Positions 1 through 64,000 of a stretch of DNA of 64,000 bases are shown here, piece after piece. The notes beneath the pieces are model-generated. The model ran no database searches, was not told the origin of the DNA, and worked only from the letters and a program-made list of their open reading frames with translations. Numbering within the stretch: position 1 is the stretch's first letter; the number at the start of each line of letters is the position of its first letter. Position numbers and translations under genes: made by a program. Source of the DNA: Sphingomonas cavernae (lineage in GTDB: Bacteria > Pseudomonadota > Alphaproteobacteria > Sphingomonadales > Sphingomonadaceae); assembly GCF_003590775.1 (NCBI RefSeq), contig NZ_QYUM01000004.1, positions 744,001 to 808,000 on the forward strand, read 5' to 3'.

Positions 1-767
1 CCCGCGCCCGAGATCATCTCGCGCTCATGGCCGAGCAGGTACTTGGCGACGTCCCAGCCGCGGTTGAGCTCGCCGACGATCTGGTCCTTCGGTACCGTCA
101 CATTGTCGAAAAAGGTCTCGCAGAAGGGCGAATTGCCAGAGATCAGCAGGATCGGTTTGGTCGAGACGCCCTCGGAGGCCATGTCGAACAGCAGGAAGCT
201 GATGCCCTTATATTTGTCGTTCTTGTCGGTGCGGACGAGGCAGAAGATCCAGTCGGCCTTGTCGGCGTAGCTGGTCCAGATCTTCTGGCCATTGACGACC
301 CAATGGTCGCCCTTGTCTTCACCGAAGGTCTGGAGCGACACAAGGTCCGATCCCGAGCCGGGCTCCGAATAGCCCTGGCACCAGCGGATCTCGCCTTTCG
401 CGATCTGGTTCAGATAATGAACCTTCTGCTCCTCGGTGCCGAACTTGAGCAACGCAGGGCCGAGCATCCAGATGCCGAAGGAGGACAGCGGGCTGCGGCA
501 GCCGAGCTTCGCCATCTCCTCGCGCAGGATCTTGGACTCGGCGGGGCTCAGGCCCGCACCACCATAGGCTTTGGGCCAGTCGGGCACCGTCCAGCCCTTT
601 TCGGCCATCCGGTCCATCCAGACCTTCTGTGCCTCGCTTTTGAAGGTCGGATTGCGGCCGCCCCAGCATGCGTCGGACTCGTCCTTGAGTGGCTCGCGCA
701 TTTCGGGCGGGCAGTTTGCCTCCAGCCAGGCGCGCGTTTCGGCGCGGAAATTTTCCAGATCGGACAT
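1..767 (-). CDS. Acyl-CoA dehydrogenase (3' end outside window)
   Basis: The first 255 codons of a flavin-dependent acyl-CoA dehydrogenase, which would introduce a 2,3-double bond into an acyl-CoA in the cytoplasm. The product starts MSDLENFRAETRAWL, and the family motif WCQGYSEPGSGSDL is at residues 129-142, followed by the substrate/FAD segment KGDHWVVNGQKIWTS. The ATG at 767 is preceded by a purine-rich GGGAGAGA site. The gene is divergent from the transporter at 888 and shares a 120-base spacer with it. The C-terminal catalytic base lies outside the window, so the substrate class cannot be judged. Confidence 0.9.
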   Translation of the reverse strand, partial: MSDLENFRAETRAWLEANCPPEMREPLKDESDACWGGRNPTFKSEAQKVWMDRMAEKGWTVPDWPKAYGGAGLSPAESKILREEMAKLGCRSPLSSFGIWMLGPALLKFGTEEQKVHYLNQIAKGEIRWCQGYSEPGSGSDLVSLQTFGEDKGDHWVVNGQKIWTSYADKADWIFCLVRTDKNDKYKGISFLLFDMASEGVSTKPILLISGNSPFCETFFDNVTVPKDQIVGELNRGWDVAKYLLGHEREMISGA

Positions 768-887
768 CAGTCTCTCCCGATTCCCTTTTTCGAATTTCCA
801 GTATGCTTGACGAAAACGTCAACAAAGTCCAGCCTCATCGAATGCTGGCATCGCCGGCCAACGACAAAAACGGTCGAGAGGAGCGTA

Positions 888-2219
888 ATGGCGGGTATAG
901 CAGATGCTGCGCCCACGGGGCAGCAGATCGCGGATGAAAGAGCGATCCGACGTAGGGGAATCACGCTCTTCCTGCTCACCCTGACCTATTTCTTCTCCTA
1001 CATGGACCGCCAGATTCTCGCGATCCTGCTCGAACTCATCAAGGCCGACCTGAAGGTATCCGACACCCAGCTCGGGCTGCTCACCGGGCTGGCCTTCGCG
1101 ATATTCTACGCAGGACTAGGCATTCCCGTCGCGCGACTCGCCGATCGCAGCAATCGCCGCAACATCATCACCTGGTCGCTCGCGATATGGAGCGCGATGA
1201 CCGCCATGTGCGGACTGGCGCAGAACTTCGCACAACTCCTCATCGCACGCATCGGCGTCGGCATTGGCGAGGCGGGGTCGAGCCCGCCCAGCCATTCGAT
1301 CATCGCCGACCTCTATCCCGCAGAAAAGCGCGCCGGGGCCATGGGCATCTATGCGCTCGGCGTCGTCCTCGGCAGCGGCTTCGGCACGATGATCGGCGGC
1401 TGGCTTGCGCATCTCTACGGCTGGCGGATCGCGATCATCGCGGTCGGCATTCCGGGGCTTTTGCTCGCGGTCGTCGTGCGCCTCTTCGTCGTCGAGCCGC
1501 GCCGCGGGCTGAGCGAGACGAAACCCGTCAGCGATGAGGCTCGTCCGTCGCTGACGCAGGGATTTGCAAGCCTCTGGTCCAATCACGCCGCGCGTCATCT
1601 CGTCATCGCGGTCACGCTCACCTCGCTCATCGGCTATGCGCTCACCGCCTGGGCGCCGAGCTATTACCAGCGCAGCTTCGGCCTCACCCTGCCGCAGATT
1701 GCGCTGATTCTGGCGCCGATCCTGGCGATCGTGGGATCGATCTCTGGCGTGGTCGGTGGCAAGCTCGCCGACCGCTACGGCAAGCGCCACGGCATCCACG
1801 CGCAGAGCTGGCTGGTCGCGATCCTGAAGACGATCGCCTTTCCCTTCGCGCTGGCGCTCTACATCGTGCCCAACGTCCATGTCGCGCTGATCTGCTACGG
1901 CATCGCGCTGCTCTTTCAGAACAGCTATCTCGGGCCGACCTTCGCGCTCATTCAGGGGCTTGCGCCCTTGAAGTTGCGCGCGCTCTGGGCGGCGATCACA
2001 CTGCTCGTCATCAACCTGATCGGGCTCGGCCTCGGGCCGACAATGATCGGCGTGCTCAGCGATCTTTATCGCCCGGCGATGGGTGCGGAATCGCTGCGTT
2101 TCGCGCTGCTCACAATGGCAGGTGTCACGCCTTGGGCGATCTGGCATTATTGGCGCGCCGGCGTGCATCTTCGGAACGCCGCGAACATGCCTGCGCCCGC
2201 GCAGAAAGCCGTAGCGTAA
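888..2219 (+). CDS. Major facilitator superfamily transporter (spinster-like)
   Basis: A 443-residue inner-membrane transporter with about 12 hydrophobic segments. The first helix is RRGITLFLLTLTYFFSYMDRQ, and the loop motif LADRSNRRN follows the second pair of helices, as in MFS proteins of the spinster/hexuronate type. The frame stays open far upstream, but the ATG at 888 is chosen because GAGAGGAG precedes it and the family begins here; the upstream part is antisense to the acyl-CoA dehydrogenase. The neighbours suggest uptake of an acid that feeds acyl-CoA catabolism, which is inference. Confidence 0.85.
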   Translation: MAGIADAAPTGQQIADERAIRRRGITLFLLTLTYFFSYMDRQILAILLELIKADLKVSDTQLGLLTGLAFAIFYAGLGIPVARLADRSNRRNIITWSLAIWSAMTAMCGLAQNFAQLLIARIGVGIGEAGSSPPSHSIIADLYPAEKRAGAMGIYALGVVLGSGFGTMIGGWLAHLYGWRIAIIAVGIPGLLLAVVVRLFVVEPRRGLSETKPVSDEARPSLTQGFASLWSNHAARHLVIAVTLTSLIGYALTAWAPSYYQRSFGLTLPQIALILAPILAIVGSISGVVGGKLADRYGKRHGIHAQSWLVAILKTIAFPFALALYIVPNVHVALICYGIALLFQNSYLGPTFALIQGLAPLKLRALWAAITLLVINLIGLGLGPTMIGVLSDLYRPAMGAESLRFALLTMAGVTPWAIWHYWRAGVHLRNAANMPAPAQKAVA

Positions 2220-2286
2220 TGCCGCCTGCCATTGACCATACCGAAAGCTCGAATATGCTCGACGACAAAACAGGAGAGGTGTTGCG

Positions 2287-3120
2287 ATGAGATTCGCGGG
2301 CAAGACGGCGGTCGTGACGGGCGGTGCCTCGGGGATCGGTCGCGCCACCGTCGACCTCTTCACTGCCGAGGGCGCAACCGTGATCCTCGGCGACATCGAC
2401 TCCGGCGCAGGCCAGGCCATCGAAACAGCATCGGAGGGCCGTGTGCTGTTCCGCCGTTGCGACGTCCGCCAAGAGTCCGACATCAAGGGGCTGATGGATT
2501 TCGCTGCCGAGCGGACGGGCGGACTCGATATCGTCTTCAACAATGCCGGCGCGGGCGGCGCGCGCGCGCGGATCGACGAGATCACCGCCGACGAGTGGGA
2601 CGACACGATGGCGCTGCTGTTGCGCTCGGTCGCGCTCGGCATCCGTCACGCAACATCGCATCTGAAGGCGCGCGGCGGCGGTGCGATCGTCAATACGAGC
2701 TCGGTTTCGGCGCTGCATTCGGGCTATGCCCCCACGACCTATTCGGTTGCCAAGGCGGGCGTGCTGCACCTGACGAAGATCGCCGCCGCTGACCTCGCGC
2801 AGTACGGGATTCGCGTGAACGCGGTCGTTCCCGGCTTTATCATGACCAATATCTTTACGGGCTCGCTTGGCCTCGCGGACGAAGACAAGGCCAAAGCCGA
2901 CGCGATGATCGGCGCGGTCTCGGCGCAAGCGCAACCCGTTGCGCGCTCGGGCGTTCCGCGCGACATCGCCGAGGCCGTCGCCTATCTCGCTTCCGATGCG
3001 GCCGCCTTCGTCACGGGCACCGACTTGCTGGTCGATGGCGGCATGCTGATCGGGCCGCGGCATAGCTGGGATCCTGCGACGCCCGGTCTGCTCGACATGA
3101 TCGCGGGGCCGCAATCATGA
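2287..3120 (+). CDS. Short-chain dehydrogenase/reductase
   Basis: A 277-residue NAD(P)-dependent oxidoreductase of the classical SDR family. The cofactor motif TGGASGIG is at residues 11-18, NNAG at 85-88, and the catalytic Ser-Tyr-Lys set is around S139, Y152 and K156. GGAGAGG precedes the ATG. The stop overlaps the start of the next gene by four bases (ATGA), so the two are probably translationally coupled. Likely substrates are hydroxyacyl-CoA or alcohol intermediates of the surrounding pathway, but nothing in the sequence fixes this. Confidence 0.88.
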   Translation: MRFAGKTAVVTGGASGIGRATVDLFTAEGATVILGDIDSGAGQAIETASEGRVLFRRCDVRQESDIKGLMDFAAERTGGLDIVFNNAGAGGARARIDEITADEWDDTMALLLRSVALGIRHATSHLKARGGGAIVNTSSVSALHSGYAPTTYSVAKAGVLHLTKIAAADLAQYGIRVNAVVPGFIMTNIFTGSLGLADEDKAKADAMIGAVSAQAQPVARSGVPRDIAEAVAYLASDAAAFVTGTDLLVDGGMLIGPRHSWDPATPGLLDMIAGPQS

Positions 3121-4604
3121 GCGATGCGGTCGCCGCGCGCGTGCCGATCGGCACCAAGCTCGCCTACGGCTTTGGCGCGGTGGCCTATGGCATCAAGGAC
3201 AACGGCTTTTCGGTCTTTCTGCTGCTCTTCTACAATCAGGTCGTCGGGCTCCCCGCCGATCGCGTGGGCCTCGCGATCATGATCGCGCTGCTGGTCGATG
3301 CTTTCATCGATCCTGTTGTCGGACATCTTTCGGACCAGACGCACACGCGCTGGGGCCGGCGCCATCCCTGGCTCTACCTCTCGGCGATCCCGATCGGACT
3401 GGTCTGGCTGTTGCTGTGGAATCCGCCCGCAACCTCTCCCGACATGCAGTTCATATATCTTGTCGGCATCGCGATCCTCGTTCGCGCGGTGGTCTCCTGC
3501 TACGAAGTGCCCTCGCTCGCGCTCGCGCCAGAGATCACGCGCGACTATCACGAACGCACCGTCGTTCTGCGCTATCGTTTCCTGTTCGGCTGGGCCGGCG
3601 GCCTGCTCATGCTCGTGCTCGCCTTCGCCGCGCTGCTCGTGCCCGAGCCCGGCTATCCTGTCGGTCAGCTCAACCCCAATGGCTATCACCGCTTTGCAGC
3701 GGTCGGCGCGGCGATCATGCTCGTCGCAGTGCTCGTCTCGGCCATTGGCACGCACCGTGCCTATGCGCGGCGGCAGGCGATCGCCCCGGAAAGGTTGCCG
3801 CTGGTGCCGACCTTCAAGGCCATCATCACGACTTTGCGCAATCGCCCTTTCCTCATCCTGATGGGCGCCGCGGTTTTCGCCTTCGCCAATCAGGGGCTGA
3901 CCTTCGCGCTCAGCAACTATCTGCTGCTGTTCATCTGGGAATTTCCGCAAATCGCTTTCATTTTCTACGCGTTGGCGCTGTTCGCGGGCGTCGTGATAGC
4001 CTTTCTGTCAGTCGCCGCGATCTCGAAGCGGCTCGGCAAGCCGATGGCGGCCGCGACGCTCGCGATCACCAGCATCATCATCGGCACCCTCCCCTATTGG
4101 CTGCGGCTGCTCGACCTGTTTCCCGGCAACGAATCGCCTTGGCTGATGCCGGCCTTCCTCACATTCGCGGGGCTGTCGACCGCGGCGGCGGTGTCGGTGA
4201 TGATCCTCACTACCTCGATGATGGCCGACATCACTGAAGCTTCCGAATTCGAGACCGGCAAGCGGACCGAGGGGCTTTTCTTCGCCGGCTTCTTCTTCAC
4301 ACAGAAGTGCGTGACCGGCATTGGCATCTTCCTTTCGGGCGTGATGCTGAGCGCAATCGGCTTTCCTGCCGAGGCACGCCCCGGCGCGATAGATGTCGCG
4401 GTAGTCGATCGGCTCGCGCTCGCCTATGCGGCCCTGACCATTTCGCTCGGCCTGTGCGCCGCCTGGGCCTATACCAAATTCCCCTTCGGGCGCGCCGAGC
4501 ATGAGGCGCGGCTTGCCAGGCTTGCCGTAGCGGCACCGCCGGACAGCCTCGAAAAAGCTGAGATTTCGCGGCCTGCCGGGCTGGCAAAATCCGATTTCGC
4601 CTGA
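3117..4604 (+). CDS. GPH-family (MelB-like) cation symporter
   Basis: A 495-residue polytopic membrane protein of the glycoside-pentoside-hexuronide:cation symporter family. The family signature [15 protein letters not shown] is near residue 62 and is followed by RWGRRHPW; about 12 membrane helices are visible. It starts inside the stop codon of the SDR gene (ATGA overlap) and lies 35 bases upstream of an acyl-CoA dehydrogenase. In sphingomonads, members of this family often sit in lipid or terpenoid catabolic clusters, so the substrate need not be a sugar. Confidence 0.83.
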
Positions 4605-4639
4605 CACAACAAGACCCAAGAGAACGGAGAGGAAGCGCC

Positions 4640-5923
4640 ATGGATTTCACCCTCAACGAACGCGAGACCTATTGGCGCGACCGCGTCCGCGAGTTCATCG
4701 AGAAGAATGTCCGTCCCCGCGACCACGACTATCAAGAGCAGCAGAAGCAGGGCGATCGCTGGAAGGTGCTTCCGGTGATCGAGGACGAGAAGAAGAAGGC
4801 AAAGGCCGCGGGCATCTGGAACCTGTTCATGCCGCCCTCCTCGGGTCGCGTGCCCGTGGACGACACGCTCGAGTTCGACGGCCCCGGCCTCACCAATCTC
4901 GAATATGCGCTCTGCGCCGAGGAAATGGGACGCATCGGCTGGGCGTCCGAAGTGTTCAACTGCTCCGCGCCCGACACGGGCAATATGGAGGTGCTTCACC
5001 GCTATGGCACGCGCCACCAGAAGGACCAGTGGCTGAAGCCGCTGATGGATGGCGAGATCCGTTCGGCCTTCCTGATGACCGAGCCCGCGGTCGCCTCGTC
5101 CGACGCGACCAATATCGAGACGCGGATCGAGCGCGACGGCGACCACTATGTCATCAACGGCACCAAATGGTGGTCGTCGGGCGCGGGCGATCCGCGCTGC
5201 AAGATCGCAATCGTGATGGGCAAGACCGATTTCGAGGCCAAGCGTCACCAGCAGCAATCGATGATCCTCATGCCGCTCGACGCGCCGGGCGTGAACATCA
5301 CCCGCCACCTCCCCGTCTTCGGTTATGACGATGCGCCGCACGGCCATATGGAAATCGAACTCAAGGACGTGCGCGTCCCTGTCGAGAATATGCTGCTCGG
5401 CGAAGGGCGCGGCTTCGAGATCGCGCAAGGGCGCCTCGGGCCGGGCCGCATCCATCACTGCATGCGCACCATCGGCGTCGCCGAAGAAGCGCTCGAGAAG
5501 ATGGCGAAGCGCTTGCTCACCCGCGTCGCCTTCGGCAAGCGCATCGCCGATCACAGCATCTGGGAACAGCGCATCGCCGAGGCGCGGATCGATATCGAGA
5601 TGAACCGCCTGCTCTGCCTCAAGGCCGCCGACATGATGGACAAGATCGGCAACAAGGCCGCGCAGGCCGAGATCGCGATGATCAAGGTCGCCGCCCCGCG
5701 CATGGCGCTGAGGGTCATCGACGACGCGATCCAGGCGCATGGCGGCGGCGGCGTCTCCGAGGATTTCGGGCTGGCAAAGGCCTATGCCGGCATCCGCACG
5801 CTGCGCCTCGCCGACGGCCCCGACGAGGTGCACAATCGCTCGATCGCGCGGCTTGAGTTTGGAAAATACGGCAACCGGGAAACCGTTGCAGTATCTAGCG
5901 GCAATGTCGGGGTGTCGCGGTGA
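4640..5923 (+). CDS. ACAD11-like acyl-CoA dehydrogenase
   Basis: A 427-residue acyl-CoA dehydrogenase. Flavin/substrate motifs are [15 protein letters not shown] (about residue 145) and [13 protein letters not shown]; the C-terminal motif DGPDEVH (D392-H398) replaces the YEGTSDI motif of ordinary short-chain enzymes and is characteristic of the ACAD10/11 and LvaC-like branch. In that branch the known partner is an aminoglycoside-phosphotransferase-like kinase, and one lies three genes downstream at 7204. GGAGAGGAAG precedes the ATG. It may therefore act on phosphorylated 4-hydroxyacyl-CoA, although ordinary dehydrogenation is possible. Confidence 0.88.
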
Positions 5924-5934
5924 TGGGAAAGAAA

Positions 5935-6000
5935 GCGCTCACCCTGAGCTTGTCGAAGGGTGTCTTGAACGGGCTTCGACAAGCTCAGCCTGAGCGCGGT
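5935..6000. repeat. Palindromic REP-like repeat (CTGAGCTTGTCGAAG type)
   Basis: Two arms, CGCTCACCCTGAGCTTGTCG at the left and its near reverse complement ending in CTGAGCG at the right, form a long hairpin with a short loop between the acyl-CoA dehydrogenase and the alcohol dehydrogenase. The type is common as a dispersed intergenic repeat in sphingomonads. The ribosome binding site of the next gene (GAGGAG) lies directly after the right arm. Confidence 0.8.
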
Positions 6001-6014
6001 GAGGAGTATATAGA

Positions 6015-7097
6015 ATGAAGGCAGCCGTCCTCTACGAGGCGAAAACGCCCCTCGTCATCGAAGACGTCACGGTCGACAAGCCCGGCCCGCGCGAGGTGCT
6101 GATCCGCACCGCCGCGGTGGGCGTGTGCCGTTCGGACCTGCATTTCGTCGACGGTGCCTACCCACACGCCATGCCCTGTATCCCGGGGCATGAAGCTGCC
6201 GGTATCGTCGAGGCGGTAGGCGAAGGCGTGACGATGGTGAAGCCGGGCGACGCGGTCGTCACTTGCCTCAGCGCCTTTTGCGGCCAGTGCGAATTCTGCG
6301 TCACCGGCCGGATGTCGCTCTGCCTTGGCGGCGACACGCGTCGTCAGCCGGGCGCACCGCCGCGACTGCGCATGGGCGACACTGCGGTCAACCAGATGCT
6401 CAACCTCTCGGCCTATGCCGAGCAGATGCTCGTCCACGAGCATGCATGTGTGGCGATCAATCCCGAAATGCCGCTCGACCGCGCCTGCGTAATCGGCTGC
6501 GCGGTAACCACGGGCGCGGGCGCGGTGTTCCATGCCGCCGACATCACGCCCGGCGATACCGTAGCGGTGGTCGGCTGTGGTGGGGTGGGGCTGGCAGTGG
6601 TTAATGCCGCCAAGATCGCGGGCGCTGGACGAATCATCGCGATCGACCCCGTACCCGAAAAGCGCGCGCTCGCCGAAAAGCTCGGCGCGACCGACAGTTT
6701 CGATTCCAGCGCCGACGGCGCAGCAGCGCAGGTGATCGAACTCACCAGGGGAGGCGTTGATCACGCGATTGAGGCGGTCGGCCGACCCACATCGGGCGAG
6801 ATGGCGGTAAAGCTGCTGCGCCGCGGCGGAACCGCCACGGTTCTCGGCATGATGCCCCTTGACCACAAGGTGGGGCTAAGCGCCTTGGACCTGCTGTCCG
6901 GCAAAAAGCTCCAGGGCGCGTTCATGGGCGCCAACCGCTTCCCCGTCGATATTCCGCGCCTCGTCGACTTCTACATGCGCGGGCTGCTCGATCTCGACAC
7001 CATCATCGCCGAGCGCATTCCGCTCGAACAGATCAACCATGCCTTTGACGAACTTCGCAAGGGCGACTCGGTGCGCTCGGTGGTGGTGTTCGGATGA
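6015..7097 (+). CDS. Zinc-dependent alcohol dehydrogenase (class III-like MDR)
   Basis: A 360-residue medium-chain dehydrogenase/reductase. The catalytic zinc ligands are C38, H59 (GHE) and C162, the structural zinc cysteines are C89, C92, C95 and C103, and the Rossmann motif VGCGGVGL is at about 186-193. This full zinc set is that of class III/NDMA-type alcohol dehydrogenases, which oxidise primary alcohols with NAD. The gene is preceded by a palindromic repeat and by GAGGAG. It shares the direction of the surrounding acyl-CoA genes, so it may oxidise an alcohol precursor of the acid that is degraded. Confidence 0.88.
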   Translation: MKAAVLYEAKTPLVIEDVTVDKPGPREVLIRTAAVGVCRSDLHFVDGAYPHAMPCIPGHEAAGIVEAVGEGVTMVKPGDAVVTCLSAFCGQCEFCVTGRMSLCLGGDTRRQPGAPPRLRMGDTAVNQMLNLSAYAEQMLVHEHACVAINPEMPLDRACVIGCAVTTGAGAVFHAADITPGDTVAVVGCGGVGLAVVNAAKIAGAGRIIAIDPVPEKRALAEKLGATDSFDSSADGAAAQVIELTRGGVDHAIEAVGRPTSGEMAVKLLRRGGTATVLGMMPLDHKVGLSALDLLSGKKLQGAFMGANRFPVDIPRLVDFYMRGLLDLDTIIAERIPLEQINHAFDELRKGDSVRSVVVFG

Positions 7098-7112
7098 TGG
7101 GGCAAGGCCCGG

Positions 7113-7195
7113 GAGCACCCCGGCGAAGGCCGGGGTCCAGGAGTCACACGCGACAGAGCCTGCCACGCTGGACCCCGGCCTTCGCCGGGGTACTC
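7113..7195. repeat. Palindromic repeat (CCCCGGCGAAGGCCGGGG type)
   Basis: The arms GAGCACCCCGGCGAAGGCCG and CGGCCTTCGCCGGGGTACTC are inverted over about 80 bases, with CCAGGAGT and CGCTGGAC at the inner edges. A second copy lies at 41746-41828. The right arm ends only 8 bases before the kinase ATG, leaving no recognisable Shine-Dalgarno site for that gene. Confidence 0.82.
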
Positions 7196-7203
7196 GGTGT
7201 GTC

Positions 7204-8280
7204 ATGACCCAGCCCTCCGACGCTCAGACCACAATGGTCGGAACCACCGACGTGCCGGAAAAGGACCGGCTCGACGAAGCTGCGCTCACCGCGTGGATGC
7301 AGGCCAATGTCGAGGGCTTCGAGGGACCGATCCGGCTGTCGAAGTTCAAGGGCGGCCAATCCAACCCGACCTATCGGATCGACGCCGGGAGCGGCGCCTA
7401 TGTGCTGCGCCGCAAGCCCTTCGGACCGCTGCTGCCTTCGGCGCACGCGGTCGACCGCGAATATCGGCTGATCGCGGCACTGCACCCCGCGGGCTTTCCG
7501 GTCGCAAGGCCCTATGGCCTGTGTACCGACGACGGCGTGATCGGTTCGATGTTCTACATCATGGGGCTGGTCGAGGGCCGCAATCTCTGGGACGGATCGC
7601 TGCCCGGCATGGCGCCCGCCGAGCGGACCGGCATCTACAATGCGATGATCGATACACTGGCCCAGCTCCACACTATCGACCACGAGGCCGTTGGCCTTGG
7701 CGACTATGGCAAGCCCGGCAATTATTTCGAACGGCAGGTGGGTCGCTGGACCAAGCAGTACCGCGCCGCCGAAACCGAGACGATCCCCGAGATCGACCGG
7801 CTCATCGAATGGCTGCCGCGCACCTTGCCCGTGCAGGACCGTGTGTCGATTGTCCATGGCGACTTCCGCATCGACAACATGATCTTCGACGCGCGCGAGC
7901 CAAAGGTGCACGCCGTCCTCGACTGGGAATTGTCCACGCTCGGCGACCCCCTTGCCGACTTCTCCTATCTGCTGATGAACTGGGTGACCGAGCCCGAGGG
8001 GCGCTCGGGGATCTCGGGGCTCGATCTCGACGCGCTCGGCATTCCGACGATCGAGCAGGCGGTCGCGCGCTATTGCGCGGCAACGGGGCGCGACGGTGTC
8101 CCCGATCTCAACTGGTATTTCAGCTACAACCTGTTTCGCCTCGCCGGGATCGTTCAGGGCATCAGGCGCCGGATCATTGACGGCACCGCGTCGAGCGCAC
8201 AGGCGGAGAAAACCGTGGCGCGCATGCCGGGACTGGCAAAGGCGGCATGGCATTTCGCCGAGCTCGCAGGCGCACGCTGA
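7204..8280 (+). CDS. APH-family phosphotransferase, LvaA / ACAD10-11 kinase-like
   Basis: A 358-residue small-molecule kinase with the aminoglycoside-phosphotransferase fold. The catalytic motif HGDFRIDN is at residues 218-225 (D220, N225) and the metal-binding D240 is in LDWELSTLGDP. The N-terminal signature FKGGQSNPTY is typical of the subfamily fused to acyl-CoA dehydrogenases in animal ACAD10/11 and of bacterial LvaA, which phosphorylates 4-hydroxyacyl-CoA. The ATG at 7204 is chosen because it fits the family N-terminus; the open frame upstream runs through a repeat. No Shine-Dalgarno site is visible, so translation may depend on the upstream gene. An antibiotic-resistance role is unlikely in this context. 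Confidence 0.85.
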   Translation: MTQPSDAQTTMVGTTDVPEKDRLDEAALTAWMQANVEGFEGPIRLSKFKGGQSNPTYRIDAGSGAYVLRRKPFGPLLPSAHAVDREYRLIAALHPAGFPVARPYGLCTDDGVIGSMFYIMGLVEGRNLWDGSLPGMAPAERTGIYNAMIDTLAQLHTIDHEAVGLGDYGKPGNYFERQVGRWTKQYRAAETETIPEIDRLIEWLPRTLPVQDRVSIVHGDFRIDNMIFDAREPKVHAVLDWELSTLGDPLADFSYLLMNWVTEPEGRSGISGLDLDALGIPTIEQAVARYCAATGRDGVPDLNWYFSYNLFRLAGIVQGIRRRIIDGTASSAQAEKTVARMPGLAKAAWHFAELAGAR

Positions 8281-8297
8281 CGGCAGGAGAAGATCGG

Positions 8298-9062
8298 ATG
8301 TCCCAGTTCGACATGACGGGCAAGGTCGCGGTTATCACGGGCTCGACGCGCGGGATCGGCAAGGCGATCGCCGAGGAGATGGCGGAAAATGGCGCCCGCG
8401 TCGTAATTTCCAGTCGCAAGCAGGATGCGTGCGACGAAGTGGCGGCGGAGCTTAACGCGCGGTTCGGCGAAGGCACCGCGATCGCGGTTGCGGCCAATAT
8501 CTCCACCAAGGAAGCGCTGCAGAATCTGGTCGACGAAAGCCGCAAGGTGTTCGGCCGGATCGACGTGCTCGTCTGCAACGCCGCGTCCAATCCCTATTAC
8601 GGGCCGATGGCTGGGATCGCGGACGACCAGTTCCGCAAGATCCTCGACAACAACATCGTCGCCAATCACTGGCTGATCTCGATGGTCGCGCCCGAGATGA
8701 TCGAACGCAAGGATGGCTCGATCATCATCATCTCGTCGATCGGCGGCATTCGGGGGTCGGAGGTGATCGGCGCCTATGCGATCTCCAAGGCAGCCGACAT
8801 GCAGCTCGCGCGCAACCTCGCGCGAGAATATGGGCGACATAATGTCCGCGTGAACTGCATCGCGCCGGGGCTGATCCGCACCGATTTTGCGCGAGCCCTG
8901 TGGGAAGATCCCGAAACACTCAAGGCCTCGACCGCGAACGCCGCGCTCAAGCGCATCGGCGAGGCGCACGAGATCGCCGGGGCGGCAGTGTTCCTCGGCT
9001 CCCCCGCCTCGACATTCCTTACCGGCCAGACCATCGTCGTCGACGGCGGGCAGACGATCTAA
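8298..9062 (+). CDS. Short-chain dehydrogenase/reductase
   Basis: A 254-residue SDR starting MSQFDMTGKVAVITGSTRGIG, with the active-site YAISK motif and a C-terminus ending VDGGQTI. The start at 8298 follows GGCAGGAGA with good spacing. It lies 17 bases after the kinase gene and is probably co-transcribed. In levulinate clusters an SDR (LvaD) reduces 4-oxoacyl-CoA to the 4-hydroxy compound that the kinase uses; this gene is the best-placed candidate for that role here, as inference only. Confidence 0.88.
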   Translation: MSQFDMTGKVAVITGSTRGIGKAIAEEMAENGARVVISSRKQDACDEVAAELNARFGEGTAIAVAANISTKEALQNLVDESRKVFGRIDVLVCNAASNPYYGPMAGIADDQFRKILDNNIVANHWLISMVAPEMIERKDGSIIIISSIGGIRGSEVIGAYAISKAADMQLARNLAREYGRHNVRVNCIAPGLIRTDFARALWEDPETLKASTANAALKRIGEAHEIAGAAVFLGSPASTFLTGQTIVVDGGQTI

Positions 9063-9089
9063 ATTAGGATGAACATCTTGATCCATTCG

Positions 9090-9203
9090 CCGCTCATCCT
9101 GAGTAGAGACCGAGCGAAGCCGAGGGCTCGTATCGAAGGACGCACCGTGCCAGTCCTTCGATACGCGACTTCGCCAGGCTCAGCCGCTACTCAGGACGAG
9201 CGG
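9090..9203. repeat. Palindromic intergenic repeat (CTCATCCTGAGTAG type)
   Basis: The arms CCGCTCATCCTGAGTAG and CTACTCAGGACGAGCGG enclose a second nested inverted pair (TATCGAAGGAC / GTCCTTCGATA). It fills most of the space between two SDR genes. It resembles a folded REP or MITE remnant and carries no reading frame. Confidence 0.8.
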
Positions 9204-9223
9204 ATTTGCTTGGGGAGTTGAGC

Positions 9224-10027
9224 ATGCCAGGAAGGCTCGAAGGAAAAAGCGCGATCGTCACGGGCGCGGGCTCGGGGATTGGGCGTGCCACGGCACTGCT
9301 GTTCGCGCGCAACGGCGCGCGGCTCGTGCTTGGAGACAAGGCCGAAGGCGTTCACGAAACCGCGAAGATGATCCGCGACGAGGGCGGCGAAGCGAACGCG
9401 ATGCAGATGAACGCGGGCAAGGAAGAGGATGTCCAGAAGCTCGTCGAGACCGCGCGGCTCTCTTATGGCGGGCTCGACATCGCCTATGCCAATGCAGGCA
9501 TCTCGGGCGGCCTCCCTGGCATTTTCGAGCAGAGCGTCGATGACTGGCAGCAGATCCTCCAGGTCAACCTTGTCGGTCCGTTCATCCTCATCAAGCACGC
9601 TGCGCCGGTGATCATGAAAAAGGGCTCGGGCTCGATCATCTGCACCGCGAGCGTCGCAGGCCTGCGTTCGGGCGCGGGCGGGCCTGCCTATTCGGCGTCC
9701 AAGGCGGGCGTCATCAATCTCGTCCAGACCTCGGCGCAACAGCTTTCAGGGACGGGCGTGCGCGTCAACGCGATCTGCCCCGGGCTGATCGAGACGGGGA
9801 TGACCGAACGCGCCTTCGAATATGCGCGCGAAAAGGGCGTCGAGGAAAAGATCGGGCGCCTCAATCCGCTGCGCCGCGCGGGCCAGCCCGAGGAGATCGC
9901 GTTCGCGGCGCTATTCCTCGCCTCCGATGAATCGAGCTACGTCAACGGGCAGGCGATCGTCGTCGATGGCGGACTTTCGAGCTCGCATCCGGTGACGCGT
10001 CAGGAGACCGGGAAGACCGCCGCATGA
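9224..10027 (+). CDS. Short-chain dehydrogenase/reductase
   Basis: A 267-residue [13 protein letters not shown] near the N-terminus, YANAG after the fourth strand, active site YSASK, and the usual C-terminal [11 protein letters not shown]. The ATG at 9224 is preceded by GGGGAG at good spacing and is preferred over a TTG at 9206. The stop overlaps the ATG of the following serine hydrolase by four bases. It differs from the SDR at 8298 and probably acts on another intermediate of the same pathway. Confidence 0.87.
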
Positions 10028-11397
10028 ACGAAATGACCGAAAACAACCCCTCCCTTCCACGGGAGGGGCAAGGGGTGGGTGAGCAGCATGGCCGGCTCGA
10101 TGCCGGCTGGGCTGCTTCGGATGCCAAAGGGCTCGCTCCGCTCGCCACCCACCCCAACCCCTCCCTTGGAAGGGAGGGGCTTACCGTGTCCGATCCGGCG
10201 GAACTCGGCTTCATTCCCGAACGGCTCCAGCGCATCGATGCGCACCTGAAGGCCAAATATCTCGACACGGGCCGCCTGCCCCATACAGCGCTGCTCATCG
10301 GCCGCGGCGACGAGATCGCGCATCTGTCGCTCCAGGGTGAGGCGCGCGCCGGGCAGCCGCTCAAGGACGACGCGATCTTCCGCATCGCCTCGATGTCCAA
10401 GCCGATCACCTCGGTCGCGTTCATGCAGCTCGTCGAGGAGGGCAAGCTCGCGCTCGCCGATCCGGTGACGAAGGTGATCCCCGAATGGAAGAACCTCGGC
10501 GTATTCGTTGCGGGGGGCGGCAACATGCCCTTTGTCAGCCGGCCTGCGGCGACGCAGATGCGGATGATCGACCTGCTGCGCCATACCGCTGGCTTCACTT
10601 ACAGCTTTCAGGAGCGCACGCCGATCGACGCTGCCTACCGCAAGGCAAAGCTCGAAGCGTTCAGTGGCCCCGATCTGGAAGAACTCATCAAGATCCTCGC
10701 CGACATCCCGCTCCAGTTCGATCCCGGCACGTCGTGGAACTATTCGATCGCAACCGACATATTGGGCGCGATCATCCAGCGCGTCGACGGCAAGCCGCTC
10801 GACGAGGCGATCGCCGCGCGGATCACGCGGCCGCTGGGCATGGACGACACGCATTTTCAGGTGCCCACGGACAAGCTCGACCGGATGCCCGATTGCTACG
10901 CGTTCGATCCAAAGGAAACGAAGAAGCTATACGATCCCGGCGAGAAATCGGCTTGGGGTCGCAAGCCCAACCAGCTTTCGGGCGGTGGCGGACTGGCCTC
11001 GACGCTGGCCGACTATCACCGCTTCTGCCGGATGCTGCTCAACGAGGGCGAACTCGACGGCGAGCGCATCATCAGCCGCAAGACGCTTGAACTGATGACC
11101 GCCAACCACCTGCCGGGCGGCGGCGACCTCACCCAGCATTCAACCGCGCTGTTCAGCGAGGCGGAGAATGCGGGCGTCGGCTTCGGGCTCGGCTTCGCCA
11201 CGACGATGGATCCCGCGGCCACGATGGTCCCCGGGTCACGCGGTGATTTCTACTGGGGTGGGATGTTCTCGACCGCCTTCTTCGTCGATCCGGTCGAGGC
11301 GATCATCATGATCTTCATGACCCAGTTGATGCCGTCGAACACTTACCCCGTGCGACGCGAAATCAAGACCATGCTTTATTCGGCGCTTGCGGAATGA
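10024..11397 (+). CDS. Beta-lactamase-family serine hydrolase with repeat-derived N-terminus
   Basis: A class C beta-lactamase-fold esterase/hydrolase. The catalytic SxxK is S123-M-S-K126 (counted from 10024), followed by YSIATDI. The ATG at 10024 overlaps the SDR stop, but codons 9-52 are encoded by a 133-base palindromic repeat. The recognisable family sequence begins with [13 protein letters not shown], immediately after a GTG at 10186 that has a strong AGGGAGGGG site supplied by the repeat. Translation may therefore start at 10186 (403 residues). No signal peptide is visible, so the enzyme is probably cytoplasmic. The substrate is unknown; cleavage of an ester or lactone would fit the cluster. 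Confidence 0.82.
10047..10179. repeat. Palindromic repeat (CCCCTCCCTT...AAGGGAGGGG) inside a gene
   Basis: The left arm CCCCTCCCTTCCACGGGAGG and the right arm ending CCTCCCTTGGAAGGGAGGGG are inverted over 133 bases and include a GGGTGGGTG/CACCCACCCC pair and a central inverted segment. The element lies wholly within the 5' part of the serine-hydrolase frame and happens to be open in that frame. Confidence 0.82.
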
Positions 11398-11410
11398 GAC
11401 GCCCCTTCCT

Positions 11411-11493
11411 GTCATCCCCGCGAAAGCGGGGATCCAGACGATGCCGGTACCTCGCTCATGCACCGCATGGATTCCCGCTTTCGCGGGAATGAC
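11411..11493. repeat. Palindromic repeat (GTCATCCCCGCGAAAGCGGGGATCCA type)
   Basis: The left arm GTCATCCCCGCGAAAGCGGG and the right arm CCCGCTTTCGCGGGAATGAC form an 83-base inverted repeat between the serine hydrolase and the beta-oxidation gene. A second copy of the same family is at 22932-23022. It may also act as a transcript-end hairpin. Confidence 0.85.
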
Positions 11494-11532
11494 ACAGAGT
11501 TTTTTGAGACCAGAGAATAAATGGAGAAACCA

Positions 11533-13557
11533 ATGTCCGTCATCACCACCGAACGCCACGGCGACATTCTCGTCATCATCTCCAACAATCCGCCGGTAAA
11601 CGCGCTCGGCGCCGAAGTTCGCATCGGAATCGACAAGGGGATCAAGGAAGCCGCCGCCGATGACTCGATCAAGGCGGTCGTGATCCGCTGCGACGGCCGC
11701 ACCTTCTTCGCGGGTGCCGATATCACCGAATTCGGCAAGCCGCCGGTGGAGCCATGGCTGCCCGCACTCGTCGAATCCATCGAACTGTCCGAAAAGCCCG
11801 TGATCGCGGCGGTGCACGGCACCGCGCTCGGCGGCGGCTGCGAGGTCGCGCTCGGCTGTCATTACCGCATCGCGGTCCCCTCGGCGCAGTTCGGAACGCC
11901 CGAGGTCAAGCTCGGCCTGCTCCCCGGCGCGGGCGGCACGCAGCGCCTGCCGCGCGTCGCAGGCGTCGAACTCGCGCTGGAATTGACGGGCAAGGGCGAT
12001 CCCATTCCTGCGACCAAGGCCAAGGAGGCCGGGCTGGTCGACCGGCTGGCGGGCGAGGACAGTCTGGTCGCAGACGCGATCGCCTTTGCGGGTGAGGTGA
12101 AGGACGTGCGCCCGATTCCGCGGATCCGCGACAAGACAGCGACGGCATCACCCGAGCTGTTCGAGACTTTCCGCAAGGCCAATGCCAAGCGCTTCCGTGG
12201 CTTCGATGCGCCCGAAGCCAATATCAAGTGCGTCGAGGCGGCAACGAAACTGCCCTTCGCCGAAGGCCTCGATTTCGAACGTCAGGAATTCACCAAGCTG
12301 ATGTTCGGCACGCAGTCCGCCGCGATGCGCCATATCTTCTTCGCCGAACGCAAGGCCGCCAAGATCGACGGTATCGCGCCCGATATCGCGCTGCGTCCGA
12401 TCAGGAAGGTCGGCATGATCGGCGCGGGCACGATGGGCGGCGGCATCTCGATGAACTTCCTGAGCGCCGGAATCCCCGTGACGATCGTCGAGATGAAGCA
12501 GGACGCGCTCGATCGCGGCACGGGCATCATTCGCAAGAATTACGAGGCGACCGCCGCCAAGGGCCGGATGAAGCCCGAACAGGTCGAAAAGGCGATGGGC
12601 CTGCTCACCCCCACGCTCAACCTCGAAGACCTCGCGGACTGCGACCTCATCATCGAGGCGGTGTTCGAGAATATGGACGTGAAGAAGGAGGTCTTTGGCA
12701 AGCTCGACAAGATCGCCAAGCCCGGCGCGATCCTCGCGTCCAACACCAGCTATCTCAACATCGACGAGATCGCCGCGTCGACCAGCCGTCCGCAGGACGT
12801 GCTCGGCCTCCACTTCTTCTCGCCCGCCAACGTCATGAAGCTGCTCGAGGTCGTGCGCGGCGCGAAGACCGCCGACGACGTGCTCGCGACCGCGATGGAC
12901 GTGGCCAAGAAGATCAGGAAGGTCGCGGTCGTGGCCGGCGTATGCGATGGCTTCATCGGCAACCGTATGCTCAAGCCCCGTCAGTTCGAGGCGATGAAGC
13001 TGCTGATGGAAGGCGCGACGCCCAGCCAAATCGACAAGGTTCATGTCGATTTCGGCATGCCGATGGGCCCCTTCCAGATGAGCGACCTCGCGGGCGTCGA
13101 TATCGGCTGGCACCGCGATCCAACCCGGATCGAAAATATCCGTGACGCGCTCGCCGCAATCGGACGCTGGGGGCAGAAGACCGGCAAGGGCTTCTATGAC
13201 TATGACGAGAAACGCAATCCTTCGCCATCGGCCGAGGTGCAGAAGATCATCGACGATTTCGCCGCCAAGTCGGGCGCTACCAAGCGCGAGATTTCGGACG
13301 AGGAGATCATCGAGCGCACGCTCTACACGATGGTCAACGAAGGCGCGCTGATCCTTGAGGAAGAGATGGCGCAACGCGCGTCGGACATCGATGTCGTCTG
13401 GATCTACGGCTATGGCTGGCCGATATACCGCGGCGGCCCGATGTTCTGGGCCGATCTCGAAGGCGCGGACAAGATCGTGAAGGGACTGGAAAAACACGGC
13501 TTTGAGGTCGCACCGCTGCTCAAGGAAAAGGCCGCAGCGAAGGGGCGATTCAACTAA
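11533..13557 (+). CDS. Bifunctional enoyl-CoA hydratase / 3-hydroxyacyl-CoA dehydrogenase
   Basis: A 674-residue multifunctional beta-oxidation protein like FadB/FadJ/PaaC-type fusions. The N-terminal crotonase domain (about 1-190) has the oxyanion motif [10 protein letters not shown] and carries both hydratase glutamates in [10 protein letters not shown] and TPEVKLG. The C-terminal dehydrogenase has the NAD motif [12 protein letters not shown] near residue 294 and the active-site region [16 protein letters not shown] inside the first possible codons favours the ATG at 11533 over 11521. It converts 2-enoyl-CoA to 3-oxoacyl-CoA; no thiolase is adjacent. The 3' end overlaps the convergent MOSC gene by 8 bases. 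Confidence 0.92.
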
Positions 13558-14197
13558 GCAGCTTCTCCGCACGAGCACGCCAGCTCGTCGCAAGCTGATC
13601 CATCAGGGCGAGTTCGCGCAAGGCCGCGGGCTCGCCCTTGCCTTTTCCGGCAACGAGCAGCCCGAACACACGTTCGACGCTCCATTGCGGAAACCGGCGC
13701 TCGACCAGCGCCAGCATGTCGCCCGCAGCAACCTCGCCTTCCTCGATCACGCGATAATACCAGCCGCTGCGCCGCGTCTTGACGACGGTGGCGGGTACGG
13801 TCGCGATGCCGAAGCGGTGGCCGAGCTTCCAGCACGGCTGGCGGCCCTGGCTGATTTCGACGAGCGCGGTGCCGAGCCGGTAGCGGTCGCCGATGCAGGC
13901 TTCGCCTTCAATGAGCCCTTCGGTCGAAATATTCTCGCCAAATGCCCCCGCACCATCGAGCAGCGCGTGCCCGTCGAGCGTTTCACGCCAGAAGCCGTAA
14001 TGGTCGCGCGGATAATGATGGATCGCCTTGTCGGGGCCGCCGTGAACCGAAAGATCGGCCTGCTCGTCGCCCTCTATGCCGAGGAAACCGACGCGGCGGA
14101 CGCCATCGACGCGCGCCTTGGCGATTGCGCTCGGCTCGCCCTTGTCGCCAAAGACGCGCGCCTTGCCGGTCAGCACTGCGTCAATCGCGAAGCTCAT
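13550..14197 (-). CDS. MOSC domain protein (YiiM-like)
   Basis: A 215-residue protein with a MOSC domain, the sulfur-carrier domain of molybdenum-cofactor sulfurases. It has the typical segments [23 protein letters not shown] and GENISTEGL and the conserved cysteine in GRQPCWKL. YiiM-type proteins reduce N-hydroxylated compounds with molybdenum cofactor, but function here is unproven. Its ATG overlaps the stop of the upstream acyl-CoA synthetase remnant (ATGA), and its 3' end overlaps the convergent beta-oxidation gene. Confidence 0.85.
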
Positions 14198-15740
14198 CGC
14201 TCCAGCCTTTCGCGCAGCTCGCGCTTCAGGATCTTGCCGATCTCGCTGCGCGGCATCGCGTCGATGACATGGACGGCGGAGAGCCGCTGCGTCTTGCCCA
14301 GTTGCGCATTGGCGAACTGTCGCAGCGCATCGGGATCGGGCGAGCGCCCCCGCTCCGCGACGACGAAGCCCACCGGCGTCTCGCCCCAGTCCTCCGACGG
14401 CGCACCGACCACCGCGGCCTCGGCGACATCGTCATGCGCCATCAGCGCCTCCTCCAGATCCCCCGGATAGACGTTGAAGCCACCCGAGATGATCATGTCT
14501 TTGGCGCGGCCGAGGAGTGTCAGAAAGCCGTCCTCGTCGAACGCCCGATGTCGCCCGTGCGGATGAAGCGATTGCCTTGGTCATCGAACCATTCGGCCTC
14601 GCGCGTCTGGTCGGGCTTGTTGTGATAGCCCGTCATCATCGCTTCGGAGCGACCGACGACCTCGCCCTTCTCGCCCGGCGGGAGCTCATTTCCGGCAGCG
14701 TCGATCACGCGGATATCGTGCCCCGGCGCGGGCCGGCCGACGGTGTCGAGCTTGTCGGGGTGTTCGTGCGCAAGCAGGATGCAGGTCCCGCCGCCCTCGG
14801 TCATGCCATAATATTCGACGAGCCCGCCGGGCCAGCGCGCAAGAATATCTGCCTTGAGCGCCGCAGAGAAGGGCGCGCTGGTGCATAATTTCACGCGATA
14901 GGACGAGAGATCGAAATCGCCGAAATCCGCGCGCTCCATCAGCCGCTTGTACTGGACGGGGACGAGCATCGCGTGCGTCACGCGCTCGGCGTGCGACAGT
15001 TCGAGAAAGCGGCGCGCATCAAACTTGCCCATGATCACAGCGGTGCCGCCGTGCGCGAGCGTGGGCACGAACGCGACGAGCGTGGTGTTGGAATAGAGCG
15101 GCGTCGAGATCAGCGTCACCGCGTCACGGCCATAGCCCGACGCGCCCGCGCGGCGGATGTGTCCCCAGCGCATGCGGTGCGACTGGACGATGCCCTTGGG
15201 GCTGCCCGTGGTGCCGCTCGAATAGATGATATTGAAGGGATCATCGGGCCCCACGGCTACGGGCGCTGGTTCGACGCCCTCGTCCTCCACCCACCCTTCA
15301 AGCGGCGTCCCCGCGCTGCTGAGGTCGAGCGGGATCAGGTCGATTTCCTTCGGCAATTCGATGCCAGCAAGCGTCCCGGCCATGCCCGCATCGAGGAACA
15401 GATGCCGGCTCCCGCAATCCGCGATCATGCCGCCGAGCGCGGCAGGCGCGGCGGAGGCGGTCAGCGGCGTTGCCGCCCCGCCCGCGCGCAGCGCACCCAG
15501 AAAGACGAGCGCATAGTGGACCGAGGGCGTCGCGCCGATCGCGACTGCCTGTCCCGGTTTCAGGCCATCGCGCTGTAGCGAGGCAGCGATCCGGTCGACC
15601 CATTGATCGGCCTCGGCATAGCTCAACCGCCGGTCATCATCGACCAGCGCGATCGCGTCGGGGCGTTCGGCCGCCTGCGCCGCAAAGAGGTCCGAAAGGA
15701 GCGCGAAGTCGCTGTCGAGCATGGCCTGTGCGGTCGTCAT
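14194..15740 (-). pseudogene. AMP-binding acyl-CoA synthetase interrupted by a frameshift
   Basis: The gene encodes a fatty-acid CoA ligase of about 510 residues in two frames. The upstream part (15740 to about 14541) has the AMP-binding motif YSSGTTGSPKG and ends in RTGDIGR. The expected continuation FDEDGFLTLLGRAKDMIISGG is present one frame over and runs to 14194, with the catalytic lysine in SEIGKILKRE. Losing one A in the plus-strand run near 14540 explains the shift. Both halves are otherwise intact, so the mutation is recent, or it is a sequencing error. It is coupled to the MOSC gene and would activate an acid for the neighbouring CoA pathway. Confidence 0.8.
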
Positions 15741-15859
15741 GGATCAGGGCTTATCGCAATGCGCCGTACGATCAACCCATGTGGGGGACTAGCGGCGGTA
15801 CTGGGCCTTCCTATATCCTCAGCCGGGTGTGGAGCGTAACCCCGGTACGGGAGAACAAC

Positions 15860-16576
15860 ATGGCAATCGACCTTTATTACTGGCCGACCCCCAATGGCTG
15901 GAAGATCACCATCGCGCTCGAGGAGATGGGCCTTCCCTACAAGATCCACACCGTCAACATCGGCACAGGCGAGCAGTTCGAGCCCGATTTCCTGAAGATC
16001 AGCCCCAATAACCGCATGCCCGCGATCGTCGATCCGCACGGTCCCGACGAGCACCCGATCTCGGTCTTCGAGAGCGGCGCGATCCTGCTTTATCTCTCGC
16101 GCAAGACCGGGCTGTTCGGCGGCGCCAACCTGCGTGAGCGCGCCGAGATCGAGAGCTGGCTGATGTGGCAGATGGGCGGGCTCGGCCCCATGTCGGGCCA
16201 GGCGCACCATTTCCGCAACTATGCGCCGAAGATCGAGCCTGATCCCGCCAAGCTGGAATATGGTGCTCAACGCTACACCAACGAGGTCAACCGGCTCTAT
16301 GGCGTGCTCGACAGCCGCCTCGCCGACCGCGAGTTCGTCGCCGGCGATCTCTCCATAGCCGACTTCGCGATCTGGCCGTGGATCCTCCCCGAGGGTCAGG
16401 GTCAGGATCTCGACGATTTCCCTGATCTGAAACGCTGGCACGCGCTGTGTGGCGCGCGCGAGAGCTTCATCAAGGGCAAGGCCGTCGGCGAAGAACTGCG
16501 CAAGCCTCTCGACGCCGACAGCGAAGAGGCTGAGAAGGCGCGGCAGGTGCTCTTTGGCCAGACGGCGCGCGCCTGA
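15860..16576 (+). CDS. yfcG: Nu-class glutathione S-transferase (YfcG-like)
   Basis: A 238-residue cytoplasmic glutathione transferase. The N-terminal thioredoxin-like domain has TPNGWKITIALEEMGLPY and ISPNNRMPAIVD, and the ESGAILLYL segment binds the glutathione gamma-glutamate; the helical domain contains DLSIADFAIWPW. The TPNG motif is that of the nu-class (YfcG/YghU) enzymes, which have disulfide reductase activity. GGGAGAA precedes the ATG at 15860; the longer open frame upstream is antisense to the acyl-CoA synthetase. The gene is divergent from that synthetase. Confidence 0.88.
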   Translation: MAIDLYYWPTPNGWKITIALEEMGLPYKIHTVNIGTGEQFEPDFLKISPNNRMPAIVDPHGPDEHPISVFESGAILLYLSRKTGLFGGANLRERAEIESWLMWQMGGLGPMSGQAHHFRNYAPKIEPDPAKLEYGAQRYTNEVNRLYGVLDSRLADREFVAGDLSIADFAIWPWILPEGQGQDLDDFPDLKRWHALCGARESFIKGKAVGEELRKPLDADSEEAEKARQVLFGQTARA

Positions 16577-16637
16577 TCGGCGGACGCGGCGCACAAGGGG
16601 TTTCCAGCAGGCGGCAACCCCCCTACAGCCTCGCCCC

Positions 16638-17870
16638 ATGAGCGCCGCGTCCTCCACCCCCACCATCCCCCTCTCCTCCTTCTCGGCCGCTGCGATCGCC
16701 GCGCTCGTCGGTTTTGGCGGCACCGTCGTGCTCGTCGTCCAGGCGGGACAGTCGATCGGCGGGTCGGCGGCGCAGATCGGGTCGATGGTCACAGCGCTCT
16801 GCCTCGGCATCGCCATCGCTGGCGCGGGGCTGAGCTATCGGTTGCGCATGCCCGTGGTGCTCGCCTGGTCGACACCGGGCGCGGCGCTGATCGCGGCAAG
16901 CAGCACGGGTGCGAGCTGGCCCGTCGCGATCGGAGCCTTTGTCGCAGCGGCGGCGATGATGACGCTGCTCGGCCTCATCCCCGCGCTCGGCCGGCTCGCC
17001 GCGCGGATCCCCGCCCCGGTCGCATCGGCGATGCTCGCGGGAATCCTGCTCCCCTTCTGCCTTGCGCTGTTCCAAACCTTTCAGTCGGACGCAGTGCTTG
17101 CGGGGCTGCTGCTCGTCATCTTCGTCGTCGCGCGCCAGAAATTTCCGGCCTATGCGCTGCTGATCGTGCTCGTCGCCGCGATCGCGCTGGTGATCGGGCG
17201 CGGCGACATCGCGCCCCATGACGGCGGCACGCTGTTCGGCGGGATGAGCGCGACGCTGCCGCAATTCGACTGGCGCGCGATCGTCAGTCTCGGCGTGCCG
17301 CTGTTCCTCGTCACGCTCGTCTCGCAGAACCTGCCGGGCTTCGTCGTGCTGCGCTCGGCGGGCTACGAACCGCCCTCACAACCGATCCTGTTCGTCACCG
17401 GCCTCGCCTCGCTGCTGCTCGCGCCCTTCGGCGCGCACAGCGTCAACCTCGCCGCGATTACCGCCGCGATCTGCACCGATGCCGATGCGCACCCCGATCC
17501 CGCGCGCCGCTGGGTCGTCGGGATGATCTATGCGGGCTTCTATGTGCTGCTGGCGGCGTTCGCGGTGCCGCTGGTCGGACTGTTCATGGCGATGCCGCGC
17601 GAGACGGTGGCGGCGATCACGGGGATTGCGCTGATCGGCCCGCTGGTCAACGCGCTGGGCGGAATGCTCGCCGAGCCCGCCGATCGCGAGCCCGCAGTGC
17701 TGACCTTCGCGGCCACCGCATCGGGCATGACGCTGCTCGGTGTCGGTTCGGCCTTTTGGGGGCTTGTCGCGGGGTTCCTCGCGCTGGGCGTTCGCCGGCT
17801 GTTTCAGCCGATGCCTTCGATCCAGTCCGCAAGCTCGCCCAGCGCCGACAGCTCCGCAAAACGCGGGTGA
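16638..17870 (+). CDS. benE: BenE-family benzoate/H+ symporter
   Basis: A 410-residue membrane protein with about 12 helices. It matches BenE transporters by the segment GLSYRLRMPVVLAWSTPGAAL and the later FGAHSVNLAAITAAICT. BenE proteins import aromatic acids, benzoate in the known case. The ATG at 16638 fits the family start; only a weak ribosome site is visible. The last 67 bases overlap the convergent HAD phosphatase gene. No benzoate dioxygenase is adjacent. The anthranilate-type operon 23 kb away could supply a use for an aromatic acid importer, which is speculation. Confidence 0.82.
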   Translation: MSAASSTPTIPLSSFSAAAIAALVGFGGTVVLVVQAGQSIGGSAAQIGSMVTALCLGIAIAGAGLSYRLRMPVVLAWSTPGAALIAASSTGASWPVAIGAFVAAAAMMTLLGLIPALGRLAARIPAPVASAMLAGILLPFCLALFQTFQSDAVLAGLLLVIFVVARQKFPAYALLIVLVAAIALVIGRGDIAPHDGGTLFGGMSATLPQFDWRAIVSLGVPLFLVTLVSQNLPGFVVLRSAGYEPPSQPILFVTGLASLLLAPFGAHSVNLAAITAAICTDADAHPDPARRWVVGMIYAGFYVLLAAFAVPLVGLFMAMPRETVAAITGIALIGPLVNALGGMLAEPADREPAVLTFAATASGMTLLGVGSAFWGLVAGFLALGVRRLFQPMPSIQSASSPSADSSAKRG

Positions 17871-18496
17871 TCCGCGGGGGCGTCCGCCGCCTCATGCGCC
17901 CAGACCAGCGGATAGGGGATGAGCGCTGCCCAGCTTCCTGCCTCCAATGCAGGCAGCACGTCCGAACGCACGGAATTGCCCGCCATCACCGCGTTCTCCG
18001 CCGCATCATGCCGCGCGAAGATGCGCGCATAGACATCGGCGGTCTTCTCGCTGACGATCTCGACGCCCGAGAAGAACGAACCCAGTCCCGAGGCTGCGAG
18101 CTTCTGTTCCTGATGGAAAAGGTCACCCTTGGTGATGAGCACCAGCTTCGCGCGGCCGGCAAGCGTCTCGAGCGCATCCTCGACGCCCGGCAACGGCTCG
18201 ATCGGATGCCGCATCATCTCGCGCCCCGCCGACAGGATTTCGGCGAGTACTTCGGCAGGCACCCGCCGGTCGCTGACCTCGAGCGCGGTTTCGAGCATCG
18301 AAAGCGTGAAGCCCTTGGCGCCATAGCCATAGATCGTAAGATTGCGCCGCTCGACCGCGGCCTGATGCGCCTCGATCGCCTCGGGTTCCGCGAAATCGCC
18401 GAGCAGTTCGTTGAACCGCGCATGCGTCATGCGGAAGATGGTTTCGTTGTGCCAAAGCGTGTCGTCGGCATCGAGACCGATGATCGAGATGGGCAT
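17804..18496 (-). CDS. HAD-family phosphatase
   Basis: A 230-residue haloacid-dehalogenase-like hydrolase. The nucleophile motif DADDT is at residues 9-13, motif II is VLITKGD, and the C-terminal motif includes VMAGNSVRSDVLPALEAG. The cap arrangement is that of the YjjG/phosphoglycolate-phosphatase group, usually nucleotide or sugar phosphate phosphatases. The start is placed at 18496 (MPISIIGLD). The 3' end overlaps the convergent benE gene by 67 bases. Confidence 0.83.
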   Translation of the reverse strand: MPISIIGLDADDTLWHNETIFRMTHARFNELLGDFAEPEAIEAHQAAVERRNLTIYGYGAKGFTLSMLETALEVSDRRVPAEVLAEILSAGREMMRHPIEPLPGVEDALETLAGRAKLVLITKGDLFHQEQKLAASGLGSFFSGVEIVSEKTADVYARIFARHDAAENAVMAGNSVRSDVLPALEAGSWAALIPYPLVWAHEAADAPADHPRFAELSALGELADWIEGIG

Positions 18497-18625
18497 GACG
18501 CGACTCCAATACGGCGGGAGCGCCGCGATACTCCCTCGATCCGGGGTGGGGCAAGGCACAGTTCGATGCCTTGCTCAAGTCCGGTCGGAATATGTTGTCG
18601 CCGTTCGGTCAGCGGCGGCGTTGAT

Positions 18626-18931
18626 TTACGCTATCCGGAACAGACGAAGCGGCTTGCTGTGCGGTTGGCGCCCGATCAGTCCCTTTGCCTCGAGATCGAG
18701 CTGAACCCCTTTCAGCCACCAGCCCGCCTTGGCGCCGCCGGGAAATAAGGCATCGGGCAGCAGTGGCAGCACGCCGACTTTCAGTTCTGCAACAGACATT
18801 CCCGGCGTAGCAGCGGGCAAAACGGCGAGGATCGCCGAACGCATCGCCGCATATTTGTCGCCATCCACGCGAACGGAGCGGCCCGGCGTATTGACGTTTT
18901 CCATCGCAACCCTGGCAGCATTGTCGGCCAT
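18626..18931 (-). CDS. Small conserved protein of DUF6958 type
   Basis: A 101-residue protein ending in a compact conserved region with FPGGAKAGWWLKGVQLDLEAKGLI, which I associate with the DUF6958 family from memory. Nothing about its biochemistry is known to me. The ATG overlaps the TAA of the GFA gene by one base (TAATG), so the pair is coupled. Both genes sit behind a palindromic operator shared with a divergent TetR regulator. Confidence 0.7.
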   Translation of the reverse strand: MADNAARVAMENVNTPGRSVRVDGDKYAAMRSAILAVLPAATPGMSVAELKVGVLPLLPDALFPGGAKAGWWLKGVQLDLEAKGLIGRQPHSKPLRLFRIA

Positions 18932-19467
18932 TACGCCGCCTCGATCGGCTGGAGCCTGGGTGCCCGAAACCCCATCGCCGCCCAGGCCACGAACAGCCGC
19001 CACATGAACTTGACCGAATGGGTCTTGTAAGTCGGCAGCGCGTCTTCGAAAACAGCGCTGGCGCGTCGATCGCCGGCCATCACCCTCATCTCGACCGGTG
19101 GTGCATCGGGCCCTAGCCGCTCGCGATAGAGTGAAAGCCAGTGGCCGCCGGCGAACTCAAGGAACATGGGCGTATCGCAGCAGCGCGCCAGCACGCGTCG
19201 CGTGGAGGCCTCAGGCGTCAGTCGATGTTCACGCAGCAGCGCATCGCCCTCGGCAAACGCGACGCGGTCCTTGCGGTGCAGGACGAACGCCGTGCCGCCA
19301 TCGGCATCGAGGACGTCGGACATGCCGGACAGTCTCTGGAATCCGGCCCCCGCCTCCTGACAGCTCTTGCAATAGCAGATCGCTGTTATGATCGGCGCGC
19401 CCAGTATTCTGAGCTTCACTTCGCCGCAACGGCAGGACGCCGTGGGTGTCACTTGATCAGAAGCCAT
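18931..19467 (-). CDS. GFA (CENP-V) family zinc protein
   Basis: A 178-residue protein of the glutathione-dependent formaldehyde-activating (GFA) family. The zinc cysteines are visible in CRCGEVKL and ICYCKSCQ, with a further pair in LARCCDTPMF. The start is placed at 19467 behind GGAGGG; an ATG at 19479 is an alternative. The family contains formaldehyde-glutathione enzymes but also many proteins of unknown role. It forms a two-gene operon with the DUF6958-type gene and is probably repressed by the TetR protein encoded divergently at 19534. Confidence 0.82.
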   Translation of the reverse strand: MASDQVTPTASCRCGEVKLRILGAPIITAICYCKSCQEAGAGFQRLSGMSDVLDADGGTAFVLHRKDRVAFAEGDALLREHRLTPEASTRRVLARCCDTPMFLEFAGGHWLSLYRERLGPDAPPVEMRVMAGDRRASAVFEDALPTYKTHSVKFMWRLFVAWAAMGFRAPRLQPIEAA

Positions 19468-19491
19468 GCGACCCTCCATTCACCCTTGAAA

Positions 19492-19507
19492 TAGACTGTA
19501 CCGTCTA
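19492..19507. promoter_or_regulatory. Putative TetR operator TAGACTGTACCGTCTA
   Basis: A 16-base palindrome with 14 matching positions around a central GTAC. It lies midway between the GFA start and the tetR start, where a repressor could block both promoters. Size and symmetry fit AcrR/TetR autoregulatory operators. Confidence 0.72.
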
Positions 19508-19533
19508 GTACCAGAAAGTCAAATGGACATGCG

Positions 19534-20172
19534 ATGACCAAATCCAAAACCGTTGGCACCACCCGCACCGGGCGCAAGCGTCAGGCAATTCTGGAGGCCG
19601 CCGCCGAGCTGTTCCTGCGGCAAGGCTATCCCGGCACGAGCATGGACGAGATTGCCGCACGGGCGGCGGTTTCGAAGCAAACGGTCTACGCCCAGTTTTC
19701 GAGCAAGGAAGCGCTGTTCGTTGCGATGGTCCTTGGCATGACCCACGCGGCCGGAGACCAGGTTCAGCACGGCCTGGCCGAGCTGCCGGCCGGTACGTCT
19801 CTCGCCGATCACCTCGTTGCCTATGCCGCGCGGCAGGTCGAGGTCGCACGCACGCCGCAATTGATGCAACTTCGTCGGCTGGTTATCGCCGAAACCGATC
19901 GTTTCCCTGAGCTTGGCAAGGCTGTTTATGAGGGCGGCCCCGCCCGTGCGATCGCGGGGCTTGCCGCGGCCTTCGCGCGGTGGAACGAGCAGGGCCTGAT
20001 TCGCGCACCCGAGCCCGAAGTGGCAGCTTCGAACTTCAACTGGCTGATCATGGGCGATCCGGTCAATCGCGCGATGCTACTCGGTGACGCCGCCGTTCCC
20101 GCCTCTCCGGCGCTTCGCCGTCATGCGCGCGAGGCAGTACGCGTCTTCATGGCCGCCTACGGCCCCGAGTGA
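19534..20172 (+). CDS. TetR/AcrR family regulator
   Basis: A 212-residue regulator. The helix-turn-helix is in residues 17-60, with the pattern ILEAAAELFLRQGYPGTSMDE followed by AAVSKQTVYAQFSSKEALF. The C-terminal ligand domain resembles the AefR-like group (LVIAETDRFPELGKAVYEGG). It is divergent from the GFA/DUF pair, and the 66-base spacer contains a near-perfect palindrome, so autorepression with control of the pair is likely. The inducer is unknown. Confidence 0.9.
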   Translation: MTKSKTVGTTRTGRKRQAILEAAAELFLRQGYPGTSMDEIAARAAVSKQTVYAQFSSKEALFVAMVLGMTHAAGDQVQHGLAELPAGTSLADHLVAYAARQVEVARTPQLMQLRRLVIAETDRFPELGKAVYEGGPARAIAGLAAAFARWNEQGLIRAPEPEVAASNFNWLIMGDPVNRAMLLGDAAVPASPALRRHAREAVRVFMAAYGPE

Positions 20173-20291
20173 ATGCTATCTGCGCCTGCAAGTCTGGCAC
20201 AGCCTGCCCTTCCATCCCCCGCCATCCTGTTCTAGCTTCCCGCCATTCCGAGGCGCCCGGTGCGGGCGCGCAGCACAGAGCCGATCTCTTC

Positions 20292-22199
20292 ATGACCTTG
20301 CGTAAATTCGTGTCCACCGCACTGCTCGCCGCGCTGGTCGCCTGCAGCGGCGCCAAGAATGAGAACACCGCGGCGCCCCAGAGCTCGCCCGTGCTCTTCA
20401 CCGAAGAGGCCAAAGACATGCACAGCTTCGCCCGGCCGGAAGAGGCGCGCGTCAAGCATGTCTCGCTCGAACTCACCGCCGACTTCGACGCCAAGGTGAT
20501 GAAGGGCGCTGCGACGCTCGATCTCGAGACCGCGCCCGGCGCAAAGGAGGTCGTGCTCGACAGCAAGAACCTCGTCGTCAGCCGCATCACCGACGCCGAA
20601 GGGCGCGCGCTTCCCTTCGCGCTCGGCAAGGGCGACGCGATTCGCGGCCAGCCGCTGACCGTCCAGCTCGGCGGTGCGAAAAAGATCGTCGTGAACTACG
20701 CCTCGGCACCCGGCGCGGCGGCGCTGCAATGGCTTTCGCCCGCGCAGACCGCGGGCAAGCAGCATCCCTATCTGTTCAGCCAGGGTCAGGCGATCCTCAA
20801 CCGGACCTGGATTCCGACGCAGGACAGTCCGGGCATCCGCCAGACCTGGGACGCCACCATTACCGTGCCCGAGGAACTGACCGCGGTGATGAGCGCCGAG
20901 ATGCTGACGCCCGAGGGCGAGGAAACCGATGGCGGTCGCGTCTTCCGCTTCAGGATGGACAAGCCCGTCGCGCCCTATCTGATCGCGATCGCGGTTGGCG
21001 ACCTCGAGTTCAAGGAACTGGGCCCACGCACGGGCGTGTGGACCGAACCTGCGATGCTCGAGAAAAGCGCCTGGGAGTTTGCCGATCTCGAAAAGATGGT
21101 CTCGGCGGCGGAGGGCCTGTACGGCCCCTATCGCTGGGGACGCTACGATCTGCTCGTCCTTCCGCCGAGCTTTCCCTTTGGCGGCATGGAGAATCCGCGC
21201 CTGACCTTCCTCACCCCCACCGTCATCGCAGGCGATCGCTCGCTCGTCAGCCTGATCGCGCACGAACTCGCGCATAGCTGGTCGGGCAATCTCGTCACCA
21301 ACGCCACCTGGGACGATTTCTGGCTCAACGAGGGCTTCACCACCTATTTCGAGAACCGGATCATGGAGGCGATGGAGGGCAAGGAGCGCGCCGCGATGCT
21401 CGCCGACCTTGGCTGGTCCGACATGGAACAGGCATTCGCCGACGTCGGAGGCCCGCAGTCGAAGGACGCGCAGCTTCATCTCGACCTCGACGGCCGCGAT
21501 CCCGACGACGGCATGACCAATGTCGCCTATGAAAAGGGAGCGGTGTTCCTGCGCACGATCGAGCAGGCGGTCGGCCGAGAAAAATGGGACGCGTATCTGA
21601 AAAGCTATTTCGACCGCTTCGCTTTCCAGCCGCAAACGAGCGCCGGCCTGATCGCCGACATGCGCAAGAACCTGTTCGACGGCGACGAGAGCGTGGAGAA
21701 GCAGATCGGCATCGAGCAGTGGATCTATCAGCCCGGCGTACCCAGAAATGCCGTGCATCTGAAGGCGGCGAGCTTTGCCGCGATCGACTCCGCCGCCAGG
21801 GCGTTTGCGGGCGGCCAGGCAGCCGCCTCGATCGACGCGTCCAAATGGTCGACGCAGGAACGCGTGCGCTTCCTGAACGCCCTGCCCCGCAAGCTTACGC
21901 CCGCGCAGCTTGCCGATCTCGATGCGACCTGGAAGCTCGGCAGCGCCGGCAACAGCGAGATCCGCTTCGCCTGGCTGATGCTCGCCGTCGCCAACCGATA
22001 CGATCCGGCGACCGCATCTGCCGATCAGTTCCTGACGGGCATGGGCCGCCGCAAGTTCGTGAGCCCGCTGTTCGAGGCGCTCGAAAAGCAGGGAGACTGG
22101 GGCAAGCCGATCGCGGCCGGCATCTATGCCAAGGCTCGCCCCGGCTACCATTCGGTGACCATTGCCACGGTCGACAAGGCGCTCGGCTGGAAGGCGTGA
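20292..22199 (+). CDS. M1 family metallo-aminopeptidase lipoprotein
   Basis: A 635-residue exported zinc aminopeptidase. A lipoprotein signal ends in LVAC at C18. The substrate-binding motif GGMEN is at 297-301 and the zinc site HELAH at 324-328, followed by E347 in NEGF, the exact HEXXH-18-E spacing of M1 enzymes; the overall form is like leukotriene-A4 hydrolase. The ATG at 20292 is preferred because it starts a lipoprotein signal; the frame is open upstream to 20169. It probably trims peptides in the periplasm. Confidence 0.9.
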   Translation: MTLRKFVSTALLAALVACSGAKNENTAAPQSSPVLFTEEAKDMHSFARPEEARVKHVSLELTADFDAKVMKGAATLDLETAPGAKEVVLDSKNLVVSRITDAEGRALPFALGKGDAIRGQPLTVQLGGAKKIVVNYASAPGAAALQWLSPAQTAGKQHPYLFSQGQAILNRTWIPTQDSPGIRQTWDATITVPEELTAVMSAEMLTPEGEETDGGRVFRFRMDKPVAPYLIAIAVGDLEFKELGPRTGVWTEPAMLEKSAWEFADLEKMVSAAEGLYGPYRWGRYDLLVLPPSFPFGGMENPRLTFLTPTVIAGDRSLVSLIAHELAHSWSGNLVTNATWDDFWLNEGFTTYFENRIMEAMEGKERAAMLADLGWSDMEQAFADVGGPQSKDAQLHLDLDGRDPDDGMTNVAYEKGAVFLRTIEQAVGREKWDAYLKSYFDRFAFQPQTSAGLIADMRKNLFDGDESVEKQIGIEQWIYQPGVPRNAVHLKAASFAAIDSAARAFAGGQAAASIDASKWSTQERVRFLNALPRKLTPAQLADLDATWKLGSAGNSEIRFAWLMLAVANRYDPATASADQFLTGMGRRKFVSPLFEALEKQGDWGKPIAAGIYAKARPGYHSVTIATVDKALGWKA

Positions 22200-22365
22200 A
22201 GCCGACGATCCCTGCCCTATTGGGGCGGGGATCACAGTTCGTCGACACCTCATCGCGCGACCGTAACAACTCGCCGCAAAGGTTGCACTGCGTTAACCGG
22301 ACCCTATTGGGCCTGCCCGAAAACCCCGCCATGAGAAGGCCATAGGGGTCGCACAGGGGGTTTTC

Positions 22366-22914
22366 ATGTTTGCAGGAGCGAAGCGCGCAGCAGCCGGCAT
22401 TGCCATGCTGATCGGCATGATGATCGCCTCGATCGCGCCCGCCACCGCCCAATACTGGCAGTGCGCACCCTATGCCCGCTCGATTTCGGGCATCGAAATC
22501 TACGGCAATGCGCACACCTGGTGGGCGCAGGCCGATGGCAAGTATGAGCGCGGCGAGGCTCCCGAGGTCGGCGCGGTGCTCGCGATGAAGTCGTCGGGCA
22601 AAATGCGCCTCGGCCATGTCGCGATGGTGTCGAAGATCGTCTCCGAGCGCGAGGTGCTGCTGACCCACGCCAACTGGTCGCGCGGCGGCCGCGTCGAGCG
22701 CGATGTCCGCGCGATCGACGTCTCGGAAGCTGGCGACTGGAGCAAGGTCAAGGTCTGGTACGGCCCGATGGGCGATCTCGGCATGACCGAGTACCCCGCC
22801 TATGGCTTCATCTACGCAAAGACGAAAAATGCGCCCGCGATCCAGATGGCCGACAGCCGGCTCGCCCGCATGCCCGTCGTAATGACCGCGTTCCGTGCCG
22901 AATCGGGCGACTGA
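22366..22914 (+). CDS. Secreted CHAP-domain amidase-like protein
   Basis: A 182-residue protein with a signal peptide ending around ATA-QYWQC. The mature part is a CHAP (cysteine, histidine amidohydrolase/peptidase) domain with C33 and H84 (GHVAMVSK) as the probable catalytic pair, and the typical LLTHANWS segment. Such domains cleave peptidoglycan cross-links or amide bonds. The short length, with no cell-wall-binding domain, is usual for the sphingomonad form. Confidence 0.85.
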   Translation: MFAGAKRAAAGIAMLIGMMIASIAPATAQYWQCAPYARSISGIEIYGNAHTWWAQADGKYERGEAPEVGAVLAMKSSGKMRLGHVAMVSKIVSEREVLLTHANWSRGGRVERDVRAIDVSEAGDWSKVKVWYGPMGDLGMTEYPAYGFIYAKTKNAPAIQMADSRLARMPVVMTAFRAESGD

Positions 22915-22931
22915 TTCACGACAATTACGAT

Positions 22932-23022
22932 GTCATTCCCGCGAAAGCGGGAATCCAGCCGATGCCGATCCCATCCGCACGGGCGGGGATGTTGTATGGA
23001 TTCCCGCTTTCGCGGGAATGAC
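22932..23022. repeat. Palindromic repeat (GTCATTCCCGCGAAAGCGGGAATCCA type)
   Basis: A second copy of the family at 11411-11493. The arms GTCATTCCCGCGAAAGCGGG and CCCGCTTTCGCGGGAATGAC are inverted over 91 bases. It lies between two convergent genes, where it could end both transcripts. Confidence 0.85.
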
Positions 23023-23041
23023 AATGAAATGATGGGCGGTC

Positions 23042-23308
23042 TTAGCCCTCTGGGGCCTCGTCCCCGGCCTTGACGTCCTCATACCAGGCCTCGACAGGCC
23101 CGTTCAGCTTGAGCGTCAGCGGCTTGCCCTTGCGGTCGAGCGTCTTGCCCGCCTGAACGCGGATCCAGCCTTCGGAGATGCAATATTCCTCGACATTGTG
23201 CTTCTCGACGCCCTTGAAGCGGATGCCGATGCCGCGCGCGAGCAGATCGGCATTGTGGAAGGGGCTGTCGGGGTCGATCGCAAGGCGGTCGGGAGGCGTA
23301 TCGCTCAT
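23042..23308 (-). CDS. DUF3297 family protein
   Basis: An 88-residue cytoplasmic protein, MSDTPPDRLAIDPDSPFH at the start and RGIGIRFKGVEKHNVEEYC in the middle, which matches DUF3297 as I recall it. The family is common in proteobacteria and has no assigned function. The ATG at 23308 is chosen over a GTG one codon upstream; AGAGAGA precedes it. It is separated from the next minus-strand gene by 67 bases. Confidence 0.83.
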   Translation of the reverse strand: MSDTPPDRLAIDPDSPFHNADLLARGIGIRFKGVEKHNVEEYCISEGWIRVQAGKTLDRKGKPLTLKLNGPVEAWYEDVKAGDEAPEG

Positions 23309-23375
23309 CACAAAATCTCTCTGCTGGATATGGCCGCGGCCCTAGCGAAGTGGCCCGCCCCCAGTCAATCGGCGA

Positions 23376-24209
23376 TCAGCCCGCGACGTCGCAATAGACG
23401 GGCCTGATCGCCCCGACATCATAATATTGCTGGAAACGCGCAAGTGCATCGCGGATCCCTGCGATTGGCGTCACAACCGCGTTGCCCGGTGCGTGGCGCG
23501 TGGCGCGCATCAAACTGATCGCGGCCCCGGGCCTTGTGGTCAGCACACGCCCGCGCCGTTCGCTTGCCGCCGAATTGATGCCCACGACCGCACCCGCCGC
23601 ATCGAGCGTCGGTCCCCCGCTGATCCCGCCGAGTGCATGGTCGAATGCGGGAAAGCGCGCCACTTCAGCCCATGCGAGCACCGGCTCGGTGCGGCCCGGA
23701 CCGCGCACCGCGCTTCCGGGGCCGATCAACTGGCTGTGCACCACAGCGGGCCGTCCCGAAGGGAAGCCCATATGATAGCCGTCGGCGCCCGCTGCAGGCT
23801 CGCGTGCCGCCAGCGGCAGGATCCGCTGGCTGGGCAAGCCGTCCGCGATCAGCGCGGCGTCGCTCACGCGGCTCTGATAGATTTCGCTGACGCGCGCGGC
23901 CTGCGCGGGCCCGGTTGACAGACCGACGCGGTCGCAGGCGCGAACGACATGCTCGGCGGTCATCCAAAGCCCATTGTCCGAGATTGCGAAAGCGGTTCCC
24001 TGGCTATCCTGCGGCCGTGCACTGTCGTCTATGCCATATTCGGGTACCGGCTGCCCGTCTGGAAGAGGCAGCGGCTCCTCCACAGGTGGTCGCCGCGGAT
24101 TGATCTCGGGCGCGCGCATCGACCGCTCGTCGCGTCCGAAGAAGAGCGCCGCGAGGACGACCAACAGCATCAGCGGGACGAGCGAGCATCCGCCCTGCCG
24201 CGAGGCCAT
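23376..24209 (-). CDS. Membrane-anchored trypsin-like serine protease
   Basis: A 277-residue protein with one N-terminal membrane helix (residues 10-25), a proline-rich linker and a trypsin/DegP-like protease domain. The catalytic triad is H87 (TAEHVV), D117 (VSDAALI) and S197 (GGISGGP). There is no PDZ domain. It starts 3 bases after the DUF350 gene, so the two form an operon. It probably faces the periplasm; its target is unknown. Confidence 0.83.
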   Translation of the reverse strand: MASRQGGCSLVPLMLLVVLAALFFGRDERSMRAPEINPRRPPVEEPLPLPDGQPVPEYGIDDSARPQDSQGTAFAISDNGLWMTAEHVVRACDRVGLSTGPAQAARVSEIYQSRVSDAALIADGLPSQRILPLAAREPAAGADGYHMGFPSGRPAVVHSQLIGPGSAVRGPGRTEPVLAWAEVARFPAFDHALGGISGGPTLDAAGAVVGINSAASERRGRVLTTRPGAAISLMRATRHAPGNAVVTPIAGIRDALARFQQYYDVGAIRPVYCDVAG

Positions 24210-24212
24210 CGC

Positions 24213-24629
24213 TTAGCCAGAAACCGCGGCTGCGGTGAGCAGCGCGACCGAGATCTTGGTCATGGCGAGGAAGATCGCAGCGGATTTCTCGTCATGCTCG
24301 ATGCGCTTGGGCAAATGATGGAGGATCAGGTCGACGCCGCGAAACGCGATGATCTGGATGATCAGGATCACCGTGCCCCAGAGCGCCACGTCCCAGACAT
24401 TGACTGAAGCGCGCAGGCAAAAGGCCATCGGGATGGCGAGTCCTACCGCGGCGCCGCCAAGCGATATGGCTGCCGCCTGGTTGCCCTGTCGGATCAGCGC
24501 CATTTCCTTGTGCGGCGTGAGCCAGAGATAGACCGACAATGCGAGCAGGAAGACCGCAAGCGACACGCCCAGATGGAGCAGCAATACGGGCAGCCCCGTA
24601 GCCAGGCTTTCAAGGACCGGTTCGATCAC
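24213..24629 (-). CDS. DUF350 inner-membrane protein
   Basis: A 138-residue membrane protein with four hydrophobic segments and the DUF350 pattern HKEMALIRQGNQAAAISLGGAAVGLAIP. DUF350 proteins occur beside stress or envelope genes (YjfL-like), and their role is uncertain. It lies immediately upstream of the anchored serine protease with a 3-base gap, so a shared envelope function is plausible. Confidence 0.82.
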   Translation of the reverse strand: MIEPVLESLATGLPVLLLHLGVSLAVFLLALSVYLWLTPHKEMALIRQGNQAAAISLGGAAVGLAIPMAFCLRASVNVWDVALWGTVILIIQIIAFRGVDLILHHLPKRIEHDEKSAAIFLAMTKISVALLTAAAVSG

Positions 24630-24690
24630 ATTTTCCCCCCGATTGGCGATCGCCCTGTTTGGCCACCGCCACCCGCCCGGTCAATCCGCA

Positions 24691-25095
24691 TTAACGGCAG
24701 TAACGCACGCGCACGCGCCGATCGTAATAGGGATCATAGACCCAGCGCTTCGCGCAGCGGCGATAGTCATTCCGATAGCGATAAGGCCGATCGTAATAAT
24801 AACGATCATATTCGTTATAATAGGGCCGATCGTAATAATATCGCCGGTCGTAGTTATAGCGGTAGCGATAGCGCGGATAATAGGGCCGCTCGTAATAATA
24901 GCGGTCATAATAGCGATTGCGCGACGACGACGCGAGTGCAGCGCCAATTGCCAGACCCACGACGCCCGCCGCGATCGCCACGCCCGCGTCATCGTCGTCG
25001 CGGTAATAGCGTCGGGCTTCTGCTGGGCTCGCGCTCGCCGCAAGCACGGCGGCGCCGACGCCCAGCGTCACGGCCTTGAGGCCGAGATTCAACAT
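24691..25095 (-). CDS. Secreted Tyr/Arg-rich repeat protein
   Basis: A 134-residue exported protein. It has a signal peptide (ending about PAEA), a short glycine/alanine-rich hydrophobic segment (GVAIAAGVVGLAIGAALA), then about 70 residues composed mostly of Tyr, Arg, Asp and Pro with degenerate RYYYDRPYY repeats, and a C-terminal CAKRWVYDPYYDRRVRVRYC segment whose two cysteines recall BA14K-like endings. The repetitive section gives the DNA a locally AT-rich run. The function is unknown; binding to the envelope or to polyanions is a guess. Confidence 0.75.
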   Translation of the reverse strand: MLNLGLKAVTLGVGAAVLAASASPAEARRYYRDDDDAGVAIAAGVVGLAIGAALASSSRNRYYDRYYYERPYYPRYRYRYNYDRRYYYDRPYYNEYDRYYYDRPYRYRNDYRRCAKRWVYDPYYDRRVRVRYCR

Positions 25096-25244
25096 GCCAG
25101 TCTCCCGTCCTTCCGTCCCCTTTCGAGAAGGGCGTCGGCCGACTCGCGGGCCGGCACGGCGTCCAGGTCACGGACAGGCTAGAGACAGGCGGCTGAACCC
25201 GCGAGGAACCCGAAATTCATCGGAGGTTCAGCCGGAGATCGGCG

Positions 25245-27074
25245 TCAGGCCGCCTTGGCGCGGTTGGCCTTTTTGCGCTCATGCGGGTCGAGATGGCGCT
25301 TGCGCAGGCGGATCGACTTGGGGGTCACCTCCACGAGCTCGTCGTCATCGATATAGGCGATCGCCTGCTCGAGCGTCATCTTCCACGGCGGGGTCAGACG
25401 GATCGCATCATCCTTGCCGCTCGCCCGGAAGTTGGTGAGCTGCTTGGACTTCATCGGATTGACTTCGAGATCCTCGGTCTTGGCGTTCTGACCGATGATC
25501 ATGCCTTCGTAGAGCGCCTCGCCCACGCCGACCATCAGCACGCCGCGCTCTTCGAGCGGGCCGAGCGCATAGGCGTTGGCTTCGCCAGCACCGTTGGAGA
25601 TCAGCACGCCATTGGCGCGGCCCTCGATATTGCCCTTGTACGGTCCATATTTCTCGAACAGCCGGTTCATGATGCCCGTGCCGCGCGTGTCGGACAGGAA
25701 TTCGCCATGATAGCCGATGAGGCCGCGCGAAGGAGCGGAGAAGGTGATGCGGGTCTTGCCGCCGCCCGAGGGACGCATGTCGGTCATCTCGGCCTTGCGG
25801 ACCGACATCTTCTCGACGACCGTGCCCGAATGCTCGTCATCGACGTCGATCACGACGGTCTCATAGGGTTCCTCGCGGCCATTCTCGCCATCGCGGAACA
25901 GCACGCGCGGCCGCGAGATGCCGAGCTCGAAACCTTCGCGGCGCATCGTCTCGATGAGCACGCCAAGCTGGAGCTCGCCGCGGCCGGCAACTTCAAAGCT
26001 GTCCTTGTCCTCGCTTTCGGTCACCTTGATCGCCACGTTCGATTCGGCTTCACGCGCCAGGCGATCACGGATCATGCGGCTGGTCACCTTGGTGCCCTCG
26101 CGGCCCGCCATCGGCGAATCGTTCACCGCGAAACGCATCGAGAGCGTTGGCGGGTCGATCGGCTGGGCGTGGAGCGGCTCGCTGACCGAAGGATCGGCGA
26201 TGGTGTTCGCCACGGTGGCGGTGGTGAGGCCGGCGATCGAGATGATGTCGCCCGCCTTCGCTTCGTCCACGGGCACGCGCTCGAGCCCGCGGAACGCCAT
26301 GAGCTTGGAGGCGCGGCCGGTCTCGACCACATTGCCGTCGGGATCGAGCGCATGGATCGGCATGTTGGTCTTCACCGTGCCGGAAAAGACCAGGCCGGTG
26401 AGAATGCGGCCGAGGAAGTTGTCGCGATCGAGCAACGTCACCAGGAACTTGAACGGTCCGTCGGGATCGGCCGAAGGTGCGGGAACATGCTCGACGATCT
26501 TCTTGAACAGCGGCTCCAGCGTGCCTTCGCGCGCCGTGGGATCGTCGCTGGCATAGCCGTTGCGGCCCGAGGCGAAGAGAACCGGGAAATCGAGCTGCTC
26601 GTCGGTGGCGTCGAGGCTGACGAACAGGTCGAACACTTCGTCGAGCACTTCCTGGGTGCGCTCGTCCGCACGGTCGATCTTGTTGACGACGACGATGGGC
26701 TTCAGGCCCAGCGCCAGCGCCTTGCCCGTAACGAACTTGGTCTGCGGCATCGCGCCTTCGGACGAATCGACCAGCAGGATCACGCCATCGACCATCGAGA
26801 GGATGCGCTCCACCTCGCCGCCGAAATCGGCGTGGCCCGGGGTATCGACGATATTGATCCGCGTGGATTCGCCCGCACCGCCGTCCCACTCGATCGACGT
26901 GCACTTGGCCAGAATCGTGATCCCGCGTTCCTTTTCGAGATCGTTCGAGTCCATCGCACGCTCTTCGATGCGCTGGTTGTCGCGGAAGGTGCCCGACTGG
27001 CGGAAAAGCTGGTCAACGAGCGTGGTCTTGCCATGATCGACGTGCGCGATGATGGCCACATTGCGGAGGCTCAT
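25245..27074 (-). CDS. typA: Ribosome-associated GTPase TypA/BipA
   Basis: A 609-residue translational GTPase of normal TypA length. The G1 motif AHVDHGKTT is at residues 10-18, ERGITI marks switch [10 protein letters not shown] marks G3, and NKID is G4; domains III, V and the TypA-specific C-terminus follow. TypA binds the 70S ribosome under stress and assists 50S assembly. It appears monocistronic, with 88 bases to the cytochrome gene upstream. Confidence 0.96.
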
Positions 27075-27162
27075 TCAGGAGTCCTGATGCTTTGAGAAAA
27101 AGGGTCGGGCGCGCCCATAGCGCATTTGTTGCATCGCGGAAAGAGCGGAACGCGACCTTTGG

Positions 27163-28119
27163 TCAGTCGTCGCCGTCCTGAAGGGCAAGGCGGAGCCTCT
27201 CGGCATCGTACAGCGATCTGGGCTCGTCGCGGCGAAGCGCGGGAATCCAGTCTTCGGCGCCCTGCTCCCAATGCTCCAGCCGCGCCGAAGTCCGGCTATC
27301 GCCGCGATCGAGCGCGTGCTGGATGGCGAGCAGGTCGCGGTCGGCGGTGCGCAGTGTGCGGCGATGCCGTTCGAAGGCGGGGCCCGGATAACGCTCGTCG
27401 ATCAGGCCGAGCGCCGTGCGCATCGCGGAGAGCATCAGCCGCGCGGTTGCGCGATCCTCTAGCGCGAGCGCCTGCAGTGCCGCGCCGCGCGCGCGCGCAA
27501 TGTCGTCGAGCTGGTCGGCGAGCGCGATCGCCGTTTCGGCGCCACACGAGCGTCCATCGATCGCGCGGACATAGGCTACGACGCCATCGAGGACGCGCTC
27601 GGGCGGTTCGGCGCCGTCGAATTCCTCGACGATTAGGCCGCGGATGAAATCGCGCAGCGCCGTGCCCCCGGCGTCGCGCGGGATCTTTCCCGGCAGCGCC
27701 AGATCGGGGATCGGCACCGGATCGAAGCGCTGGTTGCCGCGATGCGAACTCATCAGCGACGAGGTGACATCGGCAGTGCCCGGCGCGCCCGAAAGGCCTG
27801 CAAACAGGAAATCAGGATTGCCGCGCCCCGCGCGGTGGCAGCTTTCGCACGACAGCCCCGCGCGTGCCGCCTGCCCCCCGAGCAGCAGCGGCGTGCGGAA
27901 GGCGGCGCGGCCGATTTCGGCGGATGCGCGCTGTTGCGGATCCCCGGGAGGAACGAAGCATTCCGCAGGACGCTCGCTCAGCGCCCGAATGCGCGCCTCG
28001 GGCGCCAGCCAGCGCGCCGCGCGTAGCTCGGGCGCGGGCGTGGCGGCCGCAGCCGCCTGACACAGCGCTAGCGCCGCACCCAGTTTCAGGAGCCGGATGC
28101 GCGTGCCGCGGCGATCCAC
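27163..28119 (-). CDS. Exported mono-haem cytochrome c-like protein
   Basis: A 318-residue exported protein with one haem-binding motif CESCH about a quarter of the way in and AYVRAIDGR-type helices found in the MauG/cytochrome c peroxidase family. Only one CxxCH is seen where that family has two, and a C-terminal helical region of about 120 residues is added. The GTG at 28119 is chosen because GGAGG precedes it and it leaves a clean signal peptide (LLKLGAALALCQAAAAA); an ATG at 28158 is the alternative. The start lies inside the 3' end of the TPR gene, so the two are coupled. Confidence 0.7.
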   Translation of the reverse strand: MDRRGTRIRLLKLGAALALCQAAAAATPAPELRAARWLAPEARIRALSERPAECFVPPGDPQQRASAEIGRAAFRTPLLLGGQAARAGLSCESCHRAGRGNPDFLFAGLSGAPGTADVTSSLMSSHRGNQRFDPVPIPDLALPGKIPRDAGGTALRDFIRGLIVEEFDGAEPPERVLDGVVAYVRAIDGRSCGAETAIALADQLDDIARARGAALQALALEDRATARLMLSAMRTALGLIDERYPGPAFERHRRTLRTADRDLLAIQHALDRGDSRTSARLEHWEQGAEDWIPALRRDEPRSLYDAERLRLALQDGDD

Positions 28120-29015
28120 CGCCGCAGTTCCTCCGCCTCCTGACAGCCGAAATCGCACACTGCATCGAGCTGGGCGAGCTTGCGCTCCGCCCCGGCAAGA
28201 TCTCCGCGCTCGACCATGAGCTCGCCATAATATTCGGTAGCGCCGCGGTGCTTCGGCGCGATCGCGAGCGCGGTGCGGTAATAATCCTCTGCCATCGCGT
28301 ACCGCTTCAGCTTGCGGTTGGCGAAGCCGAGATAGGTGAGGATGTCGGGATGCGGGCCAAAGGCGCTCTGCGACGCCGTGAGCGCGGCGATCGCGTCTTC
28401 GTAACGATGCTCGTTAATCAGCGCCACGGCATCGAGATAGGCACCATCGCCCGCCGCTGCGCTCATGAACGCAGCCCCGGGGGTGCTTTCCATCCGCGCC
28501 TGCGGTCCCGCGGTGATCGCCGCCGAAACCGCATCGACCGCCGTTTGCAGATCGGCCGCCTGCGCGCAGCTTCCGCCGCACGCGGCCTGTTTCTGCTTGA
28601 GCATGTCGAGCTGCGCCTGCGCCTTCGCCTGATCGCCCAGTTTGGCGTGCGCGACGCCCAGCTCGCCCTGCGCAGGAACAAGATCGGCGTTGTATTTCAC
28701 CGCCTTCTCGAAAAGCCCGCGCGCACGCTTCACATCGCCCTCACCGGCGTGCGCGAGACCTGCGAGATAATTGGAATTGGCGTCCTTGGGTACAGCCCTG
28801 ACAACACGGTCGAGCGCCTTGCGCGCGGCCTTGTAGTCCTTCGCGCCCAGCGCCTCGATGCCCTTGCGATAATCCTCGGCGGGATCATAGCTCGGCGCGC
28901 TGGCGCTGGGCATCGAGCCACCGCCGCCGCCGCCTCCCGCTGCGATTACTGCACTTCCCGACCACGCAAGCGCCGCTGCCAGCACAATGCGGCCAGCCGT
29001 CCACATGCCACGCAT
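28086..29015 (-). CDS. Exported TPR-repeat protein
   Basis: A 309-residue protein with a signal peptide, a glycine run (residues 29-35 region) and two blocks of tetratricopeptide repeats: ALGAKDYKAARKALDRVVRAVP with two following repeats, then YEDAIAALTASQSAFG with two more. TPR domains bind proteins in the periplasm. The ATG at 29015 follows GGAGAGGA. It overlaps the mono-haem cytochrome gene, which suggests that the TPR protein assists or docks that cytochrome. Confidence 0.8.
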   Translation of the reverse strand: MRGMWTAGRIVLAAALAWSGSAVIAAGGGGGGGSMPSASAPSYDPAEDYRKGIEALGAKDYKAARKALDRVVRAVPKDANSNYLAGLAHAGEGDVKRARGLFEKAVKYNADLVPAQGELGVAHAKLGDQAKAQAQLDMLKQKQAACGGSCAQAADLQTAVDAVSAAITAGPQARMESTPGAAFMSAAAGDGAYLDAVALINEHRYEDAIAALTASQSAFGPHPDILTYLGFANRKLKRYAMAEDYYRTALAIAPKHRGATEYYGELMVERGDLAGAERKLAQLDAVCDFGCQEAEELRRWIAAARASGS

Positions 29016-29138
29016 TGCCAGATCCTCTCCATGAAAGATCGCGATGACCGGAACTAGCACAAATCGCCTCTTGCGCCAACGCAATGGGACCGACAGGGTC
29101 GCGCCGATGGACGATGCAGCAGCTCCGATAGTTCGCGC

Positions 29139-30128
29139 ATGACGACGCTCGCGGCAGCGTTTAAGCGCCTGATTCCCGACCGTTTCCTGCTGATTTTGAT
29201 CGCGACGGTGATTGCGGCCTCGCTGCTCCCGGCGCGGGGGAGTGCTCTGGAGGCAATTGGCGCGGTCTCAACCGCCGCGATCTTCACGCTGTTCTTCATG
29301 CATGGCGCAAGGCTCAGCCATCAGTCGGTGCGCGATGGGCTCAGGCGTTGGCGGCTGCAACTCGCGATCCTCGGCTTCGGCTATGGGATCATGCCGCTGT
29401 TCGGACTCGGCTTTTCGCAGCTTCTCGACGGCTGGGTGAGCCCCGGCCTGGTGCTCGGCATCATCTTCCTGACGGTATTGCCGACCACGGTGCAATCCTC
29501 GATCGCCTATAGCTCGATCGCCGGAGGCAATGTGGCTGGCTCGGTGATCGCAGCAGCGGGATCGAACCTGCTCGGCGTGGTGCTGACGCCACTGCTGTTC
29601 GCAGCGCTCGCAAGCACGCAGGGCGGCGATGCCGGATTGTCCGCGATCGGCAAGATCATGCTTCTGCTGCTCCTGCCCTTTTGCTTGGGTCAGTTTGCAC
29701 AGCGCTTCGTCGCGGGCTGGATCGAACGACACCGCGCGCTCGTCGGCTTTCTCGACAAGCTGACGATCGTGCTCGCGGTCTATGTAGCCTTTTCCGAGGC
29801 AGTCACGGGTGGGATCTGGCAGCGCGTCTCGGGAGAGGAACTTGCCATCGTCACGGCGGCTGTGACCGCGCTGCTCGCGCTGGCCTTTGCGTGCTCCTGG
29901 GGCCTCGGCGCGCTGCTGGAGAAGCCGCGCAGCGACCGCATTACGCTGCTGTTCTCGGGATCGCACAAGAGCCTCGCCACCGGCGCGCCGATGATCCGCG
30001 TCCTCTTTGCGGGGCCGGAGGCGGGCGCGATACTGCTCCCGCTGATCCTCTATCACCAATTGCAGTTGATGCTTTCGGCCGTTCTTGCGGGCCGGCTGGC
30101 GCGAAACGCGACCGCCCCGTCACCCTGA
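29139..30128 (+). CDS. Bile acid:sodium symporter family protein (YfeH-like)
   Basis: A 329-residue membrane protein with about 10 helices, of the SBF-like (bile acid:Na+ symporter) superfamily. The discontinuous-helix motifs are seen in FLTVLPTTVQSSIAYSSIAGGN and in SGSHKSLATGAPM. The substrates of the bacterial YfeH branch are not known. Its last four codons and its stop are supplied by the palindromic repeat that begins at 30119. Confidence 0.83.
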   Translation: MTTLAAAFKRLIPDRFLLILIATVIAASLLPARGSALEAIGAVSTAAIFTLFFMHGARLSHQSVRDGLRRWRLQLAILGFGYGIMPLFGLGFSQLLDGWVSPGLVLGIIFLTVLPTTVQSSIAYSSIAGGNVAGSVIAAAGSNLLGVVLTPLLFAALASTQGGDAGLSAIGKIMLLLLLPFCLGQFAQRFVAGWIERHRALVGFLDKLTIVLAVYVAFSEAVTGGIWQRVSGEELAIVTAAVTALLALAFACSWGLGALLEKPRSDRITLLFSGSHKSLATGAPMIRVLFAGPEAGAILLPLILYHQLQLMLSAVLAGRLARNATAPSP

Positions 30129-30211
30129 ACTTGTTTCAGGGTCCATGAACACCGACCGTGCCGATCTTGCGCCGGCAGTGTTCATGGATGCTGAAACAAG
30201 TTCAGCATGAC
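30119..30211. repeat. Palindromic repeat (GTCACCCTGAACTTGTTTCAGG type)
   Basis: The arms GTCACCCTGAACTTGTTTCA and TGAAACAAGTTCAGCATGAC are inverted over 93 bases, with GGGTCCATGAAC/GTTCATGGATGC inside. A second copy is at 32251-32336. The element gives the upstream symporter gene its stop codon, and the two copies flank the telA pair. Confidence 0.85.
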
Positions 30212-30293
30212 GAAGAAGGGAAGCTACATCCGTCATGCTTGAATAACACAGCGTTTCCCTCCATCTTGGCCGCGCAAGGGCAGGAGGATTTGA

Positions 30294-31496
30294 ATGGCTG
30301 ATGAAACCTTGGTTGCGGAAGAACTGAAGCTTTCCGCGCCCGAGCCCGTTGCACCGATCGCGCCCGAAAAGGCGGCAGGGCTTGTCCCGCTCGAGGATGG
30401 ACAGAAATCCAAGCTCGACGAGAAGGTGGAAGCCTTCATCGCCGATCTCGTCGCGCAGGATGCCAACAGCCCCGAATTCGGCGCGCGCGTCGACCAGATC
30501 ACCAATATGGGCCGCAAGGAAATCGCGGACGCCGCGGGCCAGTCCAACCGCTTCCTCGACCGCCCCGTGCGCGCCATGGATCAGGAATCTGGCGTCGGCA
30601 GCGATCTTGCCGAACTGCGCCGCACCGTGGAGGACCTCGATCCGGGCCGCCGCGGCAATCTGATGGCGCCGCGCAAGATTTTCGGAATCATTCCCTTCGG
30701 ATCGAAGCTCCGCAACTATTTCGACGGCTACAAGTCGGCGCAGGGGCATATTTCGGCGATCCTTGCACGGCTTGGCTCGGGCAAGGACGAATTGCTCAAG
30801 GACAATGCGGCGATCGCGGTCGAACGTCAGAATCTCTGGGCTGCGATGGGCCGTCTCGAGCAGATGATCCACGTTTCCAAGACACTCGACGCGAAGCTCG
30901 AGGACAAGGCGATGGAGCTGGAGTCCACGGATCCCGCCAAGTCCAAGGCGATCCGCGAAACCGCGCTTTTCTATGTCCGCCAACGCACCACCGACCTGCT
31001 GACGCAGATGGCGGTGACGGTGCAGGGCTATCTCGCGCTCGATCTGGTCAAGAAGAACAATGTCGAGCTGGTAAAGGGCGTCGACCGCGCCTCGACCACC
31101 ACCGTCGGCGCGCTCCGCACCGCGGTTACCGTCGCGCAGGCACTGACCAACCAGAGGCTCGTGCTCGACCAGATCACCGCGCTCAACACGACGACCGCGA
31201 AGATCATCGACAGCACGGGCGAACTCCTCAAGACGCAGACCGCGACGATTCACGAGCAGGCAGCCTCATCGACGATCCCGCTCGAGACGCTCCAGCGCGC
31301 CTTCCAGAATATCTACGACACCATGGACAATATCGACGCGTTCAAACTGAAGGCGCTCGATTCGATGAAGACGACGGTCAACACGCTCTCCAACGAGGTC
31401 GAGAAGTCCAAGGGCTATATTGCCCGGGCCGAGGGTGCGGCGCAGAGTTCAACGGGCGGCGGATCGTCGCCGTTGCTCAGCGCGATAGAGGCCTGA
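30294..31496 (+). CDS. TelA-family (toxic anion resistance) protein
   Basis: A 400-residue soluble, mostly helical protein of the TelA/KlaA family, linked to tellurite and other toxic anion resistance and to cell-envelope stress. The family core includes YFDGYKSAQGHISAILARL, YVRQRTTDLLTQMAV and ALTNQRLVLDQI. AGGAGG precedes the ATG. It is followed 4 bases later by a membrane protein gene, which repeats the XpaC-TelA pairing known elsewhere. Its mechanism is not established. Confidence 0.9.
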   Translation: MADETLVAEELKLSAPEPVAPIAPEKAAGLVPLEDGQKSKLDEKVEAFIADLVAQDANSPEFGARVDQITNMGRKEIADAAGQSNRFLDRPVRAMDQESGVGSDLAELRRTVEDLDPGRRGNLMAPRKIFGIIPFGSKLRNYFDGYKSAQGHISAILARLGSGKDELLKDNAAIAVERQNLWAAMGRLEQMIHVSKTLDAKLEDKAMELESTDPAKSKAIRETALFYVRQRTTDLLTQMAVTVQGYLALDLVKKNNVELVKGVDRASTTTVGALRTAVTVAQALTNQRLVLDQITALNTTTAKIIDSTGELLKTQTATIHEQAASSTIPLETLQRAFQNIYDTMDNIDAFKLKALDSMKTTVNTLSNEVEKSKGYIARAEGAAQSSTGGGSSPLLSAIEA

Positions 31497-31500
31497 TGCG

Positions 31501-32220
31501 ATGGTCACCGATGTCGATCGCGCGATCGAACGCGCCGGTGCGCTGATCGGGCGGCTGTCGCCACAGGCGCAGCGGCTCCAGCAACGTGTGCGCCAGAAGC
31601 GGCGCGCGCATTTCCTGAAGAAGCTGGGCCGCGTCGTTATCGCGGGCGGCGCGATCATGGTTGCCTCGGCGCTATTCGGGCTGTTCTTCGCGCCGATCGG
31701 TTCCACGGGCGTGATGCTCGCGGTGGGCTTGTGGATTCTCGCGGCGTGGGTGCTGCTCGTCTATCCCAGTTTTCCCGAGGCGAGCACCGAAACGCTCGTC
31801 CAGACCGATCTCAAATATCTCCCCGCGCAGACCGAAGTATGGCTGGCGAGCCAGCGCAAGGCGCTCCCCGCGCCTTCGCAACGGCTGCTCGACGGGATCG
31901 GCGTACGTCTCGAAACCCTCGCGCCGCAGCTCCAGACGATCGATCCGCGTGAGCCGGCCGCGGTTGAGGTGCGCAAGATCCTCTCCGATCATCTTCCCGA
32001 ACTGGTCAATGGCTATAAACGTGTCCCCGAACCCATGCGCCGCGAGCGTCAGTCTACCGGCCAGACTCCCGACCAGCAGCTCGAGGCCGGCCTCAAGTTG
32101 ATCGACGAGGAGATCGGAGAGATGACGCGCAACATCGCAGCGGGCGATCTCGACAAGCTCGCGACGCAGGGCAAGTTCCTCGAGCTCAAATATCGCGGCA
32201 TGGACGGTGTCGAGAGCTAG
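31501..32220 (+). CDS. TelA-partner membrane protein (XpaC-like position)
   Basis: A 239-residue protein with a basic N-terminal helix, two adjacent membrane helices (about residues 43-82) and a cytoplasmic helical tail that ends in a likely coiled coil (EAGLKLIDEEIGEMTRNIAAGD). Position and architecture parallel the XpaC partner of TelA, although I cannot confirm homology by eye. It starts 4 bases after telA and must be in the same operon. Confidence 0.72.
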   Translation: MVTDVDRAIERAGALIGRLSPQAQRLQQRVRQKRRAHFLKKLGRVVIAGGAIMVASALFGLFFAPIGSTGVMLAVGLWILAAWVLLVYPSFPEASTETLVQTDLKYLPAQTEVWLASQRKALPAPSQRLLDGIGVRLETLAPQLQTIDPREPAAVEVRKILSDHLPELVNGYKRVPEPMRRERQSTGQTPDQQLEAGLKLIDEEIGEMTRNIAAGDLDKLATQGKFLELKYRGMDGVES

Positions 32221-32250
32221 CGTATGTCCTGTTGAGATTGAAGCAGTGCC

Positions 32251-32336
32251 GTCACCCTGAACGTGTTTCAGGGTCCATGCCCGGGCCTTCGCGAGGTCAC
32301 CGGCATCAATGGATGCTGAAACAAGTTCAGCATGAC
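32251..32336. repeat. Palindromic repeat (GTCACCCTGAACGTGTTTCAGG type)
   Basis: A second copy of the family at 30119-30211, with arms GTCACCCTGAACGTGTTTCA and TGAAACAAGTTCAGCATGAC. It lies between the telA operon and a convergent small gene. Confidence 0.85.
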
Positions 32337-32391
32337 GATTCAATCCTTTCAGGACACGCTCAAGAAGCCGGGGCGTATCCCGCCTCAGATG

Positions 32392-32733
32392 CTATTTGTT
32401 CCTGGCCAGAACTTCGTCGCAGGTCTTGTTGGTGGACGCGCCCTTGCCGATAACGTGCCCGGCAAGCGCGCCTGCACCCGCGGCCAAAGCGGTCTCACCA
32501 AGATTGCCGCCAGCGATCAGGCCGGTTCCAGCGCCCGCGGCGGTGCCCGCGATCGCCCCCGTCTTGCCGCCTTCCTTGCGCTTGAGCAGGCAATAGCGAA
32601 CATCGTCGCGGTCGCCCGGCGCCGCACGCGCCACGCGCGCCTCGTCCTTCTGGCTGAGCTTCGCCGCGACGGCCGGCTCGGCCACCAGCGCAAGCAGAAT
32701 CAGGCTTGAGGCATAATGCGCGATCTTGTTCAT
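32392..32733 (-). CDS. Exported glycine-zipper protein
   Basis: A 113-residue protein with a signal peptide (ending VAA-KLSQ), an RYC motif and a glycine-zipper stretch GGKTGAIAGTAAGAGTGLIAGG that can insert in membranes, ending CDEVLARNK. The ATG at 32733 is preceded by AAGGAGG. It may be anchored in the outer membrane or form small oligomers; nothing more specific can be said. Confidence 0.75.
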   Translation of the reverse strand: MNKIAHYASSLILLALVAEPAVAAKLSQKDEARVARAAPGDRDDVRYCLLKRKEGGKTGAIAGTAAGAGTGLIAGGNLGETALAAGAGALAGHVIGKGASTNKTCDEVLARNK

Positions 32734-32985
32734 CGGGTCGGTCCTCCTTGACGGCGCACGGTTCGGCGGCGGCAGGCCATGACGATGCCGGCTACGCTGC
32801 CCGTACCGCAATTTTACGCGCAATAGCATAGGATGGCGAGATTTTTCCGATGCGCTCCTGCGCCGCCTCTCTGCCGGTCATTGCCTCATATCACCGGCTC
32901 GATGTTCGACTGCGGCGATACCAATGATCTGGGCGACGCCCTGACCGATGCGCTAAGGGGGCCTTCTGCTGATCAGGAGGCATAT

Positions 32986-34113
32986 GTGCTGTTGAACGAG
33001 ACCCAGACCGCCATCCGCGACGCCGTACGCGATTTCGCGCAGGCCGAGCTGCGACCGAATTCTGCCGAATTTGAGCGGGCCGGGGGCTATCCGCCCGAAT
33101 TGTTCACCCAGCTCGCAGACCTCGGCCTCATGGGCATGATCGCCCCCGAATCGGCGGGAGGCGTCGGGGCCGACTATGTCTCCTATGCGCTCGTGCTGAT
33201 GGAACTCGCGGCGGGCGACGGCGCATTGTCGACCATCGTCTCGATCCAGAACAGCCTGATCGTCTCTGGCATCATCAAGGATGGGACGCCCGAGCAGCAG
33301 GCGCGTTTCCTGCCCGATCTGATCGCGGGCAAATGCATCGGCGCCTTCGCGCTCACCGAAACCGATGCGGGATCGGATGCTTCGGCGATCCGCACGCGCG
33401 CGACGAAGACCGACGGCGGATATATCCTCAACGGCGCCAAGCAATTCATCACCTCGGGCAAGATCGGCGGGCTGGCGATGGTGATCGCGGTGACCGACCC
33501 CGATGCCGGCAAGCGCGGCATCTCGGCCTTTCTCGTTCCCACCGACCGGCCGGGCTATTCGGTCGACAAGGTCGAGCACAAGATGGGCCAGGGCGCGTCG
33601 GACACCTGCGCGATCCGCTTCGAGGACGTGTTCATCGAAGATGATCTCCGCCTCGGCGCGGAGGGCGAAGGTTATCGCATCGCGCTCTCCAATCTGGAAG
33701 CGGGGCGCATCGGCATCGCCGCGCAGTGCGTCGGCATGGGGCAGGCCGCGCTCGATATCGCGGTCGGCTATGCCAAGGAGCGCAAGAGCTTTGGCCAGCC
33801 GATCATCCAGCATCAGGCGGTTGGCTTCCGCCTGGCCGATCTGGCGGCAAAGCTTGAGGCCGCGCGACAGCTCGTGCTCTCGGCCGCAGCGATGAAGGAT
33901 GGCGGCCTGCCCTGCCTCACCCAGGCCTCCATGGCCAAGCTCGTCGCCTCGGAAACCGCCGAGGCCGTGTGCTCGGGCGCGATCCAGACGCTTGGGGGCT
34001 ATGGCTATCTCGAGGAGTTCGGCGTCGCAAAGATCTACCGCGACGTCCGCGTCTGCCAGATTTACGAGGGCACGTCGGACATCCAGCGGCTGGTCATCGC
34101 GCGCGCGCTGTGA
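32986..34113 (+). CDS. Acyl-CoA dehydrogenase, short/branched-chain type
   Basis: A 375-residue dehydrogenase. Signatures are FALTETDAGSDAS, the flavin segment ITSGKIGGLAMVIAVT, and the C-terminal YEGTSDIQRLVIARAL with the usual base-bearing loop. A GTG at 32986 is chosen because AGGAGG stands five bases before it and the family length (about 375-385) then fits; the frame is open to an ATG at 32833, but that leader has no family match. It feeds electrons to ETF. It is not obviously in an operon; its end is 4 bases from a convergent gene. Confidence 0.88.
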   Translation: MLLNETQTAIRDAVRDFAQAELRPNSAEFERAGGYPPELFTQLADLGLMGMIAPESAGGVGADYVSYALVLMELAAGDGALSTIVSIQNSLIVSGIIKDGTPEQQARFLPDLIAGKCIGAFALTETDAGSDASAIRTRATKTDGGYILNGAKQFITSGKIGGLAMVIAVTDPDAGKRGISAFLVPTDRPGYSVDKVEHKMGQGASDTCAIRFEDVFIEDDLRLGAEGEGYRIALSNLEAGRIGIAAQCVGMGQAALDIAVGYAKERKSFGQPIIQHQAVGFRLADLAAKLEAARQLVLSAAAMKDGGLPCLTQASMAKLVASETAEAVCSGAIQTLGGYGYLEEFGVAKIYRDVRVCQIYEGTSDIQRLVIARAL

Positions 34114-34117
34114 TCGC

Positions 34118-34762
34118 TCAGCTAAAGCTGAAATTCACGGGCGCCGGATCCCCCTGCCCGTCGAATACCTGATCGCGATAGGGACCGTCACGATCGACCC
34201 AGTGCAGGAAGAGGTGCGCTGACCACGCATTCGGGTTGGGCGTGATCCGCCCATGCCGGTGGTGCACGCCCTGATACAGCACCGCATCGCCCACCTGCAT
34301 CGGGATGGCGGCATAGTCCTCGGCGCCGAAATCGGGATCGATTTTGGCGGAGGGGTCGGTGCGCCGCTTTTCCAGCTCGAGGTCCCAGACCTCGCCGTCG
34401 CTATAGTCCAGCGTCAGCGACAGGCTGTGCTCGCACGCTTGGCGGTCCGAATGGACGCGGCAGACGTCGCCTTCGCGATAGATACGGAAATAGTCGTAGG
34501 TGGGCAGCAGGTCACGTCCCGTGATCTCGCGCATGATCGAGGTCAGCCCCCACAGAAAGAAGCGCATCGGCTTGTAGTGATTGCCATAAATCTCGAAGGC
34601 GGGACGGTTGAGCAGGTTCACCTTGTCGGTCACGCCGCTGAGCGGGATCGCTCCGGGGCCCATGTCGTGCTTCAGGTCCTGCAGGAAGGCGCGCGCGACC
34701 TCGGGCGGAATCAGGCCCTTGAGATGTGCGTAGCCATGTTCGTGATAACCGCTCGCGTCCAT
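34118..34762 (-). CDS. 2-oxoglutarate/Fe(II) oxygenase-like protein
   Basis: A 214-residue protein. The HSDRQACEH segment (HxD) and the later YQGVHHRHGRIT histidines are spaced like the iron ligands of 2OG-Fe(II) oxygenases, and LFLHWVDRDG resembles their C-terminal strand. The family is not one I can name with certainty. Substrate and pathway are unknown. It is convergent with the acyl-CoA dehydrogenase and is followed upstream by the pit gene end region. Confidence 0.6.
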   Translation of the reverse strand: MDASGYHEHGYAHLKGLIPPEVARAFLQDLKHDMGPGAIPLSGVTDKVNLLNRPAFEIYGNHYKPMRFFLWGLTSIMREITGRDLLPTYDYFRIYREGDVCRVHSDRQACEHSLSLTLDYSDGEVWDLELEKRRTDPSAKIDPDFGAEDYAAIPMQVGDAVLYQGVHHRHGRITPNPNAWSAHLFLHWVDRDGPYRDQVFDGQGDPAPVNFSFS

Positions 34763-34799
34763 GTGGCAGCGCTATAACGGACAACGGGCGCGTGCAAGC

Positions 34800-35804
34800 T
34801 CAGCCGAACAGCCCCGCCAGCATATAGAAGGCCGCACCGATCAGCGCCGCGGCAGGGAGCGTCACGACCCACGCGACGACGATGCTGCTCGCAACGTTCC
34901 AGCGCACCGCCGACAGGCGGCGCGAGGCGCCTACGCCGACGATCGCGCCGGTAATGGTGTGCGTGGTGGAGACGGGAACGCCGAGCCAGGTGGCCGCAAA
35001 CAATGTGATCGCGCCGCCAGTTTCCGCGCAGAACCCCTGTGCGGGCGTGAGGCGCGTGATCTTGGAGCCCATGGTGTGGACGATCTTCCAGCCGCCAAAG
35101 AGCGTGCCCAGCCCCATCGCCGCCTGGCACGAGATCACCACCCAGAAAGGCACATGGAAGCTGCCGCCGAGCATACCCTGCGAATAGAGCAGCACCGCGA
35201 TGATCCCCATCGTCTTCTGCGCGTCATTGCCGCCATGCCCCAGTGAATAGAGCGAGGCCGAGACGAGCTGGAGCTTGCGGAACCAGCGATCGGCGATCTG
35301 CGGCGTCGCGCGCAGGAAGGTCCAGGAAACGATCAGGACGAGCAGCAGCGCGAGCATCAGCCCGATCGCGGGCGAGAGCACGATCGCGGCGGTGGTCTTG
35401 AAAACCCCGCTCCACACGACAGCGGCCAGCCCCGCCTTTGCGGTGCCCGCACCCAGAAGACCGCCGATCAGCGCATGGCTGCTGCTCGAGGGGATGCCCA
35501 GCGCCCAGGTGATGAGGTTCCAGCATATCGCACCCATCAGCGCGCCGAAGATTACCGAGGCGTCGATCACATCGGCGCTGACGATCCCCTTGCCCACCGT
35601 TTCAGCGACGTGGAGGCCGAAAAACAGGAAGGCGATGAAGTTGAAGAACGCCGCCCACGCCACCGCGTAATGCGGGCGCAGCACGCGCGTCGATACGATG
35701 GTCGCGATCGAATTGGCCGCGTCGTGCAACCCGTTGAGGAAGTCGAAGAGCAGGGCGACGCCGATCAGCGCGACGAGCAGCGGAAAGGCCAGTGTTGCGT
35801 CCAT
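34800..35804 (-). CDS. pit: Inorganic phosphate transporter, Pit family
   Basis: A 334-residue inner-membrane phosphate permease. The PiT signatures FLNGLHDAANSIATIVSTR near the N-terminus and SLGHGGNDAQKTMG in the middle are intact, and GVPVSTTHTITGAIVG completes the second half. PiT takes up metal-phosphate with protons at low affinity. It lies 13 bases downstream of the DUF47 reading frame, the usual order of the orfA-pit operon of alphaproteobacteria. Confidence 0.94.
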   Translation of the reverse strand: MDATLAFPLLVALIGVALLFDFLNGLHDAANSIATIVSTRVLRPHYAVAWAAFFNFIAFLFFGLHVAETVGKGIVSADVIDASVIFGALMGAICWNLITWALGIPSSSSHALIGGLLGAGTAKAGLAAVVWSGVFKTTAAIVLSPAIGLMLALLLVLIVSWTFLRATPQIADRWFRKLQLVSASLYSLGHGGNDAQKTMGIIAVLLYSQGMLGGSFHVPFWVVISCQAAMGLGTLFGGWKIVHTMGSKITRLTPAQGFCAETGGAITLFAATWLGVPVSTTHTITGAIVGVGASRRLSAVRWNVASSIVVAWVVTLPAAALIGAAFYMLAGLFG

Positions 35805-35817
35805 GGAGCGGCGCGCG

Positions 35818-36915
35818 TCAGGCGTGGTCGATGACGAGACCCTGGATCTCGTTCGCGACGTCCTCGAAACGGTCGGTCACCTTCTCCAGATGGCTGTAGA
35901 TCTCGCGCCCGACGATGAAGCCCATCGGATGCGTCTCGCCTTCCTTCTTGTAAAGCGCCTTCAGCCCCGCCTCGTGGATCTCGTCGGCATGGCCCTCCAG
36001 CCGCACGAGCCGCTCGGTCAATTCATGCAGTCGCGCGGAATTGTTGTTGAGCGAGCGCAGCAGCGGCATCGCCTCGGCGGTGATGCGCGCGGCTTCTACG
36101 ATGATCGCGCTCATGTCCTGCATCTGCGGCGCGAATTCGGTAACCTCGAAGAGCTGGATCGCCTTGGCGGTCTGGTTCATCTGGTCGATCGCATCGTCCA
36201 TTACGCCGATCAGCCCGGTGATTGCGCTGCGATCGAAGGGCGTAATGAAGGTACGGCGGACATCCTGCAACACGTCGCGGATGATGTCGTCTGCCTCATG
36301 CTCGCGGTCGAAGATCTCGCGGCAATGTTCGGCCATGTCGGGGCCGCCCTTCAGGAGCTTGGCGAGCGCATCGGCGCCCGCAACCAGCGTTGTGGCATGA
36401 TCTTCGAATTGCTCGAAGAATCGGCCCTGCTTGGGCATGAGAGCCTGGAACCAGCGCAGCATTGGAATTCTTTCTCCCCCCTGGAAACGCAGCCACAGAA
36501 TCGCGCGCAACAGCGCGCCGGGCTCTTTAGGCGGCTCACGAAAAGCCGCAATGATGGATTTCAGATCGGGCTCTTCGACCGCGTTGGCTGCCTCGGGCAC
36601 CGAGAACCAGCGCTGGTCGCGCTCGTCGCGCTCGGGCCAGTCAGTCGACTGACCGGTCACCGCGAGCGGAAATACGTCAACCGTGGCAGTGCGCGCGCTG
36701 CCGTCACGGCGGCGCTTGCGATAGCTGTAGCGGCCGAGGGGTGCCGGGCAGGCGATGCCCGCAATACCGGCTTCCTCGAATGCCTCGTGCTCGGCGGCGC
36801 GGTGCGCGGCGAGCCCCTTGATCGGATTTCCCTTGGGAATCACCCAGCGGCGCGTCTCGCGCGAGGTGATCAGCAGGATGCGCATGCTCCCGCTTTCGTC
36901 CATCGTATAGGGCAA
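35818..36915 (-). CDS. NUDIX-DUF47 (PhoU-like) reading frame; DUF47 may start internally at 36462
   Basis: One open frame of 365 residues. Residues 1-130 are a NUDIX domain of the diphosphoinositol-polyphosphate/Ap4A type (RWVIPKGNPIKG and the NUDIX helix ending EAFEEAGI, with the usual arginine replaced by histidine). Residues 152-365 are a complete DUF47/PhoU-like helical domain, which begins MLRWFQALMPKQGRFF at an internal ATG (36462) with GGGGGAG upstream. Either a fusion or two overlapping products is possible. The 5' start is odd: 36915 is a TTG, and the conserved QIAALPY lies partly before it with no ATG. A Pho-box-like array is just upstream. DUF47 partners regulate Pit. Confidence 0.78.
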   Translation of the reverse strand: MPYTMDESGSMRILLITSRETRRWVIPKGNPIKGLAAHRAAEHEAFEEAGIAGIACPAPLGRYSYRKRRRDGSARTATVDVFPLAVTGQSTDWPERDERDQRWFSVPEAANAVEEPDLKSIIAAFREPPKEPGALLRAILWLRFQGGERIPMLRWFQALMPKQGRFFEQFEDHATTLVAGADALAKLLKGGPDMAEHCREIFDREHEADDIIRDVLQDVRRTFITPFDRSAITGLIGVMDDAIDQMNQTAKAIQLFEVTEFAPQMQDMSAIIVEAARITAEAMPLLRSLNNNSARLHELTERLVRLEGHADEIHEAGLKALYKKEGETHPMGFIVGREIYSHLEKVTDRFEDVANEIQGLVIDHA

Positions 36916-36950
36916 GGCGGCGATCTGCCGGATGGTATGAGCTCCCGCGA

Positions 36951-36979
36951 CTGTAACGGAACTGTCATCAATCCGTCAT
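36951..36979 (+). promoter_or_regulatory. Triple Pho-box-like array
   Basis: Three heptamers, CTGTAAC, CTGTCAT and CCGTCAT, are spaced by exactly four bases (GGAA, CAAT), the 11-base period of PhoB sites. The array lies 36 bases upstream of the NUDIX-DUF47-pit operon but points away from it, which would suit a repressing rather than an activating position. Confidence 0.6.
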
Positions 36980-37058
36980 GCAGTTGCAGCATGTGCAACG
37001 GGATGCGCCAGCCCGCAAGGCCTAGTTACAGGCGCCCGGAAAAGCGCCAGAATCCGGT

Positions 37059-37730
37059 CTAGTCCTCGCGCCGCCCCTTGAAGCCCTGCGCGATCACGTA
37101 CCATTCGGACGAATCCTTGCGGCTCGCGGGGGGTTTGGCGTGCTTCACCGTCGCGAAGTTGCGCTTGAGCATCGCCAGCAGTTCATGGTCGGTTCCGCCC
37201 GCGAAGACCTTGGCGACATAGGTGCCGCCGGGCTCGAGCACATCCACCGCAAAATACGCCCCCGCCTCGACCAGCGCCATGGTGCGCAAGTGATCGGTCT
37301 GCGCATGGCCGACGGTATTGGCCGCCATGTCGGACATCACCAGGTCGGCGGGCCCGCCGAGCGCGTCGCTCAGCATTTCGGGGGCGCGTTCGTCCATGAA
37401 ATCCATCTGAAAGATCGTCACGCCGTCGATCGGATCGGTCGGCAGCAGGTCGATCCCCACGATCGCCGCGCCGGGAACCACCTTTCGCGCAACCTGGCTC
37501 CAGCCGCCGGGCGCGATGCCGAGGTCGACGATCCGCTTCGCGCCCTTGAGCAGCCCGAATTTCTGGTCGAGCTCGACGAGCTTGTACGCTGCGCGGCTGC
37601 GATAGCCCTCGGCCCTGGCCTTGCGGACATAGGGGTCGTTGAGCTGGCGCTCGAGCCAGCGGGTCGAGGCCGCAGTCCGCCCCTTGGCGGTCCGGACGCG
37701 CTGGCGCCCGCCAATTCCTCCACGGCTCAT
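37059..37730 (-). CDS. rlmE: 23S rRNA 2'-O-methyltransferase RlmE (FtsJ)
   Basis: A 223-residue SAM-dependent methyltransferase that modifies U2552 of 23S rRNA. The RNA-binding N-terminus [20 protein letters not shown] is followed by SAM motif [15 protein letters not shown]. The catalytic K-D-K-E set is represented by K50 (AAYKL), D133-type (VMSDMA), K-type in VAKVF and the SSEWYVI glutamate. It overlaps the ppx stop by four bases (ATGA), the standard sphingomonad pairing. Confidence 0.95.
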
Positions 37731-38788
37731 TTCGGTTTACCGTCGCGTGCCATCAGCCGTCGCAATATGCCCTCTCGAATCCCGCGATCGGCGACGCCTA
37801 GCCGCTCGGCGGGCCAGATGTCGATGATTGCTTCGAGAATCCCGCAGCCTGCAACCACGAGATCGGCGCGCTCGGCGCCGATACAGGGTTGGGTCTGCCG
37901 CTCGGCGAGCGTCATGCGCGACAGGCGGTCGCTGATCTTGCGCATCGCGGCGGAAGGCACGATCAGCCCGTCGATCACGCTGCGATCATATGAACTAAGC
38001 TCGAGATAGAGGCTGGCAAGCGTCGTGACGGTGCCGCTGGTGCCGAGCAGGCGGATATCGGCTCCGGGATGCGTGGGCAGCCTTGCCGCGAAAGAAGCAA
38101 AGCTCTCATGCACGCGCTGCTTCATCCGCGCATACGCTTCCATCCGCGTCGCAAGATCTGGATTGCTCGCCTCGGGCTCATGCTCGGTGAGGGAAACCAC
38201 GCCCCAGGGCGCGCTCAGCCAGTCGACGATGCGCGGACTGCCCCCCTCGGTCTCGACGAGCACGAGTTCGGTCGAGCCGCCGCCGATATCGAAGACCAGC
38301 GCGGGCCCGTCGCCCGGCTCGAGCAGCGCATGGCACCCCATGACCGCAAGCCGCGCCTCTTCCTCTGCGGTGATGATATCGAGCGCGATTCCGGTCTCGC
38401 GATAGACGCGCTCGATGAATTCGCGGCCGTTGGATGCGCGCCGGCACGCCTCGGTCGCCACCGATCGCGCCAGCGTAACGTGGCGGCGCTTCAGCTTTTC
38501 GGCGCAGACCGAAAGCGCGGAGATCGCGCGCTCGATAGCGGCATCGCTGAGCCGGCCCGACGCGGCCAGTCCCTCGCCCAATCTGACGATTCGGGAAAAC
38601 GCGTCGATCACGACGAAGCCGTCGCCCTCGGGCTTCGCGATCAGCAGCCTGCAATTGTTGGTGCCGAGATCGAGCGCCGCATAGGCGCGGCGCTGAGGCC
38701 AGCGCGCTGTTGCGGGTCGTCTCATGGCCGCATTGCCCAACGAAAAACTGTCGGGCTGCCGCGGCGATGGCAGGGAACTCTCACCCAT
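37727..38788 (-). CDS. ppx: Ppx/GppA exopolyphosphatase/pppGpp phosphatase
   Basis: A 353-residue enzyme of the actin/HSP70-like ASKHA fold. Phosphate-binding motifs are [11 protein letters not shown] near the N-terminus and [12 protein letters not shown] in the middle, followed by GTSGTVTT. It removes terminal phosphate from polyphosphate or pppGpp. The shorter form starts at 38725 (MRRPATARW), and neither start has a strong ribosome site. It is translationally coupled to rlmE and close to the Pit locus, a cluster of phosphate-related genes. Confidence 0.9.
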
Positions 38789-38920
38789 TGCCGTCAGTCA
38801 CTCTTATGTTCTCCGGCAGGGATACCGCCGGTACTTGGCACGGAGACTATCGGCAGGTTGGATTTACTGCAAGGCGGCGTTGACAGCGCGCGACGAGCCG
38901 CCTATTTCGCGCGTCCGCAC

Positions 38921-38994
38921 TGCCCCGTCGTCTAAAGGTAAGACTACGGACTCTGACTCCGTCAATCGAGGTTCGAATCCTCGCGGGGCATCCA
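38921..38994 (+). tRNA. tRNA-Gln (anticodon CTG)
   Basis: A 74-base cloverleaf. The acceptor arms TGCCCCG and CGGGGCA are followed by discriminator T and an encoded CCA. The anticodon stem ACGGA/TCCGT encloses the loop CTCTGAC with CTG at 38953-38955, and the T-loop GTTCGAATC is standard. CTG reads CAG, so the charge is glutamine. Confidence 0.95.
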
Positions 38995-39264
38995 GCGTTT
39001 CCTTCAAGTCAGCGGTTTGTCGCACAATGTCGCGCACGGCGTTCTTTGCCGTTCCATTCGCGCTGCGCAGCTTCCTTCACATTTTCCGCAATTTCGCGGG
39101 CCTCCCCGCACCGTCGCGGAAGGGGGACTGGCCTGGACTTGCCACTGATGAGATGCAGTGCGGCCCAATTCCAACGGTGAGTACCACGCTTGCTACCTCG
39201 TTCGGATGCCATCGACATCGGCGGGCAATGCCCGGTTGCCAATGATGCTGGAGGAAGAGCGGAA
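38995..39264. other. Spacer after tRNA, no convincing gene
   Basis: A 270-base stretch between the tRNA and a possible small exported peptide. I see no reading frame with a credible start and no repeat arm. Frames across it have no signal or motif. Confidence 0.5.
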
Positions 39265-39423
39265 ATGGAAAAATTGTCGAGATGGACGCGTACGTCGATT
39301 TGCCGCGCGGCGATCGGTTTCGTAGGCACCGCATCGGTGCTGCTTGGCACAAATCTGCTCGCGCCCGACGCGTCGGCAGCACCGGCCATGCATTATTCCG
39401 GAACGTCGATCGCCGCGCACTAG
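39265..39423 (+). CDS. Possible small exported peptide
   Basis: A 52-residue frame, MEKLSRWTRTSICRAAIGFV at the start, with the look of a signal peptide (hydrophobic segment, then APDASAAP) followed by about 12 residues. GGAGGAAGAGC lies before the ATG. I recognise no family. It could be real or a chance frame. Confidence 0.35.
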   Translation: MEKLSRWTRTSICRAAIGFVGTASVLLGTNLLAPDASAAPAMHYSGTSIAAH

Positions 39424-39444
39424 CCGAAGGCCGGCGACTGCCGC

Positions 39445-40275
39445 TTAGAATCCGATTTGGAGGAAGATGGCCGGTCCCTTGAACTCGTAAGCCACGCGGC
39501 CTCGCCAGTTCGCTTTCTCGACATCGACGCGATAGTCGACGTAGCGGTACATCGCGCCGATGCCGACATTCTTGAACGCGCGATACATGATCGCCGCCTG
39601 CGAGTTGATCAGACGACCGTCATAGTCGTCGATCTTCAGCGACAGATAGTCGATGCGTCCGTTCAGCGTCACCCTCGGCGCGACCTCAAATGTCGCGAAC
39701 AGCCCGACCGTGGGCAAGGGCGCGAGGACCGAGCGGCGGCGTGACTGGAACTGCCCTGTCGTATTCCCCACATTTCCCGTCCCTTCAAGCTGGATCTCGA
39801 AATCGGTCGCGTGAAGCCCCAGCGCTCCGCCGATTTCGAGATTGTCATTCCGGACAAAGGCATAGCCGAGCGTCAGCCGATACACATCGGTATTGAAACT
39901 GCTGGTGACGCTCGCCGCAGCCGGATAGGTGACGCCGTCGAAGGTGATGTCGCGGGCAAGATCGACCGTCCCGTCGCGCCCGAGCGAATAATATTCCGCG
40001 CCGATCGAGAAATTGCCCCCTATGCGGACTCCCGCAAAAAAAGCCGGCAGCGTCGAATCATCGTCCAGGCCGAGGTCGGACTCGAGATCTATCTGCGTGC
40101 CGATGTTGTTGGCGGTATTGGAAGAGACACTGACATCGGTATCGACCTTGGGGAAATAGGCCGACGCCTCGAGCCAGAAACGATCTTCCAGCGCCTGCGC
40201 ATTCGCCGGGGCAACATGAAACGCGGCGCAGAGCGCGAAAGCTGTCGTCAGATTTCTGGGTGATAATACGATCAT
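39445..40275 (-). CDS. Outer-membrane beta-barrel protein
   Basis: A 276-residue exported protein. A signal peptide ends ANA-QALEDRF; the mature part alternates hydrophobic residues in about eight strands and ends in aromatic IFLQIGF, the usual BAM signal. The start at 40275 is preceded by AGGGGAG. The overall pattern is that of small outer-membrane barrels of the OmpW/OprF-like size class in sphingomonads; ligand and function are unknown. Confidence 0.8.
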   Translation of the reverse strand: MIVLSPRNLTTAFALCAAFHVAPANAQALEDRFWLEASAYFPKVDTDVSVSSNTANNIGTQIDLESDLGLDDDSTLPAFFAGVRIGGNFSIGAEYYSLGRDGTVDLARDITFDGVTYPAAASVTSSFNTDVYRLTLGYAFVRNDNLEIGGALGLHATDFEIQLEGTGNVGNTTGQFQSRRRSVLAPLPTVGLFATFEVAPRVTLNGRIDYLSLKIDDYDGRLINSQAAIMYRAFKNVGIGAMYRYVDYRVDVEKANWRGRVAYEFKGPAIFLQIGF

Positions 40276-40541
40276 CGGTCGTCTCCCCTGCACGCCGCGT
40301 CTATCTACGTCCGGTGTTGGCCGCCGACGCAAGACCCCTTCGGGTACCGGATGCTATCAAGAACGGACCCATTCTAAAAGCCGGAAAAATAACCCCTACG
40401 TCTTGACTTCCGCCCGTTTTTTTTGCGCCGGGCCAATGCGTTTTCTTCATTCAGAATGGCACCGGGTCAGGCATGCAACCCATCTTCCTTCCCTTTGAAT
40501 CAAGCCATTGCTTTAATCCTAAAATAAAATAACCTTGGACT

Positions 40542-41276
40542 ATGACGCAGCAGCCTGCACGTGTGCTGGTGACCGGGGGCGCGACGGGAATCGGGCTCGC
40601 CATCGCCCGCGCCTTCCGTGCGGCGGGCCACGACGTGATGATCGCGGGCCGCGACAGCGCACGGCTGGAAGCAAGCGGTTTCGCGCACCTCGCCTTCGAC
40701 GTCTGCGACGAAATGGCGGTCGCAGAGGCCCTGCGCGCCGCCGGGCCGATCGACATCTTCGTGGCCAATGCCGGCGGGGTCGTGACTGCGCCCGTCCTCA
40801 CGACCAGCCGGGAAGACTGGGAGCGCATGCTGCACCTCAATCTGACCAGCGTCTGGCTCTGCGCGCGCGCAGCGGTGCCGCCGATGATCGAACGCGGATG
40901 GGGCCGCTTCATCGCCGTCGCATCAACCGCCGCGCTCAAAGGCTATGCCTATGCCGGAGCCTACGCCGCCGCCAAGCACGGCGCTCTCGGACTGGTGCGC
41001 TCGCTCGCGCTCGAGCTTGCCCAGACCGGCGTCACCGCGAACGCGATCTGCCCGGGCTATACCGACACGCCGATGCTGCGCGACGCGATCGACAAGGTAG
41101 TCGACAGAACCGGTCGGTCAGCCGAAGACGCCGCCAGCTTCTTCACCAAGGCCAACCCCATGCGCCGCCTCGTCGCCGCAGAGGAGGTCGCGGGCGCCGC
41201 GCTCTGGCTGGCGAGCGATGCGGCCGCTTCGGTCAACGGCCAGGCGATCGCTATCGACGGCGGAGAAACCGCATGA
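40542..41276 (+). CDS. Short-chain dehydrogenase in the 2-aminobenzoyl-CoA-type operon
   Basis: A 244-residue SDR with TGGATGIG at the cofactor site and YAAAK active-site residues, ending AIDGGETA. It is the first gene of a seven-gene operon and overlaps the MarR start by four bases. The upstream 40 bases are AT-rich, as in a promoter, but no strong ribosome site is seen. In this pathway the product could be a reductase or dehydrogenase for the alicyclic ketone or hydroxy-CoA intermediates. Confidence 0.87.
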   Translation: MTQQPARVLVTGGATGIGLAIARAFRAAGHDVMIAGRDSARLEASGFAHLAFDVCDEMAVAEALRAAGPIDIFVANAGGVVTAPVLTTSREDWERMLHLNLTSVWLCARAAVPPMIERGWGRFIAVASTAALKGYAYAGAYAAAKHGALGLVRSLALELAQTGVTANAICPGYTDTPMLRDAIDKVVDRTGRSAEDAASFFTKANPMRRLVAAEEVAGAALWLASDAAASVNGQAIAIDGGETA

Positions 41277-41839
41277 CCGACGATCGCGATACACTGCGCG
41301 CCTGGCTCCACCTTCTCGGCACCGCCAACGCAATCAAGAAGGGCGTCGACACGCGCCTCCGCCAGCGTTTCGGCACCTCGATCTCGCGCTTCGACGTGCT
41401 CGCCGCGCTCGACCGCGCCGATGACGAAGGGCTCACCGCGGGCGGCCTCACCGCATATCTCAAGGTCACCGAAGGCAACACCACGCAGGTTACCGCACCG
41501 CTGATCCAGACCGGGCTCGTCCAGCGCACGGTCAGCCCGCGCGACGGCCGCGTCGCGATCTTCCGCCTTACGACCAAGGGCCGGCAGCTCTTCGCGGCGA
41601 TGGCCGAGGAAAACCGCCGCTGGATCGACGACGCCTTTTCGCGGCTCGCTCCCACCGAGATCGCCCAGCTCCGCACGCTGCTCGCGGCGATCGAGCCGCC
41701 GAGCATCGGTCCTGAGCCAGTTCCGCAAGGGCCGACCCCGCCTTCGAGTACCCCGGCGAAGGCCGGGGTCCAGGGTGGCAGGTCGCAGCACCCAGTGACT
41801 CCTGGACCCCGGCTTTCGCCGGGGTACCGCCAGATCTAG
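41273..41839 (+). CDS. MarR-family regulator of the operon, with repeat-derived tail
   Basis: A 188-residue winged-helix regulator ([15 protein letters not shown] pattern; recognition region [16 protein letters not shown]; wing [11 protein letters not shown]). Residues from about 158 to the end ([11 protein letters not shown] onward) are encoded by a palindromic repeat and are foreign to the family. It starts ATGA-coupled to the SDR. MarR proteins in this cluster type are expected to bind an aromatic acid or its CoA ester and relieve repression. Confidence 0.85.
41746..41828. repeat. Palindromic repeat (CCCCGGCGAAGGCCGGGG type) in the 3' end of marR
   Basis: Same family as 7113-7195: the left arm GAGTACCCCGGCGAAGGCCG and the right arm GGCTTTCGCCGGGGTACCGC are inverted. 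The element begins about 90 bases before the MarR stop and is read through as coding sequence. Confidence 0.82.
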
Positions 41840-41852
41840 GCAAGGAAGCCGC

Positions 41853-42662
41853 ATGAACCCCGAAACCTTCAGCCCGAGCGAGTTTAGCTGGACCTTCGAT
41901 CGGGGCGTCGCGCGGATCGCGCTCGACCGCCCCGAGCGAAAGAACCCGCTCACCTTCCAGTCCTACGCCGAACTCCGCGACACCTTCCGCGCGCTGGTCT
42001 ACGCAAGGTCCGTGAAGGCGGTCGTGTTCGGCAGCCAGGGCGGCAATTTCTGCTCGGGCGGCGACGTCCACGACATCATCGCGCCGCTCACGAAGATGTC
42101 GATGCCTGAGCTGCTCGATTTCACCCGGATGACGGGCGATCTGGTAAAGGCCATGCGCGGCTGCCCCCAGCCGATCATCGCCGCAGTCGACGGGGTCAGC
42201 GTCGGTGCGGGCGCGATCATCGCCATGGCCTCGGACATTCGCTACGCCACCCCCGAGGCAAAGACCGCCTTCCTCTTCAACCGCGTCGGGCTCGCGGGCT
42301 GTGACATGGGCGCCTGCGCCATCCTTCCCCGTATTATCGGCCAGGGCCGCGCAAGCGAGCTGCTCTTCTTCGGCCGCAGCTTCACCGCGGAAGAGGGCAA
42401 AGCGTGGGGCTACTTCAACGACGTCGTGCCCGCCGACAGGCTCGAATCCCATGCCATGGACGCGGCGCGGAAACTGGCCGCAGGCCCCAGCTTCGCCAAC
42501 GGCATCACCAAGAACCAGCTCAACATGGAATGGGACATGAGCCTCGACACCGCGATCGAGGCCGAGGCGCAGGCGCAGGCGATCTGCATGCAGACCCGCG
42601 ACTTCGAGCGCGCCTACCGCGCCTTCGCGGCCAAAGAGCAACCCGTGTTCGAGGGCGACTGA
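41853..42662 (+). CDS. Crotonase-family ring hydrolase candidate (BadI/MenB-like active site)
   Basis: A 269-residue crotonase-fold enzyme. The oxyanion segment GNFCSGGD is present, but the two catalytic glutamates of enoyl-CoA hydratases are absent: by eye their positions hold I122 and R144. Instead D151 in [10 protein letters not shown] aligns with the GSFDGG aspartate of MenB, and BadI-type enzymes that hydrolyse 2-ketocyclohexanecarboxyl-CoA have a similar site. It may therefore open the alicyclic ring formed in this pathway. It lies 13 bases after marR, and the downstream gene starts 2 bases after its stop. Confidence 0.85.
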
Positions 42663-42664
42663 TC

Positions 42665-43084
42665 ATGGTGGAGAGCCCCGACCGGACGATCCTCCAGCCC
42701 CCCGGATGGCCGCGCCCCAAAGGCTATGCCAACGGCATCGCGGCGCGCGGGCGGCTGGTCTTCACCGCGGGCGTCATCGGCTGGAGCGCCGACGAAATCT
42801 TCGAACACGCCGATCTTGCCGGTCAGTTCCGGCAGGCGCTCATCAACACCCGCGCCATCCTCGCCGAGGGCGGCGCCGAGCCCGCCCACATCGTCCGCAT
42901 GACCTGCTACGTCACCGACAAGCGCGAATACGCCGCCAGTCGCGCCGCGATCGGCGAGGCATGGCGCGAGGTGCTGGGCAAGGTCTTCCCCTGCATGGCG
43001 GTGGTCGAAGTGAAGGGGCTGGTCGAGGACGCGGCAAGGATCGAGATCGAGACCACCGCGGTGGTGCCGGAGGAAGACCGGTGA
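42665..43084 (+). CDS. RidA-family protein with altered active site
   Basis: A 139-residue RidA/YjgF-fold protein. The family core is GRLVFTAGVIGW, the NTRAILAEGGA region and VVEVKGLVEDAARIEIETTAV. In canonical RidA deaminases an arginine before this last strand binds the substrate carboxylate; here the aligned position is M111 (FPCMAVVEV). The substrate may thus lack a free carboxylate, as a CoA thioester does. It starts at 42665, and the next gene starts inside its stop (GTGA). A role in hydrolysing the enamine made by the monooxygenase-reductase is proposed. Confidence 0.85.
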   Translation: MVESPDRTILQPPGWPRPKGYANGIAARGRLVFTAGVIGWSADEIFEHADLAGQFRQALINTRAILAEGGAEPAHIVRMTCYVTDKREYAASRAAIGEAWREVLGKVFPCMAVVEVKGLVEDAARIEIETTAVVPEEDR

Positions 43085-45462
43085 AGATCGCGGTCATCGG
43101 CGGCGGGCCTGGCGGGCTCTATTTCGCGCTGCTGACCAAGAAGCGGCTGCCCGACTGCGAGATCCACGTCTATGAGCAGAACCGCGCCGACGACACCTTC
43201 GGCTTCGGCGTGGTCTTCTCCGACGAAACGCTCGACGAGTTCCTGAGCGCCGACCCCGAATCCTACGAGATGATCCGCGCCAGCTTCGCCTATTGGGACG
43301 ACATCATCGTCGACCATCAGGGCAACCGCACCACGGTCGGCGGCAACGGCTTTGCAGGCTGCTCGCGCCAGACCTTGCTGGGGCTGCTCCAGCGCCGCTG
43401 CGCCGCGCTCGGCGTCAACCTTCATTATTCGACGCGGATAGACCCTGCCGGGATCGAAACCCGCTTCGCCGACCATGATCTCGTCGTCATAGCCGACGGC
43501 GCCAACAGCCCCGTCCGCGCGCACCATGCCGAGGCCTTCGGCGCGCGCGCGATCGAGGCGCGCAACAAATTCTGCTGGCTCGGCTCCAGCCGCCCGCTCG
43601 ACGCCTTCACTTTCTTTTTCGTGGCCACCGACAAGGGCCATTTCTGCGCGCACACCTATCAATATGAGCGCGGCCATTCGACCTGGGTGATCGAGACGAC
43701 GCCCGAGACGTGGGACGCGCATGGCTTTGCCCATATGAGCGAGGAAGAAAGCGCGCGCGTGCTCGAGACCATCTTCGCCGAGCCGCTCGCGGGCCATCCC
43801 TTCATCACCAATCGCTCGATCTGGCGCAATTTCCACACGATCAGTTGCGCGTCATGGCGGCTCGGCAAGATGGTGCTGCTGGGTGACGCCAAGGCGACCG
43901 CGCACTGGTCGATCGGCTCGGGCACCAAGCTCGCCATGGAGTGCGCGGCCGCGCTCTCGGACGGCGTGGTCGCGAATGGCACCGACCTCGACGCCGTCAC
44001 CACCGACTATGAGCGCACCCGCCGAACCCCCGTCGAGATCACGCAACACAATGCGCAGGTCTCGCTCCGCTGGTTCGAGGACCTGCCCAGGCACTGGAGC
44101 AAGGAGCGCTTCGAATTCGCCTTCTCGCTGATGTCGCGCGCCAAGGCGCTCACCTGGGACAATATCGCGCTGCGCGACAAGGCCTTCCTCACCCAGGTCG
44201 AGGACGAGTTCTACGCGCGCTACCGGCGTGCGACCGGCCGCGACGCGTCGGTCGATCGCCCCACGCCGATGTTCACCCCCTTCGACGTGCGCGGCCTCAC
44301 CCTCCCCAACCGCGTCGTCATGGCCCCGATGGCGCAGTACAGCGCGGTTGAGGGCGACATCACGCCCTGGCACTTCACGCACTACACGTCGCGCGCGCTC
44401 GGCGGCGCCGGGCTCGTCTTCACCGAGATGACCTGCCCCACCCCCGATGCGCGCATCACCACCGCCTGCACGGGCCTGTGGAGCGACGCGCAGGAGCAGG
44501 ACTGGAAGGCCATCGTCGATTTCATCCACGCGACCACCCCGGCCAGGGTCGCGATGCAGCTTGGCCATGCCGGCCGCAAGGGTTCCACCAAGGTGCCCGA
44601 GTTTGGCATGGATCAGCCGATGGAGTCGGGCAACTGGCCGATCTACTCGGCCTCGCCGCTCCCATATTTCGACAATATCTCCGACATCCCGATCGAGCTC
44701 GACCGCGCCCGGATGGACGAGATCCGCGACAGCTTCGTGGCCTCGACCCGTCGCGCCGCGCGCGCGAGCTTCGACTGGCTCGAGCTGCACACGGCGCATG
44801 GTTATCTGCTGGCGAGCTTCCTCTCCCCGCTCACCAACCGGCGCAGCGACTCCTACGGCGGCAGCGTGCAGAACCGCGTCCGCTTCCCGCTCGAGGTCTT
44901 CATGGCGATGCGCGAGGCATGGCCCGCCGATCGCCCCATGTCGGTCCGCCTCTCAAGCGCCGACTGGGCCGAAGGCGGATTGCCGCTCGAAGACTTGACC
45001 CTGATCTGCCGCGCCTTCAAGCAGGCGGGCGTCGACATCATCCACGCCTCGTCGGGCCAGACGGTGCCGTGGCAGAAACCCGTCTATGGCCGCATGTGGC
45101 AGACGCCCTTTGCCGAATATATCCGCCTGACCGCGGGAATCCCCACGATCGCGGTCGGAGACATCACGTCGCCTGAACAGATCAACACGATCATCGCCGC
45201 CGGTCGAGCCGACCTTTGCGCGCTCGCGCGGCCGATGCTCAACGATCCCTTTTTCGCGCGCCAGGCCGCCGGGCATTACGGGGTCCGGAGCGCCTGCGGC
45301 GTCCCGCTCGGCTGGCCCGAACAGATGCGCACCGCCGAATATCAGCTCTACCGTGAGGCCCAGAAGGCGAACGACAAGAACGCCGAGCTCAACGCCAAAG
45401 CGCGTCCCGTCCGCCGTCACGACCAGCGCGCCGCAGACCCCGAGGAGAAGCTCTATGGATGA
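43081..45462 (+). CDS. Bifunctional 2-aminobenzoyl-CoA (salicylyl-CoA 5-hydroxylase-type) monooxygenase/reductase
   Basis: A 793-residue fusion. Residues 1-390 are a flavin monooxygenase with IAVIGGGPGG at 3-12 and VLLGDAKATAHWSIGSG at 265-281; from about 397 an old-yellow-enzyme domain has APMAQYS at 414-420 and the substrate histidines H570 and H573 (ELHTAHGYL). The known homologue hydroxylates 2-aminobenzoyl-CoA and then reduces the ring to 2-amino-5-oxocyclohex-1-enecarboxyl-CoA. It may also take salicylyl-CoA; databases use that name. A GTG start overlaps the RidA stop, and the ligase ATG lies within its last codons. Confidence 0.9.
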   Translation: MKIAVIGGGPGGLYFALLTKKRLPDCEIHVYEQNRADDTFGFGVVFSDETLDEFLSADPESYEMIRASFAYWDDIIVDHQGNRTTVGGNGFAGCSRQTLLGLLQRRCAALGVNLHYSTRIDPAGIETRFADHDLVVIADGANSPVRAHHAEAFGARAIEARNKFCWLGSSRPLDAFTFFFVATDKGHFCAHTYQYERGHSTWVIETTPETWDAHGFAHMSEEESARVLETIFAEPLAGHPFITNRSIWRNFHTISCASWRLGKMVLLGDAKATAHWSIGSGTKLAMECAAALSDGVVANGTDLDAVTTDYERTRRTPVEITQHNAQVSLRWFEDLPRHWSKERFEFAFSLMSRAKALTWDNIALRDKAFLTQVEDEFYARYRRATGRDASVDRPTPMFTPFDVRGLTLPNRVVMAPMAQYSAVEGDITPWHFTHYTSRALGGAGLVFTEMTCPTPDARITTACTGLWSDAQEQDWKAIVDFIHATTPARVAMQLGHAGRKGSTKVPEFGMDQPMESGNWPIYSASPLPYFDNISDIPIELDRARMDEIRDSFVASTRRAARASFDWLELHTAHGYLLASFLSPLTNRRSDSYGGSVQNRVRFPLEVFMAMREAWPADRPMSVRLSSADWAEGGLPLEDLTLICRAFKQAGVDIIHASSGQTVPWQKPVYGRMWQTPFAEYIRLTAGIPTIAVGDITSPEQINTIIAAGRADLCALARPMLNDPFFARQAAGHYGVRSACGVPLGWPEQMRTAEYQLYREAQKANDKNAELNAKARPVRRHDQRAADPEEKLYG

Positions 45463-47014
45463 AGGCGCGCCGGTCTTTCCCGATGCGTTCAACATGGCGG
45501 ACTATTTCGTGTTCGCCAATCTGGAGGCCGGTCGCGGCGACAAGCCCGCAATCCTGTTCGAGGGCCGCACGATCACCTATGCCGAGGTCGCGCGCAACGT
45601 CGAGCGCGTCGCGCACCGCCTGCTCAGCGACGGCCTTCTCCCCGAGCAACGCGTGCTGCTCTGCATGCGCGACTGCCCCGAATTCGTCTATGCATGGTTC
45701 GGCGCGTTGAAGGCGGGCGCGGTCGTCACCCAGATCAACCCGCTGCTGCCCGAAACCGACTACCGCTATTATCTCGGCTATGTGAAGCCGCAATTCGCCT
45801 TCATCGACGAGGCGAGCCTCGCGGCCTTCGGCGCCGCGGCAGCCGAATCCCGCCACGGCAGCAACGTCATCCTCGTCGGCGAGGACGCAACCTTCGCCGG
45901 TTTTGACGACTGGCTCGCGCGCGACATCGCGCCGGGCACCAAGCCTTGGCCCACGCGCAAGGACGACCCCGCCGTCTGGCTCTTCACCAGCGGCACGACG
46001 GGACAGAGCAAGGGCGCGGTCCACTGCCATTTCCATTTCGCCTACAACACCGAAGTCTACGCCCGGCGCTTCATCGGCGTCCACGAGGACGATGTGACGC
46101 TCTCGGGTCCGCGCCTCTTCTTCGGCTACGCGACAGGCACCAACCTCATGTTCCCCTTCGCGGTCGGCGCAACCACCATCCTCTTCCGCGATCCCCCCAC
46201 CGCCCAGTGCCTCTTCGACCAGATCGAGCGCCACCGCCCGACGATCCTCACCAACGTCCCCACGCTCATCAACAAGATGCTCGAAGCCGATGGCACGCGC
46301 CCCGACCTGTCGAGCCTCCGCTTCATGTGGAGCGCGGGTGAGGCGCTGCCGCGCGAGCTCCACGAACGTTGGGACCGCGCCTTCGGCGTCCCCATCATCG
46401 ACGGGATCGGCAGCGCCGAGAGCTTTCACATCTATATCAGCAACCGCCCCGACGACATTCGCCCCGGCAGTCTCGGCAGGCTCGTGCCCGGCTATGAGGC
46501 GCGGCTGATCGACGACGAAGGCCAGCCCGTCGAGCAGGGCGATATCGGCACGCTCTGGATCGGCGGCGATTCCGCCGCGCTCTACTATCACGGCGACTAC
46601 GCCAAATCGAAGGAGCATCTGCGCGGCGGGTGGATCGTGAGCGGGGACAAGTTCCGGCAAGACGCCGATGGCTATTGGCATTATGAAGGGCGCGGCGACG
46701 ACCTCATCAAGAGCGGCGGCATCTATGTAAGCCCGATCGAGGTCGAGAACTGCCTGACGCGGCACGAAGCCGTAAGCGAATGCTGCGTCGTGGGCCGCAA
46801 GGACGCTGCCGGGCTCGAAAAGCCCGTTGCCATCGTCGTGCTCAAGGCCGGGATCGAGAAATCCGGCACGCTGGAGGCAGAGTTGATCGATTTTTCGAGA
46901 CAGCATCTCGCCCGATACAAGGCGCCGCACCGAATTCTGTTCGCAGACGCCGCGCTGCCACGCAATGATCGCGACAAGATCGACCGCAAGGCCTTGAAGG
47001 CGCGCGTCGCATGA
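45455..47014 (+). CDS. Benzoate/2-aminobenzoate-CoA ligase family protein
   Basis: A 519-residue AMP-forming ligase. The phosphate loop LFTSGTTGQSKGAVH, the GSAESFHIYISN motif and the catalytic lysine near the C-terminus (RNDRDKIDRKAL) are intact, and the sequence is of the benzoate-CoA-ligase subfamily (PDAFNMADYFV start). It would activate an aromatic acid, probably 2-aminobenzoate, for the monooxygenase encoded upstream. It starts at 45455 behind GAGGAGAAG, and its stop overlaps the creatininase start by four bases. Confidence 0.9.
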   Translation: MDEGAPVFPDAFNMADYFVFANLEAGRGDKPAILFEGRTITYAEVARNVERVAHRLLSDGLLPEQRVLLCMRDCPEFVYAWFGALKAGAVVTQINPLLPETDYRYYLGYVKPQFAFIDEASLAAFGAAAAESRHGSNVILVGEDATFAGFDDWLARDIAPGTKPWPTRKDDPAVWLFTSGTTGQSKGAVHCHFHFAYNTEVYARRFIGVHEDDVTLSGPRLFFGYATGTNLMFPFAVGATTILFRDPPTAQCLFDQIERHRPTILTNVPTLINKMLEADGTRPDLSSLRFMWSAGEALPRELHERWDRAFGVPIIDGIGSAESFHIYISNRPDDIRPGSLGRLVPGYEARLIDDEGQPVEQGDIGTLWIGGDSAALYYHGDYAKSKEHLRGGWIVSGDKFRQDADGYWHYEGRGDDLIKSGGIYVSPIEVENCLTRHEAVSECCVVGRKDAAGLEKPVAIVVLKAGIEKSGTLEAELIDFSRQHLARYKAPHRILFADAALPRNDRDKIDRKALKARVA

Positions 47015-47763
47015 AGCTCGGCGACGCGCCCTGGACAGCCATTCGCGACGCGCTGGCGACCGGCGAGCCCGTTGTCGCCATCCTGCCGTGCGGCGCGGTC
47101 GAGGCGCATGGTCCACATCTTCCGCTGGCGACCGACGTCATCATCAGCGACGGCATGGCGGATCGCGCCGCAGCCATGCTCGAGACGCAAGGCATTCGCG
47201 CCTTCGTCCTGCCCGCGCTTGCCTTTGCGCCCGCCAATTATGCGGCAGCGTTCGCGGGCACCATTTCGATCAGCACCGCGGCCGCGAAGGCGGTGCTGAT
47301 CGACATTGCCAAGTCCCTGCGCGAACAGGGCTTCGCCTGCCTCGCCATCGCCAACAGCCATTTCGATCCCGCCAATGTCGCAATGCTGCGCGAGGCGGCT
47401 GCCGAGATCGGCGCGCTTGGGCTCGCGGTGGCCTATCCCGACTTCACCCGCCGCGCGCTGGCAAGCCGGTTGACCGAGGAATTCGTGTCAGGCGCCTGTC
47501 ATGCCGGACAATTCGAGACGAGCCTGGTGATGGCCGATCGGCCCGAGCTCGTCGACGAAAGCCGGCGCAGCGCGCTCGAAGAAAACCCGTCCAGCCTCGT
47601 CGAGGCATTTGCGCGCGGTGCGACAAGCTTCGCTGAGGCCGGCGGACCACACGCCTATTTCGGCGCCCCGCGGTCCGCGACGGCGGCGGAAGGCGAGCAA
47701 AGCTTCGAGCGGATGGCGGAGGCCCTTGCAAACGCCGTTCACGAGGCACTCGCTCTCGCGTAG
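47011..47763 (+). CDS. Creatininase-family amidohydrolase
   Basis: A 250-residue protein of the creatininase fold. Metal ligands are visible as E31, H33 and D42 in GAVEAHGPHLPLATD, and in CHAGQFETS near residue 165; the usual NGHGGN is altered to NSHFDPAN. Creatininases hydrolyse cyclic amides. It is the last gene of the operon, coupled by an ATGA overlap. It could act on an amide or lactam side product, or remove nitrogen, but no reaction is known for it here. Confidence 0.82.
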   Translation: MKLGDAPWTAIRDALATGEPVVAILPCGAVEAHGPHLPLATDVIISDGMADRAAAMLETQGIRAFVLPALAFAPANYAAAFAGTISISTAAAKAVLIDIAKSLREQGFACLAIANSHFDPANVAMLREAAAEIGALGLAVAYPDFTRRALASRLTEEFVSGACHAGQFETSLVMADRPELVDESRRSALEENPSSLVEAFARGATSFAEAGGPHAYFGAPRSATAAEGEQSFERMAEALANAVHEALALA

Positions 47764-47941
47764 CGCGCTGCCTCACTCTGCGGCGCTGGCTACCACGATC
47801 ATATCCCGGCTCCAGCCGCCGCCCATTGCCGATATGCCCGGATTTTAACCGTCGCGGGTCAGGGTAAAACCGGATTGCCCTGCATCTCCGACACGGTCAG
47901 GCTCATGCCTGCAATCGTGAAGGCAGCTCGGGAAATCAATT

Positions 47942-49108
47942 GTGCCTCAACCGCATGTGATCTGGGACACGCCGCTATTTGAAGCCGGCCCACCCCTCCG
48001 GCTGACGGCGCTGGCACGGTTGCCCGCGCCAATTTTCCCCAATGCAAAGATACGGGCGCTTGTCGTGTTGCTGCTGGGATGGGTCGCGTTGGGGCTGCTC
48101 GTCGTGCTGTTCGGGTCGCCGGGTTCGCCGTCGAGTTTCGTCGACGATATCGCGACCCATGCCCGTCTTGCGGTAGCGGCTCCCTTGCTCGTCATGGCGC
48201 ATACCGTCTGCGCACGCCGCCTCGACATCATCGCGCGCCATTTTCTCGCATCGGGATTGCTGAGCCCGGCCGATCAGGATCGCTTCGCGGACAATGTCGA
48301 ACGCATTCGCGGGCTGAGCAATTCGGCGTGGGCGGAAGCTGCCGTCATTCTGCTCGCCTATGCGTCAACATTCCTGTTGTTCATCGGCGCGTCTTCTGCA
48401 GGCGTGTTGTTTTCCTGGCAAAGGCTGGCGGATGGCTCACTCTCGGTGGCTGGCTGGTGGAACGTGCTGGTCAGCGTACCCTTGCTGCTCGCGCTGCTGC
48501 TGGGCTGGGCATGGCGCATCATACTTTGGGTGCATTTCCTCGATCGAACCGCACGCCTTGATCTGCGCCTGATCGCTGCCCACCCGGATCAGGCGGGCGG
48601 CGTGGGATTTCTCACGCAATCGGTACGAGCTTTCGCGATCCTCGGCACCGCACTTGGAGCGATCGCTGCGGGGCGCTTCACCTATGTCCATCTCAACGGC
48701 CTCGCGACCCGCTACACGGATGGGCTGCTTATTGGCGGCGTGGCGTTGCTCGTCATGATCCTGTGCGCAGGGCCGTTGCTCGTCTTCAGCGCGCGCCTGA
48801 TGCAGACTTGGCGACTTGGTTCGATGGCCTATGGCGCGCTGGGGACGGAACTGGGCAAGCAGTTCGAGCGCCAATGGCTGAAAAGCGAGGCAGCCGACCA
48901 TCACGAGATGTTGTCCGCGCCCGACTTCTCCGCCGCGGCCGACCTTTATCAGGTCGTCGGCAATGTCTATGCCATGCGCTTTGTGCCGATCGATGTCCGC
49001 AGCGTGCTTATCCTTCTTGGCATGACATTGGCGCCGTTCGTTCCGGCCATGTTTCTCTCGATGCCGATCGATGTTGTGTTGGCGGAGCTGAAGGGATTGC
49101 TGCTCTGA
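47942..49108 (+). CDS. Polytopic membrane protein of unknown function
   Basis: A 388-residue protein with about six to eight membrane segments (for instance LVVLLLGWVALGLLVVLFG, then a pair around 135-150 and 175-195) and a soluble loop with RLIAAHPDQAGGVGFL. I do not recognise the family. The GTG at 47942 is the start of the frame and no strong ribosome site is seen, so the true start is uncertain. It is monocistronic and convergent with HU. Confidence 0.6.
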   Translation: MPQPHVIWDTPLFEAGPPLRLTALARLPAPIFPNAKIRALVVLLLGWVALGLLVVLFGSPGSPSSFVDDIATHARLAVAAPLLVMAHTVCARRLDIIARHFLASGLLSPADQDRFADNVERIRGLSNSAWAEAAVILLAYASTFLLFIGASSAGVLFSWQRLADGSLSVAGWWNVLVSVPLLLALLLGWAWRIILWVHFLDRTARLDLRLIAAHPDQAGGVGFLTQSVRAFAILGTALGAIAAGRFTYVHLNGLATRYTDGLLIGGVALLVMILCAGPLLVFSARLMQTWRLGSMAYGALGTELGKQFERQWLKSEAADHHEMLSAPDFSAAADLYQVVGNVYAMRFVPIDVRSVLILLGMTLAPFVPAMFLSMPIDVVLAELKGLLL

Positions 49109-49164
49109 TTGTGGCGCGGATCATCGCGCAGGCACCTTGGCTGCGGAGCACGAAAGCGGTGTGA

Positions 49165-49190
49165 AGAAGGGGGCCGTCAAGCCCCCTTCC
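49165..49190 (-). terminator. Rho-independent-like hairpin after HU gene
   Basis: The stem GAAGGGGGC/GCCCCCTTC has a six-base loop just beyond the HU stop, followed on the minus strand by a short T-rich TTCTTC. The T-run is weak, so termination may be partial; it could serve both convergent genes. Confidence 0.6.
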
Positions 49191-49194
49191 AGGA

Positions 49195-49470
49195 TCAGCC
49201 GTTGAGCTTGTCCTTCAGCGCCTTGGCCGCAGAGAAGCCAAGCTTGCGCGATGCTGCAATCTGCATGGCTTCGCCCGTTGCAGGGTTGCGGCCTTCGCGC
49301 GCCGGGCTGTCCTTGACCTTGAACTTGCCAAAGCCGGGCAGCGAGATTTCTTCGCCCTTGGCCGCTGCCTCGGCGATCGCGCCGAATACACCGTCGACGA
49401 TTTTCTTGGCATCCGCCTTGGTGAGGCCGTTTGCGTTGCCAATGATCTCGGCAAGATCGCTGTTGTTCAT
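49195..49470 (-). CDS. HU-family DNA-binding protein
   Basis: A 91-residue histone-like protein with the DNA-arm motif GRNPATGEAMQI and the core LPGFGKFKVKDSPARE, normal HU length. HU dimers bend DNA and organise the nucleoid. GGAGAAAC precedes the ATG. A hairpin follows the stop. Confidence 0.95.
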   Translation of the reverse strand: MNNSDLAEIIGNANGLTKADAKKIVDGVFGAIAEAAAKGEEISLPGFGKFKVKDSPAREGRNPATGEAMQIAASRKLGFSAAKALKDKLNG

Positions 49471-49801
49471 GAGTTTCTCCGTTTCGCGCCAAAAAGCTGG
49501 CGCCGTGCCGCGGCCTAGAAATGCGCGCTTCGGTCGTCAATCGTCATTCGACGATGCAGAACGGGCCTATGTCGCATTGGCGCCGTTCGCGGACAGGGGG
49601 CAGCGCGGCGGTTCGGAGCGGTGAATCAGGCATTGCGGCGGGAATGCGACTGGTCGCCCGGGGCTTGACGCAGGAAGGTCGCGCGCGTTACGATCCACTG
49701 TGTATCATAAAACATCTCAGCGCCGGGTTCGGATATCCCCAACCAGCTCAAGGCCTTTTTCGGGTTGAGCCCAACCCAGTCGCTGAACGCGGAGACCAGC
49801 A
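49471..49801. other. Intergenic region between HU and P450
   Basis: A 331-base divergent spacer. It has no reading frame with a convincing start. It holds the probable promoters of hupB-like HU (left) and of the P450 (right), and a partially self-complementary CTCAA/TTGAG stretch near 49752-49776. Confidence 0.5.
49665..49692 (+). promoter_or_regulatory. Putative sigma70-type promoter of P450
   Basis: TTGACG and TACGAT are separated by 16 bases, 110 bases before the P450 start codon. The match to the consensus is good for the -35 and fair for the -10. Confidence 0.4.
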
Positions 49802-51073
49802 ATGCAAACCATGGCAGAGCGTGACTATTTTACCGACTACGAGGTGTTGAAGGATCCCTATCAGTATTTCGAAGCCATCCGCGCCAAAGGCCCGATCTAT
49901 CGGCTGCCCGACCGCGACATCGTGGTCGTCACTGGCTTCGAGGAAACGCTTGAGGTTCTGAAGAACACCAGTGATTTTTCCTCGGCCATCGCTCCGCAGG
50001 GTCCGGCGGCGGCGCTGCCTTTCGAGCTGGGCAATGCCGACATCACCGCCGATATCGAGGCGCACCGTACCAGCTTCATCGGCGGCGACCTGCTGGTCGC
50101 CTATGACGACAAACAGCACACCATGTCGCGTTCGATGCTCAATCGGCTGTTCACGCCGTCCCGGCTCAAGGCCAATGAGCAATTCATCGCCGACTACGCC
50201 GACCAGCTCGTCAGGGACGCGGTCGCGAAGGGCGGGTGCGAGCTTATCAAGGACATCGCCACCCCCTTCGTAACGCTCGTGATCGCCGATCTGCTCGGCG
50301 TCCCCGCCGATGACCGCCAGCTCTTCATGGACGCAATCGAGGCCGGCGTGGGCGCTGGCAGCCTCAATCCCGACGACCTCGCGCAGCAGAACCAGCCGCT
50401 CGTCATCATGGGCACCTATTTCTTCCGATATGTGCAGGAACGTCGCGTCAATCCGCGCGACGACGTCCTTTCGGAACTGGCCAACGCGACCTACCCCGAT
50501 GGTTCGACGCCCGATCTTCTGGAAATCGTTCGGCTCGCGACCTTCCTGTTCGCCGCGGGGCAGGACACCAGCGCCAAGTTGCTCGGCAACACGATGCGCT
50601 TCATCGTCGATCAGCCCGGCCTGCAGCAGCAATTGCGCGCCGACCCCACGCTGATCCCCCAATTGCTCGAAGAGGTTCTCCGCCTCGAGGGATCGACGAA
50701 GATGACGGCGCGTCTGGCGCGGAGGGACACGCGTATCGGGGACATGGAGATTCCGGTCGGCACCAAGGTGATGCTGGCGCTCGCTGCGGCAAATCGTGAC
50801 CCGCGCCGCTGGGAGGATCCGCAAGCGCTCGTACTCGATCGTCCAAAAATCAGGGAGCATCTTGCCTTTGGTCGCGGCGCGCATGTCTGCGCGGGCGCGC
50901 CGCTGGCGCGCGTCGAGGTCCGCGTCATCCTCGAAAAATTCATCGAGCACACGTCGGAGATCGATCTGAACGCGGCGGTGCACGGGCCGCCCGGCAGCAG
51001 GAATTTGGATTATGAACCCAGCTTCATCATCCGCGGGCTTTCCGGGATGCATCTGAAGCTGAAACCGAACTGA
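49802..51073 (+). CDS. Cytochrome P450
   Basis: A 423-residue soluble class I P450. The I-helix AAGQDTS is at 251-257, the ExxR motif (EVLR) at 291-294 and the haem loop FGRGAHVCAG with the axial C363 near 356-365. GGAG precedes the ATG at 49802. No ferredoxin or ferredoxin reductase gene is nearby, so redox partners are elsewhere. The following SDR, 72 bases downstream, may oxidise the alcohol product. The substrate cannot be read from sequence; the short soluble form suggests a small lipophilic compound. Confidence 0.92.
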   Translation: MQTMAERDYFTDYEVLKDPYQYFEAIRAKGPIYRLPDRDIVVVTGFEETLEVLKNTSDFSSAIAPQGPAAALPFELGNADITADIEAHRTSFIGGDLLVAYDDKQHTMSRSMLNRLFTPSRLKANEQFIADYADQLVRDAVAKGGCELIKDIATPFVTLVIADLLGVPADDRQLFMDAIEAGVGAGSLNPDDLAQQNQPLVIMGTYFFRYVQERRVNPRDDVLSELANATYPDGSTPDLLEIVRLATFLFAAGQDTSAKLLGNTMRFIVDQPGLQQQLRADPTLIPQLLEEVLRLEGSTKMTARLARRDTRIGDMEIPVGTKVMLALAAANRDPRRWEDPQALVLDRPKIREHLAFGRGAHVCAGAPLARVEVRVILEKFIEHTSEIDLNAAVHGPPGSRNLDYEPSFIIRGLSGMHLKLKPN

Positions 51074-51145
51074 ACGACCGCCGGCGCCGTTCGGCTTAAC
51101 CTGGCGCGACGAGCGCTTCATTTTGCACAAGGGCTGGAGGGTCGG

Positions 51146-51895
51146 ATGGGCGTGGAACATGTGGTCGTCGTGACGGGCGGAGCGTCGGGAATGGGTCTCG
51201 GCATCAGCAAGCGCTTCGCGGAGAACGGTCATCCCGTCGCGATGCTCGATGTGCAGGAAGACGCGCTGGAGCGGGAAGGTGCTGCGCTTCGGGCGAGCGG
51301 TGCACGGATATTCACGCGAAAGGTCGACGTTTCTCGCCGGGAGGAAGTCGACGCCGCCTATGCCGCGGTGAGGGGGGAGCTTGGCCCGATCAGCATCGTG
51401 ATCGCCAACGCCGGGATCTCCAGAGCGGAGGATTTCGCTTCAATGCCGCTCGCGACGTGGCAACGCATGATCGACGTAAACCTGACGGGCGTCTTCCACA
51501 CGATCCAGTCGGCCGTTGCGGACATGATCGAACAGAAATGGGGCCGGATCGTCACGATCTCTTCAAATGCCGCGCAATGGGGCGCATCGGACCGCGCGCA
51601 TTACGCGGCCTCGAAAGGCGGCGTGATCGGGCTGACCAAGGCGCTCGCGCGCGAACTGGCGAGGCACGGCATCACCGCCAACACCATCCCGCCCTCGCTG
51701 GTCGATACGCCCCTTGCGCGCCAGGGCGTGGCGGCAGGCGAAGTTCCGCCCATCGAAGTCATCGCCCAGCACATCCCGATCGCGCGCGCCGGAACGCCCG
51801 ACGACATCGCCGACGCCTGCGAATTCCTCTGCTCGGACAAGGCATCCTACATCACGGGGCAGGAAATCAACGTGAACGGCGGAATCTATATGTAA
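51146..51895 (+). CDS. Short-chain dehydrogenase next to P450
   Basis: A 249-residue SDR: TGGASGMG at the N-terminus, SNAAQWG strand and YAASK active site, ending EINVNGGIYM. GGAGGGTCGG precedes the ATG. It shares direction with the P450 and is the best candidate for its coupled dehydrogenase. The C-terminus is complete, and the next gene is convergent. Confidence 0.87.
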   Translation: MGVEHVVVVTGGASGMGLGISKRFAENGHPVAMLDVQEDALEREGAALRASGARIFTRKVDVSRREEVDAAYAAVRGELGPISIVIANAGISRAEDFASMPLATWQRMIDVNLTGVFHTIQSAVADMIEQKWGRIVTISSNAAQWGASDRAHYAASKGGVIGLTKALARELARHGITANTIPPSLVDTPLARQGVAAGEVPPIEVIAQHIPIARAGTPDDIADACEFLCSDKASYITGQEINVNGGIYM

Positions 51896-52047
51896 TTGTG
51901 AGGCAAGCGCCTCGGGCATGAAGGTTCGGGCGAAACACATGAACTGCAGACGTGGCGCGCAACCGCGCGGCCGACCTGGTCTTGCCCTTAGTCTTTTCAG
52001 TTACATTCGATTCCGCGCGGAGGCACCCACAATGCTTGGCGGCAAGG

Positions 52048-53415
52048 TCAGCCGACGCGGCGAAAATGGAGAGCGTGAACGCGGGCGGTTTTGATCGTGA
52101 AGCCCTGGCGGTCCTCGTCGAACAACAGCCGCATGCCGGTTGTGCCGAACGAACCATCGGCATTGCGCTTGAACGCCAATATGGATTTCTCGGCGGCGTA
52201 AGGCGACGACATTTTCGCGGTCAGTTCATCACCCGCGAGCGACAGGTCATAAGTCGCCTGCAACTCGTCCGAGACGTAACGGCCTTCGAGATCCATGGCG
52301 GCCGCCTTGGGTTCGTCAATCAGGATGTCCCCCTCGATCGCTTCGATGATCGCGTCCGCCTTCTTTTCCGACGCCCAGTCGCCACGATTGCAGAAAACCG
52401 CAACGGCAAGCTGCCGGTCGGGCAGACGCGCGTATATGTTCCTGAAGCCTTCAGCGCCGCCGGTGTGCATCACGAAATTCTGGCCGTTGCGCGGGCCGAT
52501 CAGCAGCCCGCCGCCATAGGCGAGCTTGGTCGGCTCCACGAGCACGGGCCTGCCATTTGTGAGCGTGCCCGGCGTCAGCATGATCTTCCGCACGGACGCC
52601 GTCCAAACCTTGTGGCCGGCGGCGAGGTCGCGCTCGTACCGCGCAAGATCGTTGATCGTGATCATCAGCCCGCCCGAGCCGCTGAACCTGGGATAGGTGT
52701 CGCGGATCTCGAAGCCGTCGCCGACGGGCACATAGCCATGCGCGATGTTGGCACCCGTCGGCCCGGCATCGTTCATGAAGAAGCTGCGCTTCATGCCGAG
52801 CGGTTGCAGGATCGCTTTGCGGGCATAATCCGCAAAGGGCATGCCGGCGACGCGCTCGACGATCTCGGCGAGCAGGAGATAGCCGCCGTTCGAATAGGTG
52901 TAGGCAGTGCCCGACGCGTAGTTGGTGCTCTTCTGACCGAAGAGGAGCCGGAGCGCAGTGTCCTTGTCGGTGTCGGCTGCGCTCTCGATGCCCGAGAGGC
53001 GGATCAGCTCGAGCGAATCCCGGATACCCGCGGTGTGCAGCATCAGCATGCGGACGGTGACCGGCGCCTCATATTGCGGCAGCTCGGGCAGATATTTGCG
53101 GACATCATCATCGAGCCCGAGCTTGCCCTGTTCCACAAGTTTCGCTGCAGCCAGCGCGGTGAACTGCTTGGAAATCGAGGCTGCGTAGAACAGCGTATCG
53201 CCGTTGATCGGCTTGCCGCTGGCTATGTCGGCTGCGCCGGCGACGGCGGTGAAGATCGTCTTGCCGTCGCGAAATGCTCCGACCGCGCAGCCAGGGGCGG
53301 CCAGCGCTTTCGGGTCCGAGATGATCTCCTTTACCTTGCCGACCGTCGCCGCCTGGACAGGCGCTGCAATCAGGGTCGCGGCAAAAAGGATGTGAAGAGG
53401 TTTGACCTTGAGCAT
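52048..53415 (-). CDS. Exported beta-lactamase-family serine hydrolase
   Basis: A 455-residue protein with a signal peptide (ending PVQA) and a class C beta-lactamase/DD-peptidase-fold domain: SISK at 80-83, YSNGGY near 171, HTGG near 315; a lipocalin-like C-terminal domain begins at about 365. Related enzymes act as D-aminopeptidases or esterases in the periplasm. It lies 71 bases downstream of the hydrolase-dipeptidase fusion on the same strand and is probably in one operon. Confidence 0.87.
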   Translation of the reverse strand: MLKVKPLHILFAATLIAAPVQAATVGKVKEIISDPKALAAPGCAVGAFRDGKTIFTAVAGAADIASGKPINGDTLFYAASISKQFTALAAAKLVEQGKLGLDDDVRKYLPELPQYEAPVTVRMLMLHTAGIRDSLELIRLSGIESAADTDKDTALRLLFGQKSTNYASGTAYTYSNGGYLLLAEIVERVAGMPFADYARKAILQPLGMKRSFFMNDAGPTGANIAHGYVPVGDGFEIRDTYPRFSGSGGLMITINDLARYERDLAAGHKVWTASVRKIMLTPGTLTNGRPVLVEPTKLAYGGGLLIGPRNGQNFVMHTGGAEGFRNIYARLPDRQLAVAVFCNRGDWASEKKADAIIEAIEGDILIDEPKAAAMDLEGRYVSDELQATYDLSLAGDELTAKMSSPYAAEKSILAFKRNADGSFGTTGMRLLFDEDRQGFTIKTARVHALHFRRVG

Positions 53416-53486
53416 TGCGGCACTCCTGGGCCTTTATGACTATGAGCGGGCAGCGCCGGAGCGGACGCAGCAACCGGTCTCGGTTC

Positions 53487-55835
53487 CTATTTGCGTGGTT
53501 GCCCGCGTTGCGAGGCGAGTTGCTCGAAGGACGCGTTGCCGATCGGATAGTCGCCCCAACCGACCAGATCGAAATGCCACCATTCCTGCGGATAGACGGT
53601 GAAGCCCTCGCCTTCCATCGCGCTGCGGAGCTGTTCGCGGAGCCAGCGCTCGTGGTCGCTGCCGCCGACATAGTTGGTGAAGGAGCGGCTCGAGAACTCG
53701 TCATAGCGGCCGGTGGTGACGATCGGCTGACCGGTCGTCAGATCGTACATGGTGAGATCCACCGCCGCGCCGCGATTGTGCCGCGAGCCCCGTGCGGGAT
53801 CGGCGACGAAGACGCGGTTTTCGGGCGGCGTCGCGTCCCAGAATATCTTCGTCACGTACCAGGGACGATAGGCGTCGTGGATGAGGAGGCCGTATCCTTG
53901 CGCAGCGAGCGCGCGCTGGATGCGTCCGATCGATTCAGCCGCGGGTCGCTGCAGATAGGCGGCGGCGCTTTCGTAGATCGGTTGCCCCATGAAGTTGTTC
54001 GTGCCCGCATAGCGGACGTCGAGCCGTACCCGCGGATCGACGCTGGTCAGCGAGACGAGATCGGCGGCCTTGCGCGTCGCGGGTTCGACAGGGGGAGACG
54101 CGCGCCGCGCCTCGTGCCGCAGCGCGGTCATGTTCGACTGCACCGCGGCGCGGATGGCGGCTTCGGCCTCGGCGCCGAAGTCGCGACGCGGGAAGCGGAT
54201 CGCGCCGAGGCTGACTGCTACCGCATTGCCCTGCGAATCGCGTTCGAAGCGCAATTGTTCGAGCGGGTAGAGCCCGCGATCGCTCGGGAAAGCGTAAACG
54301 TCCGTCGAGACGCGCGTGAGCGGCAGCCAGTCGGTCCACTCGATCCGGACAAAGGGTTTTCCGTCGCGCTCGTAGATCCGCAGTATGTTGTGCGGCCATC
54401 CATATTCCCCGATCAGCGGCGCAAATTCCGAAGAGGGCGCGGGCGGCTCGGGCCAGTCCGTACGCGTATAGCGACGGCCTGCGAGCTCGACCCACTGACC
54501 GTCGGCGGCGAAGGCGAGCTTGTCTGAAAAGAGTTGCGCATCGTCGAGATAAAAGCGCCCGCCCGCCTTGCGTACCGTGCCCGCGAGCTCAGGTGCGTCG
54601 AGAACGAGCTGGCCGTCAAATGTGCGCGTCCAGACGCTGGACGTGCCGTCGCTGAACCGCCCCGAGAGCCGCTTCGCCTCGTCGGGCGATACCGCTTCGC
54701 TCTTCAGCCATTGCGGCAACGGCTTGCCCGTGCGGGTCGCGAGCAATGCACGCAGTGCGAAGCTGCCGAGCCGCTGTGCCGAGGGGCCCGCATCGACTGT
54801 GCTGAACACGACAACGCCGATGCCGGCATCGGGCATCAGCTTGAGGTCGGTGGCAAAGCCGTAAACCGCGCCGCCATGACCGACGACGCGCTGGCCTTCG
54901 AGCGCGCCGAGCGCGAAACCAAGGCCGAAACGGCGCCCGGCGGTGCCGGGAAACTGCTCGCGCCACATTTCTTCCTGCGTCGCGGGCTTGCCCAGTACCG
55001 CGCGATCGAGCAGCGCCGCAGCGAAGCGGCCGAGATCGTTCGCGGTGGTGTAGAGGCTGCCCGCAGCGGGGGTTCCCAGTTCGAGCGCGGGCGCGGCGAA
55101 GCGGCTGCCGTCGAACGACGCCATTTCTGCGTGCGCGATGCGGTCGCGAAAAGGCGTGGCGGCAAATCCGCTCGAGCGCATGCCCAGCGGCGCGAGCACG
55201 AGTGCTTCGACCGCCTTTTCGAACGATTGGCCCGTCACGTGCGCGACAACTTCGCCCACCACCGCGATCCCGGCATTGGAATATTTGGTGATGCCGCCCG
55301 GGGCCGCCACGAGCGTCGTTTCGTTGAGGCTCGCGACCGCGTCGGCCTCGTCCTTTGCGTGCATATCGAAATAATGTCCGCGCGGCGCTTCACGGATCAG
55401 CCCGCTGCGGTGCGTCATCAACTGACGCAGCGTGATCGCACCGCCAAAGGGATTGTGCGGACGGAAATCGGGGAGATAGCGCGTCACCGGCGCGTCGAGA
55501 TCGAGCTTGCCCTGTTCGACGAGCTTCATCACCGCGATATCGGTGAAGAGCTTGCTCACCGATCCCGCGCGATAGACGGTGTCGGCAGTGGCACGCCGCT
55601 TTCGCCCAGCATCAGCAGAGCCCCATGCGTTCGACCATATCACGCCCGTCCGGTCCACCAGCGCGATTGCGACAGAGGGCAGCGCCTTGTCGGCGACTTC
55701 GCTCTGTGCGGCGGCTGCGATCACCTCGACAAGCGTTTCGGACGCGGCCGGATTCACCGCCGTCACCTGCTGCGCCGCAAGGGACGACGGCACCAGGGCG
55801 AAAGCTGCCATCAGCAATCCGCAACGCAAACCCAT
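53487..55835 (-). CDS. Serine hydrolase fused to a VanX-type D-Ala-D-Ala dipeptidase
   Basis: A 782-residue exported protein. After a signal peptide, a beta-lactamase-like domain has SVSK at 92-95; a linker domain follows; residues 592-780 are a VanX/DdpX zinc dipeptidase with SRHNRGAAVD at 684-693 (H686, D693) and EWWH at 751-754 (E751, H754), all ligands and the base present. VanX-type enzymes cut D-alanyl-D-alanine. The fusion can both act on a D-peptide or ester and split D-dipeptides. The ATG at 55835 has GAGAGGA before it. It faces the XRE regulator across an AT-rich promoter region. Confidence 0.88.
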   Translation of the reverse strand: MGLRCGLLMAAFALVPSSLAAQQVTAVNPAASETLVEVIAAAAQSEVADKALPSVAIALVDRTGVIWSNAWGSADAGRKRRATADTVYRAGSVSKLFTDIAVMKLVEQGKLDLDAPVTRYLPDFRPHNPFGGAITLRQLMTHRSGLIREAPRGHYFDMHAKDEADAVASLNETTLVAAPGGITKYSNAGIAVVGEVVAHVTGQSFEKAVEALVLAPLGMRSSGFAATPFRDRIAHAEMASFDGSRFAAPALELGTPAAGSLYTTANDLGRFAAALLDRAVLGKPATQEEMWREQFPGTAGRRFGLGFALGALEGQRVVGHGGAVYGFATDLKLMPDAGIGVVVFSTVDAGPSAQRLGSFALRALLATRTGKPLPQWLKSEAVSPDEAKRLSGRFSDGTSSVWTRTFDGQLVLDAPELAGTVRKAGGRFYLDDAQLFSDKLAFAADGQWVELAGRRYTRTDWPEPPAPSSEFAPLIGEYGWPHNILRIYERDGKPFVRIEWTDWLPLTRVSTDVYAFPSDRGLYPLEQLRFERDSQGNAVAVSLGAIRFPRRDFGAEAEAAIRAAVQSNMTALRHEARRASPPVEPATRKAADLVSLTSVDPRVRLDVRYAGTNNFMGQPIYESAAAYLQRPAAESIGRIQRALAAQGYGLLIHDAYRPWYVTKIFWDATPPENRVFVADPARGSRHNRGAAVDLTMYDLTTGQPIVTTGRYDEFSSRSFTNYVGGSDHERWLREQLRSAMEGEGFTVYPQEWWHFDLVGWGDYPIGNASFEQLASQRGQPRK

Positions 55836-55878
55836 CCCGTCCTCTCTTGTCTCGCCCAAATCTTCGGCTTTGCTCTTG

Positions 55879-55890
55879 TTTTTTCAATTT
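55879..55890 (-). promoter_or_regulatory. Candidate XRE operator (AAATTGAAAAAA)
   Basis: On the minus strand, 44 bases before the fusion-gene start and just downstream of a TTGACA (55911-55916 on the plus strand). It matches the 12-mer ATATTGAAAATT at nine positions. Overlap with the -10 area would fit repression. Confidence 0.4.
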
Positions 55891-56061
55891 AAGACAATAA
55901 TTTTCCGTTGTGTCAATCTGCACCGACAATTTCTTTCCTGGTCCAGACGCGCAACGATGCGCCTATCCTGCGCAATCCTTGAAAACATCGCAATGGATCG
56001 ACTATTTATGCACGGCTCATGACAGGCCAGGGTCCGCCTGCTATGTTGAAAACCCGCATCA

Positions 56062-56073
56062 AGGTTGAAAATT
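56062..56073 (+). promoter_or_regulatory. Candidate XRE autoregulatory operator (AGGTTGAAAATT)
   Basis: It ends one base before the GTG start of the XRE regulator and matches ATATTGAAAATT at ten of twelve positions; a second half-match, GTTGAAAACC, lies 17 bases upstream. Confidence 0.42.
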
Positions 56074-56074
56074 T

Positions 56075-56746
56075 GTGAGAGCAAAAAAGTCCGGCCTTTC
56101 ACCGTCCCGGAAAGCCGCAGCGACAACGATCTCGACGGATCCCGGAGCAGTGCTCCGCCAATTACGAAACGAGAGAGGCTGGACGCTGACCGATGTCAGC
56201 AAGCGCACGGGCCTCCCCGTTTCGACGCTCTCCAAGGTGGAAACCGGAAAGATGTCGCTCAGCTATGAAAAGCTGCTGCGCATCTCGGCTGGGCTGGATA
56301 TCGATATCACGCAGCTATTCGCGACGCCGAGTCCGGCGGGCGCGACATCCGTGAAGCTGAGTGGCCGCCGTAGCATCACCCGCGCTCAGGAAGGGTCGTC
56401 GATCCGCACCTCCACCTACAGCTATGTCTATCCTGCGGCCGATCTGCTCAAAAAGGTGCTCAACCCGATGTTCATCGAGGTTGAGGCGCGCTCGATCGAC
56501 GAGTTTGACGATCTGATGCGCCACCCCGGCGAGGAATATGCGCTCGTTCTTGAAGGGCGGTGCGAATTTCATTGCGATCTCTACGCGCCAGCGATCCTCG
56601 AGACAGGGGATTCGATCTACTTCGACGCGGCAATGGGGCACGCCTATGTCGCGATCGGCCCTGATCCGTGCCGAATTCTTTCGGTATGCTCGGCCGACAG
56701 CCATGAGCTCAAATCGACCCTCCGCCCGGTTAACGGCGACGCGTGA
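56075..56746 (+). CDS. XRE-cupin transcriptional regulator
   Basis: A 223-residue regulator. The helix-turn-helix spans about residues 25-75 (LRNERGWTLTDVSKRTGLPVSTLSKVETGK), and a cupin domain follows (about 120-215), which normally binds a small ligand. The GTG at 56075 is chosen with AAGG about ten bases upstream. Proteins of this kind control amino acid or polyamine catabolic genes. It lies between the dipeptidase fusion (divergent) and the D-amino acid deaminase (same direction), so it probably controls both. Confidence 0.88.
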   Translation: MRAKKSGLSPSRKAAATTISTDPGAVLRQLRNERGWTLTDVSKRTGLPVSTLSKVETGKMSLSYEKLLRISAGLDIDITQLFATPSPAGATSVKLSGRRSITRAQEGSSIRTSTYSYVYPAADLLKKVLNPMFIEVEARSIDEFDDLMRHPGEEYALVLEGRCEFHCDLYAPAILETGDSIYFDAAMGHAYVAIGPDPCRILSVCSADSHELKSTLRPVNGDA

Positions 56747-56774
56747 CCCGCGCGCCTTCCGGTAAAATTTTCTG

Positions 56775-56786
56775 ATATTGAAAATT
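56775..56786 (+). promoter_or_regulatory. Shared 12-mer ATATTGAAAATT, site 1
   Basis: It lies in the promoter region 51 bases before the D-amino acid deaminase start. The identical 12-mer is at 62260-62271. In DNA this rich in GC an exact AT-rich 12-mer in two promoter regions of one locus is notable. Confidence 0.5.
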
Positions 56787-56836
56787 CCTGCCAGTCGTGT
56801 CACCGGGGAGGTTGAAACGGACGGTGGGAGTGCTGC

Positions 56837-58129
56837 ATGAATTTGGGAGATCAGTGGGCCGCACAGCACGCCGCACTTGACTGGCAATTCAAGGCGTTGC
56901 CGGCGATTGGCGAGCCCGTCGCGCTCGATGCCGTGGGCGCGCACGGCTGGTCCATATTGCGTGAGGACGTGATGCTGCCTGCGGCCGTGCTGCGCACCGA
57001 AGCGCTCCACCACAACAGCCGCTGGATGCGGCGCTTCACCGAACTCGCCGGGGTCCGGCTCGCGCCGCACGGCAAGACGACCATGAGCCCTGCGCTGTTC
57101 GACTTGCAACTGGCCGATGGCGCCTGGGGAATCACCGCGGCCACCCCCGCGCATGTCCGCATTTATCGGCAGCATGGCGTACGACGCATCCTGCTGGCCA
57201 ACCAACTGATCGGCAGGCAGGGCGTGGCTTATGTTGCGGCAGAGATGGCGCGCGACCCTGACTTCGATTTCTACTGCCTTGTCGATTCGATCGCTGCAGT
57301 GGACGCGCTCGACGCCGCGCTCGTGGCTTGCCAGCCCGGGCGACCGATGCAGTTGCTCGTCGAGCTGGGCATTACCGGAGGCCGAAGCGGCGCTCGCGAC
57401 GATGCGACCGCGATTGCGGTGGCACGAGCGGTTTCAGCCTCGCCCCGCCTGTCACTGCGCGGCGTCGAAGCCTTTGAGGGCATTCTGCAGGGGCAAGGCG
57501 TCGCGGGCGAACCCGGCATGCGCAATGTGCTCGACCGGATGGTGGTGGTTGCGGCCGCATGCAGGGCAGAGAATCTGTTCGACGGCGTGCCGATCCTGTC
57601 TGCGGGTGGGTCCTCGTTCTTCGACGTGGTGACAAAGACCCTGAGCGCCGCAGAGCCTTTGTCCTGCGAGGTAGTGTTGCGCAGCGGCTGCTATCTTGTG
57701 CATGACAGCGGCTATTACGCAGACCTCGTGGAGCGACTGATCGCGCGGTCGCCCGAGGCCGCCGAGCTTGGCGAGGGGCTCAGGCCCGCGCTTGAGGTCT
57801 GGGCCTATGTCCATTCGCGCCCCGAGCGGGGCCGCGTGATCGCCGGGTTGGGCAGGCGCGACATTTCGGACGATACGCGCATGCCGAAGCCATTGCTTTA
57901 CGCGCGGCCGGGCGACGCGCAGCCTTCGTCGCTCGGCCCCGGCCATGCCACGATGCGGCTCGACGATCAGCATGCCTATCTCGACGTGCCCGAGGATTCG
58001 CCCTTGCAGGTGGGCGATCTCATCGCGTTCGGAATCTCGCATCCCTGCACGACATTCGATCGCTGGCCAGCGCTCTATCTGGTTGATGAAGCACGCGCGA
58101 TCATTGGCGCGATCCGAACCTTCTTCTAA
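56837..58129 (+). CDS. PLP-dependent D-amino acid deaminase (D-serine deaminase-like)
   Basis: A 430-residue fold-III (alanine-racemase-like) PLP enzyme. K80 in APHGKTTMSP binds PLP; H402 and C404 in GISHPCTTFDRWP match the zinc site of eukaryotic-type D-serine dehydratase. It would convert a D-amino acid such as D-Ser or D-Thr to a keto acid and ammonia in the cytoplasm. It follows the XRE regulator by 90 bases. With the exported dipeptidase it could degrade released D-amino acids. Confidence 0.85.
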   Translation: MNLGDQWAAQHAALDWQFKALPAIGEPVALDAVGAHGWSILREDVMLPAAVLRTEALHHNSRWMRRFTELAGVRLAPHGKTTMSPALFDLQLADGAWGITAATPAHVRIYRQHGVRRILLANQLIGRQGVAYVAAEMARDPDFDFYCLVDSIAAVDALDAALVACQPGRPMQLLVELGITGGRSGARDDATAIAVARAVSASPRLSLRGVEAFEGILQGQGVAGEPGMRNVLDRMVVVAAACRAENLFDGVPILSAGGSSFFDVVTKTLSAAEPLSCEVVLRSGCYLVHDSGYYADLVERLIARSPEAAELGEGLRPALEVWAYVHSRPERGRVIAGLGRRDISDDTRMPKPLLYARPGDAQPSSLGPGHATMRLDDQHAYLDVPEDSPLQVGDLIAFGISHPCTTFDRWPALYLVDEARAIIGAIRTFF

Positions 58130-58170
58130 GGCGCGTGGACAATTGTCCTTAACAAGTCGTCATTCCGGGG

Positions 58171-59025
58171 CCTAGGCGGCGTGGACGAATTGGTTGACGT
58201 GGACGGTGTGGGTTGATTCAAGGCTGCCTTTTGGAGGCAGGTTTGAGCCGGGGCGATCTGAGCGAAGCAGAATGGCGCGTTCTGAAGGGTCTGCTGCCGA
58301 TCGAGCCAGAGAACCGAGGGCGCGGCCGCAGGCCTGAGCAGAATCTCTCGATAGTCAACGGCATACTCTGGCGGCTGCGCTGTGGGACTGCTTGGCGCGA
58401 TGTCCCGCCAAAATACGGCAATTGGAACACGATCTACCGGCGGTTCCGTCGTTGGAGCGAGGCCGGGGTCTGGGAGGCCGTGTCGGTGACGCTTGCCGAG
58501 ATCATGGCCGACACCGGACACTACAGCATCGACAGCACCACCCTTCGCGCCCATGTCTCGGCAGCGGGCGGAAAAGGGGGACTTGTCGACGCGTTCTTGG
58601 CCGCTCGCGGGGCGGGTTCACCAGTAAGCTTCACTGTCTGGCTGATGCCCGAGGACGCCCCGTCGCCTTCCACCTGACTGGTGGTGAAGCCGCCGACTGC
58701 ACGGCCTATGACACGCTGATCCGCCTGCCGGACCGCGCTCCGGCGGCTCTGCTGGCCGACAAAGGCTACGACACCAACGCCATTCGCGCCGATCTCGCGA
58801 GCCGCAGCATACAGGCTGTCATCCCGGCGCGCTCCAATCGCCGAGAAAGGATCGAGCACGATCGGCAGCTCTACAGGCAGCGAAACGGCATTGAGCGAAT
58901 GTTCGGCAAGCTGAAAATCAATCGTGCCGTCGCCACCCGCTACGATCAAACGCCCTCAAGTTTCCTCGGCATGGTCCATCTCGCTGCCATCCGGCTTTGG
59001 ATCAAATTCGTCCACGCCGCCTAGG
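58171..59025. mobile_element. IS5-family (IS427-group-like) insertion sequence
   Basis: An 855-base element bounded by perfect 21-base inverted repeats starting CCTAGGCGGCGTGGACGAAT and its complement. The palindromic CTAG at both ends hides the exact target duplication (TA or CTAG). It encodes a transposase in two overlapping frames. Both ends and the DDE residues look intact, so the element is recent and potentially active. Confidence 0.88.
58243..59024 (+). CDS. IS5-family transposase, two frames joined by -1 frameshift
   Basis: The N-terminal frame (TTG at 58243 behind GGAGG) reads LSEAEWRVLKGLLP, with the DNA-binding region and first catalytic Asp in YSIDSTTLRAH. The frame that continues the protein is one base back and carries LGRSRGGFTSKLH, LLADKGYD and IERMFGKLK (the final Glu), ending at 59024. 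The switch fits the run AAAAGGGGG at 58572-58580, typical of programmed slippage. The first frame alone ends at 58677. The full product is about 260 residues. Confidence 0.82.
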
Positions 59026-59386
59026 CGAACCCGGAAAACCGAAGGTTTTACGCTGGTTCGACTTGGAACCCGGAATCCATGAACGCAGCAACCATGCTGT
59101 CAGGGTGCAGTGTTCGTGGATTCCAGACAGCTCGATTTTCTATCCAAATCGAAAGATTTGGAGAAAATCGGCTTCTGGAATGACGGTAATTGTCCACGGC
59201 TCTGACGCGTTGCCCGCATTGCCCGCGATCAGCGCCAGGCGAGACCAATTCTTTGGCGCGCCTCTTGCCAGTTCAGGCGTGCGTCCATTCAAAAAAAGTC
59301 GGGGCAGCGGTCTCGAAAGCACCGCTGCCCCGTGGCCGCATCTGCGGCGGCCGGTTGCTGCCTCGCGCGTGGGGATGGCGCGAGGA
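59026..59386. other. Spacer between IS and TonB receptor gene
   Basis: A 361-base stretch without a gene. It holds the right half of the palindromic repeat (to 59197) and the terminator of the receptor gene (59290-59331). Confidence 0.6.
59290..59331 (-). terminator. Rho-independent terminator of TonB receptor gene
   Basis: An 11-base perfect stem GGGGCAGCGGT/ACCGCTGCCCC with a nine-base loop, followed on the minus strand by GACTTTTTTT. It lies 56 bases after the receptor stop. Confidence 0.9.
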
Positions 59387-62104
59387 TCAGAACGTCAGCT
59401 TGACGCCCGCCGACATATAGCGGCCGATCACGTCGTAGTTCGGGCTGATATAGGGCGTGTACGGCGGATCGACGTCGAAGAGATTGTTGAGGTTGCCGAA
59501 CAGGGTGAACGATCCCGCCTTGAACTGGAGTCCAAGGTCGACATAGGTGCGGCTGCCGAACTGGTTGTTCACGATCATCTCGCCGGTTGGGCCCTTCTGC
59601 GTGCTGTAGAGGCCGCCATCGACGTAGCGGACGCGCAGGTTCGCACCGAAATCGTCGTTGTCAAAAGCCACGGTCGCCGTCCCGCGCCATTTCGGAGTGG
59701 AGAAAGCGGTTTCGCCCCCGACGATCCCCGAAACGTCCGTCCCGTTGATCTTCAGATTGAAGACGTGGTTGGCGAGTGCACGGACGGTCAGGTTGCCGTC
59801 ACCCAGCGCCATCCGGTACGAGGCTTCGATGTCGAGCCCCTGCGTCTGGTAGTTGGCCAGGTTCTGGAAAGTATTCGTCATCGTCTCGATGTCACCGTTC
59901 GCCCTGCGGGTCACGATGCCGCCGCAGGTCGGATCGTTCGGCAAGTTGGCGCGGCACTGGTTGAGCAGATCCTGCGCGGTCACCGTCGTAATGACATTGT
60001 CGATGTCGATGTCGTAATAGTCGACCGACAGGCGGAAGCCCGGGATGTAATGCGGCGAATAGGAGCCGCCGAGCGTCAGCGTATGCGCGATTTCGGGGGT
60101 CAGGTTGCGATTGCCGCCACCATAGACCACGACATTGGCCTGCGGCCGGTTAACGACCCCGGCGGCATTGGGATAGGGATCGATGACGTTGCCGATACCG
60201 GTCGAACGGGTGAGGAAATATTCGGTGATGCTGGGCGAACGGATGTCGCGCGAATAGACGGCGCGCAGCAACAGGTCGTTGGCGAGGCGCAAGGTGCCGC
60301 CGGTCTTCCACGACCAGATGCCGCCGCTCGTGCTGTAATCCGAATAGCGGGCGGCGCCGTTGATTTCGAGCTTCGCCATGTCCGCGATGTCGAGCAGCGG
60401 GACGTTCACTTCGGCGAAGGCTTCCTTGACGTTGAAGGCGCCGTTGGTTGCCGACGAGTTGAGCGTGCCCAGCGCATTCGCCAGCGACAGCGGGTCTACA
60501 TAGTTGGTGACCTGCTTTTCCCAGCGCGCGTCGGTGCCGATGGCGATGTCCACCGGCCCCGCCCAGGTCGCGAAGGGCTGGCCCGACAGGCTGGCGCCCG
60601 CCGCGTCGAGCTTGATGGTGGCGATCAACTGCGATCCGCCAAAGGCCCAGTCGGTCGCCGCGTCCGAGATATTGCCATTGCCAAAGAGGTTGATCGGCAC
60701 GCAATTGGGATCGTCGTTGGCCGTCGTCGCGTCAGCATTGATGCGGCACACTGGCCGGTTGTTGACCAACACCGAATCGACGCCGTTGTTGAAGCGCGAT
60801 TTGATCCGCTGGTTGTTGAGCCGCTGATTGAGCCGGACTTCGCCATGATCGTAGTAAAGCTGATAGCTCCAGCCTTCGCCAAACGTGCCTTCGAGGCCGA
60901 TCGCGCCTTCGAGGTTGCGGCGATTATAGTCGAACGTCATAATCCTGTCGGCGCCGACATCATCGAGGACGCGGCCGAGGATGAACGGACCGGTGACGCC
61001 GCCGGCGGCGAGCTGAGCGCGGTTCGCCGGCGTCAGGAAGGCGTTATCGGGCATGATGACGGCGGTCGGGGTTTCTGGGAAGAAGCCGTAATTGCCCGTC
61101 ATGCGGTGGTAGCTGAAATTGGCCCAGATCTTGAGCGAGTCGGTCACGTCATAGCTGGCACGGGCGAAGCCGTTGATGCGTTCATACGGCGTGCTGACCG
61201 CAACATAATCGAAGATGTTCTGGCCGCCGCCGCCGACGGTCGTCACGCCCTGCGTCACGTCACCGAAGGGGAACCGGCCGATGTTGCCATCGGGATTGAA
61301 GACCAGATTATAGGGAGCGCCGGTGAGACGGAGGATCGAACCGCCGTTGTAAAGCTGCGTCGAGTTGGGGTCTTCGACGAGTTCCAGCCGGCCATCGGGG
61401 CGCAGAAACACACCCGATTCGAGCTTGGGGCGGTCTTTGCGGCTGAGCGCACCGCGTTCGTTCATATAGTCGGCTGCGACCATGAAGTGGCCGCGACCGC
61501 CTGCGAAGTCCGTGCCCCATGCGATGTCGGCGCCATAGCGCGCCGTATCGCCGCGCGACGATATGCCGGTCTGGGCGCCCATGCGCCAGCCGGTGAAATC
61601 ATCGTCGAGAATGATGTTGACGACGCCCGCGACCGCGCCCGAGCCCCAGGCAGCGGACGCGCCGCCGGTCACGACGTCGATGCGTTTGACCAGGCTCTGC
61701 GGTACGGTGTTGAGGTCGGCGGCGCCCGAAAAACGGTGTCCGTTGAGCAGCGTGAGCGTGCGCACCGAGCCAAGCCCGCGCATGTCGGCGGTCGAAACGC
61801 CGCTAGCCGTGTTGCCGGTCGTCGTCGTCGGGGTCGATGTTGGGCGGAACTGCGGGGTGTCGTTCAGAACCTGGGCGACGCTCGGGCGGTTGCCCAGCGC
61901 GAGTTCGGCCTCGCCGATGACGGTGGTCGGCGTCGGCGCGTCGAAGCCCGAGCGCTGAATACGTGACCCCGTAACCACGATATCGTTCGGATCGGCCTCA
62001 GCGGCCTCAGCGGCCTCCGCTGTGGTCTGCGCCAACGCCGGAGTGAGGCTCACGATCATCGAGAGCGCGGTACCCGCGCACCAAAGCAAGCGCCTGGGCT
62101 TCAT
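59387..62104 (-). CDS. TonB-dependent outer-membrane receptor
   Basis: A 905-residue receptor. The signal peptide ends PALA-Q; a short EAAEAAEA repeat follows; the TonB box region DPNDIVVTGSRI leads to the plug domain (LLNGHRFSGAADLNTVP, VVTGGASAAWGSGAVAGVVNI), and the barrel ends with aromatic AGVKLTF. This is the sphingomonad type that imports large nutrients rather than a plain siderophore receptor. Divergent from an alpha/beta hydrolase, with a shared AT-rich spacer; probably part of the D-amino acid locus. Confidence 0.92.
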   Translation of the reverse strand: MKPRRLLWCAGTALSMIVSLTPALAQTTAEAAEAAEADPNDIVVTGSRIQRSGFDAPTPTTVIGEAELALGNRPSVAQVLNDTPQFRPTSTPTTTTGNTASGVSTADMRGLGSVRTLTLLNGHRFSGAADLNTVPQSLVKRIDVVTGGASAAWGSGAVAGVVNIILDDDFTGWRMGAQTGISSRGDTARYGADIAWGTDFAGGRGHFMVAADYMNERGALSRKDRPKLESGVFLRPDGRLELVEDPNSTQLYNGGSILRLTGAPYNLVFNPDGNIGRFPFGDVTQGVTTVGGGGQNIFDYVAVSTPYERINGFARASYDVTDSLKIWANFSYHRMTGNYGFFPETPTAVIMPDNAFLTPANRAQLAAGGVTGPFILGRVLDDVGADRIMTFDYNRRNLEGAIGLEGTFGEGWSYQLYYDHGEVRLNQRLNNQRIKSRFNNGVDSVLVNNRPVCRINADATTANDDPNCVPINLFGNGNISDAATDWAFGGSQLIATIKLDAAGASLSGQPFATWAGPVDIAIGTDARWEKQVTNYVDPLSLANALGTLNSSATNGAFNVKEAFAEVNVPLLDIADMAKLEINGAARYSDYSTSGGIWSWKTGGTLRLANDLLLRAVYSRDIRSPSITEYFLTRSTGIGNVIDPYPNAAGVVNRPQANVVVYGGGNRNLTPEIAHTLTLGGSYSPHYIPGFRLSVDYYDIDIDNVITTVTAQDLLNQCRANLPNDPTCGGIVTRRANGDIETMTNTFQNLANYQTQGLDIEASYRMALGDGNLTVRALANHVFNLKINGTDVSGIVGGETAFSTPKWRGTATVAFDNDDFGANLRVRYVDGGLYSTQKGPTGEMIVNNQFGSRTYVDLGLQFKAGSFTLFGNLNNLFDVDPPYTPYISPNYDVIGRYMSAGVKLTF

Positions 62105-62222
62105 GCATATCCCCCTTTATATAGATGCAGAAAGTTGGCTGATGCGCCCGGCGCGGTGTTTGTTATTGCCGGAAGCCGTCAACGATCTCCAAAATTGCCG
62201 ATGAGGATATGAGCATGGCATT

Positions 62223-62260
62223 TTAGATAATGCAATGCCGATTAGAAAATAATTATCTAA
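62223..62260. promoter_or_regulatory. Inverted repeat TTAGATAAT-N20-ATTATCTAA
   Basis: A perfect nine-base inverted repeat in the AT-rich spacer between the TonB receptor and the hydrolase. It ends at the shared 12-mer. It could be a regulator site for the divergent pair. Confidence 0.5.
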
Positions 62261-62271
62261 TATTGAAAATT
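62260..62271 (+). promoter_or_regulatory. Shared 12-mer ATATTGAAAATT, site 2
   Basis: Identical to the site at 56775-56786. It lies 44 bases before the hydrolase start and 156 bases before the receptor start, adjoining the inverted repeat above. Confidence 0.5.
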
Positions 62272-62314
62272 AAGTTTCGCCATGCCATTGAACCCCGATG
62301 GCAGGAGGGCACTC

Positions 62315-63406
62315 ATGGGCATGTTGAACGAAAGCGCTTCGAGACCGTCGATCTCGCGAGCAAAGCGCTGGCTGAAACGGATCGGGCTGGGCATTCTGGT
62401 CCTGCTCGTACTCGTGGTCGCCGTTGGCACGGGCTATGAGATGCTGGGGCGTCTGAACGCGAAGGAGCAATATCCGCCTCCCGGCAAGCTGGTCGATATC
62501 GGCGGGCGGCGCATGCATATCGATTGCCGTGGCACGGGATCACCGACCGTCATTTTCGAATCCGGGCTGGGCACGGGCGGAACGATCGACTGGACGCTGG
62601 TTCATGACAAGATTGCCGGGTTCACCCGCGCATGCGCTTATGACCGGGCGGGCATCATGTGGAGTGATCCCAAGTCCACCCCGCAGGACGCTGCCGCTGT
62701 TACAGAGGATCTTCATGCAACGCTGAAGGCCGCGGGGATATCCGATCCGCTGGTGCTCGTCGGCCATTCGATCGGTGGACCCTATACAAGGACCTATGTC
62801 GGGAAATATGGCGATCAGGTTGCCGGGCTGGTCATGGTCGATCCGTCGCACCCCGATCAGGTCGCCCGGCTTGGCCAGGTGGTGAGCGTCAATGTTCATC
62901 CGGGGCGGTCGTCGCGTCTGATGCACGCCGCTTCGGCGTTGTCTTGGACGGGAATCGTACGTTTCATGATGACGGGCAACGAATTGCCGAAGCTTCAGAC
63001 GGAAGCGGATACCAGGATGGCCGCTGAAGCGATGCCCAAGGCGTTCGCCTATTCGAGCAAATCGATCAAAGCCGCGACTGCGGAACTTGACGGTTTCGAT
63101 CGAACCATGGCCCAGGCACGCGCGGTTGATAGTTTCGGGAACCGGCCCCTGATCGTGCTGACCGCAATGGCGCCCTTCAAACCCGAGCAACTGAAAGCTC
63201 TGGATATAACGGCGCAGGATGCCGTTCGCTTCAAGCAGACGTGGCAGGTCCTTCATGGCGAGCAGGCCGGCTTTTCGACCCGGGGCCGCCAGCAGATCGT
63301 GCCCGATGCGACCCATTATATCCAGATCGACCGGCCCGATGTCGTGATCGGCGCGGTGCGAGAGGTTGTCGATACGGTGCGCGCCGACGCGAAGGGCGGC
63401 AGCTAA
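62315..63406 (+). CDS. Membrane-anchored alpha/beta hydrolase
   Basis: A 363-residue protein with an N-terminal membrane helix (about residues 20-42), then an alpha/beta-hydrolase domain whose nucleophile elbow is GHSIGG. A later DATHYIQ supplies the histidine. GGAGGGC precedes the ATG at 62315, which is preferred over 62282. It is anchored towards the periplasm. Divergent from the TonB receptor; it may cleave an ester or peptide imported by it. Confidence 0.85.
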   Translation: MGMLNESASRPSISRAKRWLKRIGLGILVLLVLVVAVGTGYEMLGRLNAKEQYPPPGKLVDIGGRRMHIDCRGTGSPTVIFESGLGTGGTIDWTLVHDKIAGFTRACAYDRAGIMWSDPKSTPQDAAAVTEDLHATLKAAGISDPLVLVGHSIGGPYTRTYVGKYGDQVAGLVMVDPSHPDQVARLGQVVSVNVHPGRSSRLMHAASALSWTGIVRFMMTGNELPKLQTEADTRMAAEAMPKAFAYSSKSIKAATAELDGFDRTMAQARAVDSFGNRPLIVLTAMAPFKPEQLKALDITAQDAVRFKQTWQVLHGEQAGFSTRGRQQIVPDATHYIQIDRPDVVIGAVREVVDTVRADAKGGS

Positions 63407-63515
63407 TCGACGATGAAGGCGCAAGAGGACGAGGCTCTGGCGCCCCTTTCCTGAAACTCTGTTCTTCAACCGGAGATCATCAGTCCGGCCCCACATGATC
63501 GCGAAGGAGTTCCGC

Positions 63516-64000
63516 ATGATCCGGCAGATTTCCGGCGTCAGTCTTATCGGTTTGACATTGTCGCTTTCGACTCCCGCACAGGCCGGCACGATCTCCGGTC
63601 CGGCCGATCTTGGCACCGCGGTTTCCGCGCAGATCGCGTGCGCCGGAATATTCGTGACAGGGCGCGCCGAAGCGGATGTGCTGCGCGACGACGTCCACGC
63701 GCTTGCGCCGTTCACCAAGGCGGTCACGCTTTCGGTCGATCGCAAGGATCGCATCGTCACCGCCTCTGCGCCCGGCGCGGCGACGCGCACCGCGCTCTAC
63801 CGATCCGGCGCGGGATGCACCTTGCTGACCGACACGGTTCGACGCGAGGTGCTCGAAAGCCAGACCGCGAAGCTCAAGCCGATGAAGATGCGGCCGTCGA
63901 CGCCCTGGCCGATGGGCGATGCGCGGGCGACAAGCCCCGGACCCAAGATCGACGCGGCCGCACTGGAAAAGGCGGTAAACGATGCCTTTGTCGAGCAGAA
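63516..64000 (+). CDS. Exported serine hydrolase, N-terminal part (window end)
   Basis: 161 codons are seen. MIRQISGVSLIGLTLSLS is a signal peptide, then QIACAGIFVTGRAEADVL, the N-terminal form of beta-lactamase-family hydrolases of the 6-aminohexanoate-dimer type. The ATG at 63516 has AAGGAG six bases before it. The catalytic SxxK lies beyond the window. It follows the alpha/beta hydrolase by 109 bases in the same direction, extending the hydrolase locus. Confidence 0.7.
   Translation, partial: MIRQISGVSLIGLTLSLSTPAQAGTISGPADLGTAVSAQIACAGIFVTGRAEADVLRDDVHALAPFTKAVTLSVDRKDRIVTASAPGAATRTALYRSGAGCTLLTDTVRREVLESQTAKLKPMKMRPSTPWPMGDARATSPGPKIDAAALEKAVNDAFVEQ

Follow-up and report, generated by a model that had tools for sequence, protein, structure and literature searches.

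A methionine-bearing Rid protein as candidate enamine hydrolase in a probable anthranilate-CoA operon of Sphingomonas cavernae

In the window analysed here, a stretch of 64,000 nucleotides of the Sphingomonas cavernae genome, a Rid-family protein without the active-site arginine is encoded next to a monooxygenase/reductase fusion, and the two proteins were found to occur together across genomes. When 200 genomes of the phylum were searched (E <= 1e-25 for the Rid clade, E <= 1e-100 for the fusion), both were present in the same 25 genomes and neither in the other 175. We regard the surrounding operon as very probably of the anthranilate-CoA (aerobic 2-aminobenzoyl-CoA) type, and its Rid protein as likely, by context, to act as an enamine hydrolase. 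We lean slightly towards the scheme as a whole, read from sequence, in which the Rid enamine hydrolase would be followed by a crotonase as ring opener and general beta-oxidation would finish the pathway. The pathway itself is known; what is new here is the co-occurrence of Rid and fusion, the methionine at the Rid arginine position, and a crotonase without the hydratase glutamates.

The gene set, identified via open reading frames and profile families, was confirmed as seven plus-strand genes at positions 40542-47763 (Table 1). Overlaps of 4 bases join SDR to MarR, Rid to fusion, and ligase to creatininase, the fusion and ligase genes overlap by 8 bases, and gaps of 13 and 2 bases separate MarR from crotonase and crotonase from Rid, respectively. 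In a Pfam scan, the upstream neighbours (Ppx/GppA, FtsJ, and an outer-membrane protein) and the downstream ones (a 388-aa protein without a Pfam match, and a P450) looked unrelated. Sphingomonas changbaiensis (L001) has all seven genes in identical order, and S. horti (L002) has them with one added acyl-CoA dehydrogenase gene; since the gene order recurs in these two loci, the operon is not a product of chance. The operon, its families, and the ligase and fusion as entry steps had been put forward in the sequence-only reading, and all of these are supported: the families were found, and the steps match a described pathway.

Table 1. Features of the operon and its surroundings in the window
Feature	Position	Strand	Remarks
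TTTAATCCTAAA, TTTA-N4-TAAA dyad	40512..40523	+	candidate operator/promoter element, 18 bases 5' of SDR start
SDR oxidoreductase, 244 aa	40542..41276	+	Pfam adh_short_C2
MarR regulator, 188 aa	41273..41839	+	Pfam MarR_2
Palindromic repeat	41748..41827	.	two 27-base arms, 96% complementary, 26 bases between
Crotonase-family protein, 269 aa	41853..42662	+	NCBIfam NF006107; putative ring-opening C-C hydrolase
Rid-family protein, 139 aa	42665..43084	+	PF01042; Met111 at Arg position; putative enamine hydrolase
FAD monooxygenase/OYE-type reductase fusion, 793 aa, GTG start	43081..45462	+	FAD_binding_3 + Oxidored_FMN
Aromatic acid-CoA ligase (benzoate-CoA-ligase family), 519 aa	45455..47014	+	TIGR02262
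Creatininase-family amidohydrolase-like protein, 250 aa	47011..47763	+	PF02633

To follow the genes further, we kept 80 loci of 194 relatives found (53 non-Bacteroidota, 27 Bacteroidota), several of which end at contig ends or at the edge of the fetched flank. Among the 53 non-Bacteroidota loci, Rid was present in 44, crotonase in 39, acyl-CoA dehydrogenase in 36, and SDR in 33. The window's ligase type was found in only 4 of the 53 loci and creatininase in 3. Acyl-CoA dehydrogenase is common in the relatives but missing from this operon; a search of the own genome with the S. horti enzyme gave 26 matches, none more than 36% identical, and the acyl-CoA dehydrogenase gene at 32833-34113 of the window was ruled out as a near orthologue (33% identity).

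The aerobic 2-aminobenzoyl-CoA pathway is known from Azoarcus evansii and Arthrobacter Rue61a. Ligase and fusion would carry out its two entry steps, yielding a beta-enamino thioester, the product of 2-aminobenzoyl-CoA monooxygenase/reductase. The ligase scored 459.5 bits on TIGR02262 (cut-off 375.25), a family match by which the substrate is at most predicted, and its nearest solved structures were benzoate-CoA ligases, then an anthranilate-CoA ligase. The best model for the fusion, NF006101, is named by NCBIfam as a salicylyl-CoA 5-hydroxylase/oxidoreductase, a name also used in public records, and this would suit a substrate such as salicylate or another 2-substituted benzoate, with the fusion as a salicylyl-CoA 5-hydroxylase feeding gentisate. 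We consider this very unlikely. The window fusion reaches 977.7 bits on NF006101, below the cut-off of 1078, whereas the homologue in genome G178 (L100), adjoining a gentisate-type dioxygenase, exceeds it with 1137.8 bits; the operon holds neither a dioxygenase nor a thioesterase, and a Rid protein would be anticipated with a product that carries nitrogen but not with salicylate.

Ligase and fusion flavoenzyme are common to the A. evansii operon and the window operon. The former reportedly also encodes a Rid protein, named 'translation inhibitor', besides MarR and enzymes of beta-oxidation. Set against that list, the window operon has MarR, Rid, crotonase, and SDR, but lacks an acyl-CoA dehydrogenase and an ABC binding protein, and has a creatininase instead. 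Plasmid pAL1 of Arthrobacter Rue61a (NC_009453) resembles the window in its fusion, in a Rid with methionine at the arginine position, and in its ligase, which was shown by assay to be an anthranilate-CoA ligase. It differs in its PaaX regulators, FAA hydrolase, cupin, and thioesterases, and, unlike the window operon, has no annotated SDR or crotonase within the 30 kb examined. The lower pathway, called poorly described in the sequence-only reading, was indeed omitted from a 2022 catalogue (GapMind) for lack of knowledge. It is not blank, however: a review citing Schuhle 2001 gives the later steps as beta-oxidation, and anthranilate-grown Rue61a cells contain a C7H8O4 CoA ester that is specific to them and was read as cyclohexanedione-carboxyl-CoA.

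Within the order (196 genomes), Rid and fusion occurred together in 81 genomes, fusion only in 5, Rid only in 1 (G014, a weak match of 40% identity), and neither in 109. The corresponding numbers for fusion and crotonase were 80 with both, 6 with fusion only, 1 with crotonase only, and 109 with neither; paired searches within one group were taken as covering the same genomes, their handles and tallies being in agreement. One genome (G292) has two copies each of Rid and fusion, paired on the same contigs. The two genes lay within 15 kb in only 56 of the 81 genomes of the order, partly due to contig ends. Some fusion relatives adjoin a gentisate-type dioxygenase and have no Rid or crotonase. G178 and G186 encode a fusion homologue with a thioesterase and a cupin dioxygenase, and searches of their entire genomes matched neither Rid nor crotonase. 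The flanks of all 27 Bacteroidota loci likewise lack these two genes, and the thioesterase is present in 26.

Alignment of the Rid clade revealed methionine at the arginine position in 42 of 43 sequences and isoleucine in the remaining one, and methionine was also found there in four named plasmid loci, pAL1 among them. The tyrosine and glutamate are kept (Y21 and E127, invariant in the 33-sequence and 43-sequence alignments), and the predicted structure (pLDDT 92.6) matched Rid structures with a best E of 5.2e-11. Archetypal RidA membership was ruled out, the active-site arginine (Arg105) being absent with Rid fold, glutamate, and tyrosine present, which leaves room for a RidA-like way of working. 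Only 2 of 6 aligned Rid paralogues of the own genome have the arginine (L113 gave no alignment and was left out), so its loss is common among Rids. According to PMC8113886, the arginine is held necessary for Rid deaminase activity, Rids without it have so far shown none, and the R104A variant of RutC is inactive. RutC, the 3-aminoacrylate deaminase, hydrolyses a beta-enamino acid (PMC8113886); it shares the Rid fold with the window protein, whose proposed reaction would be the same chemistry, but it has and needs its arginine, whereas the window Rid lacks it and its proposed substrate is a CoA thioester. The retained tyrosine and glutamate say little, because their replacement had little effect in one RidA (PMC4433059). 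The same source describes arginine-less Rid proteins as mysterious; its Rid4-Rid7 groups resemble this clade in having the arginine replaced and glutamate and tyrosine kept, and differ in the replacement, which is tryptophan in Rid4 and Rid7 and variable in Rid5 and Rid6 (PMC4433059).

The earlier proposal of a Rid enamine hydrolase thus finds strong genomic co-occurrence with the fusion on its side, and against it a protein without the arginine held necessary for deaminases, a point beyond the reach of the sequence-only reading. A competing explanation, which we find doubtful, is that the enamine hydrolyses spontaneously, that Rid has another task (e.g., protection or partnering of the flavoenzyme), that the crotonase is a ring double-bond isomerase, and that the ring opener is encoded elsewhere. 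The lack of deaminase activity in arginine-less Rids so far would fit spontaneous hydrolysis, as would the reported acid instability of the fusion's enamine product. Yet the dedicated Rid clade shares its 25 genomes, of 200 searched, with the fusion, and is absent from G178 and G186, whose fusion homologue accompanies a dioxygenase module; this suggests a task tied to this intermediate, and a flavoenzyme helper would be expected in those two genomes too. We give an even chance to the further claim that the clade represents a novel kind of enzyme, a CoA-thioester enamine hydrolase dedicated to nitrogen release in aerobic anthranilate catabolism. A literature search, largely of records without full texts, found no paper linking an arginine-less Rid or this crotonase to 2-aminobenzoyl-CoA.

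The crotonase scored 468.1 bits on NF006107 (cut-off 330), and 108.6 bits on the MenB model NF005637, below its cut-off of 380; a BadI model was not among the 25 of 71 NCBIfam models listed for it. In 39 of 39 sequences, I122 and F142 replace both hydratase glutamates and D151 is invariant; in two FadB hydratase domains, the residues aligned with these three are Glu, Glu, and Gly (a third row, the window FadB, consisted of gaps only and was left out). A role as enoyl-CoA hydratase was ruled out on these residues, and the sequences indicate that the protein is probably not a hydratase. Its AlphaFold model was poor (pLDDT 69.7, weak at 140-174) and was left out of the evidence. BadI/MenB-type crotonases open a 2-oxocyclohexanecarboxyl-CoA hydrolytically, and the same ring-opening reaction is proposed for the window protein. 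The earlier proposal of a ring-opening crotonase is backed indirectly by the active-site residues, which are not those of an ordinary hydratase; the ring opening itself may equally prove right or wrong. D151 aligns with the Asp of the isomerase PaaG, as the isomerase alternative would have it. pAL1 has a Rid and no annotated crotonase in the stretch examined, so that the ring opener is not fixed. Action of the SDR on the alicyclic ketone is less likely than not. The SDR reached no NCBIfam cut-off among the 25 of 226 models listed. A second SDR gene of the window (51146-51895) was ruled out as a near orthologue (36% identity).

The creatininase-like protein reached the superfamily model PF02633 (179.7 bits) and missed the cut-offs of TIGR04448 creatininase (86.7 vs 235) and TIGR03964 MftE (105.7 vs 172). 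In an amide route, the crotonase would cut the ring at the imine carbon with the nitrogen still bound, and this hydrolase would free ammonia from the resulting primary amide. The overlap with the ligase gene and the restriction of creatininase to such loci (window, L001, L002, L039, and G047) speak for it. However, 3 of the 53 loci have the gene and 2 of the order's 196 genomes, compared with 44 and 82 for Rid, which makes the route highly improbable. By this rarity, creatininase was ruled out as a core step, and it is a rare add-on. The sequence-only reading had anticipated neither this rarity nor the missing acyl-CoA dehydrogenase nor the fusion relatives that adjoin a gentisate-type dioxygenase. 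Anthranilate might be supplied by the kynureninase and a tryptophan dioxygenase encoded in the own genome, and kynureninase homologues adjoin the fusion in 5 of the 53 non-Bacteroidota loci; the own kynureninase clusters with a 3-hydroxyanthranilate dioxygenase, and hence need not serve this operon.

In the mechanism that we propose, the arginine-less Rid would act on the beta-enamino thioester by hydrolysis, releasing ammonia and leaving 2,5-dioxocyclohexanecarboxyl-CoA. The protein may need no arginine because the free carboxylate held by that residue in other Rids would here be a CoA thioester. The crotonase, with its PaaG-like Asp and no hydratase glutamates, would then add water to the beta-keto thioester and cleave the C1-C2 bond of the ring. 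The product would be 4-oxopimeloyl-CoA or, after prior reduction of the C5 ketone by the SDR, its 4-hydroxy form, and general beta-oxidation would complete the pathway. The profile thereby joins two questions, the gap in the lower pathway and the function of arginine-less Rids, and names a candidate protein for the reaction. If true, this would be the first activity for arginine-less Rid proteins; the rule that arginine means deaminase would only read the substrate carboxylate, and the prediction of Rid activity would need amending. With the crotonase as ring opener, the gap left by GapMind would be filled, and genomes with these genes would become readable as those of anthranilate or tryptophan degraders.

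Upstream of the operon, TTTAATCCTAAA has 1 match in the window against 0 in 100 shuffles, and MarR probably acts at this candidate site to control the operon. The element precedes an SDR gene also in L001, L002, L014, L015, and L018, 19-90 bases from the tblastn start; two more matches, in the Bacteroidota loci L059 and L079, stand elsewhere than before an SDR. The C-terminal tail of MarR is encoded by the palindromic repeat, which has a second copy at 7118-7190; by chance, none would be expected.

Family scans and coordinates confirmed that seven genes of the families named in the sequence-only reading form an operon, in which junctions are overlaps or short gaps; the genes scanned on both sides of it are unrelated. 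The proposed entry steps, via the ligase and the fusion protein (FAD monooxygenase/OYE-type reductase), match the pathway described in Azoarcus evansii, where, as a review outlines it, ligase and fusion enzyme are followed by beta-oxidation. Published work on Arthrobacter Rue61a describes two ligase genes encoding anthranilate-CoA ligases and, in cells grown on anthranilate, C7H7NO3 and C7H8O4 CoA esters, the latter interpreted as cyclohexanedione-carboxyl-CoA. That the lower pathway is poorly described was also borne out: a 2022 pathway set excludes tryptophan degradation via a fusion-type enzyme, giving lack of knowledge as its reason. The operon is a variant form of this known pathway type.

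Coordinates of the operon and of features in the window and in related loci
Feature	Sequence	Coordinates	Strand	Genes in order	Basis
Operon	window	40542-47763	+	SDR, MarR, crotonase, Rid, fusion, benzoate-CoA ligase family ligase, creatininase-family protein	family scans
TTTAATCCTAAA dyad	window	40512-40523
Palindromic repeat, copy 1	window	41748-41827
Palindromic repeat, copy 2	window	7118-7190
Acidobacteria-labelled locus	L039	5279-12322
Plasmid pAL1 locus	L105	12137-19050
Sphingomonas daechungensis locus	L106	6131-16527
Kynureninase cluster, own genome	L103	C1:20000-39000
Stand-alone monooxygenase, own genome	L082	C3:138684-139745

One scan returned 194 fusion relatives, of which 80 loci were kept. 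Among the 53 loci outside Bacteroidota, Rid was present in 44, crotonase in 39, acyl-CoA dehydrogenase in 36, MarR in 34 and SDR in 33. The nine loci counted as Rid-less include a 3.4-kb locus (L017), one with 2.5 kb upstream (L049), three that stop inside a Rid-like piece (L045, L051, L052) and two in which the locus border falls at the crotonase-dehydrogenase end (L046, L048); in L028 and L042, Rid was not found within the fetched flank. The common arrangement was SDR-MarR-crotonase-dehydrogenase-Rid-fusion. The 2001 A. evansii paper reportedly lists eight genes, among them one for a regulator resembling MarR and one for a 'putative translation inhibitor', which would correspond to Rid. In the window, L001, L003, L038, L039, L041, L044 and L053, the crotonase lies immediately 5' of Rid, with no dehydrogenase in between; the nearest match in the S. 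cavernae genome to the dehydrogenase of S. horti (L002) had at most 36% identity.

The window's ligase type was found together with creatininase in L001 (S. changbaiensis), L002, L039 and genome G047. In L039, labelled Acidobacteria, the ligase is 71% and the creatininase 65% identical to those of the window; this points to inter-phylum transfer or to an error in binning. At thresholds of E <= 1e-100 for fusion and E <= 1e-25 for Rid, both occurred in an identical set of 25 of 200 genomes of the phylum, S. cavernae included. In the order, a group of 196 genomes overlapping the former in some members, we found fusion in 86, Rid in 82 and crotonase in 81. Fusion and Rid were both present in 81 genomes, fusion only in five (G040, G065, G096, G178, G186), Rid only in one (G014, 40% identity) and neither in 109; for fusion and crotonase the counts were 80, six, one and 109. 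Fisher p values for the order were about 1e-46 to 1e-48; they ignore kinship among genomes and should not be taken as probabilities. Fusion and Rid lay within 15 kb of each other in 56 of the 81 genomes.

At the thresholds used, neither Rid nor crotonase was found in genomes G178 and G186, where the fusion homologue is accompanied by MarR, a hotdog thioesterase, flavin reductase, CN hydrolase and cupin dioxygenase, and in G178 also by FAA hydrolase. The G178 dioxygenase matched gentisate and 5-aminosalicylate dioxygenase models, under both cut-offs. G065 has fusion, MarR and thioesterase but lacks Rid and crotonase, and no dioxygenase was identified within the stretch read. In Bacteroidota, Rid and crotonase were absent from the flanks of all 27 loci; thioesterase was present in 26 and a cupin dioxygenase cluster, its family assigned via representatives, in 22. 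Thus, where ring opening seems to fall to a dioxygenase acting on an aromatic ring, as in G178, G186 and Bacteroidota loci, there is no Rid or crotonase; the enzymes of these loci may use anthranilate or salicylate. We also observed that a second gene set surrounds fusion homologues in L054-L080, L100 (G178) and L101 (G186), consisting of flavin reductase, ligase, hotdog thioesterase, Nit6803-like CN hydrolase, gentisate/5-aminosalicylate-type cupin dioxygenase and FAA hydrolase, to which Bacteroidota add an Amdase/EutA-like protein. Our guess is a route that cleaves the ring of 5-hydroxyanthranilate or gentisate, with nitrogen perhaps released as an amide.

These comparative data make the assignments of Rid and crotonase testable. 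The proposal that Rid is an enamine hydrolase is favored by its presence in the same genomes as the fusion, but the protein lacks the Arg that published work requires. This Arg has been suggested to be both necessary and sufficient in Rid proteins; Rid4-Rid7, which lack it, are described as probably not imine hydrolases and still mysterious (PMC4433059), and R104A inactivates RutC, a hydrolase of the beta-enamino acid 3-aminoacrylate (PMC8113886). These published findings speak against the proposal. The best predicted model of the window's protein has the Rid fold (pLDDT 92.6). At the Arg position the clade has Met in 42 of 43 sequences, the window's included, and Ile in one, while Tyr and Glu are retained. 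Met likewise occupies this position in the Rids of plasmids of S. daechungensis, Deinococcus and Comamonas and of pAL1, where ligase and fusion genes lie nearby; the pAL1 ligase was equated with the assayed anthranilate-CoA ligase through gene order. Our inference is that the Arg serves to bind a free carboxylate, as in the cited structures (PMC4433059), which a CoA thioester does not have; its loss would thus fit a changed substrate. Among six alignable Rid paralogues of S. cavernae, Arg is present in two; on these sequences, loss of Arg among Rids is common. The assignment of Rid is of most interest because it would break a published rule.

The crotonase matched NF006107 (468.1 bits, cut-off 330), which carries only the name 'enoyl-CoA hydratase family protein'. 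I122 and F142 occupy both hydratase Glu positions in 39 of 39 sequences, and the invariant D151 aligns with Asp of PaaG and with Gly of FadB domains. These residues speak against double-bond hydration; with the proposed ring opening, by water attack on a beta-keto thioester, they are compatible, which fits the role without proving it. BadI and MenB are models for such ring opening. MenB itself was ruled out by score as the identity of the crotonase.

In the pAL1 locus, Rid, FAA hydrolase, cupin and thioesterase adjoin anthranilate-CoA ligase and fusion; no crotonase is annotated in this interval, and the FAA hydrolase might be the ring opener in its place. In the S. daechungensis locus, SDR, crotonase, Rid and ligase precede a carboxylase subunit and methylmalonyl-CoA mutase, which may hint that the end product is of the propionyl-CoA type.

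With regard to substrate supply, the S. cavernae kynureninase scored above its cut-off, and tryptophan 2,3-dioxygenase somewhat below (359 vs 390.7). Because the kynureninase clusters with 3-hydroxyanthranilate dioxygenase and 2-hydroxymuconic semialdehyde dehydrogenase, it may serve the 3-hydroxyanthranilate route. The 3-hydroxyanthranilate dioxygenase gene is followed by that of a class V PLP enzyme, which has a weak kynureninase C-terminal match. This cluster, a second tryptophan/kynurenine route of the genome, also holds an Arg-type Rid and 4-hydroxy-2-oxovalerate aldolase. Beside the fusion in relatives, kynureninase homologues occurred in five of the 53 loci and PF04199 cyclase in 23; other neighbours, named from reading the sequences rather than family scans, are presumably IorA/IorB-like proteins, an NSS transporter and an alpha/beta hydrolase.

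The dyad TTTAATCCTAAA occurs once in the window, with none expected, 18 bases 5' of SDR, and likewise precedes SDR in L001, L002, L014, L015 and L018; it is a candidate MarR site. Elsewhere in the genome, a stand-alone monooxygenase shares 37% identity with the fusion's N-terminal half, its best NCBIfam models being NF006101 and VioD, with neither cut-off reached. Of the two copies of the palindromic repeat, the one at 41748-41827 encodes the C-terminal tail of MarR.
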